64,000 nucleotides of DNA from Solidesulfovibrio alcoholivorans DSM 5433. Lineage in GTDB: Bacteria; Desulfobacterota; Desulfovibrionia; Desulfovibrionales; Desulfovibrionaceae. The notes under the pieces were generated by a model. That model searched no databases. It was not told the DNA's origin and saw nothing but the letters and a program-made list of their open reading frames with translations. A program made the position numbers and the translations under genes. The DNA lies in assembly GCF_000702665.1 (NCBI RefSeq), contig NZ_JNJA01000003.1:310001-374000 (forward strand), read 5' to 3'. Positions 1 to 64,000 of this stretch are shown piece by piece (positions within the stretch are counted from its first letter, which is position 1; every line of letters starts with the position of its first letter).

Positions 1-1181
1 ACAAGGAGCAGTTCGACCGCATCCGCGACGAGCTGCGCTCGGGCTTCCAGACCGGCGACCTGCTGACCACGCTTTTCATCTTCCGCTACCTGGAACGCAT
101 GGGCGATGCGCTGCTCAACGTCGGCGAGGCGGCCATCTTCGCCATCACCGGCGACAAGTTCAAAATCCACCAGTTTACGGCGCTCAAGGACATCCTGACC
201 GAGAGTGGCCACGAACTGCCCCTGACCGAGATCGACTTCGAGTCCATCTGGGGCACCCGCTCGGGCTGCCGCATCGGCCGGGTGGCCGACCGGGATGAAA
301 ACGGCGAGTCCGGCCGCGAGGTCATCTTCAAGGACGGGGACACGGCCAAGCTGCGCAAGGAAGCGGCCAACATCGAGCACTGGGAATGCCTCATGCCGGG
401 GCTCGCCCCGCGCGTCGAGGCCTTCCGGGAAGGCCGCAAATCGAGTTCCATGCTGATCGAACTGCTCCCCGGCCAGACCATCCAGGACATCGCCCTGGGC
501 GGCGACCTGACGCTGTTGCGCCGCGCCCTTTCCGCCCAGTGCCGCGTGGCCGGCGAGATCTGGGAAAAGACCCTCGAGCGCGCTGTCGTCCCGGCCGGGA
601 CCATGGCCCAGTTGCGCTCCCGGCTCGACGAGGTACTCACGGTCCACCCGGGCTTTCAAAGCGTGCCGCGCGCCATCGGGGACTACGCCCTGCCGAACCT
701 TAACGACGCCCTGCGCGGGGCCGAGGCCGTGGAAGCGGGCCTTGCGGCCCCCTTCACGGTGCTGTTGCACGGCGACTACAACAGCAACAACATCCTCTAC
801 GACGGCGTCAAGGACCGGATCCACTACATCGACCTGCACCGCTCCGCCCCGGGCGACCTGGCCCAGGACACGTCGGTCTTTATGGTGTCCAACTTCCGCC
901 TGCCCGTCTTCGACGCGTCCCGACGGCGCATCCTGAACGCCATCATCGCGGAGTTCTTCGAATTCGCGCGTGGCTTCGCCGCCCGAAACGGTGACGACAC
1001 CTTCGAGCTGCGCGTGGCCCTGGGGCTGGCCCGCTCGTACATCACCTCGACGCGGTTCGAACTGAGCGAGCGGTTTTCCAGGCTGATGTTTTCACGCGGC
1101 ATGTATCTGCTTGGCCGCGTGGCCGGACATGCCGGCCCCCCGGCCGCCTTCCGGTTGCCCCTGGCCGCGGCCTGTTACTGA
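1..1181 (+). CDS. PhoU-aminoglycoside phosphotransferase fusion, 5'-truncated mirror copy
   Basis: C-terminal 392 residues or so of the fusion that is complete at 48140-49771; the first full codon is at base 3. It retains the end of the PhoU helical domain and the whole phosphotransferase domain, with its HGDYNSNN catalytic loop starting at 768. The missing 5' end is a consequence of the sequence starting here, not of a mutation. Confidence 0.9.
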   Translation, partial: KEQFDRIRDELRSGFQTGDLLTTLFIFRYLERMGDALLNVGEAAIFAITGDKFKIHQFTALKDILTESGHELPLTEIDFESIWGTRSGCRIGRVADRDENGESGREVIFKDGDTAKLRKEAANIEHWECLMPGLAPRVEAFREGRKSSSMLIELLPGQTIQDIALGGDLTLLRRALSAQCRVAGEIWEKTLERAVVPAGTMAQLRSRLDEVLTVHPGFQSVPRAIGDYALPNLNDALRGAEAVEAGLAAPFTVLLHGDYNSNNILYDGVKDRIHYIDLHRSAPGDLAQDTSVFMVSNFRLPVFDASRRRILNAIIAEFFEFARGFAARNGDDTFELRVALGLARSYITSTRFELSERFSRLMFSRGMYLLGRVAGHAGPPAAFRLPLAAACY

Positions 1182-1353
1182 CGTTGCTTGACCCCGCCGC
1201 GCGCCCCGGCGCGCGGCCCATTACGGAGGCGTCGCCGGAAGGCAGCGCAAACGACCCTCTTGCCGGAGACGGCCCGCGCACAGGGCTGTCCGGGCCGGGC
1301 GCGACGCCGCCCCGGACGAGAGCCATGACGGCGAGAAGACCATGGGAGGAATC

Positions 1354-2235
1354 ATGAAGAAGATCGGCGTGGTGGGCATCCCAAAGGGATGGTCCACCCT
1401 GCGGCTCCTGGACGCCCTGGAAGCGAAGACGGGCTTTCGCCTGTGCATCGACATGGCCGAGGTCCGCCTCGACCTGGACACGGGCAAGGTGTTTTGCCAG
1501 GGGACCGACCTCACCGGCCTCGACGCGATCATCGTGAAAAAGATCGCCCCGTCCTATACCCCCGACGCCCTGGACCGCATGGAGATCCTGCGCTTCCTCC
1601 ACCAGAAGGGCGTGCCCGTCTTCTCCAGCCCGGACAGCATGCTGCGCCTGATCGACCGCTTAAGCGGCACCACGGTGCTGCGCCTGGGCGGCATCCCCAT
1701 GCCGCCCACGGTCGTGACCGAGGACATCGAGGAAGCCGCGGCCACGGTGGCGCTCTACGGCAAGGCCGTGTTCAAGCCGCTTTTTTCCTCCAAGGCCCGG
1801 GGCATGACCGTCATCGAGGACACCCCCGACGCCCGGGAGGAGATCGCCGACTACAAGGCGGCCGGCAACCAGGTCATGTACATCCAGAAGATGGTTTCCC
1901 ACGCCGGCGGCCACCTCGACCTTGGCGTGTCGTTTCTCGGCGGCAAATACCTGGCCACCTATGCCCGCCAGGGCAGCGGCGCGTCCTGGGACACCACCAC
2001 GCGCACCGGCGGCCGCTACGTGCCCCACGAGCCTTCGCAGGAAATCATCGCCCTGGCGCACAGGGCGCAGGCGCTGTTCCCGGACATGGCCTTCACCTGC
2101 GTCGACGTGGTGGAAACCCCGGAAGGCGCGGCCATCTACGAAGTCTCGGCCTTCGGCGGCTTCCGCGGCCTGCTCGACGCCTGCGGCATCGACGCCGCGA
2201 GCGCCTACGCCGACTACGTGCTGGAGAACATCTGA
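1354..2235 (+). CDS. ATP-grasp enzyme, GAK-type (mirror copy)
   Basis: Identical to the protein at 47086-47967, where it is described. The ATG at 1354 is preferred over 1342 because gggagga lies directly before it. Its TGA at 2233-2235 shares a base with the next gene's ATG. Confidence 0.85.
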   Translation: MKKIGVVGIPKGWSTLRLLDALEAKTGFRLCIDMAEVRLDLDTGKVFCQGTDLTGLDAIIVKKIAPSYTPDALDRMEILRFLHQKGVPVFSSPDSMLRLIDRLSGTTVLRLGGIPMPPTVVTEDIEEAAATVALYGKAVFKPLFSSKARGMTVIEDTPDAREEIADYKAAGNQVMYIQKMVSHAGGHLDLGVSFLGGKYLATYARQGSGASWDTTTRTGGRYVPHEPSQEIIALAHRAQALFPDMAFTCVDVVETPEGAAIYEVSAFGGFRGLLDACGIDAASAYADYVLENI

Positions 2236-3335
2236 TGCAAAACGCCCCCACCATCGCCGGGCTCATGGCCCCCATCCTCGCCGATGCGCCCATCACCCAC
2301 CGCCTGGACGTCACCTTCGGCGACGTGACCGTGGTCGTTTCCTCCAACTCCAAGGGGCTCATCGAAAAGCTCGCCAACTATTACCGCGACTTCATTGGCG
2401 GCGGCGGCGCGACCCTCATCCCGGTCACGGCCATCGAGGCCGGCCCGCCGGATCTCGAATTGCCCTTCGCCGTCAAGCAGCGCGAACCCGGCAAGACCAA
2501 GCTCAAGGAATCCTACTGCGACCTGCCCGACGGCCGCGTGGTCAAAAAGCTGCTCACGGGGCTGGTCTTCCTCTTCGGCCACGGCGACAACTACGCCGTG
2601 GGCCCGTGCATCGACAACGACAACCAGGTCGTCAACTTCATCAACAACCGCTTCATCGAGCACTGCCTCAAACGCGGCGCCCTGCTCTTCCACGCCGCGG
2701 GCGTGGCCGAAGGCGGCGCGGGGCTGGTCATCTCCGGCTTTTCCGGGGCCGGCAAGTCCACCCTCGCCCTGGAGATCATGCGCCACGGCACGGATTTCGT
2801 GAGCAACGACCGCGTGATGGTCTCCCGGGAGAGCGCGGGCCTCGTCATGACGGGCGTGGCCAAGATGCCGCGCGTCAACCCCGGCACCGTGCTCAACAAC
2901 CCGAATCTGGCCCCGGTCATGGACGCCGAGGACCGCAAGCGCTTCGCCGCCCTGCCCCAGGCCGAACTGTGGGACCTGGAACACAAGTACGACGCCTTCA
3001 TCGACGAATGCTTCGGCAAGGGCCGCTTCAAGCTGTCCTGCCCCATGGCGGGCCTGGTCGTCCTGCGCTGGAAGCGCGACGCTTCGCCCATGACGGCAAG
3101 TCGCGTGCGCCTGCGCGATCGCCGCGACCTCATGGCCGCCTTCATGAAGGACGTGGGCCTGTTCTACGAATTCGAGGACGCCTCCGAACCCTCCATCGCC
3201 AGCCAGAACGCCTACCTCGACCTGCTCGGCGACCTGCCGGTCCTGGAAATCGACGGCGGCGTGGATTTCCACAAAGCGGCCGCGGCCTGCCTGGAGTTCC
3301 TGCGCCAGGCGCGCACGGAGACGCAGCCTTCCTGA
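2235..3335 (+). CDS. HprK-related kinase, GAK-type (mirror copy)
   Basis: Identical to 45986-47086, where it is described. The 366-residue protein has Walker A GFSGAGKS at residues 168-175, encoded from 2736. Confidence 0.85.
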   Translation: MQNAPTIAGLMAPILADAPITHRLDVTFGDVTVVVSSNSKGLIEKLANYYRDFIGGGGATLIPVTAIEAGPPDLELPFAVKQREPGKTKLKESYCDLPDGRVVKKLLTGLVFLFGHGDNYAVGPCIDNDNQVVNFINNRFIEHCLKRGALLFHAAGVAEGGAGLVISGFSGAGKSTLALEIMRHGTDFVSNDRVMVSRESAGLVMTGVAKMPRVNPGTVLNNPNLAPVMDAEDRKRFAALPQAELWDLEHKYDAFIDECFGKGRFKLSCPMAGLVVLRWKRDASPMTASRVRLRDRRDLMAAFMKDVGLFYEFEDASEPSIASQNAYLDLLGDLPVLEIDGGVDFHKAAAACLEFLRQARTETQPS

Positions 3336-3376
3336 CAGTGCTGCAACACACGACATCGTCACCGGATATCCATGTA

Positions 3377-3402
3377 CTTGAAAACGGTACCGTGTTTTCA
3401 AG
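3377..3402. promoter_or_regulatory. Inverted repeat between kinase and mgtA-like gene (mirror copy)
   Basis: Perfect 9-bp arms CTTGAAAAC and GTTTTCAAG separated by 8 bases that include GGTACC. It lies 115 bases before the Mg2+ ATPase start. It could be an operator or part of a leader hairpin; there is no T-tract to make it a standard terminator. The same element is at 45919-45944. Confidence 0.4.
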
Positions 3403-3416
3403 GAATGCCGACGCCA

Positions 3417-3448
3417 CGCGGCCGGGGCGGCATCGCCCCCCGGCCGCG
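3417..3448. terminator. GC-rich hairpin after the kinase gene (mirror copy)
   Basis: Perfect 11-bp stem CGCGGCCGGGG / CCCCGGCCGCG with a 10-base loop, 82 bases after the kinase stop. There is no T-run, so termination is plausible but unproven. The same element is at 45873-45904. Confidence 0.4.
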
Positions 3449-3516
3449 ACGCGCCGGGTAGAAGCGGCGGGAACGTCTCCCGCCAGCGCAATCCCCATGC
3501 ACGATCCGGAGCGCCC

Positions 3517-6294
3517 ATGACCGACCCCAAGTCCCCCATGCAGGCCACCTCGCAGGAAGCGGACGCCAATGCCGCAAGCGAGGTATTGCGCCTTGCGCCT
3601 GAAGACGAATTTCTCAAAAACCTCGAACACTTCGTCCAGAAAGCCAACGCCTTCGACGCCCTGGCCCACCAGCGCAAGATTTCCGCCTACGACGTCTACC
3701 GGCACCTGCAGGGCCTGTGGGAGCAGGTTGCCGTCTCCGGGCAATGGCTCAGCGAACCCGCGGCCGAGCAAAAACCCGCGTTTGCAGGCTTAAGCTCCCA
3801 GGAAGCCAAGGACCGGCTCAGGCAGTTCGGCCCCAACCAGGCCGTCACGGCCAAGCCCGTGACCTTCCTGGACCGGCTGTGGGATTCCGTGAAAAACCCG
3901 CTCGTGCTGCTCCTGTTCGTGCTCGGCGGCATCTCCTACGCCACGGACGACGTCCGCTCGGCCGTGGTCATCATCGGCATGGCCGTCATGGGCGTGGTGC
4001 TCAAGGTCATCCAGGAAGCCAAGGCCGACACCGCTGCGGCGGAGCTCAAGAAAATGGTCCACACCACGGCCACGGTGCTGCGCGACGGGCAGCAGCGCGA
4101 GATTCCCCTGGCCCAGGTCGTGCCGGGCGACATCGTGCTGCTCGCCGCCGGCGACATGGTGCCGGCCGACGTGCAGCTTCTGCGCGCCAAGGACCTGCAC
4201 ATCAACCAGGCCATGCTCACGGGCGAGGCCCTGCCCGTGGAAAAGACGGCCCGGCCGGCGGACGAGCCCCCGCGCGAGGGCGAATCCGGCCTCGGCGACC
4301 CGGCCATGTGCTTCATGGGCACCAACGTCGTGTCCGGCTCCGCCGCCGCCGTGGTCACGGCTACCGGGGCCAAGACCTATTTCGGCGGCATCGCGGCGAA
4401 ACTCTCGGGCAAGCGCGTCGAGACCGATTTCGACAAGGGCATCAAGAGCTTCACCGGGCTCATGCTGCGCTTCATGCTCGTCATGGTGCCGTTCGTTTTC
4501 GTCATCAACGGCGCGACGACCCACGACTGGATGGGCGCGTTCATGTTCGCCCTGGCCGTGGCCGTGGGCCTCACCCCGGAAATGCTGCCCATGGTGGTCA
4601 CGGTGTGCCTTTCCAAAGGGGCGCTGGCCATGTCCAAGCACAAGGTCATCGTCAAGCGCCTGGACGCCATCCAGAACTTCGGGGCCATCGACGTGCTGTG
4701 CACGGACAAGACCGGCACGCTGACCCAGGACAAGATCATCCTGGAAAAATACCTCGACATCAAAGGCGAGGAAGACCATGCGGTCCTCGAATACGCCTAC
4801 CTCAACAGCAAGCTGCAAACGGGCCTGAAAAACGCCCTGGACGTGGCTGTCATCGCTTCCGGCGACGCCGTGGGTGAATCCATCAACCCCGCCGACTACG
4901 AGTTGCTCGACGAGATCCCCTTCGACTTCATGCGCCGACGATTGAGCGTCATCGTGCGCGACAAGCGCACGGACAAGGCGATCCTCATTTGCAAGGGCGC
5001 GGCCGAGGAAGTGTTCGCCCAAAGCCGCACCTACATCAAAAACGGGGTGGTCAAGCCGCTCGAAGGGCATCATCTGGCCACCCGGCAGCAGCTCGTCCAC
5101 GACCTCAACGACGACGGCTTCCGCGTGGTGGCCCTGGCCTACAAGGAAGTGGACGGCGCGCGCAGCGACTTCGCCGTGGCCGACGAATGCGACCTCACGC
5201 TCATGGGCTACCTGGCCTTCCTCGACCCGCCCAAGGACACCGCGGCCGACGCCCTGGCGATCATGATCGCCCACGGCATCCAGCCCAAGATCGTCACCGG
5301 CGACAACGCCGTCATCACAGCGAAAATCTGCCGCGAAGTGCGCTTCGACGCCGGCGACCACATCATCACCGGCGACCAGGTGGCGGCCATGAGCGAAGCG
5401 GAGCTCCACGAGGCCGTCGGCGTCTGCCACGTCTTCGCCAAGCTCGACCCGATGCAGAAGGAGCAGATCGTCACGGCGCTGCGCCACCAGGGCCACGTGG
5501 TCGGCTTCATGGGCGACGGCATTAACGACGCCCCGGCCCTGCGCGCGGCGGACGTCGGCATCTCCGTGGACAGCGCCGTGGACGTGGCCAAGGAATCGGC
5601 GGACATCATCCTGCTCGAAAAGAGCCTGCACGTGCTCGAACACGGCGTGCTCGAAGGCCGCAAGATCTTCTTCAACATCACCAAGTACATCCGCATGGGG
5701 GCCAGCTCCAACTTCGGCAACATGTTCAGCGTGCTCGGGGCCAGCGCCTTCCTGCCCTTCCTGCCCATGCTGCCGATCCAGATCCTGGTCAACAACCTCA
5801 TGTACGACTTTTCCCAGACCGCCATCCCCACCGACAACGTGGACGCGGACATCCTGGCCAGGCCCCGGCGCTGGCGCATCGACGACATCCGGCGCTACAT
5901 CCTCTACCTCGGCCCGGTCAGCTCCATCTTCGACTACGTCACCTTTTTCATCATGATCCACTTTTTCGGAGCCTGGACCAACCCGGCGCTCTTCCAGACC
6001 GGCTGGTTCATCGAGTCGCTGCTCTCCCAGACCATCATCGTGCACGTGATCCGCACGGACAACATCCCCTTCCTGCAAAGCTGGTCCAGCCTGCCGCTCG
6101 GCGCGACCACCATCCTCATCTGCGCCTTCGGCGTCTGGCTGCCTTTCTCGCCCCTGGCCCACACCTTCGGCCTGGTCGTGCCGCCAACCGGCTACTGGGG
6201 GCTCATGGCGCTGGTCATCTTCTGCTACATGTGCCTGGCCCAAGTAGTGAAAACCTGGGTGGTGCGCCGCATTCAGGCCTCCTGCCCGGCATAG
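3517..6294 (+). CDS. Magnesium-translocating P-type ATPase, MgtA-like (mirror copy)
   Basis: Identical to 43027-45804, where it is described. Phosphorylated aspartate D397 of DKTGTLT is encoded at 4705-4707. Confidence 0.93.
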   Translation: MTDPKSPMQATSQEADANAASEVLRLAPEDEFLKNLEHFVQKANAFDALAHQRKISAYDVYRHLQGLWEQVAVSGQWLSEPAAEQKPAFAGLSSQEAKDRLRQFGPNQAVTAKPVTFLDRLWDSVKNPLVLLLFVLGGISYATDDVRSAVVIIGMAVMGVVLKVIQEAKADTAAAELKKMVHTTATVLRDGQQREIPLAQVVPGDIVLLAAGDMVPADVQLLRAKDLHINQAMLTGEALPVEKTARPADEPPREGESGLGDPAMCFMGTNVVSGSAAAVVTATGAKTYFGGIAAKLSGKRVETDFDKGIKSFTGLMLRFMLVMVPFVFVINGATTHDWMGAFMFALAVAVGLTPEMLPMVVTVCLSKGALAMSKHKVIVKRLDAIQNFGAIDVLCTDKTGTLTQDKIILEKYLDIKGEEDHAVLEYAYLNSKLQTGLKNALDVAVIASGDAVGESINPADYELLDEIPFDFMRRRLSVIVRDKRTDKAILICKGAAEEVFAQSRTYIKNGVVKPLEGHHLATRQQLVHDLNDDGFRVVALAYKEVDGARSDFAVADECDLTLMGYLAFLDPPKDTAADALAIMIAHGIQPKIVTGDNAVITAKICREVRFDAGDHIITGDQVAAMSEAELHEAVGVCHVFAKLDPMQKEQIVTALRHQGHVVGFMGDGINDAPALRAADVGISVDSAVDVAKESADIILLEKSLHVLEHGVLEGRKIFFNITKYIRMGASSNFGNMFSVLGASAFLPFLPMLPIQILVNNLMYDFSQTAIPTDNVDADILARPRRWRIDDIRRYILYLGPVSSIFDYVTFFIMIHFFGAWTNPALFQTGWFIESLLSQTIIVHVIRTDNIPFLQSWSSLPLGATTILICAFGVWLPFSPLAHTFGLVVPPTGYWGLMALVIFCYMCLAQVVKTWVVRRIQASCPA

Positions 6295-6307
6295 CCCCGT
6301 CTGCAAT

Positions 6308-6347
6308 ACGGCCGGCGTTCCCCCCGGGAAACGCCGGCCGTTTCCTT
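6308..6347 (+). terminator. Terminator of the Mg2+ ATPase gene (mirror copy)
   Basis: Perfect 12-bp stem ACGGCCGGCGTT / AACGCCGGCCGT with a 10-base loop, followed by tttcctt, 14 bases after the stop codon. Confidence 0.75.
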
Positions 6348-6494
6348 GCCGCGGACGACGCGTTATTTCAGACCGAAACAAATACAGAATAGTGCAACGC
6401 CTCCGCCGTTGTCGCACCACCGCCCGACTCCCCCAGAAGTCTGCCGCCGTAGTCGCCAATACATCGCATCCTCCCTTCGTTAGGGAAATAGTTG

Positions 6495-6524
6495 TTGGAA
6501 TTGGCGCGGCTATTGGAGTATGCT
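6495..6524 (+). promoter_or_regulatory. Possible sigma-70 promoter of the PocR kinase (mirror copy)
   Basis: TTGGAA, 18 bases, then TATGCT, ending 39 bases before the ATG at 6564, in a stretch richer in A+T than its surroundings. Four of six bases match in each hexamer, so this is only a candidate. Confidence 0.3.
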
Positions 6525-6563
6525 CTCGGAAAGGAAAGCAACCGGCTCATCCGGGGGAGGGAC

Positions 6564-8879
6564 ATGCGCAGCCGACAGGACAAGGGACAACCCCACCCGA
6601 AGCCTCGCACCGACGGGGAAGACGGGCCTTCCGCCGGACCGTCCCCCTCTCCCGCTCCGAACGCCCCGCGTTTCGAGGACGTCTTTTCCGTGGAGGAGAT
6701 CCAGCGCTTCCAGGACGCGTTCGCCGAGGCTGCGAACGTGGCCTCGCTCATCACCGACCCGTCGGGACGGCCGATCACACGGCCAAGCAACTTCACCACC
6801 CTGTGCCGCGACGTCATCCGCGCCACGCCCAGGGGACGCGCCAATTGCCGGCGCTCGGACGCCATCCTGGGCCGCGCCACCGAAACGGGGCCGACCATCG
6901 CCAATTGCGAAAGCGCCGGCCTCATCGACGGCGCGACCTGCATCTTCTTCGACGGCCGCCACATCGCCACCTGGCTCATCGGCCAAGTGGTCGACGCCTC
7001 CGTGGATCTCGAGGCGGTCATGGCCTACGCCAAGGAAATCGGGGCCGACGAGGAGGCCTTCCGCGAGGCCCTGGCGCGCGTGCCGCGCATGAGCCGGGAG
7101 CGATTCGGGAAAATCTGCCAGGCGCTTCACCGGTTCGCCAATCTCCTCTCGGATATGGCCCTGACCAACCACCGGCAATCCGAGCTCATCGTCGCCCTGC
7201 GCCAGGCCCAGGAAGTGGTCAAGGTCCGGGACAGGAACCTCGCGGACATCATCGACTTCCTGCCCGACCCCACGTTCGTGGTCGACGGCGACGGCGCGGT
7301 GGTCTTCTGGAACCGGGCCATGGAAAAACTCACCGGCGTCGCGGCCGAGGACATGCTCGGCAAGGCGGATTTCGCCTATGGCCTGCCGTTTTACGGCTAC
7401 GCCACGCCGCTTTTGATCGATTACGCCCGGGGTGCGGTGAAGCGCCCCGACGACCGCTACGCCGTGGCCGAACTGACCGAGGACGCGGTCATCGCCGAGG
7501 TCACGGTCGCCGCCCTGCCCGGCGGGCCGCGCCATGTCTGGGCCAAGGCCGTGGCCCTGCGCGACGGCTCGGGGCGCATCGCCGGCGGCATCGAGGCCAT
7601 CCGCGACGTCACGGACCGGCATCTGGCGGATATGGCGCTGCGGGAGAGCGAGGAGAAATTCCGGCGCATCGTGGAAACCGCGGGCGAGGGCGTGTGGGTT
7701 CTGGACGCGTCATGGCGCACGACCTTCGTCAACCGGCGTCTGGCGGACATGCTCGGCTACGCCCCGGGCGAGATGCTCGGCATCGCCTTTGACGACTTCG
7801 TGTCCCGGGAATCCACGCAGGCGGCGCGCCGGCAGATGGACGGGCTGCGCCGGGGCGCAAGCGAAGTGCAGGAGATCAGGCTGCGCCGCAAGGACCGGGA
7901 GGAAATCTGGACGCTTGTCTCCACAAGCCCCTTGTACGACGCCACGGGCGAGGCCCAGGGGGCCCTCGCCATGGTCACGGACATCACCGAGCGCAAGAAG
8001 ACCGAAGAGGCGCTGGCCAACCACCGGCAGCGCCTGGAAGCCGAGGTGGAGGAGCGCACCAGTGACCTGCGCCTGCAAGCCCTGGAACTGGCCGAGGCGA
8101 ACATCCGCTTGAGCGAACTGGACCGGATGAAGTCCGTGTTCCTGTCCACGGTGTCCCACGAACTGCGCACGCCCCTGACTTCGATCCTGGGCTTCGCCAA
8201 GCTCATCGGTCGGGATTTCACCGACCAGTTCCTGCCGCTGACCGTGGACAACCCGGCGCTTGCCGCCAAGGGCCGGCGCATCGCCGACAATCTTTCCGTG
8301 GTCTTCGGCGAAGCCGAACGCCTCACGCGCCTTATTAACGACGTGCTGGACTTAAGCCGCATAGAATCGGGCAACATGTCCTGGCGCAACGAACGGTTTT
8401 CCCCGGCCGCCGTTGTGTCCAAGGCGGCACGCAGCATCGAAGGGATTCTGGAACAGCGGCCCGAAGTCGCCTTCGACGTCCGGGTGGCCCCGGACATCCC
8501 GGACCTGTACATGGACCCGGACCAGCTCATACAGGTCGTCTCCAACCTGCTGCAAAACGCGGTGAAGTTCACCAGGGCCGGCACGGTGCGCCTGGAGGCC
8601 TGCGGTCATGGCGAAACCGTGCGCATCGCCGTGGCCGACACGGGCATCGGCATCCCCCTGGAGGAACTCGATTCCATTTTCGACAAGTTCCACCAGGTGG
8701 GCCGCAGCGACACCGTGCAGGAGGTCGCCAAGGGCACGGGCCTGGGGCTGGCCATCTGCCGCCAAATCGTGCGCCATTACGGCGGGCGCATCTGGGCCGA
8801 GTCGTTGCTCGGCGGCGGCAGCGTTTTCACCGTGGAGCTGCCCGCGGCCAAGGAAACGGACACTCAGTCCCCCTCCTGA
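6564..8879 (+). CDS. PocR/PAS sensor histidine kinase (mirror copy)
   Basis: Identical to 40442-42757, where it is described. The ATG at 6564 follows gggggagg at 6553-6560. An in-frame TTG at 6492 would add 24 residues but has no ribosome binding site. Confidence 0.88.
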   Translation: MRSRQDKGQPHPKPRTDGEDGPSAGPSPSPAPNAPRFEDVFSVEEIQRFQDAFAEAANVASLITDPSGRPITRPSNFTTLCRDVIRATPRGRANCRRSDAILGRATETGPTIANCESAGLIDGATCIFFDGRHIATWLIGQVVDASVDLEAVMAYAKEIGADEEAFREALARVPRMSRERFGKICQALHRFANLLSDMALTNHRQSELIVALRQAQEVVKVRDRNLADIIDFLPDPTFVVDGDGAVVFWNRAMEKLTGVAAEDMLGKADFAYGLPFYGYATPLLIDYARGAVKRPDDRYAVAELTEDAVIAEVTVAALPGGPRHVWAKAVALRDGSGRIAGGIEAIRDVTDRHLADMALRESEEKFRRIVETAGEGVWVLDASWRTTFVNRRLADMLGYAPGEMLGIAFDDFVSRESTQAARRQMDGLRRGASEVQEIRLRRKDREEIWTLVSTSPLYDATGEAQGALAMVTDITERKKTEEALANHRQRLEAEVEERTSDLRLQALELAEANIRLSELDRMKSVFLSTVSHELRTPLTSILGFAKLIGRDFTDQFLPLTVDNPALAAKGRRIADNLSVVFGEAERLTRLINDVLDLSRIESGNMSWRNERFSPAAVVSKAARSIEGILEQRPEVAFDVRVAPDIPDLYMDPDQLIQVVSNLLQNAVKFTRAGTVRLEACGHGETVRIAVADTGIGIPLEELDSIFDKFHQVGRSDTVQEVAKGTGLGLAICRQIVRHYGGRIWAESLLGGGSVFTVELPAAKETDTQSPS

Positions 8880-8901
8880 GCCGCTTTACACCCCCCAGCC
8901 C

Positions 8902-8973
8902 CTCTCCCTTTCGAGGAGGTCCAGGAGGGGGTCACCCCCTCCTGGCCGCCGGAGGCATCTCCCTCTCCTTCCC
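8902..8973. repeat. Dispersed palindromic intergenic element, type copy A (mirror copy)
   Basis: Contains a near-continuous 25-base palindrome, CCAGGAGGGGGT-C-ACCCCCTCCTGG (8921-8945), followed by gccgccggaggc. It sits between the convergent kinase and asnS genes. About 60 bases align with the element at 12611-12678. It probably acts as a two-way terminator. Confidence 0.65.
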
Positions 8974-8982
8974 GTTCCCTCT

Positions 8983-10371
8983 CTAAAACTCCAAATGCCG
9001 CCACGTACGGGCGAAGGGCATGACGTCGCGGATGTTGCCGATACCCGTGACGAGCATGAGCACGCGCTCGAAGCCCAGGCCGAAGCCGGCGTGGGGCGCC
9101 GTGCCGAAACGCCGCGTCTCCAGGTACCACCAATATGCCGCAAGGGGCAGACGCAGTTCGCGGATGCGCGCTTCGAGCAGGTCCAGGCGTTCCTCGCGTG
9201 CGCTGCCGCCCACCACTTCGCCGATGCCCGGCACGAGCACGTCCATGGCTCCGACCGTTTCGCCGTCGTCGTTTTGGCGCATGTAGAACGCCTTGATCGC
9301 GCGCGGGTAGTCGTAGACGATGACCGGGCGGCGGAAATGCTCCTCGGCGAGGTAGCGTTCGTGTTCGCTTTGCAGGTCGAGCCCCGGGCCGACCGGGTAG
9401 GCGAAATCCTTTTTCGCGGCGCAAAGGATGTTCACGGCCTCCTTGTAGGGCAGGCGCACGAAGGGCTCGGCGACAAACGCCGCCAGGGTCTCGGGCAGGG
9501 TCGGGTCCACGTATTTGGCGAACAGGCCGAAATCCTCGGCGCAGTCGTTCATAGCCGTGCGCACGAGGGATTTGAGCAGCGATTCGGCCAAATCCATGTT
9601 GTCCTCGAGGTCGGCGAAGGCCATCTCCGGCTCGACCATCCAGAATTCGGCGGCGTGGCGCGAGGTATCGGAGTGCTCGGCCCGAAAGGTGGGGCCGAAG
9701 GTGTAGACCTTGCCGAGCGCCAGGGCCAGCGGTTCGGCCGTCAGCTGGCCGGAGACGGTGAGGTAGGCGTCCTTGCCGAAGAAGTCCTTTTCCGCGCGCT
9801 CCTTGGGCGGCAGCGCGGCCTCGGCGTCGGTCAGGCCCGTCACGCGGAACATCTCGCCCGCGCCTTCGCAGTCCGAGCCCGTGATGATGGGCGTGTGCAC
9901 CCAGGCGAAGCCACGCGCGGCGAAGTAGGCGTGCACCGCCTGGCCCAGGGCCGCGCGCATGCGCAGCATGGCCCCGTACTTGTTGGTGCGCGGCCGCAGG
10001 TGGGCGATGGAGCGCAGGAATTCGTCGGAATGGCGTTTCTTCTGGAGCGGGTAGCTCTCGGGATCGGCCGGGCCGAGCAGTTCCAGTTTCTTTGCGTGGA
10101 CCTCGAAGCGCTGCCCTTTGCCCGGCGAGGACACGAGTTCGCCGGAAACGGCCACGGACGCGCCCGTGCCGAGTTCCGGCAGCAGATCGTGCCCCTCTAC
10201 GCCCTCGTCCACCACGACTTGCAGGTTCGTCAGGCAGGAGCCGTCGTTGATCTCCAGAAAGGAAAAGCCCTTGGCATCGCGGCGGGTGCGGACCCAGCCC
10301 ATGACGCGGATCGCGCCCGGGCCTTCGCCGCCCGCGAGCGCCGCTTTGACGGTGGTGCGCCGTATGCTCAT
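8983..10371 (-). CDS. asnS: Asparaginyl-tRNA synthetase (mirror copy)
   Basis: Identical to 38950-40338, where it is described. Its start codon overlaps the upstream gene's stop by 4 bases (ATGA). Confidence 0.93.
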
Positions 10372-10832
10372 GCGTCGTCGTTCCAGGTAAAGGTGAAAGG
10401 ACAGGAGACGGCCCCGGAAGCTATGGTTCCGGGGCGGTCAAGCCGCAACTTGTCGCTGTAGCCGGCGACGAACGCGCCGTCGCGCAGGCAGGAAATACGC
10501 ATGGCCAGTTCCTCGGGCAGACCCATTTCCCGGTAGGTCTCGGCGTAGCGGCAGCGCGTCACTTCGAAGGAAAAGACGTTGCCCCGGCGCGCGGCGTTTT
10601 CGATGACCAGCGCGCCGCCGGCCTGCCACAATTCGGCCACGGCCGCGAAATGCTCGAGACTCGGCCCCTGCGGCGCCTTCGCGGCAAAAGCCTTGCCCGC
10701 TGCGAAAGCGGCCTCGCGCACGATGTCCTCGATGACGGCCAGGGCTTCGTCCCGGCCCAGGCGCGCCACGAGCACGGCATACGTCTGCGCCAGCATGGCC
10801 GCTTCGATACCGCGCCTCTCCAGAAGCGTCAT
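10368..10832 (-). CDS. ATC-hydrolase family protein (mirror copy)
   Basis: Identical to 38489-38953, where it is described. Start chosen at the MTLLERRG methionine, which follows aagggga. Confidence 0.7.
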   Translation of the reverse strand: MTLLERRGIEAAMLAQTYAVLVARLGRDEALAVIEDIVREAAFAAGKAFAAKAPQGPSLEHFAAVAELWQAGGALVIENAARRGNVFSFEVTRCRYAETYREMGLPEELAMRISCLRDGAFVAGYSDKLRLDRPGTIASGAVSCPFTFTWNDDA

Positions 10833-11051
10833 GGATATACTCCCCTTGTTTGCGAAAATGCCGCGTCCCGCGCGGCCCCCTCTTGTGCCACAAGGAGCCG
10901 GGCGACCACAACACGGCAGATGCGGCAACCGCCGCCCCCGGCGGCCGGGCGCGGCGGTTGCGCCGCGCCGCCTTGCCGGCTATTGTGTTTCGTCGCGCCG
11001 CTCGGCGCGCCTGCCTTCAACTTCCTTTCCGAACACGAGGACCGACGCCCC

Positions 11052-12608
11052 ATGGGTTTTTTTTCCAAGCTCAAGAAATTCTGGAAAGCCGAAGACGCTC
11101 CCGTCGAAACCGCCGCCGCTCCCGCCGAGGAGCCGCAAACCCAGGTGCAGGCCGCAGCGCAGGAGCCCTCCCCTGCTCCCGCAGCGCAGGAAACGCCGGC
11201 CGCCGCGCCCGAGCCCGTGCGGGAAGAGGCCGCCGCCGCGCCGCAACACGAGCCCGCGCCCGAAACGACGCAAGAGTCCGCCGCCCCTGCGGCAGCGCCT
11301 GTCGCCGCAGCGGCACCGACGCCCCCGGCCGCGCCCGAACCGGTCGCCGCAGCACCCGAACCCGCCCCCGTCGCTTCCGTCCCAGACGCGGATGCCGCAG
11401 GACAGGCCCCCTGGCGCAACGCGCTCATCCTCGAACTGCGCCAGGCGGAACCCAGGCTCTCGGCCTGGCTCGATATCCTGCTCGCGGACGTGACCGTCGC
11501 CGGCCCGGACCTCTGGGACCGGCTGCGCTTTCTCTTCACCAGCCTCGAGGCCCCGGCAGGAGAGGCCGACGCCTTTGTCGCCAAGTTCGCGGACTGGATC
11601 GCGGTCATGGAATACGACGAGGTGGAGCTGTTCCGCTCGGAACTGCAATACCGCCTCGCCCTGGCGCTGGACCTGGAAGACGAGGAGGACGAGCGCAACC
11701 GGCTTTTCCTCAAGCTCTCCGAGGGGCTGGCCAAGACCAAGGAACAGATCGTCAAACACATCGACGGGCTGCTCGGGAGTCACAAGGTCATCGACGAGGC
11801 CTTCTGGGAGGAGCTCGAGGAAATCCTCATCATGGCCGACGTGGGCTTCGAGCCCGCGGCCAAGCTCATGGACGGGCTGCGCGCGCGCGTGCGCAAGCGC
11901 GGCGTGACCGATCCGGCGATCTTCAAGGAGATCCTGCGCGAGGAACTGGCCGAGATCTTCAAGACCGGCAGGACCATCAAGGCGATCAACCCGCCGGAAG
12001 TGGTCATGATGATCGGCGTCAACGGCGTGGGCAAAACCACGACCATCGCCAAGCTCGCCCACCGCGACATCATGCGCGGCAAGAAGGTGCTCATCGCCGC
12101 CGGCGACACCTTCCGCGCGGCGGCCATCGAGCAGCTGCAAATCTGGGCCAAGCGCGTGGGCGCGGACTTCTACAGCAAGGGCGAAGGGGCCGACCCGGCG
12201 GCCGTGGCCTTCGAGGCCATGGACAAGGTGCTCGCCGGCGGCTACGACGTGCTCTATCTGGACACCGCCGGCCGGCTGCACACCAAGACCAACCTGATGG
12301 AAGAGCTGAAGAAAATCCGCCGTGTCGTGGGCAAGAAGCACCCGGGCGCGCCGCACCGCTCGGTGCTCGTGCTCGACGCCACCACCGGCCAGAACGCGCT
12401 GTCCCAGACCAAGCTTTTCGACGAGGCGGCAGGCGTGGATGAGATCATCCTGACCAAGCTCGACGGCACGGCCAAGGGCGGCGTGGTGGTCGGCATCGCG
12501 CTCTCGTTCGGCGTGCCGATCACCTATGTGGGGCTCGGCGAGAAAATGGAAGACCTGCGCCCGTTCGTCGGCCAGGACTTCGCCCAGGCGCTGCTTGGGG
12601 TAGCATAG
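11052..12608 (+). CDS. ftsY: Signal recognition particle receptor FtsY (mirror copy)
   Basis: Identical to 36713-38269, where it is described. Start at MGFFSKLKKFW. The longer open frame upstream reads through the divergent promoter region and is not supported. Confidence 0.93.
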   Translation: MGFFSKLKKFWKAEDAPVETAAAPAEEPQTQVQAAAQEPSPAPAAQETPAAAPEPVREEAAAAPQHEPAPETTQESAAPAAAPVAAAAPTPPAAPEPVAAAPEPAPVASVPDADAAGQAPWRNALILELRQAEPRLSAWLDILLADVTVAGPDLWDRLRFLFTSLEAPAGEADAFVAKFADWIAVMEYDEVELFRSELQYRLALALDLEDEEDERNRLFLKLSEGLAKTKEQIVKHIDGLLGSHKVIDEAFWEELEEILIMADVGFEPAAKLMDGLRARVRKRGVTDPAIFKEILREELAEIFKTGRTIKAINPPEVVMMIGVNGVGKTTTIAKLAHRDIMRGKKVLIAAGDTFRAAAIEQLQIWAKRVGADFYSKGEGADPAAVAFEAMDKVLAGGYDVLYLDTAGRLHTKTNLMEELKKIRRVVGKKHPGAPHRSVLVLDATTGQNALSQTKLFDEAAGVDEIILTKLDGTAKGGVVVGIALSFGVPITYVGLGEKMEDLRPFVGQDFAQALLGVA

Positions 12609-12610
12609 TC

Positions 12611-12678
12611 GGGAAGAGGGAAGACGCCTCCGGCGTCCAGGAGGGGCGACGGCCCCTCCCGGACCTCCCGAAAGGGGT
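12611..12678. repeat. Dispersed palindromic intergenic element, copy B (mirror copy)
   Basis: Hairpin GTCC-a-GGAGGGGC / GCCCCTCC-c-GGAC (12635-12664) with a 4-base loop, flanked by the same cgccggaggc motif as the element at 8902-8973. It lies between convergent ftsY and redoxin genes. Confidence 0.65.
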
Positions 12679-12681
12679 GAA

Positions 12682-12709
12682 CGGGGCCATTGCGCAGGCA
12701 GTGGCCCCG
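12682..12709 (-). terminator. Hairpin after the redoxin gene (mirror copy)
   Basis: Perfect 8-bp stem CGGGGCCA / TGGCCCCG with a 12-base loop, 16 bases beyond the redoxin stop. There is no T-tract. The same element is at 36612-36639. Confidence 0.45.
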
Positions 12710-12725
12710 GACGCGACAGAGGAAA

Positions 12726-12956
12726 TCAGGCGATCCAGGCGGCGATGTCTTTTTTGGGCGGCACGCTGCCGGCGGCTTTGATCACGCCGTCCACGAGCAG
12801 GGCCGGCGTGGTGAACACGCCCAGCTTGACGATGGCCTGCAGGTCCGTGACCTTTTCCACCGTGGCCGCGATGCCCTTCTCGGCCACCACTTCCTTCACC
12901 AGTTTTTCCAGTTCGTTGCACTTGGCACAGCCCGTGCCGCAGATTTGAAGCAGCAT
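12726..12956 (-). CDS. Small CxxC redoxin (mirror copy)
   Basis: Identical to 36365-36595, where it is described: 76 residues with GCAKC near the N-terminus. Confidence 0.85.
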   Translation of the reverse strand: MLLQICGTGCAKCNELEKLVKEVVAEKGIAATVEKVTDLQAIVKLGVFTTPALLVDGVIKAAGSVPPKKDIAAWIA

Positions 12957-12971
12957 CCTTCTCCCTCCCGT

Positions 12972-13295
12972 TTATTTCTTGCAGGCGCAATCGACTTTGC
13001 CGGCGATGATGTCAGCCACGTCGCCAAGCACGTCGTGCGTCCAGCAGTCGTCGGCCCCGGCCGCCTCGCGCATGACCAGAGCCAGGATGTAGGCCAGCTC
13101 CTGCAGGCTTGCCCCGGCATCGAGCGCGCCCTTGAAGTGCTTGAGCACGCAGGGTTTGGAACGTGCCTTGATGGATACTGCAAAGCAGATGAACTGGTAC
13201 GTCTTTTCGTCGATGAGCCGCTTCTCGGCATAGAGCGCATCCATCGCATCAAGTTGGGTGGCGAACTCCGGGAACAATTGGGCAAGAAAACGCAT
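12972..13295 (-). CDS. AhpD/carboxymuconolactone decarboxylase-like protein (mirror copy)
   Basis: Identical to 36026-36349, where it is described: 107 residues, start preceded by ggagg at 5 bases. Confidence 0.75.
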   Translation of the reverse strand: MRFLAQLFPEFATQLDAMDALYAEKRLIDEKTYQFICFAVSIKARSKPCVLKHFKGALDAGASLQELAYILALVMREAAGADDCWTHDVLGDVADIIAGKVDCACKK

Positions 13296-13306
13296 GACAG
13301 CCTCCG

Positions 13307-14395
13307 TTACAGCAAAATGTTGAACACATACCCCACAAGCAGGATGCCGCAACCGACTATGCCGGCGAACGCCAGCAACAAAGGCACCTTGAGCACCTTG
13401 CGCAAGATCACCATCTCCGGCAGCGACAAGGCGATGACCGACATCATGAAGGCGAGCACCGTGCCGAGGGCCGCGCCCTTGGCCAGAAGTGCCTCGACCA
13501 CGGGTACGATGCCGGCGGCGTTGGAATACATGGGGATGCCGATGACCACGGCCAAGGGCACGGACCACCAGCTGCCCGAGCCCATGATAGAGGCCATGAA
13601 GCCCTCGGGCACGTAGCCGTGGATGCCCGCGCCCACGGCAATGCCGAGCAGCACCCATTTCCAGGTGCGCCCGAGGATTTCGCGCACGGCGTTCATGCCG
13701 TAAACGACGCGGTCGCGCGCGGTCATGGGGGCGTCGCCCTGCGCCCCCTGCCCGTCCCGCACGGCCAGCACCCAGTCCTCGACGTAGCGCTCCAGACGCA
13801 TCTTCCCGAGCGTCCAGCCGGCGACCACGGCCACAGCCAGCCCCATGGCCATGTACAGCGCCGCCACCTTCCAGCCGACGAGGCCGTAGAGAAGCACCAC
13901 CGCGATTTCGTTGACCATGGGCGCGGAAATGAGAAACGAGAAGGTGACGCCGAGCGGCACCCCGGCCGCGACGAAGCCTATGAAAAGCGGCACGGCCGAA
14001 CACGAGCAGAAAGGCGTGACGATCCCCAGAAGCGCGGCCAGGACGTTGCCGGCGCTTTCGCGCCGCCCGGCCGCCAGCATGCGCCGGGTGCGCTCGGGCG
14101 TGAAAAACGAGCGGAGGATGCCCACGCCGAAGACCACGAGCGTGAGCAGCATGAGCACCTTGGGCGCATCGTAGAGGAAGAATTCCACGGCGTCGCCGAA
14201 CCGCGAGCCGTGCTCCAGCCCGAACACGCCGTAGGTCAGGAATTGCGAAAACGGCAGCAACTGCCGGTAAATAACGAACCAGGCGGCCAGGACCGCGACC
14301 AGGAGCACGATACGCCCGGGCCCCAGTCCCGCACCGGCAGTTTCCGGCTTGCGGCAGGCGCAGCCCGCATCCTTGGCATCCGTGATATGTTCCAT
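13307..14395 (-). CDS. CSCS-motif permease, ArsP/DUF318 type (mirror copy)
   Basis: Identical to 34926-36014, where it is described: 362 residues. Confidence 0.85.
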   Translation of the reverse strand: MEHITDAKDAGCACRKPETAGAGLGPGRIVLLVAVLAAWFVIYRQLLPFSQFLTYGVFGLEHGSRFGDAVEFFLYDAPKVLMLLTLVVFGVGILRSFFTPERTRRMLAAGRRESAGNVLAALLGIVTPFCSCSAVPLFIGFVAAGVPLGVTFSFLISAPMVNEIAVVLLYGLVGWKVAALYMAMGLAVAVVAGWTLGKMRLERYVEDWVLAVRDGQGAQGDAPMTARDRVVYGMNAVREILGRTWKWVLLGIAVGAGIHGYVPEGFMASIMGSGSWWSVPLAVVIGIPMYSNAAGIVPVVEALLAKGAALGTVLAFMMSVIALSLPEMVILRKVLKVPLLLAFAGIVGCGILLVGYVFNILL

Positions 14396-14428
14396 GGCAT
14401 CCTCCGGCGATGGCAAACGGCTATTTGT

Positions 14429-14500
14429 TATTTGGTCAAAAAGCCAAATACGACATCCCTTGCCGGCCCGCAAGTACTTTTGCATTTCCCACAAGGGATG
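14429..14500 (-). promoter_or_regulatory. Operator-like dyads before the permease operon (mirror copy)
   Basis: Two inverted repeats (CATCCCTTG/CAAGGGATG and TATTTGG/CCAAATA) between a terminator and the permease start. They are described at 34821-34892. Confidence 0.4.
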
Positions 14501-14517
14501 GATGCACACCTTCCGGC

Positions 14518-14558
14518 AAACAAAAAGCCGGGAGACGCAGTCACTTGCGTCTCCCGGC
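14518..14558 (-). terminator. Rho-independent terminator after the MOT1 transporter (mirror copy)
   Basis: Perfect 13-bp stem followed by TTTTTGTTT on the transcribed strand. It is described at 34763-34803. Confidence 0.9.
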
Positions 14559-14585
14559 CAGCGGACGGAGTTGGTTGGGAGGGGC

Positions 14586-15767
14586 CTAAATCTTGATCCA
14601 CTCCTTGCGCAGGGCGGTGTCCAGAATGACGCCGACGACGAAAGCCACGCCCATGTGCCACATGGCGAAGCCGGCGACGACGACCATGACGTAGAATTCG
14701 GACTTCTTCGTGCCGATGTCGCGCACGGTCACGGCGAGTTCCGCGCCGGCCAGGAAGAGGATGACACCGAGCACCGCAGGCGGAAACATCTTAAAGATCA
14801 CGGCCACGGACTGGCTGAAAAAAAGCGCGATGACGACGACGATGGTGCCGAGGATGACGAGCGAGCCGCCCGTGCGCGCGCCGAAGCGCACGTGCCCGGC
14901 CATACCGCCCGCGCCGTGGCACATGGGCACGCCGCCGAACATCGGCGAAACGAGGTTCATGATGCCTTGGCTGATGCACATGGTTTTTTCCGTGACGGGC
15001 CGATCAGGAAAAAGGTCGTTATTTTCCGCGGTGATGGCCACCACGGCGTTGCCGAGCGTCAAAGGGATCTGCGGCAAGGTGAAAAGGAGCGTGCCCGTGA
15101 CGATGTCGTCCCACTTGATCTGGTGCAGGCCGAACTGGGGCAGGCGGAAACCGATGCTGACCTGGGTCAGTTCGCCCCAGAGGGCCGGATTGCCGATCAG
15201 CGCGGCCACGACGCCGATCAGCAGCAACACGAACATGGCCGGGATCTTCGGATTGGTGAGCAGCACGAAGGTCGTGGCCAGGCAGATGGCGGCGAGCGTC
15301 GGCGAGGCCACCATGCGGTGGATGCCCTCGACCACGAAGGACATGCCAAGCCCGAGCATGATGCCGCGCACCACGGGCTTGGTCGCGAGCTTCGCGACCA
15401 CCTTGATCGTGCCGGTCATGCCGATGAGCAGCCAGAAAAGCCCGGTGGTCAGGCCCGAGGCGAACAGTGCGGCGGGCGAGATGCCGCCGGCCACGGCCGC
15501 CGCGCCGATGGCCTTCATGGGCTGGATGGGGATAGGTGTCTTGTAGTAGAGGCCGGCCGCGATCTTGGAGACGCCGAACATGAAGAGCAGCCCCAGCGGA
15601 TCGACGCCCAGGATCGTGATGTAGGCCACGACAAACGGAATGAGCGTGCCGATGTCGCCGAACGCGCCGGCCCACTCCATGGCGTCGTAACGGTTCTTCG
15701 TCTTCACGGGAGGATCGGATCGGGTTTCGGAAGCCAGGGTCGTCGCCCCTTGCGTTGCGTTCTGCAT
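14586..15767 (-). CDS. MOT1-type sulfate/molybdate transporter (mirror copy)
   Basis: Identical to 33554-34735, where it is described: 393 residues. Confidence 0.85.
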   Translation of the reverse strand: MQNATQGATTLASETRSDPPVKTKNRYDAMEWAGAFGDIGTLIPFVVAYITILGVDPLGLLFMFGVSKIAAGLYYKTPIPIQPMKAIGAAAVAGGISPAALFASGLTTGLFWLLIGMTGTIKVVAKLATKPVVRGIMLGLGMSFVVEGIHRMVASPTLAAICLATTFVLLTNPKIPAMFVLLLIGVVAALIGNPALWGELTQVSIGFRLPQFGLHQIKWDDIVTGTLLFTLPQIPLTLGNAVVAITAENNDLFPDRPVTEKTMCISQGIMNLVSPMFGGVPMCHGAGGMAGHVRFGARTGGSLVILGTIVVVIALFFSQSVAVIFKMFPPAVLGVILFLAGAELAVTVRDIGTKKSEFYVMVVVAGFAMWHMGVAFVVGVILDTALRKEWIKI

Positions 15768-15846
15768 GGGCCACCTGCCTTGTATTCCGGTTACCCCTCG
15801 CCGCGCGGACACGATCGTCCGGGACACGGGGTTTCGGCTGTTTTGT

Positions 15847-15874
15847 TCACACGGAATTTAAAAAATCCGTGTGA
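15847..15874. promoter_or_regulatory. Dyad between arsR-type gene and MOT1 gene (mirror copy)
   Basis: TCACACGGA / TCCGTGTGA with a 10-base A/T-only spacer. The same element is at 33447-33474. Confidence 0.4.
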
Positions 15875-15897
15875 GCAAGGCAAGGGTAAAAAATCGC

Positions 15898-16239
15898 CTA
15901 GGACCTGACCTGCTTGCGTAAGTCCTCAAGAAACAGGAATTGTTCTTCAAGCTGCTGGTCGAAAAACCGGCGCACACAGGACAGGAAACCCGTGACGCAC
16001 TGCATGCGCAGGGAATAGTAGATGTTCGTGCCACGCCGGTCGTCCTGGACGATGCCGGCTTCCTTGAGCACGCTCAAATGCTTTGAAATAGTGGAGATAT
16101 CCGAGCCGACGAGCTCGCGCAGTTCGCACACGCATTTCTCGCCGCTCCCGAGCGCCTCGACCATGAGCAACCGGCTGGGATGCCCGAGCGCCTTGAACAC
16201 CTTGGCCCGGCGGGCAAGATCGATGGGGTTGGGTTGCAT
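15898..16239 (-). CDS. ArsR-family repressor (mirror copy)
   Basis: Identical to 33082-33423, where it is described: 113 residues, start preceded by aagga. Confidence 0.9.
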   Translation of the reverse strand: MQPNPIDLARRAKVFKALGHPSRLLMVEALGSGEKCVCELRELVGSDISTISKHLSVLKEAGIVQDDRRGTNIYYSLRMQCVTGFLSCVRRFFDQQLEEQFLFLEDLRKQVRS

Positions 16240-16503
16240 GAAACTCCTTGTCGCTGTCCGCGCATCGGTTTTGCGAAGAACGAATCCCCTCTCCGCGAGA
16301 GGATAAATCATGCCATCACAACGGGCACCTGTAAACGCCGGGCTGTTGACGCGCGCATCGGCTCGCCCCGAGGCCACGAGAGCGGGGTTTGCGCGAAGCG
16401 AACGCCTGCCCTGCCCCGGACGCTGCAAGAGGGCCCTGCTGCAACGCGGGAAGAAGGCTTGACCAATGGAATTCGAGGCCGTCGGCCTGGAAGGATGGAA
16501 TGG

Positions 16504-16863
16504 CTACAGCATCGTCTGGAGCAGCCCCATGGGCGTCCCGGAGGGCAGGGGCAGGCGTTTGTCGGGAAGCAGGCGCACGGCAAGCAGCGTCAGCCACTGG
16601 CGGGAAAACGCCGCGTCCTCGAAGGTGAGATAGCCGCGTCCGGAACCGTCGGTGGCCAAACCGTAGCCGAAGACCGTGGCGCGGATGGGCTCTTTTTCGC
16701 CCACGGGCAGCACTTCGACGCTGATGCTGCGCGCGGCGGAATCGAGGACGAGGTCGAGCACCTCGCCGTATTCGCGCAGATACTGCCGGGCCGTGGACAA
16801 CAGCAGCTTGGAAAGCGACTTGTCCTTGGCCCCGGCAAAATCGATGTTGAGATGGAGTCCCAT
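16504..16863 (-). CDS. Unknown protein downstream of purF (mirror copy)
   Basis: Identical to 32458-32817, where it is described: 119 residues, 10 bases after purF. Confidence 0.65.
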   Translation of the reverse strand: MGLHLNIDFAGAKDKSLSKLLLSTARQYLREYGEVLDLVLDSAARSISVEVLPVGEKEPIRATVFGYGLATDGSGRGYLTFEDAAFSRQWLTLLAVRLLPDKRLPLPSGTPMGLLQTML

Positions 16864-16873
16864 GGGATGCCCG

Positions 16874-18289
16874 CTACCAGGAAAGGGCCAGCGTCGCGTC
16901 GTCCAGGCAGTTCTTCAGGCCCTCGCCGCAGGGCGGGATGATGTACTCGCCGTCGAAGCAGGCCAGGCAGTACGGCGGTTCCTCCCCGTTGCAGTGCACG
17001 GAGTCGAGCAGCCCCTCGATGGACAGGTAGTGCAGGCTGTCGAGGCCGATGAACTTGGCGATTTCGTCCACGCTCTGGTGCGCGGCGATGAGCTCGCCCT
17101 TGGACGAGAAGTCGATGCCGTAAAAACAGGGGAAGCGGATGGGCGGGCAAGATACGCGCATGTGGATCTCGCGCGCGCCGAGTTCGCGCAGGCGCTTGAC
17201 CCGGGTGCGGATGGTGGTGCCGCGTACGATGGAGTCCTCGACGATGAGGATGCGCTTGCCCTTGATCATGCTTTTCACGGGATTGAGCTTCACCCGGACG
17301 CTGAAGTCGCGCATGTCCTGGGAAGGCTGGATGAAGGTGCGGCCCACGTAGTGGTTGCGCACCATGCTCATCTCGAACGGCAGCCCCGAGGCCTGGGAAT
17401 AGCCGATGGCCGCGTAGAAGCCGGAATCGGGAAACGGCATGACGTAATCGGCGTCGACTGGCGCCTCCGCGGCGAGCGTGGCGCCCATCTGCTTGCGGCG
17501 CTCGTAGACCACCTCGCCGAAGACTTCGGAATCGGGCCGGGCGAAATAGATGAGTTCGAACACACACTGGCGCACGGGCTGCGGGTCGCAGATGCGGTAG
17601 GACTGCAAGCGGCGGTCCTGGATGACGAGCATCTCGCCCGGGGCCACGGAGCGGATGGCTTCGGCCTCCATGAGGTCGAAGGCGCAGGTCTCCGAGGCCA
17701 GCACATAGGCGTCGCCCATGCGTCCGAGCATGAGCGGCCGCACGCCGTGCGGGTCGCGCACGGCGATGATCTTGTCGTTGGCCAGAAGCAGGATGGAGTA
17801 CGCGCCCTTGATCTTGTTGCAGGCCTTGATGACGGCCTCTTCCAGGGAATGGCCGTTTAGGAACTTGGCGATGAGGTGGACGAACACCTCGGAATCGATG
17901 GTGGTCTGGAAGATGGAGCCCGAGGCTTCCAGTTCCGCGCGCAGTTCCATGGTGTTGACCAGGTTACCGTTGTGGGCGATGGCCAGGTGGTAGTCGCCGA
18001 AACGGACCAGGAAGGGCTGGCAGTTGCGCAAAAGCGACGCGCCGGTCGTGGAGTAGCGGATGTGGCCCACGGCCACGGACCCCTTGAGCTCCTTACCGAG
18101 GTGGCGCTCGGAGAAGACGTCGGCCACAAGTCCCATGCCCCGCTGCTCGCGGATGCGCGTGCCGTCCCAGGTGACGATGCCGGCCGACTCCTGCCCCCGG
18201 TGCTGGAGGGCGTAGAGGCCGAAGTAGGCCATCCGCGCGGCCTCGGGATGGCCGTAGATGCCGAACAGTCCGCAGTATTCCTTTTTCAT
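16874..18289 (-). CDS. purF: Amidophosphoribosyltransferase (mirror copy)
   Basis: Identical to 31032-32447, where it is described: 471 residues, catalytic cysteine at residue 6. Confidence 0.95.
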   Translation of the reverse strand: MKKEYCGLFGIYGHPEAARMAYFGLYALQHRGQESAGIVTWDGTRIREQRGMGLVADVFSERHLGKELKGSVAVGHIRYSTTGASLLRNCQPFLVRFGDYHLAIAHNGNLVNTMELRAELEASGSIFQTTIDSEVFVHLIAKFLNGHSLEEAVIKACNKIKGAYSILLLANDKIIAVRDPHGVRPLMLGRMGDAYVLASETCAFDLMEAEAIRSVAPGEMLVIQDRRLQSYRICDPQPVRQCVFELIYFARPDSEVFGEVVYERRKQMGATLAAEAPVDADYVMPFPDSGFYAAIGYSQASGLPFEMSMVRNHYVGRTFIQPSQDMRDFSVRVKLNPVKSMIKGKRILIVEDSIVRGTTIRTRVKRLRELGAREIHMRVSCPPIRFPCFYGIDFSSKGELIAAHQSVDEIAKFIGLDSLHYLSIEGLLDSVHCNGEEPPYCLACFDGEYIIPPCGEGLKNCLDDATLALSW

Positions 18290-18304
18290 GACGCGCCGCC
18301 CGGG

Positions 18305-21541
<3,237 letters not shown>

Positions 21542-21682
21542 GGCGTGCGTCTGGTGGTAAGAGGTGGCGTGGAAAGGTCTCGAACCCGGAAGAAATAAGC
21601 CGTTTCGTCCCTGCCCGCAAGCGCTTTGCGCGCGGGCTGCCGCGGCGCGCTACACGCGCCCGAGATTGCGGGACAAGAACCG

Positions 21683-23239
21683 TCAGCGGCTTTTGACGCG
21701 CTGCACGGCGACCAGGGATTCGAGATTGAACTTCTTGACCCGGTAGCCCATCTGGCGGGGGGTGATGCCCAGTTCCCTGGCGGCCTTGTGCTGAATGCCG
21801 CCGCTGCGGCGCAGGGCGTCGATGATGACGGACTTTTCCAGGCTTTTGAGCGACGGCGCGCCTTCCCCCTCCCCGTCCTCGCCGTGGGCGGCGTCATCCC
21901 GGGCCGGGATGGTCAGATAGGGGCGGATGAGGTCGGCGTCGATACGCTCGTTTTCGGCAAGGATCACCAGCCGTTCGACCAGGTTCTCCATCTCGCGGAC
22001 GTTACCCGGCCAGTCGTACTCCTTGAGCACGGCCAGGGCCTCGGTGGAGAAGGTGAGCTTGCGCGCGTATTCCTTGGAAACCTTGTTGAGGAAATGGATG
22101 ATCAGCGAGGGGATGTCTTCCTTGCGCTCGCGCAGCGGCGGGGCGTTGAGCGGAAAGACGTTGAGCCGGTAGTAGAGGTCGGGGCGGAAGGAACCCTCCT
22201 CGGCCAGGGCTGCCAGGTCCTTGTTGGTGGCGGCGATGATGCGCACGTCGGCCTGGCGCGTCTTGTTGCTGCCCAGGCGCTCGAACTCCTTGTCCTGGAG
22301 CACGCGCAGGAGCTTGGCCTGCAACCCCAGCGGCAGCTCGCCGATCTCGTCGAGAAACAGCGTCCCCTTGTTGGCTTCCTCGAACCTGCCGGGCTTGGTC
22401 TGGTCCGCGCCGGTGAACGCGCCCTTTTCGTAGCCGAACAGTTCCGATTCCAGGAGGTTTTCCGGGATGGAGGCGCAGTTGACCTTGATGAAGGGAAAAT
22501 CCTTGCGCTCGGACAGGTCGTGGATGATGCGGCCGATCAGCGTCTTGCCCGTGCCGGATTCGCCAAGCAGCAGCACCGTGGCGCGCGTGGGCGCGACCTT
22601 CTCGATCTGGCGCTGCACGTCGGCCATGGCCAGACTCTTGCCGACGATGTAAAGCCCCTGCGTCTCCTGGGAGAGCTTGTACTTGAGCGACACGTTTTCG
22701 CGCCGCAGCGTCTCGACCTTGGCCTCGAACTTCTGGTTGAGGCTCATGAACTGCGCGATCAGCGTGGCCACGACGGTCAAAAAGGCCACGTCCTCCTCGT
22801 AATCCACCTCGTCGCCGAAAAGCCGGTCCACGTTGAGCACGCCGATGGCCTGCCCGTGCAGGATGATGGGTACGCCGACGAAGGAGATGCGGTCGCGCTC
22901 GATCTTGCGCGACTGCGTCTTGTCCAGGAAAAGCGGCTCCTTGCGGATGTCCGGCACGACGTAGGGCTGGGCGGTCTGAAAAATGAGCCCGGTGACGCCC
23001 TCGTCCAGTCCGTAGACGCCCCTGCTTTTCTCCTCGGCGGAAAGGCCCTGGGAAACGCTGATGACGAGCTTGCCCGTGGAACGGTCCACCAGGGTGATGG
23101 TGGCCCGCTTCATGGAGAGCTTTTCGGCCAGGATACGCAGGATGTTCTGGAGCGACTGCTCCAGGTCCAGCGCCTTGTCGATGACGCCGCTGATGGCCGA
23201 AAGGCAGGCAAGCTGGAGGTTTAGCGTTTTTGAAGCCAT
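21683..23239 (-). CDS. GAF-containing sigma-54 activator, NifA type (mirror copy)
   Basis: Identical to 26082-27638, where it is described: 518 residues, overlapping the end of argH by 19 bases. Confidence 0.92.
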
Positions 23240-24603
23240 TTCAAGAGTTCCGCCATCTGGGTGGTCACGGATTCCGGACCCGTGCCGCCGGGTCCATTGC
23301 GGCGGGCCACCGCGGTTTCATACCGCAGGGCCTCGAAAACATCCTGGTCCATCGCCGGGAAAAATACACGCAATTCCTCCAGCGTCAATTGCTCAAGGGG
23401 TTTGCCCGCCGCTTCGGCGTAGGCGACCGCCCGGCCGGTGATGTGGTGCGCCTCGCGGAAGGGCACGCCCCTGGCCGCGAGATAGTCGGCCAGCTCCGTG
23501 GCGTTGAGGAAGCCCTGGGCCAGGGCCTCGCGCATGCGCTCGGGGCGAAACGCCAGCTCGCCGAGCATGCCGGCCATGACGCGAAGGCTCGCGCGCACGG
23601 TGTCGTCGGCGTCGAAAAAAGGCTCCTTGTCTTCCTGGAGGTCGCGGTTGTAGGTCAGCGGCAAGCCCTTGACCACCGTGAGCAGGCTGACGAGGTCGCC
23701 GTAGACCCGCCCCACCCGGCCGCGCATGAGCTCGGCGGCGTCGGGGTTTTTCTTCTGCGGCATGATGCTCGAGCCCGTGGCGTAGGCGTCGGGCAGGGCA
23801 ACATACCCGAAGCGGGGGTTGGCCCAGAGGATGATCTCCTCGCAAAAGCGGCTCAGGTGCGCCATGACGACCGACGCGCAAAAAAGCGCCTCCAGCACGA
23901 AATCCCGGTCGGACACGGCGTCCATACTGTTGGCGAAGGCATGGGAAAAACCGACGCTGCGCGCCACCATGCCCGGATCGAGCGGATAAGTGGTGCCGGC
24001 CAGGGCCGCCGCGCCAAGGGGCGAGACCTTGACGCGCCGGAGCGCGTCGTCCATGCGCTCGCAGTCACGCTTCAGCATCCAGGCGTAGGCGAGCAGATGC
24101 TGGGCGAGGCTTACGGGCTGAGCCGGTTGCAAATGCGTGCAGCCGGGCAAAAGCGTCGCCTTGTGCTCCTCGGCCCGCTTGACGAATACGCCGATGAGGT
24201 CGCAGGCGAGCCGCGCCCAGGTCTCCAGGCTTTCGGCGACGTAGAGCCGGAAATCGAGCGCCACCTGGTCGTTGCGGCTGCGGCCGGTGTGGAGCTTGCC
24301 GCCCAAGGGCCCGATCAGTTCGGTCAGGCGCTGCTCCACGTTCATGTGGACGTCCTCGAACTCCACGCGCCAGGGGAACGCCCCGACCTCGATCTCGTCG
24401 AGCACCTGGTCGAGACCGGCCACGATGCGTTCGGCCTCGTCGCTTGCAAGCACGCCGCGCTTGGCCAGCATGCGCGCATGGGCCTTGGAACCGGCGACAT
24501 CCTGGCGGTACATGCGGCGGTCGTAGGAAACGGATTCGCTGTAGGCCTCCATCAAGGCCCCCGTCCCTTCGCCGAACCGTCCGCCCCACATTTTACTGGA
24601 CAT
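23221..24603 (-). CDS. argH: Argininosuccinate lyase (mirror copy)
   Basis: Identical to 24718-26100, where it is described: 460 residues. It is the mirror partner across the axis, so the two argH copies are divergent and 114 bases apart. Confidence 0.94.
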
Positions 24604-24717
24604 GCGCATCCCTCCGGGGAGGAAGAGGAGGAAGACCGGGGGAGGGAACCCCCTTTTTTGCAAAAAAGGGGGTTCCCTCCCCCGGTCTTCCTCCTCTTCC
24701 TCCCCGGAGGGATGCGC
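24604..24717. repeat. Axis of the palindrome between two divergent argH copies
   Basis: These 114 bases are fully self-complementary, centred on the TTTTTTGCAAAAAA at 24654-24667 and flanked by C5/G5 runs and a GGGAACC/GGTTCCC pair. The core resembles a C/T-rich, G/A-rich terminator hairpin. A short natural hairpin here could have made an assembler or polymerase fold back onto the opposite strand. How much of the 114 bases is natural cannot be seen from the sequence. Each half carries an argH ribosome binding site (ggaggg at 24706-24711 on +). Confidence 0.85.
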
Positions 24718-26100
24718 ATGTCCAGTAAAATGTGGGGCGGACGGTTCGGCGAAGGGACGGGGGCCTTGATGGAGGCCTACAGCGAATCCGTTTCCTACGA
24801 CCGCCGCATGTACCGCCAGGATGTCGCCGGTTCCAAGGCCCATGCGCGCATGCTGGCCAAGCGCGGCGTGCTTGCAAGCGACGAGGCCGAACGCATCGTG
24901 GCCGGTCTCGACCAGGTGCTCGACGAGATCGAGGTCGGGGCGTTCCCCTGGCGCGTGGAGTTCGAGGACGTCCACATGAACGTGGAGCAGCGCCTGACCG
25001 AACTGATCGGGCCCTTGGGCGGCAAGCTCCACACCGGCCGCAGCCGCAACGACCAGGTGGCGCTCGATTTCCGGCTCTACGTCGCCGAAAGCCTGGAGAC
25101 CTGGGCGCGGCTCGCCTGCGACCTCATCGGCGTATTCGTCAAGCGGGCCGAGGAGCACAAGGCGACGCTTTTGCCCGGCTGCACGCATTTGCAACCGGCT
25201 CAGCCCGTAAGCCTCGCCCAGCATCTGCTCGCCTACGCCTGGATGCTGAAGCGTGACTGCGAGCGCATGGACGACGCGCTCCGGCGCGTCAAGGTCTCGC
25301 CCCTTGGCGCGGCGGCCCTGGCCGGCACCACTTATCCGCTCGATCCGGGCATGGTGGCGCGCAGCGTCGGTTTTTCCCATGCCTTCGCCAACAGTATGGA
25401 CGCCGTGTCCGACCGGGATTTCGTGCTGGAGGCGCTTTTTTGCGCGTCGGTCGTCATGGCGCACCTGAGCCGCTTTTGCGAGGAGATCATCCTCTGGGCC
25501 AACCCCCGCTTCGGGTATGTTGCCCTGCCCGACGCCTACGCCACGGGCTCGAGCATCATGCCGCAGAAGAAAAACCCCGACGCCGCCGAGCTCATGCGCG
25601 GCCGGGTGGGGCGGGTCTACGGCGACCTCGTCAGCCTGCTCACGGTGGTCAAGGGCTTGCCGCTGACCTACAACCGCGACCTCCAGGAAGACAAGGAGCC
25701 TTTTTTCGACGCCGACGACACCGTGCGCGCGAGCCTTCGCGTCATGGCCGGCATGCTCGGCGAGCTGGCGTTTCGCCCCGAGCGCATGCGCGAGGCCCTG
25801 GCCCAGGGCTTCCTCAACGCCACGGAGCTGGCCGACTATCTCGCGGCCAGGGGCGTGCCCTTCCGCGAGGCGCACCACATCACCGGCCGGGCGGTCGCCT
25901 ACGCCGAAGCGGCGGGCAAACCCCTTGAGCAATTGACGCTGGAGGAATTGCGTGTATTTTTCCCGGCGATGGACCAGGATGTTTTCGAGGCCCTGCGGTA
26001 TGAAACCGCGGTGGCCCGCCGCAATGGACCCGGCGGCACGGGTCCGGAATCCGTGACCACCCAGATGGCGGAACTCTTGAAATGGCTTCAAAAACGCTAA
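24718..26100 (+). CDS. argH: Argininosuccinate lyase
   Basis: Cleaves argininosuccinate to arginine and fumarate, the last step of arginine synthesis, in the cytoplasm. The 460-residue length is normal for the family. The N-terminus [10 protein letters not shown], the [10 protein letters not shown] segment and the superfamily signature [12 protein letters not shown] are all present. The start at 24718 is preferred over 24712 because ggaggg at 24706-24711 is well spaced for it. Its last 19 bases overlap the next gene, so the two are probably co-transcribed. In Desulfovibrio relatives argG usually lies just upstream; here that side is the palindrome axis, so argG is missing, which fits a fold-back. 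A 956-residue open frame running through the axis into argH is a by-product of the symmetry. Confidence 0.96.
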
Positions 26101-27638
26101 ACCTCCAGCTTGCCTGCCTTTCGGCCATCAGCGGCGTCATCGACAAGGCGCTGGACCTGGAGCAGTCGCTCCAGAACATCCTGCGTATCCTGGCCGAAAA
26201 GCTCTCCATGAAGCGGGCCACCATCACCCTGGTGGACCGTTCCACGGGCAAGCTCGTCATCAGCGTTTCCCAGGGCCTTTCCGCCGAGGAGAAAAGCAGG
26301 GGCGTCTACGGACTGGACGAGGGCGTCACCGGGCTCATTTTTCAGACCGCCCAGCCCTACGTCGTGCCGGACATCCGCAAGGAGCCGCTTTTCCTGGACA
26401 AGACGCAGTCGCGCAAGATCGAGCGCGACCGCATCTCCTTCGTCGGCGTACCCATCATCCTGCACGGGCAGGCCATCGGCGTGCTCAACGTGGACCGGCT
26501 TTTCGGCGACGAGGTGGATTACGAGGAGGACGTGGCCTTTTTGACCGTCGTGGCCACGCTGATCGCGCAGTTCATGAGCCTCAACCAGAAGTTCGAGGCC
26601 AAGGTCGAGACGCTGCGGCGCGAAAACGTGTCGCTCAAGTACAAGCTCTCCCAGGAGACGCAGGGGCTTTACATCGTCGGCAAGAGTCTGGCCATGGCCG
26701 ACGTGCAGCGCCAGATCGAGAAGGTCGCGCCCACGCGCGCCACGGTGCTGCTGCTTGGCGAATCCGGCACGGGCAAGACGCTGATCGGCCGCATCATCCA
26801 CGACCTGTCCGAGCGCAAGGATTTTCCCTTCATCAAGGTCAACTGCGCCTCCATCCCGGAAAACCTCCTGGAATCGGAACTGTTCGGCTACGAAAAGGGC
26901 GCGTTCACCGGCGCGGACCAGACCAAGCCCGGCAGGTTCGAGGAAGCCAACAAGGGGACGCTGTTTCTCGACGAGATCGGCGAGCTGCCGCTGGGGTTGC
27001 AGGCCAAGCTCCTGCGCGTGCTCCAGGACAAGGAGTTCGAGCGCCTGGGCAGCAACAAGACGCGCCAGGCCGACGTGCGCATCATCGCCGCCACCAACAA
27101 GGACCTGGCAGCCCTGGCCGAGGAGGGTTCCTTCCGCCCCGACCTCTACTACCGGCTCAACGTCTTTCCGCTCAACGCCCCGCCGCTGCGCGAGCGCAAG
27201 GAAGACATCCCCTCGCTGATCATCCATTTCCTCAACAAGGTTTCCAAGGAATACGCGCGCAAGCTCACCTTCTCCACCGAGGCCCTGGCCGTGCTCAAGG
27301 AGTACGACTGGCCGGGTAACGTCCGCGAGATGGAGAACCTGGTCGAACGGCTGGTGATCCTTGCCGAAAACGAGCGTATCGACGCCGACCTCATCCGCCC
27401 CTATCTGACCATCCCGGCCCGGGATGACGCCGCCCACGGCGAGGACGGGGAGGGGGAAGGCGCGCCGTCGCTCAAAAGCCTGGAAAAGTCCGTCATCATC
27501 GACGCCCTGCGCCGCAGCGGCGGCATTCAGCACAAGGCCGCCAGGGAACTGGGCATCACCCCCCGCCAGATGGGCTACCGGGTCAAGAAGTTCAATCTCG
27601 AATCCCTGGTCGCCGTGCAGCGCGTCAAAAGCCGCTGA
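26082..27638 (+). CDS. GAF-containing sigma-54-dependent activator, NifA type
   Basis: A transcription activator that works with sigma-54 RNA polymerase. Its 518 residues follow the NifA order: an N-terminal GAF sensory domain (about 20-170), a short coiled linker, the AAA+ ATPase (about 195-430) and a C-terminal Fis-type helix-turn-helix (about 465-510). Visible motifs are Walker A GESGTGKT at 226-233, the sigma-54 contact loop GAFTGA at 273-278, and Walker B in [10 protein letters not shown]. The GAF ligand cannot be predicted. The ATG lies inside the end of argH (19-base overlap), which suggests translational coupling to an arginine gene. Whether it controls nitrogen-related genes is an inference from its NifA-like layout; no nif genes are in the window. 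I saw no obvious -24/-12 promoter next to it. Confidence 0.93.
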
Positions 27639-27779
27639 CGGTTCTTGTCCCGCAATCTCGGGCGCGTGTAGCGCGCCGCGGCAGCCCGCGCGCAAAGCGC
27701 TTGCGGGCAGGGACGAAACGGCTTATTTCTTCCGGGTTCGAGACCTTTCCACGCCACCTCTTACCACCAGACGCACGCC

Positions 27780-31016
<3,237 letters not shown>

Positions 31017-31031
31017 CCCGGGCGGCGCGTC

Positions 31032-32447
31032 ATGAAAAAGGAATACTGCGGACTGTTCGGCATCTACGGCCATCCCGAGGCCGCGCGGATGGCCTACTTC
31101 GGCCTCTACGCCCTCCAGCACCGGGGGCAGGAGTCGGCCGGCATCGTCACCTGGGACGGCACGCGCATCCGCGAGCAGCGGGGCATGGGACTTGTGGCCG
31201 ACGTCTTCTCCGAGCGCCACCTCGGTAAGGAGCTCAAGGGGTCCGTGGCCGTGGGCCACATCCGCTACTCCACGACCGGCGCGTCGCTTTTGCGCAACTG
31301 CCAGCCCTTCCTGGTCCGTTTCGGCGACTACCACCTGGCCATCGCCCACAACGGTAACCTGGTCAACACCATGGAACTGCGCGCGGAACTGGAAGCCTCG
31401 GGCTCCATCTTCCAGACCACCATCGATTCCGAGGTGTTCGTCCACCTCATCGCCAAGTTCCTAAACGGCCATTCCCTGGAAGAGGCCGTCATCAAGGCCT
31501 GCAACAAGATCAAGGGCGCGTACTCCATCCTGCTTCTGGCCAACGACAAGATCATCGCCGTGCGCGACCCGCACGGCGTGCGGCCGCTCATGCTCGGACG
31601 CATGGGCGACGCCTATGTGCTGGCCTCGGAGACCTGCGCCTTCGACCTCATGGAGGCCGAAGCCATCCGCTCCGTGGCCCCGGGCGAGATGCTCGTCATC
31701 CAGGACCGCCGCTTGCAGTCCTACCGCATCTGCGACCCGCAGCCCGTGCGCCAGTGTGTGTTCGAACTCATCTATTTCGCCCGGCCCGATTCCGAAGTCT
31801 TCGGCGAGGTGGTCTACGAGCGCCGCAAGCAGATGGGCGCCACGCTCGCCGCGGAGGCGCCAGTCGACGCCGATTACGTCATGCCGTTTCCCGATTCCGG
31901 CTTCTACGCGGCCATCGGCTATTCCCAGGCCTCGGGGCTGCCGTTCGAGATGAGCATGGTGCGCAACCACTACGTGGGCCGCACCTTCATCCAGCCTTCC
32001 CAGGACATGCGCGACTTCAGCGTCCGGGTGAAGCTCAATCCCGTGAAAAGCATGATCAAGGGCAAGCGCATCCTCATCGTCGAGGACTCCATCGTACGCG
32101 GCACCACCATCCGCACCCGGGTCAAGCGCCTGCGCGAACTCGGCGCGCGCGAGATCCACATGCGCGTATCTTGCCCGCCCATCCGCTTCCCCTGTTTTTA
32201 CGGCATCGACTTCTCGTCCAAGGGCGAGCTCATCGCCGCGCACCAGAGCGTGGACGAAATCGCCAAGTTCATCGGCCTCGACAGCCTGCACTACCTGTCC
32301 ATCGAGGGGCTGCTCGACTCCGTGCACTGCAACGGGGAGGAACCGCCGTACTGCCTGGCCTGCTTCGACGGCGAGTACATCATCCCGCCCTGCGGCGAGG
32401 GCCTGAAGAACTGCCTGGACGACGCGACGCTGGCCCTTTCCTGGTAG
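31032..32447 (+). CDS. purF: Amidophosphoribosyltransferase
   Basis: First committed enzyme of purine synthesis: moves glutamine amide nitrogen to PRPP to give phosphoribosylamine. The 471 residues comprise an N-terminal Ntn glutaminase (about 6-235) whose nucleophile is Cys6 in MKKEYCGLFG, exposed after removal of a five-residue leader, and a C-terminal phosphoribosyltransferase with the PRPP loop ILIVEDSIVRGTT. Near the C-terminus the PYCLACF motif and other cysteines match the Bacillus-type enzyme, which carries a structural 4Fe-4S cluster and is inactivated by oxygen; a cluster here is inferred from that likeness. It lies 15 bases after carB and 10 bases before a small unknown gene. Confidence 0.96.
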   Translation: MKKEYCGLFGIYGHPEAARMAYFGLYALQHRGQESAGIVTWDGTRIREQRGMGLVADVFSERHLGKELKGSVAVGHIRYSTTGASLLRNCQPFLVRFGDYHLAIAHNGNLVNTMELRAELEASGSIFQTTIDSEVFVHLIAKFLNGHSLEEAVIKACNKIKGAYSILLLANDKIIAVRDPHGVRPLMLGRMGDAYVLASETCAFDLMEAEAIRSVAPGEMLVIQDRRLQSYRICDPQPVRQCVFELIYFARPDSEVFGEVVYERRKQMGATLAAEAPVDADYVMPFPDSGFYAAIGYSQASGLPFEMSMVRNHYVGRTFIQPSQDMRDFSVRVKLNPVKSMIKGKRILIVEDSIVRGTTIRTRVKRLRELGAREIHMRVSCPPIRFPCFYGIDFSSKGELIAAHQSVDEIAKFIGLDSLHYLSIEGLLDSVHCNGEEPPYCLACFDGEYIIPPCGEGLKNCLDDATLALSW

Positions 32448-32457
32448 CGGGCATCCC

Positions 32458-32817
32458 ATGGGACTCCATCTCAACATCGATTTTGCCGGGGCCAAGGACA
32501 AGTCGCTTTCCAAGCTGCTGTTGTCCACGGCCCGGCAGTATCTGCGCGAATACGGCGAGGTGCTCGACCTCGTCCTCGATTCCGCCGCGCGCAGCATCAG
32601 CGTCGAAGTGCTGCCCGTGGGCGAAAAAGAGCCCATCCGCGCCACGGTCTTCGGCTACGGTTTGGCCACCGACGGTTCCGGACGCGGCTATCTCACCTTC
32701 GAGGACGCGGCGTTTTCCCGCCAGTGGCTGACGCTGCTTGCCGTGCGCCTGCTTCCCGACAAACGCCTGCCCCTGCCCTCCGGGACGCCCATGGGGCTGC
32801 TCCAGACGATGCTGTAG
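32458..32817 (+). CDS. Unknown 119-residue protein downstream of purF
   Basis: I do not recognise this protein. It begins 10 bases after the purF stop, so it is almost certainly on the carB-purF transcript. It has no signal peptide or membrane segment and no cysteines. The N-terminal half looks helical and basic (KDKSLSKLLLSTARQYLREYG). The second half has short strands (SISVEVLPVG, IRATVFGYGL) and a hydrophobic C-terminus. Codon use resembles its neighbours and the frame is intact, which supports a real gene. Position alone does not show a role in nucleotide metabolism. Confidence 0.7.
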   Translation: MGLHLNIDFAGAKDKSLSKLLLSTARQYLREYGEVLDLVLDSAARSISVEVLPVGEKEPIRATVFGYGLATDGSGRGYLTFEDAAFSRQWLTLLAVRLLPDKRLPLPSGTPMGLLQTML

Positions 32818-33081
32818 CCATTCCATCCTTCCAGGCCGACGGCCTCGAATTCCATTGGTCAAGCCTTCTTCCCGCGTTGCAGCAGGGCCCTCTTGCAGCG
32901 TCCGGGGCAGGGCAGGCGTTCGCTTCGCGCAAACCCCGCTCTCGTGGCCTCGGGGCGAGCCGATGCGCGCGTCAACAGCCCGGCGTTTACAGGTGCCCGT
33001 TGTGATGGCATGATTTATCCTCTCGCGGAGAGGGGATTCGTTCTTCGCAAAACCGATGCGCGGACAGCGACAAGGAGTTTC

Positions 33082-33423
33082 ATGCAACCCAACCCCATCG
33101 ATCTTGCCCGCCGGGCCAAGGTGTTCAAGGCGCTCGGGCATCCCAGCCGGTTGCTCATGGTCGAGGCGCTCGGGAGCGGCGAGAAATGCGTGTGCGAACT
33201 GCGCGAGCTCGTCGGCTCGGATATCTCCACTATTTCAAAGCATTTGAGCGTGCTCAAGGAAGCCGGCATCGTCCAGGACGACCGGCGTGGCACGAACATC
33301 TACTATTCCCTGCGCATGCAGTGCGTCACGGGTTTCCTGTCCTGTGTGCGCCGGTTTTTCGACCAGCAGCTTGAAGAACAATTCCTGTTTCTTGAGGACT
33401 TACGCAAGCAGGTCAGGTCCTAG
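33082..33423 (+). CDS. ArsR-family metal- or metalloid-sensing repressor
   Basis: A winged-helix repressor of 113 residues. The core is typical of ArsR/SmtB: KALGHPSRLLMVEAL in the first helices, the recognition region DISTISKHLSVLKEAGIV, and the wing RRGTNIYYSL. The EKCVCELRELVG segment places a CxC pair (Cys-Val-Cys) in helix 3, the position used by ArsR proteins to bind arsenite or other thiophilic metals. More cysteines occur at MQCVTGFLSCVRRF. The start at 33082 follows aagga; a longer frame upstream has no such site. It lies first in a run of same-strand genes for a MOT1 transporter, permease, AhpD-like protein and redoxin, which it probably controls. A dyad at 33447-33474 after its stop is a candidate operator. 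Arsenite sensing is inferred, not proven. Confidence 0.92.
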   Translation: MQPNPIDLARRAKVFKALGHPSRLLMVEALGSGEKCVCELRELVGSDISTISKHLSVLKEAGIVQDDRRGTNIYYSLRMQCVTGFLSCVRRFFDQQLEEQFLFLEDLRKQVRS

Positions 33424-33446
33424 GCGATTTTTTACCCTTGCCTTGC

Positions 33447-33474
33447 TCACACGGATTTTTTAAATTCCGTGTGA
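33447..33474. promoter_or_regulatory. Dyad between arsR-type gene and MOT1 transporter
   Basis: Perfect 9-bp arms TCACACGGA and TCCGTGTGA with a 10-base spacer made only of A and T, 24 bases after the repressor stop and 80 bases before the transporter start. The A/T-only spacer in GC-rich DNA suits a repressor operator. A weak terminator is the alternative. Confidence 0.45.
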
Positions 33475-33553
33475 ACAAAACAGCCGAAACCCCGTGTCCC
33501 GGACGATCGTGTCCGCGCGGCGAGGGGTAACCGGAATACAAGGCAGGTGGCCC

Positions 33554-34735
33554 ATGCAGAACGCAACGCAAGGGGCGACGACCCTGGCTTCCGAAACCCG
33601 ATCCGATCCTCCCGTGAAGACGAAGAACCGTTACGACGCCATGGAGTGGGCCGGCGCGTTCGGCGACATCGGCACGCTCATTCCGTTTGTCGTGGCCTAC
33701 ATCACGATCCTGGGCGTCGATCCGCTGGGGCTGCTCTTCATGTTCGGCGTCTCCAAGATCGCGGCCGGCCTCTACTACAAGACACCTATCCCCATCCAGC
33801 CCATGAAGGCCATCGGCGCGGCGGCCGTGGCCGGCGGCATCTCGCCCGCCGCACTGTTCGCCTCGGGCCTGACCACCGGGCTTTTCTGGCTGCTCATCGG
33901 CATGACCGGCACGATCAAGGTGGTCGCGAAGCTCGCGACCAAGCCCGTGGTGCGCGGCATCATGCTCGGGCTTGGCATGTCCTTCGTGGTCGAGGGCATC
34001 CACCGCATGGTGGCCTCGCCGACGCTCGCCGCCATCTGCCTGGCCACGACCTTCGTGCTGCTCACCAATCCGAAGATCCCGGCCATGTTCGTGTTGCTGC
34101 TGATCGGCGTCGTGGCCGCGCTGATCGGCAATCCGGCCCTCTGGGGCGAACTGACCCAGGTCAGCATCGGTTTCCGCCTGCCCCAGTTCGGCCTGCACCA
34201 GATCAAGTGGGACGACATCGTCACGGGCACGCTCCTTTTCACCTTGCCGCAGATCCCTTTGACGCTCGGCAACGCCGTGGTGGCCATCACCGCGGAAAAT
34301 AACGACCTTTTTCCTGATCGGCCCGTCACGGAAAAAACCATGTGCATCAGCCAAGGCATCATGAACCTCGTTTCGCCGATGTTCGGCGGCGTGCCCATGT
34401 GCCACGGCGCGGGCGGTATGGCCGGGCACGTGCGCTTCGGCGCGCGCACGGGCGGCTCGCTCGTCATCCTCGGCACCATCGTCGTCGTCATCGCGCTTTT
34501 TTTCAGCCAGTCCGTGGCCGTGATCTTTAAGATGTTTCCGCCTGCGGTGCTCGGTGTCATCCTCTTCCTGGCCGGCGCGGAACTCGCCGTGACCGTGCGC
34601 GACATCGGCACGAAGAAGTCCGAATTCTACGTCATGGTCGTCGTCGCCGGCTTCGCCATGTGGCACATGGGCGTGGCTTTCGTCGTCGGCGTCATTCTGG
34701 ACACCGCCCTGCGCAAGGAGTGGATCAAGATTTAG
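33554..34735 (+). CDS. MOT1-type sulfate/molybdate transporter
   Basis: An integral membrane protein of 393 residues with about ten hydrophobic segments, related to the SulP superfamily. Motifs characteristic of the MOT1 branch are visible: GAFGDIGTLIPFV near the N-terminus, PIPIQPMKAIGA, the PLTLGNAVVA segment and FGGVPMCHGAGGMAGHVRFG. Plant and bacterial members take up molybdate; others are annotated as sulfate carriers. In a sulfate reducer either substrate is plausible and the sequence does not decide. No STAS domain is present, which separates it from classical SulP permeases. The ATG at 33554 is preferred over an upstream in-frame GTG at 33494, which lies far from the aligned N-terminus. 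It follows the ArsR gene by 130 bases and ends before a strong terminator. Confidence 0.87.
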   Translation: MQNATQGATTLASETRSDPPVKTKNRYDAMEWAGAFGDIGTLIPFVVAYITILGVDPLGLLFMFGVSKIAAGLYYKTPIPIQPMKAIGAAAVAGGISPAALFASGLTTGLFWLLIGMTGTIKVVAKLATKPVVRGIMLGLGMSFVVEGIHRMVASPTLAAICLATTFVLLTNPKIPAMFVLLLIGVVAALIGNPALWGELTQVSIGFRLPQFGLHQIKWDDIVTGTLLFTLPQIPLTLGNAVVAITAENNDLFPDRPVTEKTMCISQGIMNLVSPMFGGVPMCHGAGGMAGHVRFGARTGGSLVILGTIVVVIALFFSQSVAVIFKMFPPAVLGVILFLAGAELAVTVRDIGTKKSEFYVMVVVAGFAMWHMGVAFVVGVILDTALRKEWIKI

Positions 34736-34762
34736 GCCCCTCCCAACCAACTCCGTCCGCTG

Positions 34763-34803
34763 GCCGGGAGACGCAAGTGACTGCGTCTCCCGGCTTTTTG
34801 TTT
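34763..34803 (+). terminator. Rho-independent terminator after the MOT1 transporter
   Basis: Perfect 13-bp stem GCCGGGAGACGCA / TGCGTCTCCCGGC, 6-base loop, then TTTTTGTTT. This is the best intrinsic terminator in the window. It separates ArsR-MOT1 from the permease operon, which must have its own promoter. Confidence 0.93.
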
Positions 34804-34820
34804 GCCGGAAGGTGTGCATC

Positions 34821-34892
34821 CATCCCTTGTGGGAAATGCAAAAGTACTTGCGGGCCGGCAAGGGATGTCGTATTTGGCTTTTTGACCAAATA
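34821..34892 (+). promoter_or_regulatory. Promoter/operator region of the permease operon
   Basis: Between the terminator and the permease start there are two dyads: CATCCCTTG (34821) with CAAGGGATG (34859), and TATTTGG (34871) with CCAAATA (34886). The second is A/T-rich and is followed by another CAAATA, reminiscent of sites bound by ArsR repressors. I saw no convincing -35/-10 pair, so the exact promoter is unassigned. Confidence 0.45.
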
Positions 34893-34925
34893 ACAAATAG
34901 CCGTTTGCCATCGCCGGAGGATGCC

Positions 34926-36014
34926 ATGGAACATATCACGGATGCCAAGGATGCGGGCTGCGCCTGCCGCAAGCCGGAAACTGCCGGTGCGGGACTGGGG
35001 CCCGGGCGTATCGTGCTCCTGGTCGCGGTCCTGGCCGCCTGGTTCGTTATTTACCGGCAGTTGCTGCCGTTTTCGCAATTCCTGACCTACGGCGTGTTCG
35101 GGCTGGAGCACGGCTCGCGGTTCGGCGACGCCGTGGAATTCTTCCTCTACGATGCGCCCAAGGTGCTCATGCTGCTCACGCTCGTGGTCTTCGGCGTGGG
35201 CATCCTCCGCTCGTTTTTCACGCCCGAGCGCACCCGGCGCATGCTGGCGGCCGGGCGGCGCGAAAGCGCCGGCAACGTCCTGGCCGCGCTTCTGGGGATC
35301 GTCACGCCTTTCTGCTCGTGTTCGGCCGTGCCGCTTTTCATAGGCTTCGTCGCGGCCGGGGTGCCGCTCGGCGTCACCTTCTCGTTTCTCATTTCCGCGC
35401 CCATGGTCAACGAAATCGCGGTGGTGCTTCTCTACGGCCTCGTCGGCTGGAAGGTGGCGGCGCTGTACATGGCCATGGGGCTGGCTGTGGCCGTGGTCGC
35501 CGGCTGGACGCTCGGGAAGATGCGTCTGGAGCGCTACGTCGAGGACTGGGTGCTGGCCGTGCGGGACGGGCAGGGGGCGCAGGGCGACGCCCCCATGACC
35601 GCGCGCGACCGCGTCGTTTACGGCATGAACGCCGTGCGCGAAATCCTCGGGCGCACCTGGAAATGGGTGCTGCTCGGCATTGCCGTGGGCGCGGGCATCC
35701 ACGGCTACGTGCCCGAGGGCTTCATGGCCTCTATCATGGGCTCGGGCAGCTGGTGGTCCGTGCCCTTGGCCGTGGTCATCGGCATCCCCATGTATTCCAA
35801 CGCCGCCGGCATCGTACCCGTGGTCGAGGCACTTCTGGCCAAGGGCGCGGCCCTCGGCACGGTGCTCGCCTTCATGATGTCGGTCATCGCCTTGTCGCTG
35901 CCGGAGATGGTGATCTTGCGCAAGGTGCTCAAGGTGCCTTTGTTGCTGGCGTTCGCCGGCATAGTCGGTTGCGGCATCCTGCTTGTGGGGTATGTGTTCA
36001 ACATTTTGCTGTAA
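34926..36014 (+). CDS. CSCS-motif permease, ArsP/DUF318 type
   Basis: A membrane protein of 362 residues with roughly eight to ten hydrophobic segments. The hallmark of this permease family (PF03773) is seen in TPFCSCSAVPLFIGFV, a paired-cysteine membrane motif, and the repeated half-motif around IPMYSNAAGIVPV. Some relatives export methylarsenicals (ArsP); others have unknown cargo. The first 15 residues carry a cysteine pair, GCACRK, before the first membrane segment, which is unusual. The ATG at 34926 follows ggagg at 34916-34920. The stop is 11 bases before the AhpD-like gene, so permease, AhpD-like and redoxin form an operon. Export or uptake of a thiol-reactive metalloid or sulfur species is the likeliest role; the substrate is unknown. 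Confidence 0.87.
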   Translation: MEHITDAKDAGCACRKPETAGAGLGPGRIVLLVAVLAAWFVIYRQLLPFSQFLTYGVFGLEHGSRFGDAVEFFLYDAPKVLMLLTLVVFGVGILRSFFTPERTRRMLAAGRRESAGNVLAALLGIVTPFCSCSAVPLFIGFVAAGVPLGVTFSFLISAPMVNEIAVVLLYGLVGWKVAALYMAMGLAVAVVAGWTLGKMRLERYVEDWVLAVRDGQGAQGDAPMTARDRVVYGMNAVREILGRTWKWVLLGIAVGAGIHGYVPEGFMASIMGSGSWWSVPLAVVIGIPMYSNAAGIVPVVEALLAKGAALGTVLAFMMSVIALSLPEMVILRKVLKVPLLLAFAGIVGCGILLVGYVFNILL

Positions 36015-36025
36015 CGGAGGCTGTC

Positions 36026-36349
36026 ATGCGTTTTCTTGCCCAATTGTTCCCGGAGTTCGCCACCCAACTTGATGCGATGGATGCGCTCTATGCCGAGAAG
36101 CGGCTCATCGACGAAAAGACGTACCAGTTCATCTGCTTTGCAGTATCCATCAAGGCACGTTCCAAACCCTGCGTGCTCAAGCACTTCAAGGGCGCGCTCG
36201 ATGCCGGGGCAAGCCTGCAGGAGCTGGCCTACATCCTGGCTCTGGTCATGCGCGAGGCGGCCGGGGCCGACGACTGCTGGACGCACGACGTGCTTGGCGA
36301 CGTGGCTGACATCATCGCCGGCAAAGTCGATTGCGCCTGCAAGAAATAA
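36026..36349 (+). CDS. AhpD/carboxymuconolactone decarboxylase-like protein
   Basis: A small helical protein of 107 residues resembling the AhpD/CMD fold: SKPCVLKHFKGALDAGASLQEL matches the CxxxH-A-GAS-EE/EL core motif, and the following helix ends in a DDCWTH segment. Typical AhpD has a CxxC pair just before the histidine; here only one cysteine (KPC) remains, so classic disulfide chemistry at that site looks lost. A CAC motif forms the extreme C-terminus (DCACKK) and could supply thiols instead. ggagg lies 5 bases before the start. It sits 11 bases after the permease stop and 15 bases before the redoxin, pointing to a shared redox or detoxification task. Confidence 0.75.
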   Translation: MRFLAQLFPEFATQLDAMDALYAEKRLIDEKTYQFICFAVSIKARSKPCVLKHFKGALDAGASLQELAYILALVMREAAGADDCWTHDVLGDVADIIAGKVDCACKK

Positions 36350-36364
36350 ACGGGAGGGAGAAGG

Positions 36365-36595
36365 ATGCTGCTTCAAATCTGCGGCACGGGCTGTGCCAAG
36401 TGCAACGAACTGGAAAAACTGGTGAAGGAAGTGGTGGCCGAGAAGGGCATCGCGGCCACGGTGGAAAAGGTCACGGACCTGCAGGCCATCGTCAAGCTGG
36501 GCGTGTTCACCACGCCGGCCCTGCTCGTGGACGGCGTGATCAAAGCCGCCGGCAGCGTGCCGCCCAAAAAAGACATCGCCGCCTGGATCGCCTGA
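36365..36595 (+). CDS. Small CxxC redoxin (thioredoxin-like)
   Basis: A 76-residue thioredoxin-fold protein, much shorter than thioredoxin (about 105). It starts at its first strand with LLQICGTGCAKC, giving the active-site pair Cys10-Cys13 and an extra Cys6. FTTPALLVDGVIKAAGSVP carries the cis-proline (TTPAL). This matches the 'small redox-active disulfide protein 2' / MTH895 type, which is often encoded beside CSCS permeases and ArsR repressors, as here. A purine-rich site, gggagggagaagg, precedes the ATG. It is the last gene of the permease operon; a hairpin follows at 36612-36639. Confidence 0.9.
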   Translation: MLLQICGTGCAKCNELEKLVKEVVAEKGIAATVEKVTDLQAIVKLGVFTTPALLVDGVIKAAGSVPPKKDIAAWIA

Positions 36596-36611
36596 TTTCC
36601 TCTGTCGCGTC

Positions 36612-36639
36612 CGGGGCCACTGCCTGCGCAATGGCCCCG
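36612..36639 (+). terminator. Hairpin after the redoxin gene
   Basis: Perfect 8-bp stem CGGGGCCA / TGGCCCCG with a 12-base loop, 16 bases after the stop codon. There is no T-tract, so terminator function is only likely. The dispersed palindromic element follows at once. Confidence 0.5.
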
Positions 36640-36642
36640 TTC

Positions 36643-36710
36643 ACCCCTTTCGGGAGGTCCGGGAGGGGCCGTCGCCCCTCCTGGACGCCGGAGGCGTCTT
36701 CCCTCTTCCC
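36643..36710. repeat. Dispersed palindromic intergenic element, copy B
   Basis: Sits between convergent redoxin (+) and ftsY (-). Order of parts: ccccttt-cg, ggaggtcc, a GGAGGGGC/GCCCCTCC hairpin with a 4-base loop, ctgg, cgccggaggc, then a pyrimidine-rich tail. About 60 bases align with copy A at 40348-40419, in the opposite orientation in this arm. The shared parts extend well beyond the hairpin, so this is a repeat family rather than chance terminators. Confidence 0.65.
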
Positions 36711-36712
36711 GA

Positions 36713-38269
36713 CTATGCTACCCCAAGCAGCGCCTGGGCGAAGTCCTGGCCGACGAACGGGCGCAGGTCTTCCATTTTCTCGCCGAGCCCCACATAGGTG
36801 ATCGGCACGCCGAACGAGAGCGCGATGCCGACCACCACGCCGCCCTTGGCCGTGCCGTCGAGCTTGGTCAGGATGATCTCATCCACGCCTGCCGCCTCGT
36901 CGAAAAGCTTGGTCTGGGACAGCGCGTTCTGGCCGGTGGTGGCGTCGAGCACGAGCACCGAGCGGTGCGGCGCGCCCGGGTGCTTCTTGCCCACGACACG
37001 GCGGATTTTCTTCAGCTCTTCCATCAGGTTGGTCTTGGTGTGCAGCCGGCCGGCGGTGTCCAGATAGAGCACGTCGTAGCCGCCGGCGAGCACCTTGTCC
37101 ATGGCCTCGAAGGCCACGGCCGCCGGGTCGGCCCCTTCGCCCTTGCTGTAGAAGTCCGCGCCCACGCGCTTGGCCCAGATTTGCAGCTGCTCGATGGCCG
37201 CCGCGCGGAAGGTGTCGCCGGCGGCGATGAGCACCTTCTTGCCGCGCATGATGTCGCGGTGGGCGAGCTTGGCGATGGTCGTGGTTTTGCCCACGCCGTT
37301 GACGCCGATCATCATGACCACTTCCGGCGGGTTGATCGCCTTGATGGTCCTGCCGGTCTTGAAGATCTCGGCCAGTTCCTCGCGCAGGATCTCCTTGAAG
37401 ATCGCCGGATCGGTCACGCCGCGCTTGCGCACGCGCGCGCGCAGCCCGTCCATGAGCTTGGCCGCGGGCTCGAAGCCCACGTCGGCCATGATGAGGATTT
37501 CCTCGAGCTCCTCCCAGAAGGCCTCGTCGATGACCTTGTGACTCCCGAGCAGCCCGTCGATGTGTTTGACGATCTGTTCCTTGGTCTTGGCCAGCCCCTC
37601 GGAGAGCTTGAGGAAAAGCCGGTTGCGCTCGTCCTCCTCGTCTTCCAGGTCCAGCGCCAGGGCGAGGCGGTATTGCAGTTCCGAGCGGAACAGCTCCACC
37701 TCGTCGTATTCCATGACCGCGATCCAGTCCGCGAACTTGGCGACAAAGGCGTCGGCCTCTCCTGCCGGGGCCTCGAGGCTGGTGAAGAGAAAGCGCAGCC
37801 GGTCCCAGAGGTCCGGGCCGGCGACGGTCACGTCCGCGAGCAGGATATCGAGCCAGGCCGAGAGCCTGGGTTCCGCCTGGCGCAGTTCGAGGATGAGCGC
37901 GTTGCGCCAGGGGGCCTGTCCTGCGGCATCCGCGTCTGGGACGGAAGCGACGGGGGCGGGTTCGGGTGCTGCGGCGACCGGTTCGGGCGCGGCCGGGGGC
38001 GTCGGTGCCGCTGCGGCGACAGGCGCTGCCGCAGGGGCGGCGGACTCTTGCGTCGTTTCGGGCGCGGGCTCGTGTTGCGGCGCGGCGGCGGCCTCTTCCC
38101 GCACGGGCTCGGGCGCGGCGGCCGGCGTTTCCTGCGCTGCGGGAGCAGGGGAGGGCTCCTGCGCTGCGGCCTGCACCTGGGTTTGCGGCTCCTCGGCGGG
38201 AGCGGCGGCGGTTTCGACGGGAGCGTCTTCGGCTTTCCAGAATTTCTTGAGCTTGGAAAAAAAACCCAT
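36713..38269 (-). CDS. ftsY: Signal recognition particle receptor FtsY
   Basis: Docks SRP-ribosome complexes at the inner membrane so that membrane proteins are inserted during translation. The 518 residues begin with a basic amphipathic segment (MGFFSKLKKFWK), then a long Ala/Pro/Glu-rich acidic stretch (about 15-125) like the A domain of other FtsY proteins, then the N domain and the GTPase G domain. G1 is GVNGVGKTT from residue 322, and DTAGRLHTK and TKLDGTAKGG are the G3 and G4 motifs. The MGFFSKLKKFW start is preferred because it gives the expected membrane-binding helix; an open frame continues upstream through the promoter region. It is divergent from the ATC-hydrolase-family gene and convergent with the redoxin. 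Confidence 0.95.
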   Translation of the reverse strand: MGFFSKLKKFWKAEDAPVETAAAPAEEPQTQVQAAAQEPSPAPAAQETPAAAPEPVREEAAAAPQHEPAPETTQESAAPAAAPVAAAAPTPPAAPEPVAAAPEPAPVASVPDADAAGQAPWRNALILELRQAEPRLSAWLDILLADVTVAGPDLWDRLRFLFTSLEAPAGEADAFVAKFADWIAVMEYDEVELFRSELQYRLALALDLEDEEDERNRLFLKLSEGLAKTKEQIVKHIDGLLGSHKVIDEAFWEELEEILIMADVGFEPAAKLMDGLRARVRKRGVTDPAIFKEILREELAEIFKTGRTIKAINPPEVVMMIGVNGVGKTTTIAKLAHRDIMRGKKVLIAAGDTFRAAAIEQLQIWAKRVGADFYSKGEGADPAAVAFEAMDKVLAGGYDVLYLDTAGRLHTKTNLMEELKKIRRVVGKKHPGAPHRSVLVLDATTGQNALSQTKLFDEAAGVDEIILTKLDGTAKGGVVVGIALSFGVPITYVGLGEKMEDLRPFVGQDFAQALLGVA

Positions 38270-38488
38270 GGGGCGTCGGTCCTCGTGTTCGGAAAGGAAG
38301 TTGAAGGCAGGCGCGCCGAGCGGCGCGACGAAACACAATAGCCGGCAAGGCGGCGCGGCGCAACCGCCGCGCCCGGCCGCCGGGGGCGGCGGTTGCCGCA
38401 TCTGCCGTGTTGTGGTCGCCCGGCTCCTTGTGGCACAAGAGGGGGCCGCGCGGGACGCGGCATTTTCGCAAACAAGGGGAGTATATCC

Positions 38489-38953
38489 ATGACGCTTCTG
38501 GAGAGGCGCGGTATCGAAGCGGCCATGCTGGCGCAGACGTATGCCGTGCTCGTGGCGCGCCTGGGCCGGGACGAAGCCCTGGCCGTCATCGAGGACATCG
38601 TGCGCGAGGCCGCTTTCGCAGCGGGCAAGGCTTTTGCCGCGAAGGCGCCGCAGGGGCCGAGTCTCGAGCATTTCGCGGCCGTGGCCGAATTGTGGCAGGC
38701 CGGCGGCGCGCTGGTCATCGAAAACGCCGCGCGCCGGGGCAACGTCTTTTCCTTCGAAGTGACGCGCTGCCGCTACGCCGAGACCTACCGGGAAATGGGT
38801 CTGCCCGAGGAACTGGCCATGCGTATTTCCTGCCTGCGCGACGGCGCGTTCGTCGCCGGCTACAGCGACAAGTTGCGGCTTGACCGCCCCGGAACCATAG
38901 CTTCCGGGGCCGTCTCCTGTCCTTTCACCTTTACCTGGAACGACGACGCATGA
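38489..38953 (+). CDS. ATC-hydrolase family protein
   Basis: A 154-residue protein resembling the family named for L-2-amino-thiazoline-4-carboxylic acid hydrolase (PF14196). The C-terminal half shows its conserved string: a CRYAE motif, MGLPEELAMRISC-RDGAF, and GTIASGAVSCPF near the end, with cysteines at both places. The N-terminal half is helical. Most members of this broad family have no tested substrate, so ATC hydrolysis should not be assumed. The start follows aagggga, and codon use is like its neighbours. Its TGA overlaps the asnS ATG by 4 bases, so the two are translationally coupled, an unexplained pairing with a tRNA synthetase. Confidence 0.75.
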   Translation: MTLLERRGIEAAMLAQTYAVLVARLGRDEALAVIEDIVREAAFAAGKAFAAKAPQGPSLEHFAAVAELWQAGGALVIENAARRGNVFSFEVTRCRYAETYREMGLPEELAMRISCLRDGAFVAGYSDKLRLDRPGTIASGAVSCPFTFTWNDDA

Positions 38954-40338
38954 GCATACGGCGCACCACCGTCAAAGCGGCGCTCGCGGGCGGCGAAGGC
39001 CCGGGCGCGATCCGCGTCATGGGCTGGGTCCGCACCCGCCGCGATGCCAAGGGCTTTTCCTTTCTGGAGATCAACGACGGCTCCTGCCTGACGAACCTGC
39101 AAGTCGTGGTGGACGAGGGCGTAGAGGGGCACGATCTGCTGCCGGAACTCGGCACGGGCGCGTCCGTGGCCGTTTCCGGCGAACTCGTGTCCTCGCCGGG
39201 CAAAGGGCAGCGCTTCGAGGTCCACGCAAAGAAACTGGAACTGCTCGGCCCGGCCGATCCCGAGAGCTACCCGCTCCAGAAGAAACGCCATTCCGACGAA
39301 TTCCTGCGCTCCATCGCCCACCTGCGGCCGCGCACCAACAAGTACGGGGCCATGCTGCGCATGCGCGCGGCCCTGGGCCAGGCGGTGCACGCCTACTTCG
39401 CCGCGCGTGGCTTCGCCTGGGTGCACACGCCCATCATCACGGGCTCGGACTGCGAAGGCGCGGGCGAGATGTTCCGCGTGACGGGCCTGACCGACGCCGA
39501 GGCCGCGCTGCCGCCCAAGGAGCGCGCGGAAAAGGACTTCTTCGGCAAGGACGCCTACCTCACCGTCTCCGGCCAGCTGACGGCCGAACCGCTGGCCCTG
39601 GCGCTCGGCAAGGTCTACACCTTCGGCCCCACCTTTCGGGCCGAGCACTCCGATACCTCGCGCCACGCCGCCGAATTCTGGATGGTCGAGCCGGAGATGG
39701 CCTTCGCCGACCTCGAGGACAACATGGATTTGGCCGAATCGCTGCTCAAATCCCTCGTGCGCACGGCTATGAACGACTGCGCCGAGGATTTCGGCCTGTT
39801 CGCCAAATACGTGGACCCGACCCTGCCCGAGACCCTGGCGGCGTTTGTCGCCGAGCCCTTCGTGCGCCTGCCCTACAAGGAGGCCGTGAACATCCTTTGC
39901 GCCGCGAAAAAGGATTTCGCCTACCCGGTCGGCCCGGGGCTCGACCTGCAAAGCGAACACGAACGCTACCTCGCCGAGGAGCATTTCCGCCGCCCGGTCA
40001 TCGTCTACGACTACCCGCGCGCGATCAAGGCGTTCTACATGCGCCAAAACGACGACGGCGAAACGGTCGGAGCCATGGACGTGCTCGTGCCGGGCATCGG
40101 CGAAGTGGTGGGCGGCAGCGCACGCGAGGAACGCCTGGACCTGCTCGAAGCGCGCATCCGCGAACTGCGTCTGCCCCTTGCGGCATATTGGTGGTACCTG
40201 GAGACGCGGCGTTTCGGCACGGCGCCCCACGCCGGCTTCGGCCTGGGCTTCGAGCGCGTGCTCATGCTCGTCACGGGTATCGGCAACATCCGCGACGTCA
40301 TGCCCTTCGCCCGTACGTGGCGGCATTTGGAGTTTTAG
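38950..40338 (+). CDS. asnS: Asparaginyl-tRNA synthetase
   Basis: Charges tRNA-Asn with asparagine. Its 462 residues give an N-terminal OB-fold anticodon-binding domain (about 1-105, with [21 protein letters not shown]) and a class II catalytic core. Class II motif 2 is seen in [25 protein letters not shown] and motif 3 in [11 protein letters not shown]. The motif-2 sequence and overall length fit AsnRS rather than AspRS, which is longer with an insert. It is intact. Having asnS suggests that Asn-tRNA can be made directly and not only by transamidation. It overlaps the upstream gene by 4 bases and ends before a convergent kinase gene, with the palindromic element between. Confidence 0.95.
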
Positions 40339-40347
40339 AGAGGGAAC

Positions 40348-40419
40348 GGGAAGGAGAGGGAGATGCCTCCGGCGGCCAGGAGGGGGTGACCCCCTCCTGG
40401 ACCTCCTCGAAAGGGAGAG
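40348..40419. repeat. Dispersed palindromic intergenic element, copy A
   Basis: Lies between convergent asnS (+) and the PocR kinase (-). The centre, 40376-40400, is a nearly uninterrupted palindrome with 12-base arms CCAGGAGGGGGT / ACCCCCTCCTGG around one base. The flanks ggaggtcc and cgccggaggc match copy B at 36643-36710. Placement of both copies between converging genes fits a bidirectional terminator or a REP-like element. Confidence 0.65.
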
Positions 40420-40441
40420 GGGCTGGGGGGTGTAAAGCGGC

Positions 40442-42757
40442 TCAGGAGGGGGACTGAGTGTCCGTTTCCTTGGCCGCGGGCAGCTCCACGGTGAAAACGC
40501 TGCCGCCGCCGAGCAACGACTCGGCCCAGATGCGCCCGCCGTAATGGCGCACGATTTGGCGGCAGATGGCCAGCCCCAGGCCCGTGCCCTTGGCGACCTC
40601 CTGCACGGTGTCGCTGCGGCCCACCTGGTGGAACTTGTCGAAAATGGAATCGAGTTCCTCCAGGGGGATGCCGATGCCCGTGTCGGCCACGGCGATGCGC
40701 ACGGTTTCGCCATGACCGCAGGCCTCCAGGCGCACCGTGCCGGCCCTGGTGAACTTCACCGCGTTTTGCAGCAGGTTGGAGACGACCTGTATGAGCTGGT
40801 CCGGGTCCATGTACAGGTCCGGGATGTCCGGGGCCACCCGGACGTCGAAGGCGACTTCGGGCCGCTGTTCCAGAATCCCTTCGATGCTGCGTGCCGCCTT
40901 GGACACAACGGCGGCCGGGGAAAACCGTTCGTTGCGCCAGGACATGTTGCCCGATTCTATGCGGCTTAAGTCCAGCACGTCGTTAATAAGGCGCGTGAGG
41001 CGTTCGGCTTCGCCGAAGACCACGGAAAGATTGTCGGCGATGCGCCGGCCCTTGGCGGCAAGCGCCGGGTTGTCCACGGTCAGCGGCAGGAACTGGTCGG
41101 TGAAATCCCGACCGATGAGCTTGGCGAAGCCCAGGATCGAAGTCAGGGGCGTGCGCAGTTCGTGGGACACCGTGGACAGGAACACGGACTTCATCCGGTC
41201 CAGTTCGCTCAAGCGGATGTTCGCCTCGGCCAGTTCCAGGGCTTGCAGGCGCAGGTCACTGGTGCGCTCCTCCACCTCGGCTTCCAGGCGCTGCCGGTGG
41301 TTGGCCAGCGCCTCTTCGGTCTTCTTGCGCTCGGTGATGTCCGTGACCATGGCGAGGGCCCCCTGGGCCTCGCCCGTGGCGTCGTACAAGGGGCTTGTGG
41401 AGACAAGCGTCCAGATTTCCTCCCGGTCCTTGCGGCGCAGCCTGATCTCCTGCACTTCGCTTGCGCCCCGGCGCAGCCCGTCCATCTGCCGGCGCGCCGC
41501 CTGCGTGGATTCCCGGGACACGAAGTCGTCAAAGGCGATGCCGAGCATCTCGCCCGGGGCGTAGCCGAGCATGTCCGCCAGACGCCGGTTGACGAAGGTC
41601 GTGCGCCATGACGCGTCCAGAACCCACACGCCCTCGCCCGCGGTTTCCACGATGCGCCGGAATTTCTCCTCGCTCTCCCGCAGCGCCATATCCGCCAGAT
41701 GCCGGTCCGTGACGTCGCGGATGGCCTCGATGCCGCCGGCGATGCGCCCCGAGCCGTCGCGCAGGGCCACGGCCTTGGCCCAGACATGGCGCGGCCCGCC
41801 GGGCAGGGCGGCGACCGTGACCTCGGCGATGACCGCGTCCTCGGTCAGTTCGGCCACGGCGTAGCGGTCGTCGGGGCGCTTCACCGCACCCCGGGCGTAA
41901 TCGATCAAAAGCGGCGTGGCGTAGCCGTAAAACGGCAGGCCATAGGCGAAATCCGCCTTGCCGAGCATGTCCTCGGCCGCGACGCCGGTGAGTTTTTCCA
42001 TGGCCCGGTTCCAGAAGACCACCGCGCCGTCGCCGTCGACCACGAACGTGGGGTCGGGCAGGAAGTCGATGATGTCCGCGAGGTTCCTGTCCCGGACCTT
42101 GACCACTTCCTGGGCCTGGCGCAGGGCGACGATGAGCTCGGATTGCCGGTGGTTGGTCAGGGCCATATCCGAGAGGAGATTGGCGAACCGGTGAAGCGCC
42201 TGGCAGATTTTCCCGAATCGCTCCCGGCTCATGCGCGGCACGCGCGCCAGGGCCTCGCGGAAGGCCTCCTCGTCGGCCCCGATTTCCTTGGCGTAGGCCA
42301 TGACCGCCTCGAGATCCACGGAGGCGTCGACCACTTGGCCGATGAGCCAGGTGGCGATGTGGCGGCCGTCGAAGAAGATGCAGGTCGCGCCGTCGATGAG
42401 GCCGGCGCTTTCGCAATTGGCGATGGTCGGCCCCGTTTCGGTGGCGCGGCCCAGGATGGCGTCCGAGCGCCGGCAATTGGCGCGTCCCCTGGGCGTGGCG
42501 CGGATGACGTCGCGGCACAGGGTGGTGAAGTTGCTTGGCCGTGTGATCGGCCGTCCCGACGGGTCGGTGATGAGCGAGGCCACGTTCGCAGCCTCGGCGA
42601 ACGCGTCCTGGAAGCGCTGGATCTCCTCCACGGAAAAGACGTCCTCGAAACGCGGGGCGTTCGGAGCGGGAGAGGGGGACGGTCCGGCGGAAGGCCCGTC
42701 TTCCCCGTCGGTGCGAGGCTTCGGGTGGGGTTGTCCCTTGTCCTGTCGGCTGCGCAT
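40442..42757 (-). CDS. PocR/PAS sensor histidine kinase
   Basis: A soluble-looking two-component sensor of 771 residues with no membrane helix. From the N-terminus: a Pro/Ser-rich start (1-35); a PocR sensory domain (about 37-185) with its usual spaced cysteines (TTLCRDV, RANCRRSD, IANCESAG, GATCIFF); two PAS domains (about 230-350 and 360-490); a coiled linker; the dimerisation helix with phospho-accepting His532 in SHELRTP; and the HATPase with DTGIGIP and GTGLGLAI. PocR domains bind small metabolites such as propanediol-type compounds in known cases; the ligand here is unknown. No response regulator gene is adjacent, so the partner is elsewhere. The start at the ATG after gggggagg is preferred to an upstream TTG. 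It is convergent with asnS. Confidence 0.9.
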   Translation of the reverse strand: MRSRQDKGQPHPKPRTDGEDGPSAGPSPSPAPNAPRFEDVFSVEEIQRFQDAFAEAANVASLITDPSGRPITRPSNFTTLCRDVIRATPRGRANCRRSDAILGRATETGPTIANCESAGLIDGATCIFFDGRHIATWLIGQVVDASVDLEAVMAYAKEIGADEEAFREALARVPRMSRERFGKICQALHRFANLLSDMALTNHRQSELIVALRQAQEVVKVRDRNLADIIDFLPDPTFVVDGDGAVVFWNRAMEKLTGVAAEDMLGKADFAYGLPFYGYATPLLIDYARGAVKRPDDRYAVAELTEDAVIAEVTVAALPGGPRHVWAKAVALRDGSGRIAGGIEAIRDVTDRHLADMALRESEEKFRRIVETAGEGVWVLDASWRTTFVNRRLADMLGYAPGEMLGIAFDDFVSRESTQAARRQMDGLRRGASEVQEIRLRRKDREEIWTLVSTSPLYDATGEAQGALAMVTDITERKKTEEALANHRQRLEAEVEERTSDLRLQALELAEANIRLSELDRMKSVFLSTVSHELRTPLTSILGFAKLIGRDFTDQFLPLTVDNPALAAKGRRIADNLSVVFGEAERLTRLINDVLDLSRIESGNMSWRNERFSPAAVVSKAARSIEGILEQRPEVAFDVRVAPDIPDLYMDPDQLIQVVSNLLQNAVKFTRAGTVRLEACGHGETVRIAVADTGIGIPLEELDSIFDKFHQVGRSDTVQEVAKGTGLGLAICRQIVRHYGGRIWAESLLGGGSVFTVELPAAKETDTQSPS

Positions 42758-42796
42758 GTCCCTCCCCCGGATGAGCCGGTTGCTTTCCTTTCCGAG

Positions 42797-42826
42797 AGCA
42801 TACTCCAATAGCCGCGCCAATTCCAA
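42797..42826 (-). promoter_or_regulatory. Possible promoter of the PocR kinase
   Basis: TTGGAA, 18 bases, TATGCT on the minus strand, 39 bases before the start. Matches to consensus are moderate (4/6 and 4/6); the A/T-rich setting adds some weight. Confidence 0.3.
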
Positions 42827-42973
42827 CAACTATTTCCCTAACGAAGGGAGGATGCGATGTATTGGCGACTACGGCGGCAGACTTCTGGGGGAGTCGGGCG
42901 GTGGTGCGACAACGGCGGAGGCGTTGCACTATTCTGTATTTGTTTCGGTCTGAAATAACGCGTCGTCCGCGGC

Positions 42974-43013
42974 AAGGAAACGGCCGGCGTTTCCCGGGGG
43001 GAACGCCGGCCGT
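42974..43013 (-). terminator. Terminator of the Mg2+ ATPase gene
   Basis: Perfect 12-bp stem ACGGCCGGCGTT / AACGCCGGCCGT, 10-base loop, tttcctt tail on the minus strand, 14 bases after the ATPase stop. The U-run is imperfect but the stem is very strong. Confidence 0.75.
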
Positions 43014-43026
43014 ATTGCAGACGGGG

Positions 43027-45804
43027 CTATGCCGGGCAGGAGGCCTGAATGCGGCGCACCACCCAGGTTTTCACTACTTGGGCCAGGCACATGTAGCAGA
43101 AGATGACCAGCGCCATGAGCCCCCAGTAGCCGGTTGGCGGCACGACCAGGCCGAAGGTGTGGGCCAGGGGCGAGAAAGGCAGCCAGACGCCGAAGGCGCA
43201 GATGAGGATGGTGGTCGCGCCGAGCGGCAGGCTGGACCAGCTTTGCAGGAAGGGGATGTTGTCCGTGCGGATCACGTGCACGATGATGGTCTGGGAGAGC
43301 AGCGACTCGATGAACCAGCCGGTCTGGAAGAGCGCCGGGTTGGTCCAGGCTCCGAAAAAGTGGATCATGATGAAAAAGGTGACGTAGTCGAAGATGGAGC
43401 TGACCGGGCCGAGGTAGAGGATGTAGCGCCGGATGTCGTCGATGCGCCAGCGCCGGGGCCTGGCCAGGATGTCCGCGTCCACGTTGTCGGTGGGGATGGC
43501 GGTCTGGGAAAAGTCGTACATGAGGTTGTTGACCAGGATCTGGATCGGCAGCATGGGCAGGAAGGGCAGGAAGGCGCTGGCCCCGAGCACGCTGAACATG
43601 TTGCCGAAGTTGGAGCTGGCCCCCATGCGGATGTACTTGGTGATGTTGAAGAAGATCTTGCGGCCTTCGAGCACGCCGTGTTCGAGCACGTGCAGGCTCT
43701 TTTCGAGCAGGATGATGTCCGCCGATTCCTTGGCCACGTCCACGGCGCTGTCCACGGAGATGCCGACGTCCGCCGCGCGCAGGGCCGGGGCGTCGTTAAT
43801 GCCGTCGCCCATGAAGCCGACCACGTGGCCCTGGTGGCGCAGCGCCGTGACGATCTGCTCCTTCTGCATCGGGTCGAGCTTGGCGAAGACGTGGCAGACG
43901 CCGACGGCCTCGTGGAGCTCCGCTTCGCTCATGGCCGCCACCTGGTCGCCGGTGATGATGTGGTCGCCGGCGTCGAAGCGCACTTCGCGGCAGATTTTCG
44001 CTGTGATGACGGCGTTGTCGCCGGTGACGATCTTGGGCTGGATGCCGTGGGCGATCATGATCGCCAGGGCGTCGGCCGCGGTGTCCTTGGGCGGGTCGAG
44101 GAAGGCCAGGTAGCCCATGAGCGTGAGGTCGCATTCGTCGGCCACGGCGAAGTCGCTGCGCGCGCCGTCCACTTCCTTGTAGGCCAGGGCCACCACGCGG
44201 AAGCCGTCGTCGTTGAGGTCGTGGACGAGCTGCTGCCGGGTGGCCAGATGATGCCCTTCGAGCGGCTTGACCACCCCGTTTTTGATGTAGGTGCGGCTTT
44301 GGGCGAACACTTCCTCGGCCGCGCCCTTGCAAATGAGGATCGCCTTGTCCGTGCGCTTGTCGCGCACGATGACGCTCAATCGTCGGCGCATGAAGTCGAA
44401 GGGGATCTCGTCGAGCAACTCGTAGTCGGCGGGGTTGATGGATTCACCCACGGCGTCGCCGGAAGCGATGACAGCCACGTCCAGGGCGTTTTTCAGGCCC
44501 GTTTGCAGCTTGCTGTTGAGGTAGGCGTATTCGAGGACCGCATGGTCTTCCTCGCCTTTGATGTCGAGGTATTTTTCCAGGATGATCTTGTCCTGGGTCA
44601 GCGTGCCGGTCTTGTCCGTGCACAGCACGTCGATGGCCCCGAAGTTCTGGATGGCGTCCAGGCGCTTGACGATGACCTTGTGCTTGGACATGGCCAGCGC
44701 CCCTTTGGAAAGGCACACCGTGACCACCATGGGCAGCATTTCCGGGGTGAGGCCCACGGCCACGGCCAGGGCGAACATGAACGCGCCCATCCAGTCGTGG
44801 GTCGTCGCGCCGTTGATGACGAAAACGAACGGCACCATGACGAGCATGAAGCGCAGCATGAGCCCGGTGAAGCTCTTGATGCCCTTGTCGAAATCGGTCT
44901 CGACGCGCTTGCCCGAGAGTTTCGCCGCGATGCCGCCGAAATAGGTCTTGGCCCCGGTAGCCGTGACCACGGCGGCGGCGGAGCCGGACACGACGTTGGT
45001 GCCCATGAAGCACATGGCCGGGTCGCCGAGGCCGGATTCGCCCTCGCGCGGGGGCTCGTCCGCCGGCCGGGCCGTCTTTTCCACGGGCAGGGCCTCGCCC
45101 GTGAGCATGGCCTGGTTGATGTGCAGGTCCTTGGCGCGCAGAAGCTGCACGTCGGCCGGCACCATGTCGCCGGCGGCGAGCAGCACGATGTCGCCCGGCA
45201 CGACCTGGGCCAGGGGAATCTCGCGCTGCTGCCCGTCGCGCAGCACCGTGGCCGTGGTGTGGACCATTTTCTTGAGCTCCGCCGCAGCGGTGTCGGCCTT
45301 GGCTTCCTGGATGACCTTGAGCACCACGCCCATGACGGCCATGCCGATGATGACCACGGCCGAGCGGACGTCGTCCGTGGCGTAGGAGATGCCGCCGAGC
45401 ACGAACAGGAGCAGCACGAGCGGGTTTTTCACGGAATCCCACAGCCGGTCCAGGAAGGTCACGGGCTTGGCCGTGACGGCCTGGTTGGGGCCGAACTGCC
45501 TGAGCCGGTCCTTGGCTTCCTGGGAGCTTAAGCCTGCAAACGCGGGTTTTTGCTCGGCCGCGGGTTCGCTGAGCCATTGCCCGGAGACGGCAACCTGCTC
45601 CCACAGGCCCTGCAGGTGCCGGTAGACGTCGTAGGCGGAAATCTTGCGCTGGTGGGCCAGGGCGTCGAAGGCGTTGGCTTTCTGGACGAAGTGTTCGAGG
45701 TTTTTGAGAAATTCGTCTTCAGGCGCAAGGCGCAATACCTCGCTTGCGGCATTGGCGTCCGCTTCCTGCGAGGTGGCCTGCATGGGGGACTTGGGGTCGG
45801 TCAT
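43027..45804 (-). CDS. Magnesium-translocating P-type ATPase, MgtA-like
   Basis: A 925-residue P3B-type ATPase that imports Mg2+ across the inner membrane at the cost of ATP. Visible motifs are the actuator TGEALPVEK, the M4 ion-binding motif LTPEMLPMVVT characteristic of MgtA/MgtB, the phosphorylation site DKTGTLTQDK with Asp397, NSKLQTGLKNALDVAV typical of this branch, and the hinge GDGINDAPALR. About ten membrane helices are expected. The N-terminus is longer than E. coli MgtA by a hydrophilic stretch (about 1-75) of unknown use. It is downstream of and on the same strand as the GAK-like kinase, 181 bases after it; hairpins in that gap make a separate promoter or leader control likely. Mg2+ control through an upstream leader is known for enterobacterial mgtA but cannot be shown here. 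Confidence 0.94.
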   Translation of the reverse strand: MTDPKSPMQATSQEADANAASEVLRLAPEDEFLKNLEHFVQKANAFDALAHQRKISAYDVYRHLQGLWEQVAVSGQWLSEPAAEQKPAFAGLSSQEAKDRLRQFGPNQAVTAKPVTFLDRLWDSVKNPLVLLLFVLGGISYATDDVRSAVVIIGMAVMGVVLKVIQEAKADTAAAELKKMVHTTATVLRDGQQREIPLAQVVPGDIVLLAAGDMVPADVQLLRAKDLHINQAMLTGEALPVEKTARPADEPPREGESGLGDPAMCFMGTNVVSGSAAAVVTATGAKTYFGGIAAKLSGKRVETDFDKGIKSFTGLMLRFMLVMVPFVFVINGATTHDWMGAFMFALAVAVGLTPEMLPMVVTVCLSKGALAMSKHKVIVKRLDAIQNFGAIDVLCTDKTGTLTQDKIILEKYLDIKGEEDHAVLEYAYLNSKLQTGLKNALDVAVIASGDAVGESINPADYELLDEIPFDFMRRRLSVIVRDKRTDKAILICKGAAEEVFAQSRTYIKNGVVKPLEGHHLATRQQLVHDLNDDGFRVVALAYKEVDGARSDFAVADECDLTLMGYLAFLDPPKDTAADALAIMIAHGIQPKIVTGDNAVITAKICREVRFDAGDHIITGDQVAAMSEAELHEAVGVCHVFAKLDPMQKEQIVTALRHQGHVVGFMGDGINDAPALRAADVGISVDSAVDVAKESADIILLEKSLHVLEHGVLEGRKIFFNITKYIRMGASSNFGNMFSVLGASAFLPFLPMLPIQILVNNLMYDFSQTAIPTDNVDADILARPRRWRIDDIRRYILYLGPVSSIFDYVTFFIMIHFFGAWTNPALFQTGWFIESLLSQTIIVHVIRTDNIPFLQSWSSLPLGATTILICAFGVWLPFSPLAHTFGLVVPPTGYWGLMALVIFCYMCLAQVVKTWVVRRIQASCPA

Positions 45805-45872
45805 GGGCGCTCCGGATCGTGCATGGGGATTGCGCTGGCGGGAGACGTTCCCGCCGCTTCTACCCGGCGCGT

Positions 45873-45904
45873 CGCGGCCGGGGGGCGATGCCGCCCCGGC
45901 CGCG
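45873..45904. terminator. GC-rich hairpin between kinase and Mg2+ ATPase
   Basis: Perfect 11-bp stem CGCGGCCGGGG / CCCCGGCCGCG, 10-base loop, no T-run. On the minus strand it lies 69 bases before the ATPase start. It could end the GAK-like transcript or belong to an ATPase leader. Confidence 0.4.
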
Positions 45905-45918
45905 TGGCGTCGGCATTC

Positions 45919-45944
45919 CTTGAAAACACGGTACCGTTTTCAAG
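45919..45944. promoter_or_regulatory. Inverted repeat between kinase and Mg2+ ATPase
   Basis: 9-bp arms CTTGAAAAC / GTTTTCAAG around an 8-base centre with GGTACC. It is A/T-rich for this genome and lies 42 bases after the kinase stop. An operator or leader hairpin is possible. Confidence 0.4.
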
Positions 45945-45985
45945 TACATGGATATCCGGTGACGATGTCGTGTGTTGCAGCACTG

Positions 45986-47086
45986 TCAGGAAGGCTGCGT
46001 CTCCGTGCGCGCCTGGCGCAGGAACTCCAGGCAGGCCGCGGCCGCTTTGTGGAAATCCACGCCGCCGTCGATTTCCAGGACCGGCAGGTCGCCGAGCAGG
46101 TCGAGGTAGGCGTTCTGGCTGGCGATGGAGGGTTCGGAGGCGTCCTCGAATTCGTAGAACAGGCCCACGTCCTTCATGAAGGCGGCCATGAGGTCGCGGC
46201 GATCGCGCAGGCGCACGCGACTTGCCGTCATGGGCGAAGCGTCGCGCTTCCAGCGCAGGACGACCAGGCCCGCCATGGGGCAGGACAGCTTGAAGCGGCC
46301 CTTGCCGAAGCATTCGTCGATGAAGGCGTCGTACTTGTGTTCCAGGTCCCACAGTTCGGCCTGGGGCAGGGCGGCGAAGCGCTTGCGGTCCTCGGCGTCC
46401 ATGACCGGGGCCAGATTCGGGTTGTTGAGCACGGTGCCGGGGTTGACGCGCGGCATCTTGGCCACGCCCGTCATGACGAGGCCCGCGCTCTCCCGGGAGA
46501 CCATCACGCGGTCGTTGCTCACGAAATCCGTGCCGTGGCGCATGATCTCCAGGGCGAGGGTGGACTTGCCGGCCCCGGAAAAGCCGGAGATGACCAGCCC
46601 CGCGCCGCCTTCGGCCACGCCCGCGGCGTGGAAGAGCAGGGCGCCGCGTTTGAGGCAGTGCTCGATGAAGCGGTTGTTGATGAAGTTGACGACCTGGTTG
46701 TCGTTGTCGATGCACGGGCCCACGGCGTAGTTGTCGCCGTGGCCGAAGAGGAAGACCAGCCCCGTGAGCAGCTTTTTGACCACGCGGCCGTCGGGCAGGT
46801 CGCAGTAGGATTCCTTGAGCTTGGTCTTGCCGGGTTCGCGCTGCTTGACGGCGAAGGGCAATTCGAGATCCGGCGGGCCGGCCTCGATGGCCGTGACCGG
46901 GATGAGGGTCGCGCCGCCGCCGCCAATGAAGTCGCGGTAATAGTTGGCGAGCTTTTCGATGAGCCCCTTGGAGTTGGAGGAAACGACCACGGTCACGTCG
47001 CCGAAGGTGACGTCCAGGCGGTGGGTGATGGGCGCATCGGCGAGGATGGGGGCCATGAGCCCGGCGATGGTGGGGGCGTTTTGCAT
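45986..47086 (-). CDS. HprK-related kinase, GAK-type
   Basis: A 366-residue protein with a P-loop kinase domain like HPr kinase/phosphorylase but without the HprK N-terminal domain. Residues 1-150 are unlike anything I can name. The kinase part has Walker A GFSGAGKS (168-175) and DFVSNDRVMV, whose Asp192 is at the place of the HprK catalytic aspartate region. This matches the family catalogued as 'HprK-related kinase B' of the GAK system. The substrate is unknown; it may phosphorylate a serine on a protein as HprK does, or a small molecule. Its ATG shares one base with the TGA of the ATP-grasp gene (TGATG), so the two are translated in coupled fashion. It is the last gene of the operon. Family assignment rests on remembered features and would be settled by a profile search. 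Confidence 0.87.
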   Translation of the reverse strand: MQNAPTIAGLMAPILADAPITHRLDVTFGDVTVVVSSNSKGLIEKLANYYRDFIGGGGATLIPVTAIEAGPPDLELPFAVKQREPGKTKLKESYCDLPDGRVVKKLLTGLVFLFGHGDNYAVGPCIDNDNQVVNFINNRFIEHCLKRGALLFHAAGVAEGGAGLVISGFSGAGKSTLALEIMRHGTDFVSNDRVMVSRESAGLVMTGVAKMPRVNPGTVLNNPNLAPVMDAEDRKRFAALPQAELWDLEHKYDAFIDECFGKGRFKLSCPMAGLVVLRWKRDASPMTASRVRLRDRRDLMAAFMKDVGLFYEFEDASEPSIASQNAYLDLLGDLPVLEIDGGVDFHKAAAACLEFLRQARTETQPS

Positions 47087-47967
47087 CAGATGTTCTCCAG
47101 CACGTAGTCGGCGTAGGCGCTCGCGGCGTCGATGCCGCAGGCGTCGAGCAGGCCGCGGAAGCCGCCGAAGGCCGAGACTTCGTAGATGGCCGCGCCTTCC
47201 GGGGTTTCCACCACGTCGACGCAGGTGAAGGCCATGTCCGGGAACAGCGCCTGCGCCCTGTGCGCCAGGGCGATGATTTCCTGCGAAGGCTCGTGGGGCA
47301 CGTAGCGGCCGCCGGTGCGCGTGGTGGTGTCCCAGGACGCGCCGCTGCCCTGGCGGGCATAGGTGGCCAGGTATTTGCCGCCGAGAAACGACACGCCAAG
47401 GTCGAGGTGGCCGCCGGCGTGGGAAACCATCTTCTGGATGTACATGACCTGGTTGCCGGCCGCCTTGTAGTCGGCGATCTCCTCCCGGGCGTCGGGGGTG
47501 TCCTCGATGACGGTCATGCCCCGGGCCTTGGAGGAAAAAAGCGGCTTGAACACGGCCTTGCCGTAGAGCGCCACCGTGGCCGCGGCTTCCTCGATGTCCT
47601 CGGTCACGACCGTGGGCGGCATGGGGATGCCGCCCAGGCGCAGCACCGTGGTGCCGCTTAAGCGGTCGATCAGGCGCAGCATGCTGTCCGGGCTGGAGAA
47701 GACGGGCACGCCCTTCTGGTGGAGGAAGCGCAGGATCTCCATGCGGTCCAGGGCGTCGGGGGTATAGGACGGGGCGATCTTTTTCACGATGATCGCGTCG
47801 AGGCCGGTGAGGTCGGTCCCCTGGCAAAACACCTTGCCCGTGTCCAGGTCGAGGCGGACCTCGGCCATGTCGATGCACAGGCGAAAGCCCGTCTTCGCTT
47901 CCAGGGCGTCCAGGAGCCGCAGGGTGGACCATCCCTTTGGGATGCCCACCACGCCGATCTTCTTCAT
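47086..47967 (-). CDS. ATP-grasp enzyme, GAK-type
   Basis: A 293-residue, RimK-like ATP-grasp protein; such enzymes join a carboxylate to an amine or thiol through an acyl phosphate. Residues 1-90 form the N-terminal nucleotide-fold region (MKKIGVVGIPKGWSTL). The ATP-binding part follows, with VFKPLFSSKARGM as the phosphate-binding lysine/loop segment and QKMV as the adenine-contact region. Near the C-terminus, where relatives usually have a metal-binding E-x-N, this protein reads IYEVSAFGGF, so serine replaces the asparagine. Start at 47967, where gggagga precedes ATG. It is 172 bases after the PhoU-phosphotransferase gene and overlaps the kinase by one base. It matches the 'GAK system ATP-grasp' family. 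The ligation substrate is unknown. Confidence 0.87.
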   Translation of the reverse strand: MKKIGVVGIPKGWSTLRLLDALEAKTGFRLCIDMAEVRLDLDTGKVFCQGTDLTGLDAIIVKKIAPSYTPDALDRMEILRFLHQKGVPVFSSPDSMLRLIDRLSGTTVLRLGGIPMPPTVVTEDIEEAAATVALYGKAVFKPLFSSKARGMTVIEDTPDAREEIADYKAAGNQVMYIQKMVSHAGGHLDLGVSFLGGKYLATYARQGSGASWDTTTRTGGRYVPHEPSQEIIALAHRAQALFPDMAFTCVDVVETPEGAAIYEVSAFGGFRGLLDACGIDAASAYADYVLENI

Positions 47968-48139
47968 GATTCCTCCCATGGTCTTCTCGCCGTCATGGCT
48001 CTCGTCCGGGGCGGCGTCGCGCCCGGCCCGGACAGCCCTGTGCGCGGGCCGTCTCCGGCAAGAGGGTCGTTTGCGCTGCCTTCCGGCGACGCCTCCGTAA
48101 TGGGCCGCGCGCCGGGGCGCGCGGCGGGGTCAAGCAACG

Positions 48140-49771
48140 TCAGTAACAGGCCGCGGCCAGGGGCAACCGGAAGGCGGCCGGGGGGCCGGCATGTCCGGCC
48201 ACGCGGCCAAGCAGATACATGCCGCGTGAAAACATCAGCCTGGAAAACCGCTCGCTCAGTTCGAACCGCGTCGAGGTGATGTACGAGCGGGCCAGCCCCA
48301 GGGCCACGCGCAGCTCGAAGGTGTCGTCACCGTTTCGGGCGGCGAAGCCACGCGCGAATTCGAAGAACTCCGCGATGATGGCGTTCAGGATGCGCCGTCG
48401 GGACGCGTCGAAGACGGGCAGGCGGAAGTTGGACACCATAAAGACCGACGTGTCCTGGGCCAGGTCGCCCGGGGCGGAGCGGTGCAGGTCGATGTAGTGG
48501 ATCCGGTCCTTGACGCCGTCGTAGAGGATGTTGTTGCTGTTGTAGTCGCCGTGCAACAGCACCGTGAAGGGGGCCGCAAGGCCCGCTTCCACGGCCTCGG
48601 CCCCGCGCAGGGCGTCGTTAAGGTTCGGCAGGGCGTAGTCCCCGATGGCGCGCGGCACGCTTTGAAAGCCCGGGTGGACCGTGAGTACCTCGTCGAGCCG
48701 GGAGCGCAACTGGGCCATGGTCCCGGCCGGGACGACAGCGCGCTCGAGGGTCTTTTCCCAGATCTCGCCGGCCACGCGGCACTGGGCGGAAAGGGCGCGG
48801 CGCAACAGCGTCAGGTCGCCGCCCAGGGCGATGTCCTGGATGGTCTGGCCGGGGAGCAGTTCGATCAGCATGGAACTCGATTTGCGGCCTTCCCGGAAGG
48901 CCTCGACGCGCGGGGCGAGCCCCGGCATGAGGCATTCCCAGTGCTCGATGTTGGCCGCTTCCTTGCGCAGCTTGGCCGTGTCCCCGTCCTTGAAGATGAC
49001 CTCGCGGCCGGACTCGCCGTTTTCATCCCGGTCGGCCACCCGGCCGATGCGGCAGCCCGAGCGGGTGCCCCAGATGGACTCGAAGTCGATCTCGGTCAGG
49101 GGCAGTTCGTGGCCACTCTCGGTCAGGATGTCCTTGAGCGCCGTAAACTGGTGGATTTTGAACTTGTCGCCGGTGATGGCGAAGATGGCCGCCTCGCCGA
49201 CGTTGAGCAGCGCATCGCCCATGCGTTCCAGGTAGCGGAAGATGAAAAGCGTGGTCAGCAGGTCGCCGGTCTGGAAGCCCGAGCGCAGCTCGTCGCGGAT
49301 GCGGTCGAACTGCTCCTTGTAAAGCCGGTCCAGGTGCAGTTCGCAGCGGCAGATCTTGAGCGCCGCCGACATGTCGCGTTCGAGCACGGCCTTGGGCGTC
49401 CATTCGAGGGCCTTTTTGACCTCCGCGAAAAACGGCTTGTACGCGTAGCGCTGGATGCACTCGGGTTCGTCGTAGTGGCGGGTCTGGCGCACCACGTTGA
49501 CCACATGGTCGCCCACGCGTTCGAGGTTGTTGCCGATGATGTTGAGCGCGCGCACCCGGGCCGTTTCCTGGGCGGTGAGCCGCTCGGCCCCGAGCAGTGT
49601 GGCGAAGCAGCCGTTTTCGATGACGCTCTTGAGGTTGTCGATATAGTCGTCGCGGGCCTCGATCTTGGCGATGGCCCGTTCGTCGTGCTTTTCGATGACG
49701 GCCATGGCCGCCTCGACCTGCCGTTCGATTTCGACGAGCAGGAACTGGAAGTTTGTTACGATCTCATGCAT
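48140..49771 (-). CDS. PhoU domain-aminoglycoside phosphotransferase fusion
   Basis: A 543-residue fusion. Residues about 1-215 are two PhoU-like three-helix bundles (ERVGDHVVNVV and ERMGDALLNVGE are the repeated E-R-x-G-D motifs), as in the regulator of phosphate uptake. Residues about 245-543 are an APH/choline-kinase-type phosphotransferase. Its catalytic loop HGDYNSNN spans 407-414, with Asp409 and Asn414, and IDLHRS supplies the metal-binding Asp428. APH-fold enzymes phosphorylate small hydroxyl compounds; antibiotic resistance should not be assumed here. The ATG at 49771 is preferred over 49780 because an AGGGG lies at the right distance. It overlaps the amphi-Trp gene by 8 bases, so they are one operon. 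The window's left copy lacks the first 151 residues or so. Confidence 0.88.
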   Translation of the reverse strand: MHEIVTNFQFLLVEIERQVEAAMAVIEKHDERAIAKIEARDDYIDNLKSVIENGCFATLLGAERLTAQETARVRALNIIGNNLERVGDHVVNVVRQTRHYDEPECIQRYAYKPFFAEVKKALEWTPKAVLERDMSAALKICRCELHLDRLYKEQFDRIRDELRSGFQTGDLLTTLFIFRYLERMGDALLNVGEAAIFAITGDKFKIHQFTALKDILTESGHELPLTEIDFESIWGTRSGCRIGRVADRDENGESGREVIFKDGDTAKLRKEAANIEHWECLMPGLAPRVEAFREGRKSSSMLIELLPGQTIQDIALGGDLTLLRRALSAQCRVAGEIWEKTLERAVVPAGTMAQLRSRLDEVLTVHPGFQSVPRAIGDYALPNLNDALRGAEAVEAGLAAPFTVLLHGDYNSNNILYDGVKDRIHYIDLHRSAPGDLAQDTSVFMVSNFRLPVFDASRRRILNAIIAEFFEFARGFAARNGDDTFELRVALGLARSYITSTRFELSERFSRLMFSRGMYLLGRVAGHAGPPAAFRLPLAAACY

Positions 49772-50045
49772 CGCCCGCATCCCCTGGCGCGATGAGCAGG
49801 GGCGCGTCGATCAACTCGCATTCCCGCTCCTTCCAGCGGAAGGTCAGCTTGAGCTTGCGGTCCTCGCCCTTCTGCTTGCCTTCGATGGTGACGGCGATGA
49901 GCCCTTTGGGCAGGAGCTCCAGCACCTGTTCGCCCTGGCGCAGGGTCACGGTGCCGTGCGCGAAACCGTCACGCACGGCCTCGAGGTAGGCGGCGATGGC
50001 GTCGCGTTCCTGCAGGCCGTCGTATTTGAACAGCTTGTTCGTCAC
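49764..50045 (-). CDS. Amphi-Trp domain protein, first gene of GAK-like operon
   Basis: A 93-residue protein starting with GTG behind a GGAGG. The second half has alternating hydrophobic strands (QVLELLPKGLIAVTIEGK, RKLKLTFRW) ending in tryptophan, the pattern of the 'amphi-Trp domain' family found with GAK-type kinases and ATP-grasp proteins. No catalytic residues, signal peptide or membrane segment are visible, so it may be a small binding or carrier protein. Its end overlaps the PhoU-phosphotransferase fusion by 8 bases. It lies just outside the palindrome, so it occurs once. It is divergent from the Nif11-like gene, with a 248-base shared promoter region in which I could not fix a promoter. 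Confidence 0.78.
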   Translation of the reverse strand: MTNKLFKYDGLQERDAIAAYLEAVRDGFAHGTVTLRQGEQVLELLPKGLIAVTIEGKQKGEDRKLKLTFRWKERECELIDAPLLIAPGDAGDA

Positions 50046-50293
50046 ATTGCCTCCTTGGGTTCCGGACGCGGAAGGGGCCGCTTCACGGACGCGAAGGGGT
50101 CACTAGCACCCGATTATGAAGATACGGTGAAGGCCGGGACGCAAATTGGACGCGGCGCATGTTTCGTCCGTGCGCACGGCCCGCCGCACAAGCGGCCGCA
50201 ACACCGAATTGCCATCGTTTGTTGACGCTTCCTCCATACCCGGGGAGGATAACCCGGGAAAACGCCTGCATGTCGCCGACGGAGGATGGACGT

Positions 50294-50476
50294 ATGGGTC
50301 AGGAAGAGATCGACCGTTTCCTCGAATACCTGCGGGAAAACAAGGACAGGCTGCTCATGGTCGGCGGCATGCCGCTGCCGGAGCTCATCGAGTACGCCGC
50401 AAGCCTCGGCTTCCACTTCACGGCTGAGGAGCTCAAGGCGAGGCAGGCCCTCGTCCACCTCGTCGAAGGCACGTAA
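50294..50476 (+). CDS. Nif11-like small protein
   Basis: A 60-residue protein resembling the Nif11 domain: an N-terminal helix MGQEEIDRFLEYLRENKDRL, then LIEYAASLGFHFTAEELKA, which matches the conserved 'A-x-x-x-G-Y/F-x-F-t-x-E-E-L' pattern. In some bacteria Nif11 domains are leader peptides of ribosomally made, modified peptides; others stand alone with unknown roles. Here the protein ends soon after the domain (HLVEGT) with no cysteine- or serine-rich core, and no modifying enzyme is near, so a peptide-product role is not supported. The ATG at 50294 has ggagg 8 bases ahead; 50270 is an alternative. It lies between the divergent GAK-like operon and the Pit transporter. Confidence 0.7.
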   Translation: MGQEEIDRFLEYLRENKDRLLMVGGMPLPELIEYAASLGFHFTAEELKARQALVHLVEGT

Positions 50477-50618
50477 GGCGCATCGGTCCGCGGCGCGAAG
50501 CGCCCCGGAGCCACGCCCTTCCGACACGGCGGCCGCCCGGGACCGGACGGCCCGGACCAGCCCCTGCGGCGTCGCTGCGCGCGCCGTCGCTCGGACGCCC
50601 TTTCCCACGGAGTACGGC

Positions 50619-52064
50619 ATGGATTTCCTTTCCGGCCTCGACGGCCATACCCTTTTTCTCCTACTGGCCTCGCTCGGCATCGCTCTCTCTTTCGAATTCG
50701 TCAACGGCTTTCACGATACGGCCAACGCCGTGGCCACGGTCATCTACACCAAGTCCCTGCGCGCCCGCACAGCGGTCGTGCTGTCCGGGGTTTGCAACTT
50801 TCTCGGCGTGCATCTGGGCGGCATCGCCGTGGCCTATTCCATCGTGCACCTGCTGCCCGTGGACCTGCTCGTCTCGGTCAACACCAACCTGGGCCTGGCC
50901 ATGGTCTTTTCGCTGCTCGTCTCGGCCATCCTCTGGAACTTCGGCACCTGGTACCTGGGCCTGCCCGCCTCGAGCTCCCATACGCTCATCGGCGCGATCC
51001 TCGGCGTGGGACTGGCCAACGCCGTGCGCGAGGGCCTGCCCGCCGGCTCCGGCATCAACTGGCACAAGGCCTTGGAAGTGGGGCTGTCGCTTCTCATTTC
51101 CCCGGTCATGGGCTTTGTCCTTGCCGGCGGGCTGTTGCTGCTGTTGCAGCGCCTGCTCAAAAATGCGGCCCTGCATTCCCCGCCCGTCGGCGACGCGCCG
51201 CCGCCCGCGGCCATGCGCGCGGCGCTGATCGTCTCCGGGCTCGGCGTGTCCCTGGCGCACGGCTCCAACGACGGCCAGAAGGGCGTGGGGCTCATCATGC
51301 TCATTTTGATCGGCATCCTGCCCGGGGTTTACGCCCTGGACGTGGATACGCCCAAGGCGGACGTGCTGGCCGTGCGGGAGGTGGCGGCCCGGTTCACGGA
51401 CTATTTCGACGCGCACAGGCTGGAGATCGAAAAGGCCTACGCGAGCGGTGCGCTCATCGAGACCCCGAAGGCCGGCCCGGCTCCCCACTGCGACGTGCGC
51501 GGGGCGGTGCCGGCGGCGGAAGCGATCCAGGTGCGCCTGGCCCAGGCCGACACCATCGCCGCGTTGCCCGAACACGAGCGCTTTGCCATCCGCACGGACA
51601 TCCTGTGCCTGGACGACGCTTCCCGGCAAATGCAGGACATCGCGCCCGAAGCGGACCGGGAAATGATCGGGCGCTGGCGGGAGGTGCTGCGCCGGCCCAC
51701 GGAATACGCGCCGGACTGGGTGCTCCTGGCCGTCTCCATGGCCCTTGGCGTCGGCACCATGGTCGGCTGGAAGCGCATCGTCGTGACCATCGGCGAAAAG
51801 ATCGGCAAGACCAAGCTGTCCTATTCCCAGGGGGCCGCGGCACAGGTGGTGGCCATGACCACCATCGGCCTGGCCGACGGCCTGGGGCTGCCGGTCTCCA
51901 CCACGCACGTGCTTTCCTCGGGCGTGGCCGGCGCCATGGCCGCCGGGAAAAGCGGATTGCAGATGCGCACGCTGCGCTCCATCGCCATGGCCTGGGTCTT
52001 CACCCTGCCTGCGGCCATGTTCCTGGGAGCGGGGCTCTTTTTTCTCTTCGCGTTGCTGGCCTGA
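50619..52064 (+). CDS. Low-affinity phosphate transporter, Pit family
   Basis: A 481-residue inorganic phosphate (metal-phosphate) carrier of the PiT/PitA type. Both signature halves are present: FEFVNGFHDTANAVATVIYT near residue 25 and AHGSNDGQKGVGLIM near 218, close to the E. coli PitA wording. About ten membrane helices are split by a hydrophilic loop (about 245-370) as in PitA. Pit proteins typically carry a divalent metal-phosphate complex, so the nearby Mg2+ pump and PhoU-domain protein are noteworthy. The start at 50619 follows ggag at 6 bases. It is 142 bases after the Nif11-like gene and convergent with the hybrid kinase, 32 bases away. Confidence 0.93.
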   Translation: MDFLSGLDGHTLFLLLASLGIALSFEFVNGFHDTANAVATVIYTKSLRARTAVVLSGVCNFLGVHLGGIAVAYSIVHLLPVDLLVSVNTNLGLAMVFSLLVSAILWNFGTWYLGLPASSSHTLIGAILGVGLANAVREGLPAGSGINWHKALEVGLSLLISPVMGFVLAGGLLLLLQRLLKNAALHSPPVGDAPPPAAMRAALIVSGLGVSLAHGSNDGQKGVGLIMLILIGILPGVYALDVDTPKADVLAVREVAARFTDYFDAHRLEIEKAYASGALIETPKAGPAPHCDVRGAVPAAEAIQVRLAQADTIAALPEHERFAIRTDILCLDDASRQMQDIAPEADREMIGRWREVLRRPTEYAPDWVLLAVSMALGVGTMVGWKRIVVTIGEKIGKTKLSYSQGAAAQVVAMTTIGLADGLGLPVSTTHVLSSGVAGAMAAGKSGLQMRTLRSIAMAWVFTLPAAMFLGAGLFFLFALLA

Positions 52065-52096
52065 CAGTGCACCGCCCGCGAGCGCGCAGGGGCGGC

Positions 52097-55000
52097 CTAC
52101 GATCCCGTCGCGCCTGATGGTTGGGCCGTCCCCCTGTTGCCGAGGGCCTCTTCGACGTGGCGCAGGCTGTCCTTGATGGCGCCGAAGAGCCGGTCGGCGG
52201 CATCGCTGTCGCTGTGGCGCAGGCTTTCCTCCAGGTCGCCGGCAAGGCGTCGTGCGGCCTCGGCCCCGATCGCGCCGACGATGTTCTTGAGGGAATGCGC
52301 GGCGAGTGCCGCCTCGTCCCAATTCTCGCTGTTGCGGCAAAGTGTGATGTGGCGCAGCTTTCGCGGATACTGGCGCAGGAAATCCGACTCCAGTTCCCGC
52401 AGCAGTTCCGTGTCGCCGCCCAGGCGCTGCAACGCGGCCGCCGTATCCAGGTCCGGAGCCCTGGCGTCGTCCCGCGCCGCGGTCGCCGGTTTGGGCTCCT
52501 CCGCGTCGGTGATGCCGCCGAGCAGGACGCCCAGGGCCTGGAAGTCGAGCGGTTTGGCCAGGTAATCGGTCATGCCGGCCTCCAGGCAGCGCTGGCGCAC
52601 GCCGCTTAAGGCATGGGCGGTCATGGCGATGACCGGGCGGGAACGGTTCAGCGGCCCGGCCTCGCCGGCGCGCAGCCGGCGGGTGGCTTCGAAGCCGTCG
52701 CATTCGGGCATTTCCAGGTCCATGAGGATAACGTCGAAGGGGTGGCAGGCGAGGAGGTCCAGGGCTTCCTGGCCGTTTTGGGCCACGACGAAGGTGTGCC
52801 CGCGACGGCCGAGGTAGGCGGCGGCCACCTTGATGTTGACCGGGTTGTCTTCGGCCAGGAGGATGCGCAGGGGCCTGTCTGCGGGGAGAATGAAGCCGGC
52901 TGCCACCGGATGGTCCGCGCCGCGCTCTTCTGGCGGCGTTTCGGGCAGGGGAATGGCGAAGCGGAAGGTGCTGCCGCGTCCCGGAGCGCTTTCCGCCGCG
53001 ATGTTGCCGCCCATGAGGCGCGCCAGTTCCCGGCAGATGGCCAGTCCAAGGCCCGTGCCGCCGTAGCGCCTGGAAACCGTGGCGTCGGCCTGGGTGAACA
53101 TGTCGAAAATGCGGCCGAGGCGTTCGGGAAGGATGCCGACGCCGGTGTCGGCCACGGCGCAGGAAAGCAGCGCGGAGTTGCCCATCGTTGCTGTGGCGAC
53201 GCGCTTGAGCGAGACGGACACGCCGCCGGTTTCCGTGAATTTGACGGCGTTGCCGATGAGGTTGACGAGGATCTGGCGTAGCCGGATCTGGTCGCCGCGC
53301 ACGAAGCGGGGGACGTCCGGGGCGACCGACAGGCGCAGGGCAAGCCCCTTGCGCGCGGCCTGCGGCCGCATGGCGCGCACGGTTGCGGCCAGGGTGCGGC
53401 GCAGGTCGAAGGGCTCGTTTGCCAGTTCCAGCTTGCGCGCCTCGATTTTCGAGATGTCGAGGACGTCGTTTATAAGGTCGAGGAGGATGCCGGCGGATTC
53501 CCGGGCGGTTTCCAGGGCGTCGCGCTGGGTCGGGGACAGTTCGCTGCCGAGCGTCAGGTCGGTCATGCCGATGACGGCATTGAGCGGCGTGCGGATGTCG
53601 TGGCTCATCTTGGCCAGGAAATCGCTTTTGGCCCGGTTGGCTCTTTCCGCCTCCTCCTTGGCCAGGCGCAGGTCGGCCTCGATGGCCTTGGTTGCGGTAA
53701 CGTCGCGCGCCACGGCGAAATAGCGCCGTTCGTCCTCCGGCGTGCCCGGATAACGGTGTACGCGTATGGCCACGGACAGCAGCGTGCCGTCCTTGCGCCG
53801 GTATTCCTTTTCGAAAATCGGGGAGAACCCGTGGGCGTCGACGGCGTCGCGCAGGATCGCCTCCTCTTTCTCGTGCCACTCGGGCGGCGTGATGTCCCTG
53901 TAGGTCATGCCGGCGAGTTCCGTATCGGTGTAGCCGAGCATCTCGCGAAAGGCCGGGTTCGTTTCGACGATGCGGTCCTTGCGGTCGATCACGACAAAAC
54001 CGTCTCGCATGGAGGTGAGGAGCGATTTGTAGCGCATTTCCGAGGCGGCCAGGGCTTTCTCGGATTGGTTGCGGGTGGTGATGTCCAGGCACACGCCGAC
54101 GATGCCGGCTGGAGCGCCCGCGGCGCTGTAATACGCCGATTTGAAGATAAGGAACTCATGGGCAAGGCCGTCCTTGAGCCGGAGCGTGGTTTCGAACTGG
54201 ACGGAGCGTGACGGGGTAGCGAGGATTTCCCTGTCGGTCGCCTCGCAGCGGGCGACCATCTCCGGCGCATCGATCTCGCTGGAGGTCTTTCCCTTGACGG
54301 CGGCCAAAGGGCGGATGTCCGTTTCGTAGGTCTTGTTGACGCCGACGAAGCGCCCGTCGAGGTCTTTGTAGAAAAGTGGCGTGGGAATGGCGTCGATGAT
54401 CTCCTGGGTAAAGCGGATGCGCTCGCGCAGGGTGTCGGCCATGGCATCCAGGGCCGCGCCGAGTTCGGAGAGTTCCCCGTGCCCGCCGCCCATGTCGCAG
54501 CGGCGGTCGAGATCGCCCACGGCCATGGCCTTGGCCATGCGGGCGAGCTTGCCGGCAGGCAGCAACAGAAACGTCCGGCCGAACAGGTAGGCCGCGAAAA
54601 GGGCCAGGGCCAGGGTTATGGCGAAAATCACCATGTCCTGGAACAGGGAGGCGGCCATGGGGCCTTCCGCCAGGGCCTTGGGTTCCCCCACGCGCAGGTG
54701 CAGCGGCGAGGAGCCGCCGAATCGCACGGCGGCCACGGAGAAAAAATACGGCGAGCCGTCCGGTCCCGGGCCTGTCACGGTCGCGTGGGGCGCACTTTCC
54801 TGGTCGGCCAGGATTTGGATGGCGTCCGGAAAGGATTGCCCGACCTCTTGCGGATTTTCCGGCCAGTTGGCCAGGACGAGCCCCGTGTCGTCGAACAAAT
54901 CGGCCTGGCTTTGCCGCGGCAGGCGCGCATTGGCCATGACGCTGACGAGTTCGGACAGCCGCACGGCGACGGTGCAGACGCCGATGACGTCCCCGGAATC

Positions 55001-55492
55001 CCCCCGTACCGGGCTGGCCAGGGCGACGCCCGGCAATCCGCTGCGTCGTCCCCGGGCGAAGGCCCCGATGCCGAGAGGGCTGCCGCCCGTCGCCGCGCGC
55101 ACCCAGGGACGGTCGGCGTAGTTGGCTGCGCTGGTGTCGGGCAGCGTCGAGGCCACGACGTTTCCCCGCAGGTCGAGCAGCGTGATGCTCGAGAAATTGG
55201 GGAAGACGCTCGTGGCCTTGGCGAGGAGCGCCTGCGCCGCTTCCGGCTGCATCGACCGTATTTCCGGAAGCAGGACCAGGCCGGAGAGCGCTTCTCTGGA
55301 GGACTGTAAGAGTTTACCTATATTTGATGCGGCCAATTCCGTCACTATGCGCAGGTTGTTTGCCGCGGTCGTGAGAGTCATGGCGCGTTTTTCCATGGCG
55401 GAGACGACGTGGAGAATGATGGCCGGAGTCAATGCCAGAAGGACAAGCAGTGTAATGCGTACCTGCAAACTCTGCAGCCGTGGCCATTTCAT
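52097..55492 (-). CDS. Hybrid sensor kinase (extracytoplasmic sensor, HAMP, PAS, receiver, HPt)
   Basis: A 1131-residue membrane-bound two-component phosphorelay protein. It has a first membrane helix (about 12-32), a periplasmic dCache-like sensor (about 40-280), a second helix (about 285-310) and a HAMP linker (about 310-365). Two PAS domains follow (about 370-490 and 495-610), then a dimerisation helix with His631 in SHDIRTPLN and an HATPase. A receiver comes next (phospho-acceptor Asp925 in MDLEMP) and a C-terminal HPt domain (His1066 in AHSLKN). All four relay residues are present, so it should pass phosphate on to a separate response regulator, not seen nearby. The signal is unknown. 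A good promoter lies at 55541-55569. Confidence 0.93.
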   Translation of the reverse strand: MKWPRLQSLQVRITLLVLLALTPAIILHVVSAMEKRAMTLTTAANNLRIVTELAASNIGKLLQSSREALSGLVLLPEIRSMQPEAAQALLAKATSVFPNFSSITLLDLRGNVVASTLPDTSAANYADRPWVRAATGGSPLGIGAFARGRRSGLPGVALASPVRGDSGDVIGVCTVAVRLSELVSVMANARLPRQSQADLFDDTGLVLANWPENPQEVGQSFPDAIQILADQESAPHATVTGPGPDGSPYFFSVAAVRFGGSSPLHLRVGEPKALAEGPMAASLFQDMVIFAITLALALFAAYLFGRTFLLLPAGKLARMAKAMAVGDLDRRCDMGGGHGELSELGAALDAMADTLRERIRFTQEIIDAIPTPLFYKDLDGRFVGVNKTYETDIRPLAAVKGKTSSEIDAPEMVARCEATDREILATPSRSVQFETTLRLKDGLAHEFLIFKSAYYSAAGAPAGIVGVCLDITTRNQSEKALAASEMRYKSLLTSMRDGFVVIDRKDRIVETNPAFREMLGYTDTELAGMTYRDITPPEWHEKEEAILRDAVDAHGFSPIFEKEYRRKDGTLLSVAIRVHRYPGTPEDERRYFAVARDVTATKAIEADLRLAKEEAERANRAKSDFLAKMSHDIRTPLNAVIGMTDLTLGSELSPTQRDALETARESAGILLDLINDVLDISKIEARKLELANEPFDLRRTLAATVRAMRPQAARKGLALRLSVAPDVPRFVRGDQIRLRQILVNLIGNAVKFTETGGVSVSLKRVATATMGNSALLSCAVADTGVGILPERLGRIFDMFTQADATVSRRYGGTGLGLAICRELARLMGGNIAAESAPGRGSTFRFAIPLPETPPEERGADHPVAAGFILPADRPLRILLAEDNPVNIKVAAAYLGRRGHTFVVAQNGQEALDLLACHPFDVILMDLEMPECDGFEATRRLRAGEAGPLNRSRPVIAMTAHALSGVRQRCLEAGMTDYLAKPLDFQALGVLLGGITDAEEPKPATAARDDARAPDLDTAAALQRLGGDTELLRELESDFLRQYPRKLRHITLCRNSENWDEAALAAHSLKNIVGAIGAEAARRLAGDLEESLRHSDSDAADRLFGAIKDSLRHVEEALGNRGTAQPSGATGS

Positions 55493-55540
55493 GGTTTCTC
55501 CGATCTTCTGGACAGAATTGGGCTTTGTCTAAGATCAAAT

Positions 55541-55569
55541 AAAATATAGTGTTGTGGTAGCTATGGCAA
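55541..55569 (-). promoter_or_regulatory. Sigma-70-type promoter of the hybrid kinase
   Basis: On the minus strand TTGCCA, 17 bases, TATTTT, ending 49 bases before the kinase ATG, in the most A/T-rich patch of the region. An overlapping TATATT is an alternative -10. Confidence 0.5.
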
Positions 55570-55595
55570 GCGCATCTTGCGTGAAAAGGACCTGT

Positions 55596-56609
55596 TCAAG
55601 CAGCGGACAAATAGGATCGGCCCAGTCTGAATCCGCGGCGCTCCAGGAAGCCGGAAAGGGATTCCACGGCGCCGCGGCTGGCCACGTAGGGCAGGACGAA
55701 GCAGTCGCTCGGCGGCGGCGTCTCGGCCAGGGGCAGCACCGGCCGGCCGCCGACGACGCAGTGCACCTTGCGCGGGTCGATGTCGAGCCAGGCGGAGATG
55801 GCGACGCCGTGGTCGAGCAGGTGCGCGGCGCGGCGGCGCGTGATGCGGCCGGCCCCGGCCACGAGGACGTTCGGGTGGTGGGGGTTGATGCGGGCGAGCA
55901 GCCGGGCCAGGTAGCCGGCCTTGACCCGGAAAAAGGCCTCCGTGTCGTAGCGCGCGTCGGTGCGCGAAAGTCGTCCCGGTGGATCGTTCCAGACGAGCAG
56001 GGGTTGGGGCACCTTGGTCATGGCCACGCCAGCGTCGAGCCAGCGCAGCCACAGCTCGTAGTCCTCGGGAAAAGGGCCCTGGCGGTAGCCGCCGTGGCGG
56101 GCCGGCAGATCGGCCCGGAACATCACCGAGGGATGGGGCAGGGGTGATTCCCGGAAGATGCCGAAGCGTATCGCCTCGGGATCGCGCAGGCTGTTGGCCC
56201 AGTCGAGGTGAGCGCGGTAGCCCCGGGCCTTGCCGGGATCGCCGCCAAAGGCGGCCAGGCAGGAAACCAGTCCGATTTCGGGATGGGCGTCGAGGGCGGC
56301 GGCCTGGCGCGCCAGACGCTCGGGGCGGCAGACGTCGTCGGCGTCCATCCGGGCGATGTAGCGCCCGCGCGCGGCGGCAAGGCCGGTGTTTAAGGCGGCC
56401 ACGATGCCGCCGCGGTCCCTGGCGAGGACACGCAGCCGCGCATCCCGGGCGGCGTATGCTTCGAGAACGGCCCGGGTCGCGCCGCTGTCGTCGGAGCCGT
56501 CGTCGACAGCCACGATCTCGAAGTCGGACGCGGTCTGGGCGAAAAGGCTTTCCAGGGCGGCGGGGAGCGTGGCGGCGGCGTTTCGGACCGGCATGACCAC
56601 GGAAATCAT
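55596..56609 (-). CDS. Family 2 glycosyltransferase with C-terminal Rossmann-like domain
   Basis: A 337-residue protein. Residues 1-230 are a GT-A family 2 glycosyltransferase: MISVVMPVRNAAATL at the start, VAVDDGSDD, and RMDADDVCRP with the metal-binding DxD motif. GT2 enzymes transfer sugars from nucleotide sugars onto cell-surface glycans. Residues about 235-337 are an extra domain with NVLVAGAGRITRRRAAHLL, then AWLDIDP and GGRPVLPL. It looks like the small Rossmann domain at the front of PglD/NeuD-type sugar acyltransferases, here at the end of the glycosyltransferase. No membrane segment is seen. It stands alone on the minus strand; rfbB and rfbD, two genes away, may supply dTDP-sugars. 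The acceptor is unknown. Confidence 0.87.
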   Translation of the reverse strand: MISVVMPVRNAAATLPAALESLFAQTASDFEIVAVDDGSDDSGATRAVLEAYAARDARLRVLARDRGGIVAALNTGLAAARGRYIARMDADDVCRPERLARQAAALDAHPEIGLVSCLAAFGGDPGKARGYRAHLDWANSLRDPEAIRFGIFRESPLPHPSVMFRADLPARHGGYRQGPFPEDYELWLRWLDAGVAMTKVPQPLLVWNDPPGRLSRTDARYDTEAFFRVKAGYLARLLARINPHHPNVLVAGAGRITRRRAAHLLDHGVAISAWLDIDPRKVHCVVGGRPVLPLAETPPPSDCFVLPYVASRGAVESLSGFLERRGFRLGRSYLSAA

Positions 56610-56741
56610 GACGGTATTCTAACGGGGGACGCGGGTTGCGGCAAGTCCGCGCCGTTGCGGCAGTGGAACGGTTTGAGCATTGCCACGGCTGGCCGGCTCT
56701 GTTACTTGATTGCCATCCCAGAGGGGAGACGCCGTATCACC

Positions 56742-58232
56742 ATGTCTGACCCGCGCATCATCCTTGCTTCGGACAATGCCGCCCTGGCTGCCGCGCTCGT
56801 CCGGCAGTGCGGCGGCTCCCCCCTTCCCGGCGCCGTCCGCTCCGGCGACCCCGAAGCCGTGATGGCGCTTCTGACCGGAGCCTCCGGGACCGCCGGCGCG
56901 CTGTGCGTGGTGGACATGGACCTGCCGGGCGAGGTGGTGTCACGCCTTGCCGCCGCCGCCGCCGCCGCGAAGGTCCCCTGGCTGGCGGCCGGCAGTCTCT
57001 ACTCCCCGCAACTGCGCGAACAAGCCGAAGCCCTCGACGCCATCGACTTCGTGGTGGCCGATCCGGAGGAGCCGGAACGCGTGGCGCAGTTCGCCTGCCG
57101 GCTGCTCAAGAACCGCCACTGCCGCATCCTGATCGTGGAGGATTCCGCCTTCATGCGCCGGCATCTGCGCGGCCTGCTGCGGCGCTACCAGTTCCGCGTC
57201 CACACCGCTGCCGGCGCGGACATGGCCCTGCGCATCCTCGGGCAGCGCCCGGATATCGCCGCCGTCATCATGGACTACGACATGCCGGGCACCAACGGCG
57301 TGGAGTTGACGCGGGCCATCCGGCGGGGCTTTCGCAACCGCGAAGTCTGCCTCATCGGCGTCTCGGGCAAGGCGCCCCGGTCCATTTCGGCGGAATTTCT
57401 CAAAAACGGCGGCGACGATTACCTGCACAAGCCCTTCGAGCGCGAGGAACTCTATTGCCGCGTGCTGCACGGCGTCGAGGCCGTGGAGCGCATGCTCGAG
57501 ATCAAGCGCCTGGAAAGGCTGCGCCGCATGTTTCTGTCCATGCTCGCCCACGACCTCAAGAGCCCGGCCGGCGGCATCGTGGGCGCGGCCAACCTGATCC
57601 TCGACGGCATCTGCGGCCAGGTCGGCGGCGAGGTGCGCGAGATGGCGGCGGTCATCAGCCAGGCCGGCCGGCGGCTGTGCTCGCTGGCCTCCAACATGCA
57701 GGACCTCACGCGCCTGGAGACGGGCCGCCTGGAACCGGCGCTGACCATCGCCTGCCTGGACGGCATCGTCATGGAGCGTGTGCGCCTGGCCGAGGCCACG
57801 GCCTCGGGCAAGGGCATCACCATCGGGACCGAGGTGGAGCAGATTCCGCCCCTGCCCTTCGACCCCGACCTGCTCGCCAGACTGCTCGACAATCTGCTGT
57901 CCAACGCCGTGAAGTTTTCGCCGCCCCGCTCGCAGGTCCGGGTGGACCTGCGTCTGCTCGGCAACGAAGCCGTGGTGCGGGTGCGGGACCAGGGGCCGGG
58001 CATCCTGCCCGAAGAGCGCGTGCGCCTTTTCAAGCCCTTCGAGCGCCTCTCCGCCCGGCCCACCGCCGGGGAGAAAAGCCTGGGCCTGGGGCTTGCCATC
58101 GCCGAAGGCATCGCCGTGGCCCACGGCGGGCGCATCTGGGTGGAAAGCGAGCCCGGGCAGGGCGCCGCGTTCTGCTTCGCCCTGCCCGCCAGCCCCGATC
58201 AGTCGCTGGTGTGCGCCTGCGCCTGCGAATAG
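56742..58232 (+). CDS. Receiver-histidine kinase
   Basis: A 496-residue cytoplasmic signalling protein with an unusual order. Residues 1-120 resemble a degenerate receiver lacking a clear phospho-acceptor; 125-245 are a true receiver with Asp178 in MDYDMPG and the KPF lysine. A histidine kinase follows, with His270 in AHDLKSP and an HATPase ending in GLGLAIAEG. Receiver-first kinases of this type are often driven by another kinase and pass the signal on. The chosen ATG (MSDPRIIL) has gaggggag upstream at a long spacing of 13 bases; no better start is seen. Its last 34 bases overlap the end of convergent rfbD. Confidence 0.88.
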   Translation: MSDPRIILASDNAALAAALVRQCGGSPLPGAVRSGDPEAVMALLTGASGTAGALCVVDMDLPGEVVSRLAAAAAAAKVPWLAAGSLYSPQLREQAEALDAIDFVVADPEEPERVAQFACRLLKNRHCRILIVEDSAFMRRHLRGLLRRYQFRVHTAAGADMALRILGQRPDIAAVIMDYDMPGTNGVELTRAIRRGFRNREVCLIGVSGKAPRSISAEFLKNGGDDYLHKPFEREELYCRVLHGVEAVERMLEIKRLERLRRMFLSMLAHDLKSPAGGIVGAANLILDGICGQVGGEVREMAAVISQAGRRLCSLASNMQDLTRLETGRLEPALTIACLDGIVMERVRLAEATASGKGITIGTEVEQIPPLPFDPDLLARLLDNLLSNAVKFSPPRSQVRVDLRLLGNEAVVRVRDQGPGILPEERVRLFKPFERLSARPTAGEKSLGLGLAIAEGIAVAHGGRIWVESEPGQGAAFCFALPASPDQSLVCACACE

Positions 58233-59089
58233 ACGTATTCCCGTAGACTTTGCACCCAAGGTCTGGGCGTGCGGCCGATGGCTTCGGCCAGTTTGGCGTT
58301 CGACAGCACCGAATAGCGCGGCCGCCAGGCTTTCTGCGGATACGCCGCGGAGGGGATGGGCAGCACCCGGCAGTGGATGCCGGCCGCGATCACGGCTTCG
58401 GCGGCCAGCTCGCACCAGTTGGCGCGGCCCGAGCCCACGGCGTGGAAGACGCCGGTCTTTCCGGTCGCGGCGAGGTCCGCCGACCAGCCGGCCAGATCTA
58501 GGGTGCAGGTGGGCGAGCCGACCTGATCGGACACCACCTTGAGTTCCTCCCGCGTCCGGGCGAGGTTCAGGATGGTGTCCACGAAGTTCTTCTTTCCCGG
58601 TCCGAACAGCCAGGCCGTGCGCAGGATCTGGTACTTGAGCGCCCCGGCCTCCAGGATCGCCTTTTCCCCGGCCAGCTTGCTCGCGCCGTAGACCGAGCGC
58701 GGGTCGGTCGGGTCTTCTTCCGTATACGGCTTGTCCGCGTCGCCGCCAAAGACGAAATCCGTGCTGTAATGCACGAACATGACCTTGGCCGCGTCGCAGG
58801 CCCGGGCGAGCAGCCCCGGCAGGTCGCGGTTGAGGCGGTAGGCTTCGTCCGCGTCGTCCTCGGCCGCGTCCACGGCGGTGTAGGCCACGGTGTTGAACAG
58901 GTGCGTTGCGCCAAAAGCCTCGATGGCGCGCGCCACGGCGGCGGCGTCGAAGGGGTCGAGTTCGCCGCGCGTGGTGGGCGAGACCGCGAACCCCGAGGCG
59001 AGGAGGGCGGCGGTCAGTGGGCGGCCGAGCAGCCCGGTCTTGCCGCCAAGGACGATGGCGCGGCCTTTTTCGGCGCTGGCGGCGGTCAT
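58199..59089 (-). CDS. rfbD: dTDP-4-dehydrorhamnose reductase
   Basis: Final enzyme of dTDP-L-rhamnose synthesis, reducing dTDP-4-keto-L-rhamnose with NAD(P)H. The 296-residue protein of the extended SDR class has the nucleotide-binding motif GGKTGLLGRPL, the active-site YGASKLAGE (Tyr and Lys) and VHYSTDFVFGG. Start at MTAASAEK, whose ATG overlaps the rfbB stop by 4 bases. The 3' end overlaps a convergent kinase gene by 34 bases. No rfbA or rfbC is in the window, so the pathway must be completed elsewhere or the pair makes another dTDP-deoxysugar. Confidence 0.9.
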   Translation of the reverse strand: MTAASAEKGRAIVLGGKTGLLGRPLTAALLASGFAVSPTTRGELDPFDAAAVARAIEAFGATHLFNTVAYTAVDAAEDDADEAYRLNRDLPGLLARACDAAKVMFVHYSTDFVFGGDADKPYTEEDPTDPRSVYGASKLAGEKAILEAGALKYQILRTAWLFGPGKKNFVDTILNLARTREELKVVSDQVGSPTCTLDLAGWSADLAATGKTGVFHAVGSGRANWCELAAEAVIAAGIHCRVLPIPSAAYPQKAWRPRYSVLSNAKLAEAIGRTPRPWVQSLREYVYSQAQAHTSD

Positions 59090-60105
59090 GCCCGCGCTCC
59101 GTACCAGCTGTCCATGAACTGGCGGTAGGCCCCGGACTTGACGCTCTCGAGCCATGCGCCGTTGTCGCGGTACCACTGCACGGTTTCGGCGATCCCGCGC
59201 GCGAAGTCGTAGGACGGGGCGAAGCCCAGTTCGCGGGCGGCCTTGGTGAAGTCCATGGCGTAGCGGCGGTCGTGGCCGGGGCGGTCGGTCACGAAGCGGA
59301 TGAGGCTTTCGGGCTTGCCGAGGGCGGCCAGAAGCGTGCGCACGACCTCGATGTTGGGTTTTTCCGCGTCACCGCCGAAGTTGTAGACTTCGCCGGCCTT
59401 GCCCTTGAGCAGGGCCAGCTCCACGCCGCGGCAGTGGTCCGTGACGAAGATCCAGTCGCGCACGTTCAGGCCGTCGCCGTAGACGGGCAGGGGCTCGTCG
59501 GCCGCGGCCCGGGAGAACATGAGGGGGATGAGCTTTTCCGGGAACTGGTAGGGGCCGTAGTTGTTGGAGCAGCGGGTGATGACCGTGTCGTAGCCGTAGG
59601 TTTCGTAGGCGGCGCGCACGAGCATGTCGGCCCCGGCCTTGCTGGCCGAGTAGGGGCTGTTGGGGGCCAGCGGCGTGTCCTCGCGAAATTTCCCTTCCGG
59701 CCCGAGCGTGCCGTAGACCTCGTCGGTGGAGACGTGGACGAAGCGGCGCACGCCGCCTGAGCGGGCCGCGTCGAGCAGGGTCTGCGTGCCGGCCACGTTG
59801 GTGGCGATAAACGGCGCGGCGTCGCTGATGGAGCGGTCCACATGGGTTTCGGCCGCGAAGTTGACCACGGCCTCGATGCCGTGGGCGGCGAACAGGTAAT
59901 GCGCCAGTTCGGCGTTGCCGATGTCGCCCCGGACAAAGACGTAGCGGCCGGTGTAGGCGGCCTCGACGTCGGCCAGGCTCTGGCGGTTGCCGGCGTAGGT
60001 CAGGGCGTCGAGGTTGACGATGGTCAGGTCGTCGTGGCGGGCCAGCATGTCGCGGATGAAGTTGGAGCCGATGAAGCCGCATCCGCCGGTCACGAGCAGT
60101 CGCAT
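59086..60105 (-). CDS. rfbB: dTDP-glucose 4,6-dehydratase
   Basis: Converts dTDP-D-glucose to dTDP-4-keto-6-deoxyglucose, the branch point for dTDP-rhamnose and other deoxysugars. The 339-residue extended SDR enzyme has GGCGFIGSNF for NAD binding, VSTDEVYG with the catalytic Asp-Glu pair, and YSASKAGAD with the Tyr-Lys pair, all diagnostic for RfbB. AAGGAAAA precedes the ATG. It is the first gene of an rfbB-rfbD pair on the minus strand, divergent from tRNA-Val across a 121-base gap. Confidence 0.95.
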   Translation of the reverse strand: MRLLVTGGCGFIGSNFIRDMLARHDDLTIVNLDALTYAGNRQSLADVEAAYTGRYVFVRGDIGNAELAHYLFAAHGIEAVVNFAAETHVDRSISDAAPFIATNVAGTQTLLDAARSGGVRRFVHVSTDEVYGTLGPEGKFREDTPLAPNSPYSASKAGADMLVRAAYETYGYDTVITRCSNNYGPYQFPEKLIPLMFSRAAADEPLPVYGDGLNVRDWIFVTDHCRGVELALLKGKAGEVYNFGGDAEKPNIEVVRTLLAALGKPESLIRFVTDRPGHDRRYAMDFTKAARELGFAPSYDFARGIAETVQWYRDNGAWLESVKSGAYRQFMDSWYGARA

Positions 60106-60190
60106 CAGTATATTTTCCTTTTAGTCTGGGTGGTTACGTTTGCCGTTCGGGCCAACGGACATCTTTTTACCCGTTTGCCTCAAAAAAGTC

Positions 60191-60219
60191 TTGCCAAAAC
60201 AGGTCGGTCCACATACATT
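60191..60219 (+). promoter_or_regulatory. Promoter of tRNA-Val
   Basis: TTGCCA, 17 bases, TACATT, ending 7 bases before the tRNA 5' end. Spacing is ideal and the -35 is the same as that of the hybrid kinase promoter. The transcript would start at or next to the first tRNA base. Confidence 0.6.
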
Positions 60220-60226
60220 CTTCGAC

Positions 60227-60302
<76 letters not shown>

Positions 60303-60314
60303 CCGACCCCAAAA

Positions 60315-60342
60315 AAAACGCTCCGCTCAGGCGGGGCGTTTT
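60315..60342. terminator. Bidirectional terminator after tRNA-Val
   Basis: Stem AAAACGCtCCGC / GCGGgGCGTTTT (12 bp with one T-G pair), 4-base loop. It ends in TTTT on the plus strand and has an A-run on the other side, so it can serve both the tRNA and the convergent small gene at 60365-60697. Confidence 0.8.
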
Positions 60343-60364
60343 CATTTGGCGGTTCCTGCTTCCC

Positions 60365-60697
60365 TCACTGGACACCACGCGCGCGGTACTCCTGGATCTG
60401 CCGGTAGTCGTTTACGATTTTCGCCTTGAGCGTCTCGATCTCGCGCACGTAGTGCTGTTTGAGGATGCGGATCTCCTCGCGGCGGCGCGCCGAGGCCGGG
60501 TCGTTGGCCACAGTGGCCCGCATCTCCACGTCGTAAGCACCGAGGATGCGTTCGTAGTCGGCAATGGTCTTGCGCGCGGTCTCGATGGAGCGGTTGAGGT
60601 CGGCTGGACCCTGCGGCGCAGCCAGGGCAGCGGTGCCGCCGGCAAGGGACAGCAGCACGCCGCAAAGCAGAAAAGCGAGGCAGAGGCGTTTTCGCAT
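60365..60697 (-). CDS. Small exported coiled-coil protein
   Basis: A 110-residue protein I do not recognise. It begins with a clear signal peptide (MRKRLCLAFLLCGVLLSLAGG, cleavage probably after ...TAALA). The mature part of about 85 residues is highly charged and helical (RREEIRILKQHYVREIETLKAKI), likely a coiled coil, with no cysteine in the mature part. It should be periplasmic or loosely envelope-bound. The start is preceded by acgggga. It faces the tRNA terminator and is divergent from the PaaI gene. A periplasmic binding or chaperone-like role is a guess. Confidence 0.72.
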   Translation of the reverse strand: MRKRLCLAFLLCGVLLSLAGGTAALAAPQGPADLNRSIETARKTIADYERILGAYDVEMRATVANDPASARRREEIRILKQHYVREIETLKAKIVNDYRQIQEYRARGVQ

Positions 60698-60815
60698 GGC
60701 GTTCCCCGTGAGCTGGGATGCTCTTGGCCATACCGACAATCCGCCGGCTTGACAAATCCTGCCGCCGGGAGTTTTCTCCCCGGGTTTCTCCCCCTGTGCA
60801 AAAAAAGGAATCGCC

Positions 60816-61220
60816 ATGGACATGCAGTGGTTTCTCGACCGCGACGCCTTTGCCGGCCTGCTCGGCATCCGCCTCCTCGAAGCCGGGCCGGGCTACGCCA
60901 AGACGGCCATGGATCTGACGGACCAGCTCAAAAATGGCGCCGGCATCGCCCATGGCGGGGCCGTCTTCACCCTGGCCGACCTGGCCTTCGCCGTGGCCGC
61001 CAACTCCCACGGCAAGCTGAGCCTGGCCGTGGCCGCCTCCATTTCCTACGTCAAGGCCGGCAAGGGCAAGACGCTTTTCGCCGAGGCCCGCGAGGTGTCG
61101 CTCGGCGGCAAGATGGGGACCTACGCCATCACCATCACCAACGACGCCGGCGAAGCCGTGGCCGCGTTCCAGGGCACGGTCTACCGCAAGGATATGCCCT
61201 ACACCCGGGAGACTGCGTGA
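60816..61220 (+). CDS. PaaI-type hotdog thioesterase
   Basis: A 134-residue single hotdog-fold acyl-CoA thioesterase of the PaaI/YbgC-related group. The motif GIAHGGAVFTLADLAFA with its HGG and following Asp is the family's active-site region. It hydrolyses acyl- or aryl-CoA in known cases; the substrate here is unknown. AAAGGAATC precedes the ATG. Its TGA overlaps the trmL GTG start by 4 bases (GTGA), so they are translated together; the pairing has no obvious metabolic logic. Confidence 0.88.
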   Translation: MDMQWFLDRDAFAGLLGIRLLEAGPGYAKTAMDLTDQLKNGAGIAHGGAVFTLADLAFAVAANSHGKLSLAVAASISYVKAGKGKTLFAEAREVSLGGKMGTYAITITNDAGEAVAAFQGTVYRKDMPYTRETA

Positions 61221-61687
61221 TCGAAGTCGTGCTCTACGAGCCCGAGATTCCCCAGAACACGGGCAGCGTTGCCCGGCTTTGCGCCGCGACCAAAACGCCC
61301 CTGCACCTCGTCAAACCCCTGGGTTTTTCCCTGGAGGACCGCTACCTCAAGCGCGCCGGGCTCGACTACTGGCCCCACGTGAACCTGACGGTGTGGGAGT
61401 CCTTCGCCGACTTCAGGGCGGCACGGCAAGGCTCCCGCGTCGTGGCCGCAACCGCCGGCAACCGGGGGCATGCGGCCGCGTCCTACCACCAATTGGAGTA
61501 CGGCCGCGACGACGCGCTTGTCTTCGGCACGGAGAGCAGGGGACTGCCCGAACACCTGCTGGAGGCGGCCCACGCCCTCGTGCGCATCCCCATATGGGGG
61601 CAGGTGCGCAGCCTCAACCTCGCCAACGCCGCCTCCGTCGTGCTCTACGCGGCCCTGCGCCACGTGGGTGAACTGGACGGAAAATAA
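61217..61687 (+). CDS. trmL: tRNA (cytidine(34)-2'-O)-methyltransferase
   Basis: A 156-residue SPOUT-class methyltransferase that modifies the wobble base of certain leucine tRNAs. Family marks are EPEIPQNTGSVARLCAAT at the start, LVFGTESRGLPEHLL, and the knot-forming end IPIWGQVRSLNLANAASVVLY. The length fits TrmL, the minimal SPOUT enzyme. The start is GTG at 61217, inside the PaaI stop codon region; no in-frame ATG is near the aligned N-terminus. Convergent with the Sel1-repeat gene, 29 bases away. Confidence 0.92.
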   Translation: MIEVVLYEPEIPQNTGSVARLCAATKTPLHLVKPLGFSLEDRYLKRAGLDYWPHVNLTVWESFADFRAARQGSRVVAATAGNRGHAAASYHQLEYGRDDALVFGTESRGLPEHLLEAAHALVRIPIWGQVRSLNLANAASVVLYAALRHVGELDGK

Positions 61688-61716
61688 GAACTTCCGCCTC
61701 CCGGTGCCGCTCCGCG

Positions 61717-62328
61717 TCACTTGCGGCGCGGCGACCAGTTCCTGGCCATGGTCTGGATCGATTCGACCTGGCGCGGGGCGAGCATGGCTTCGATCTGGTC
61801 GCGCAGGGAGGTGGCGGCGGTTTTGTCTTCGGCGGGCAGGTCCGGCGCGGCGACGGCCAGGATGGACCAGAAGTAGGCTTTGACGGTGTTTTTGGAGACG
61901 CCCTTGCCGTAGAGGTAGAGCGTGGCGAGAAGGTATTGCGCGCCGCCCTTGCCGGCGAGGCCGGCGTCGGTGAGCAGTTTGGCGGCGTCGCCGAAGTTCT
62001 GGGGCACGCCCTGGCCGTAGTAGTAGAGCTTGCCCAGGCAGTACTGGCCGTCGGCGTTGCCGAGAGAAGCGGATTTCTTGAACCACTCCGCCGCCTTGGC
62101 GAATTCCTGGGGCGTTCCCTGGCCGGTATAGTACATGGCGGCCACCTGGTTTTGCACGGTGGCGTCCCCGGCGGCGGCCACGGGCAGGAATTCCTCCAGG
62201 GCCCTGGCGTAATCGCCTTCGCGGTAGGCTTTGACCCCTTCCTCCAGGCCGGCCTGCGCCGCGTGCGGCGCAACGAGAAGGCACGTGGCCGTCAGCACGG
62301 CCGCGACAAGATGCACTGCGCGTCCCAA
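61717..62328 (-). CDS. Exported Sel1-repeat protein
   Basis: A 203-residue protein with a signal peptide (cleavage about ...HAAQA) and three or so Sel1-like repeats of about 36 residues, e.g. AAMYYTGQGTPQEFAKAAEWF and GKLYYYGQGVPQNFGDAAKLL. Such helical repeats mediate protein-protein contacts in the periplasm. The start is uncertain: TTG at 62328 gives the better signal peptide (MGRAVHL), GTG at 62316 is the alternative; neither has an ideal ribosome binding site. It begins within 5 bases of the end of the AI-2E-family gene, so they are one operon. Confidence 0.8.
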   Translation of the reverse strand: MGRAVHLVAAVLTATCLLVAPHAAQAGLEEGVKAYREGDYARALEEFLPVAAAGDATVQNQVAAMYYTGQGTPQEFAKAAEWFKKSASLGNADGQYCLGKLYYYGQGVPQNFGDAAKLLTDAGLAGKGGAQYLLATLYLYGKGVSKNTVKAYFWSILAVAAPDLPAEDKTAATSLRDQIEAMLAPRQVESIQTMARNWSPRRK

Positions 62329-62332
62329 AACC

Positions 62333-63451
62333 TCATTCCTTTGTTGCGTCTGTGGGTTGCGGATCGCGCCGCAGGCAGTCCGTCATCGATTCGCCGGGTC
62401 GGCACAGGTGGAAGTCGTTGCCGAGGATGACATGGCGGTAGAGGAACACGGAAACCGGCACGCCGAGGACCATGCCCCACAGGCCGAAGAGTTTGTGGCC
62501 GACGTAGAGGATCATGAGGGTGACCAGGGGGCTGATCTTGAACATGGCGGCCACGATGCGGGGATTGAGCACGTAGGTTTCGATGGTGTGCACGATGATG
62601 ATCATGACGATGGCCCACAACGCATGCCCGGGGCCGGTGGTGTTGACCGCGACGAGCACGATGGGCGCCGAGGAGATGAAGGTGCCGAGCACGGGGATGA
62701 GCCCGCAGAAAAAGACCACCGTGGACAGCAGGATGACGGGTTCGATGCCGAGGAGGTACATGCCCACGGCCGTGAACACGGTATTGACGCCGGCGATCAT
62801 CATCTGCGCCCGAAAGCCCATGCCCACGACCACGGCGAAGCGCACCACGCTGCGGGCGGTGACGTCGTAGATGTCGCGCAGGCGCGAGTCGCGAAGCGCG
62901 ATGGTCTTGGCGCGCAGGTTGGGCAAGTCGAGCATGATGAGGAAGCTGAACAGCGTGCCCAGGAGAAACGTGGAGACGTAGATGGAGATCTGGTTGAGCG
63001 AGTTGACGGCCAGGGTGAAAAGCGTCTCGGTCTTGACGCCGACCAGGGCTTCCAGGGTGAGGTAATCCTTCACCTTGGAGATGGGCGCTGCCATGTCCGG
63101 CGCGAGCCAGGCCCATTGGTCGAGGTGCTTGCGCAGGGTTTCCAGGGTGTCGGGCAGTTTCTTGAGGAAGGAGGAGGATTCGGCCCCGAGCTTGGGCAAC
63201 ACCGAGGACACGAGCAGCAGCACCAGGGCCACGAAGACGAGGTAGATCACCACGGCCCACAGCGTGCGGGGGAGCTTCGTACGTCTCGCCAGGGCCTCGA
63301 TGGGGCCGCTGAAGAGAAAGCAGAGGATGTAGGTGATGAAAACCAGTCCGAACAGGCCGTAATAATTGATGAGCCAGACCAGGCCGAAAAAGGCGGCCCA
63401 GATGGCGAGGGTCTTGTTGGTGCGAAGCGCCTGGGAGATGTCGAATGGCAT
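62333..63451 (-). CDS. AI-2E/PerM-family membrane transporter
   Basis: A 372-residue membrane protein of the AI-2E family (PF01594; PerM, YdiK, TqsA). About eight hydrophobic segments; family features include the paired N-terminal helices, a long soluble region between helices (about 85-180), and PVLGTFISSAPIVLVA and PRIVAAMFKISPLVTLM in the C-terminal half. Members have been linked to export of autoinducer-2 or to ion transport; the substrate here cannot be read from the sequence. It is followed at 5 bases by the Sel1-repeat gene, suggesting an envelope-related pair. Confidence 0.9.
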   Translation of the reverse strand: MPFDISQALRTNKTLAIWAAFFGLVWLINYYGLFGLVFITYILCFLFSGPIEALARRTKLPRTLWAVVIYLVFVALVLLLVSSVLPKLGAESSSFLKKLPDTLETLRKHLDQWAWLAPDMAAPISKVKDYLTLEALVGVKTETLFTLAVNSLNQISIYVSTFLLGTLFSFLIMLDLPNLRAKTIALRDSRLRDIYDVTARSVVRFAVVVGMGFRAQMMIAGVNTVFTAVGMYLLGIEPVILLSTVVFFCGLIPVLGTFISSAPIVLVAVNTTGPGHALWAIVMIIIVHTIETYVLNPRIVAAMFKISPLVTLMILYVGHKLFGLWGMVLGVPVSVFLYRHVILGNDFHLCRPGESMTDCLRRDPQPTDATKE

Positions 63452-63516
63452 AGGAGGGCAGGGCTAGCACAATTCGCGCGGGGCGACAATGTCGGCGCGG
63501 TGACGGATACGGGGCG

Positions 63517-63759
63517 TCATTTCCGGAACCAGGAGGCCCGCAAGGACAGGACGATGCTGATGACGAGGCATGTGACCCAGGGAATGCAAACCGAAAATCC
63601 TTCGCGTTCGATGCGCACGTCGCTGGGAAGACGTCCCGGCGGCAGGCGTTGCCACAGGTCGCGCCAGAGCCCCGGGCGGTCCGCCAGGAGCATGAGCGCG
63701 CCCGCGCAGGCCAATACGAGCCCCCGGAACAAAAGCAGCTTGCCGGGAGAAAAATTCAT
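63517..63759 (-). CDS. DUF2905 small membrane protein
   Basis: An 80-residue protein with two membrane helices (about 8-26 and 57-73) separated by RLPPGRLPSDVRIEREGFSVCIPW. The 'LPGD-x-x-I-E/R-x-x-x-F/S-x-x-x-P' pattern between two helices matches DUF2905, a family of unknown function, though glycine in LPGD is replaced by serine (LPSD). It lies 65 bases before the AI-2E-family gene on the same strand and may be co-transcribed. Confidence 0.78.
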   Translation of the reverse strand: MNFSPGKLLLFRGLVLACAGALMLLADRPGLWRDLWQRLPPGRLPSDVRIEREGFSVCIPWVTCLVISIVLSLRASWFRK

Positions 63760-63820
63760 CGGTATGCCCGCTTTTTCCCGTGAGCAACACTATCCCCAAG
63801 GCACAAGGAAGGCAATCGCC

Positions 63821-64000
63821 GTGCAACTCCCCCCTTTTCGCCTGGAACGCTTTTTCGCCGAACATGAATTCACCGCGCCGCGGCTGCTTTGCGCCTCCGA
63901 CGGCGAGACCTTGTCCGTGGCCGACCTGTTCGCGCTCGTGCCCGGGGCCGAGGCCGGGCTTTCCCGTCTGCGCCTGGGCTACACCGATTCCCGGGGCGCT
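63821..64000 (+). CDS. PLP-dependent aminotransferase, class I/II (3'-truncated by window)
   Basis: The first 60 codons of a gene that runs off the window. It starts with GTG behind AAGGAAGG at 8 bases. The visible N-terminus (PPFRLERFFAEHEFTAPRLL, then CASDGETLSVADL and LRLGYTDSRG) resembles the opening of class I/II aminotransferases of the 'FxLERYxxxxEF' type. The active-site lysine lies beyond the window, so the assignment is provisional. Confidence 0.6.
   Translation, partial: MQLPPFRLERFFAEHEFTAPRLLCASDGETLSVADLFALVPGAEAGLSRLRLGYTDSRGA

Follow-up and report, generated by a model that had tools for sequence, protein, structure and literature searches.

What does the GAK system do? The name belongs to a catalogued, functionally blank gene set, and no paper on the system was found in the literature searched; a nitrate-resistance paper with an ATP-grasp match deals with a pyruvate phosphate dikinase. 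The question is raised here by an operon in a stretch of 64,000 nucleotides from Solidesulfovibrio alcoholivorans DSM 5433 (the window). A link to phosphate (Pho) genes and the distribution of polyphosphate kinases (PPK), both described below, point to phosphate storage or signalling. They put GAK function within reach of experiments in genetically tractable sulfate reducers; targeted mutagenesis is described for D. gigas, D. fructosivorans and D. magneticus (PMC6210102).

Gene content and assembly of the locus

A sequence-only reading of the window had placed four minus-strand genes here and assigned them to the GAK system. The four open reading frames are present where it placed them (Table 1), and the operon that they form constitutes the GAK core. 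Three of the four products exceed the curated cut-offs of the NCBIfam GAK models (TIGR04354-TIGR04358): the amphi-Trp protein scores 67.2 bits against TIGR04354 (cut-off 31), the ATP-grasp enzyme 429.1 bits against TIGR04356 (cut-off 300) and HprK-related kinase B (HprK_B) 560 bits against TIGR04355 (cut-off 200). Amphi-Trp also matches Pfam PF20068 (34.8 bits, cut-off 27). The fourth product, PhoU-APH, matched no GAK model in the NCBIfam profile search; its PhoU (PF01895, 68.3 bits) and APH (PF01636, 27.9 bits) domains are both over cut-off. Like the PHP-like protein described below, it is a frequent member of GAK loci for which the system has no model.

Table 1. Features of the GAK locus and its flanks (window coordinates)
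Feature	Coordinates	Strand	Details
Amphi-Trp protein	49764..50045	-	93 aa; GTG start; first gene of the operon
PhoU domains fused to APH-fold kinase (PhoU-APH)	48140..49780	-	546 aa; PF01895 and PF01636
GAK ATP-grasp enzyme	47086..47979	-	RimK/MptN relative; TIGR04356
HprK-related kinase B (HprK_B)	45986..47086	-	366 aa; TIGR04355
MgtA-type Mg2+ P-type ATPase	43027..45804	-	Directly downstream; TIGR01524, 1093 bits
PitA-type phosphate transporter	50613..52064	+	Divergent from operon; NF033774, 498.8 bits, below the cut-off of 800 of this exception model
Second, identical mirror copy	1..3335	+	3' part of PhoU-APH; ATP-grasp 1342-2235; HprK_B 2235-3335

Three of the joins had been described as overlapping or close. 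The operon has only three: amphi-Trp and PhoU-APH overlap by 17 or 8 nt according to which start is used, ATP-grasp and HprK_B overlap by 1 nt (TGATG), and about 160 nt separate PhoU-APH from ATP-grasp. The ATP-grasp start may lie at 47967, where an ATG is preceded by a better ribosome site.

Positions 1-49320 of the window are their own reverse complement, a 100% palindrome centred on 24660/24661 that duplicates two of the four operon genes and most of PhoU-APH. Each of the 10 other sampled genomes of the genus has a single ATP-grasp, and the palindrome with its second gene copy is probably an assembly artefact.

GAK relatives keep a constant gene order that includes the CofD-like and XXXCH genes, whereas the core in the window is split from both. 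Their local absence had been pointed out from the sequence, and indeed neither was found in the window operon; both are encoded elsewhere in the same genome. The CofD-like member (CofD_GAK; TIGR04357, 548.4 bits) lies at 12678-13781 of contig C3, accompanied by a second HprK_B, the pair covering 12.7-15.0 kb, and XXXCH (TIGR04358) occurs on contigs C12 and C1 with 110.8 and 93.1 bits, respectively. Contig C12 groups XXXCH, the PHP-like protein, amphi-Trp and a second PhoU-APH. Within the genus, the core is usually bordered by an importer of phosphate on one side and one of Mg2+ on the other. PitA and MgtA adjoin it in five of six loci, flanks that distinguish this arrangement from the catalogued GAK system.

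Distribution and association with phosphate genes

Of 148 genomes from the phylum, 12 encode the ATP-grasp (over cut-off), and the same 12 and no others encode PhoU-APH. We then compared 58 loci picked by the presence of the GAK ATP-grasp, of which 54 encode amphi-Trp, 54 PhoU-APH and 52 HprK_B; the six in which HprK_B is missing from the stretch examined all keep amphi-Trp and PhoU-APH. The genes thus travel together in relatives. With the profile matches to HprK_B, GAK ATP-grasp and amphi-Trp, this bears out the assignment to GAK, and neither outcome named in advance as speaking against it (no hits to the family models, or neighbourhoods in which the genes part) was seen. A PHP-like protein and a pair consisting of a histidine phosphatase (HisP) and a calcineurin-type phosphatase (MPase) replace each other, occurring together in none of the 58 loci. 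In its own class (apparently Desulfovibrionia), 99 of the 199 genomes sampled carry GAK, and the system extends to gammaproteobacteria, Polyangia and Phycisphaerae. Four gammaproteobacterial loci encode a SixA-NUDIX protein. The only loci with phosphoglucomutase beside GAK are L037 and L047, from two genomes of the same genus, and this gene was not counted as support.

Of 28 GAK loci, 12 had Pho genes within their 20-kb stretches, against none of 20 control stretches (p=4.4e-4), the families counted (PitA, PhoH, PstS, PhoU, PstC and PstA) having been chosen after they were sighted near other GAK loci. De novo motif discovery in the regions upstream of 30 pstS genes yielded CCGTaAC-N4-CtGTAAC, in agreement with the EMSA-tested PhoB box of D. 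vulgaris (PMC3333781). With this motif, 13 of 46 GAK operons scored over the control 95th percentile, compared with 8 of 148 control genes (p=7.8e-5), and all 13 scored above every control. The 46 are 54 operons minus L038, L050, L057, L058, L059, L070, L076 and L094, for which the upstream walk stopped at PhoU-APH or ATP-grasp. One of the excluded operons, that of D. gigas (L076), was scored later and reached only 5.8 upstream of its first gene, XXXCH; the gap that precedes ATP-grasp gave 11.9 when scored post hoc. Another operon of the present genome (L062) is among the 13. No significant Pho box precedes the operon in the window, whose best score of 6.2 is reached by 17% of the 148 control genes. 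A link to phosphate limitation thus has support at the level of the family, in neighbouring Pho genes and Pho boxes, and none from a Pho box at the window copy.

The E. coli half-site gave a weaker signal, with 9 of 46 operons over the control 95th percentile (p=0.015 in a rank test) and p<=0.05 for 9 of 54 in a shuffling test, and was replaced by the pstS-trained motif. Pho half-sites at a 13-bp period showed weaker enrichment, which we count against the reserve proposed below.

GAK and polyphosphate kinases did not overlap among the 199 class genomes. None of the 99 GAK-positive genomes carries PPK1, against 35 of the 100 without GAK, a contrast that comes mostly from one genus (27 of the 35) and carries no correction for phylogeny. 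For PPK2 the counts were 0 of 99 versus 19 of 100. At the genus level the GAK/PPK pattern has p = 0.008, and 65 of the 199 genomes have neither GAK nor PPK1. PPK1 and PPK2 belong to protein families different from those of GAK and occupy the same physiological place that we propose for it, that of a phosphorus reserve.

Protein folds, motifs and alternative explanations

The model of amphi-Trp (pLDDT 79.8) consists of one helix and four strands. It has no clear structural relative (best Z 2.9, to GnsA, in the structure comparison), and the best match among PDB sequences reached an E-value of only 0.54. Ten aligned proteins share the invariant columns M1, F6, G31, P46 and W71, with no invariant Ser, Thr, His or Tyr. 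In PhoU-APH, the motif HGDxNxxN and a later Asp are invariant across 21 aligned rows; the second PhoU ExxxD motif (E185, D189) is kept in at least 95% of rows, the first in its Glu only. HprK_B (model pLDDT 92.3) carries the P-loop GFSGAGKST. It shares the P-loop C-terminal domain of HprK/P (Z 14.8 over 141 residues) and differs from it in that SNDR stands at the position of ADDR/ADDN and that, among the matches listed, the N-terminal half aligns with PEP carboxykinase (PEPCK). Over its full length the model resembles PEPCK (Z 16.8 over 305 residues, rmsd 4.6), and its score of 31.1 bits against the HprK/P equivalog TIGR00679 is far below the cut-off of 240. The upstream PHP-like protein (386 aa) returned nothing significant in Pfam, NCBIfam, PDB sequences or hhalign; its motifs HxH, QHN, E, H, HP, E..N and DxH, invariant in aligned rows, recall PHP domains by their order, and the name may be taken as a label only.

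The homology of the HprK_B C-terminal domain to HprK raises the idea of a protein-phosphorylation switch, in which HprK_B would phosphorylate amphi-Trp as HprK does HPr and PhoU-APH would tune the process to the phosphate state. Amphi-Trp is similar to HPr in size and is encoded nearly throughout the loci. We nevertheless consider the switch unlikely: amphi-Trp lacks an invariant acceptor residue of the four types named above, the full-length alignment of HprK_B is with PEPCK, a small-molecule phosphotransferase fold, and the six loci without HprK_B still have both presumed partners. One model in the sequence-only reading had the ATP-grasp protein ligate, and the kinase and phosphotransferase modify, a protein or cofactor such as a 2-phospho-lactyl-like or peptide product. 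In such a ligase explanation, an enzyme of the MptN/RimK kind would form the peptide or the cofactor conjugate, F420-like and with a phospho-lactyl step of the CofD type, and the kinases would modify it. The GAK ATP-grasp is homologous over its whole length to the MptN, RimK and LysX ligases; MptN (NF040720) is its second-best NCBIfam model with 129.3 bits, short of the equivalog cut-off of 350, and CofD_GAK accompanies the enzyme in many loci (35 of 58). Against this, CofD is absent from 23 of 58 loci and has YvcK as its second-best NCBIfam model. The Asn of the ExN motif is a metal ligand in RimK/LysX-type ligases, and the aligned structures of that type have EVN, whereas all 25 GAK ATP-grasp members have EVS. 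The ligase explanation also leaves the phosphate link and the PPK pattern unaccounted for. As a whole it appears rather unlikely, and its 2-phospho-lactyl-like or peptide product fared poorly on the CofD counts, the YvcK match and the EVS motif.

A very improbable further explanation is that GAK is an accessory to the membrane remodelling of phosphate starvation, in which phospholipids give way to glycolipids. According to PMC5193443, D. alaskensis under phosphate limitation exchanges phospholipids for glyco- and ornithine lipids. A GT4 glycosyltransferase is encoded in 8 stretches (two of the copies being cut by the stretch end), including L061 of the present genome, and its best NCBIfam matches include glycolipid synthases, all below cut-off. 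This gene is found in a minority of loci and may merely share the Pho regulon, and no lipid-enzyme families are among the matches of the four window proteins.

A proposed phosphorus reserve or status signal

We tentatively favour, at somewhat under an even chance, the explanation that a phosphorylated small molecule, produced and turned over by GAK, takes the place of polyphosphate as phosphorus reserve or status signal. In this scheme we infer what the substrate is, which way each reaction runs and what amphi-Trp and the PHP-like protein do. The PhoU domain would read the phosphate or metal state and control its own APH kinase, the ATP-grasp enzyme and the PEPCK-like HprK_B would add or exchange phosphoryl groups, and a phosphoesterase would take them off again. 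The latter may be the PHP-like protein in the class studied here, and HisP with MPase in gammaproteobacterial and myxobacterial relatives, joined by SixA-NUDIX in the four gammaproteobacterial loci that encode it. Counted against this reserve, the nearest named relatives of the ATP-grasp enzyme are amino-acid ligases and not kinases; because these relatives are MptN and RimK, the enzyme may have a ligase role. Inositol phosphates were rejected as the scaffold as far as inositol made by myo-inositol phosphate synthase (PF07994) is concerned: at E<=1e-10 the enzyme turned up in none of 52 class genomes (32 with GAK and 20 without), while the same search recovered it in 3 of 14 control genomes.

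For one bacterium a candidate molecule can be named. In 1996, Hensgens et al. are said to have described glucose pentakis(diphosphate) in electron-dense granules of Desulfovibrio gigas; no paper on the compound was found in the literature searched. A more specific form of the reserve, which we regard as doubtful, is that GAK makes and spends this compound or a hyper-phosphorylated sugar like it, as a phosphorus store that bears pyrophosphate and replaces polyphosphate. Phosphates and diphosphates would then be put on by three transferase folds that use ATP and released by hydrolases of the PHP-like, HisP, MPase or NUDIX kind, with PitA bringing in phosphate and MgtA the Mg2+ counter-ion. Such a store, if real, would explain phosphorus-rich granules in bacteria without PPK1 or PPK2 and would be a prokaryotic counterpart to inositol pyrophosphates. 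Jones and Chambers (1975) are cited on polyphosphate formation by D. gigas in PMC9239181. Neither PPK1 nor PPK2 was found in the genome assigned to D. gigas, which encodes XXXCH, PHP-like, amphi-Trp, PhoU-APH, ATP-grasp, HprK_B and CofD in a row, beside a PhoU-like gene.

The GAK operon in the window

The four genes that a sequence-only reading had placed together on one strand are all present where it put them (table below). It took all three joins as overlapping or close; two do overlap, and the third leaves about 160 nt between the genes. Profile searches agree with its assignment to the GAK system (NCBIfam TIGR04354-TIGR04358) for three of the four genes: amphi-Trp (TIGR04354), ATP-grasp (TIGR04356) and HprK-related kinase B (HprK_B, TIGR04355) exceed the curated cut-offs. 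The fourth, PhoU-APH (PhoU domains fused to an APH-fold kinase), exceeds the Pfam cut-offs for PhoU and APH and matched no GAK model in NCBIfam. CofD-like and XXXCH partners had been called absent, which holds for the core in the window and not for the genome, where CofD lies in L061 and XXXCH in L062.

Features of the window and of two further GAK-related loci in the same genome
Feature	Position	Strand	Content or match
GAK core, four genes	45986-50045	-	amphi-Trp, PhoU-APH, ATP-grasp, HprK_B
Mg P-type ATPase (MgtA)	downstream of the operon		TIGR01524, 1093 bits
PitA-type transporter	upstream of the operon	divergent	498.8 bits, under the model cut-off of 800
Small ORF	50258-50476, between operon and PitA	+	sub-threshold Nif11 match, 21.2 bits (cut-off 23.8)
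Palindrome	1-49320, centre 24660/24661; contig 165477-503844		own reverse complement (contig: in the stretches compared)
L061			PhoU, second HprK_B, CofD
L062			PstS, PstC/A-like genes, PhoH-like, XXXCH, PHP-like, amphi-Trp, second PhoU-APH

The operon overlaps a palindrome that is 100% identical between its arms and has no spacer. In the stretches compared, which leave out contig 375 to 484 kb, the mirror extends beyond the window to the contig end, with 0 mismatches over 59.9 kb of the 169-kb right arm. Probably the assembly folded back on itself: completeness is rated at 100% and contamination at 7.78%, and the class sample includes 10 other genomes of the genus, all with a single GAK ATP-grasp. 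The mirror copy within the window contains ATP-grasp, HprK_B and most of PhoU-APH, and is not to be taken for a duplication of the system.

Six genus loci (the window, L068, L069, L150, L151 and L049, the last from a Solidesulfovibrio record whose ATP-grasp is 96% identical) hold the four-gene core only. PitA and MgtA each lie beside it in 5/6; neither was found beside the core of L151. MgtA homologues also occur in GAK stretches beyond the genus (L050, L054, L079).

GAK genes in relatives

The genes travel together in relatives, as the sequence-only reading implied. Among 58 loci chosen by ATP-grasp, some clipped by contig ends, tblastn found amphi-Trp in 54, PhoU-APH in 54, HprK_B in 52, a PHP-like protein (386 aa, encoded upstream) in 40, CofD in 35, XXXCH in 31, histidine phosphatase (HisP) and calcineurin-type phosphatase (MPase) in 7 each and SixA-NUDIX in 4; duplicates, fragments and stretches fetched for another gene (L044, L047, L048, L061-L063, L065-L067) stand outside this count. 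The usual order in the class, apparently Desulfovibrionia, is XXXCH, PHP-like, amphi-Trp, PhoU-APH, ATP-grasp, HprK_B, CofD, second amphi-Trp. L037 and L047, from two genomes of the same genus, have a phosphoglucomutase/phosphomannomutase after the second amphi-Trp gene. A GT4 glycosyltransferase of about 800 aa with a PHP-looking N-terminus recurs in L061, L075, L079, L088, L092, L094, L096 and L040 (two copies clipped by the stretch end; top control matches at 1e-18).

Co-occurrence profiles agree: across 148 phylum genomes, ATP-grasp (over cut-off) and PhoU-APH (E<=1e-20) occupy the identical set of 12. HprK_B, also over cut-off in 12, differs from that set in two genomes: it is absent from G118 and present in G078, whose ATP-grasp is incomplete, a fragment lying on a contig of 4 kb. 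CofD_GAK (TIGR04357) is over cut-off in 11, three of them (G076, G109, G138) without ATP-grasp over cut-off, and XXXCH (TIGR04358) in 9. Divergent CofD_GAK genes (431 and 452 bits) are retained in L066 and L067, from G076 and G138; both stretches also contain a PitA homologue. Within the class, GAK ATP-grasp occurs in 99/199 genomes and 28/45 genera.

Enzymes and the link to phosphate

The ATP-grasp protein keeps D255 and E267 (ORF numbering). Solved relatives have EVN at the ExN motif, whereas Ser replaces Asn in 25/25 GAK proteins. In HprK_B the P-loop is conserved, as is one of the two Asp residues in the HprK DD pair. Residues 3-363 of its predicted structure (pLDDT 92.3) align with PEP carboxykinase (Z 16.8, rmsd 4.6, 305 residues), whereas in the matches listed the similarity to HprK/P is confined to the C-terminal part (Z 14.8, 141 residues). 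This near-full-length fold speaks, without proof, for a phosphotransferase acting on small molecules rather than a protein kinase of the HPr type. Ten aligned amphi-Trp proteins share no invariant Ser, Thr, Tyr or His, which makes a phosphoprotein role less likely.

HisP and MPase are found together in seven loci (L051, L055-L060) from gammaproteobacteria, Polyangia and Myxococcales, where the PHP-like gene was sought and not found; the two types never share a locus (0/58). Because they replace one another, we infer, from a PHP-like label based on motif order, that phosphate removal may belong to GAK function.

Pho genes lie in 12/28 class GAK stretches (L068-L095, of 32 fetched, four outside the count) versus 0/20 controls of the same size, mostly from the same genomes (Fisher p=4.4e-4), for six families picked post hoc after sighting near other GAK loci, with PhoU, PstC and PstA seeds named by similarity or eye. 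A de novo motif upstream of pstS in 30 GAK genomes, CCGTaAC-N4-CtGTAAC, agrees with the EMSA-tested PhoB box of D. vulgaris, in which 6-bp repeats (c/t)GT(n)AC are separated by 4 bp (PMC3333781). Scanning 250 bp upstream, we predicted a Pho box above the control 95th percentile for 13/46 GAK operons versus 8/148 controls (p=7.8e-5); all 13 exceed every control. The class subset gave 10/35 (p=2.8e-4), and 11 bp was the strongest of the half-site periods 7 to 15. A period of 13 bp shows half-site enrichment too (10/46, p=0.002). The 13 operons with a predicted Pho box do not include the window operon, whose best upstream score of 6.2 is matched by 17% of controls; they do include the L062 operon.

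Polyphosphate kinases and the proposed product

In the 199 class genomes, PPK1 occurs in 0/99 GAK-positive (having GAK ATP-grasp) versus 35/100 GAK-negative genomes (Fisher p=1.6e-12, uncorrected and inflated by relatedness, since one genus holds 27/35), and PPK2 in 0/99 versus 19/100. A first look at 52 class genomes had given PPK1 in 0/32 and 13/20. Across 45 genera, GAK and PPK1 overlap in one (p=0.008), where they occur in different species. Neither is present in 65/199 genomes; GAK is therefore not a required substitute.

Our best reading of the whole is a phosphate-responsive cycle, in which PhoU would sense phosphate or metal and gate the attached kinase, three ATP-using folds would assemble a small phosphorylated compound, and a phosphoesterase would unload it. 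None of the 99 GAK genomes sampled has PPK1 or PPK2, which suggests that the product takes over the role of polyphosphate.

In the literature searched, no data on the expression, biochemistry or genetics of GAK were found. In the accessible text of a D. alaskensis transposon study under phosphate limitation, Pst and PhoR genes are named and no GAK gene is, and polyphosphate granules are seen by DAPI (PMC5193443). Those granules would offer another test case if the strain has GAK without PPK; should it have PPK, it agrees with the GAK/PPK pattern.

The boldest version, a putative glucose pentakis(diphosphate) product, is improbable, because the closest relatives of the ATP-grasp protein are ligases. 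Hensgens et al. are said to have found in 1996 that D. gigas granules consist of this compound. The genome that we take to be D. gigas (G178) has a GAK operon (L076) with an adjoining PhoU-like gene, and a search of it for PPK1 and PPK2 found neither. PMC9239181 cites an earlier interpretation, with polyphosphate in D. gigas. The L076 operon, outside the 46 owing to the choice of operon start and scored afterwards, has an unremarkable Pho-box score of 5.8 upstream of its first gene. Post hoc, a strong Pho-box-like site (score 11.9) was seen inside this operon, 66 nt before the ATP-grasp ORF.
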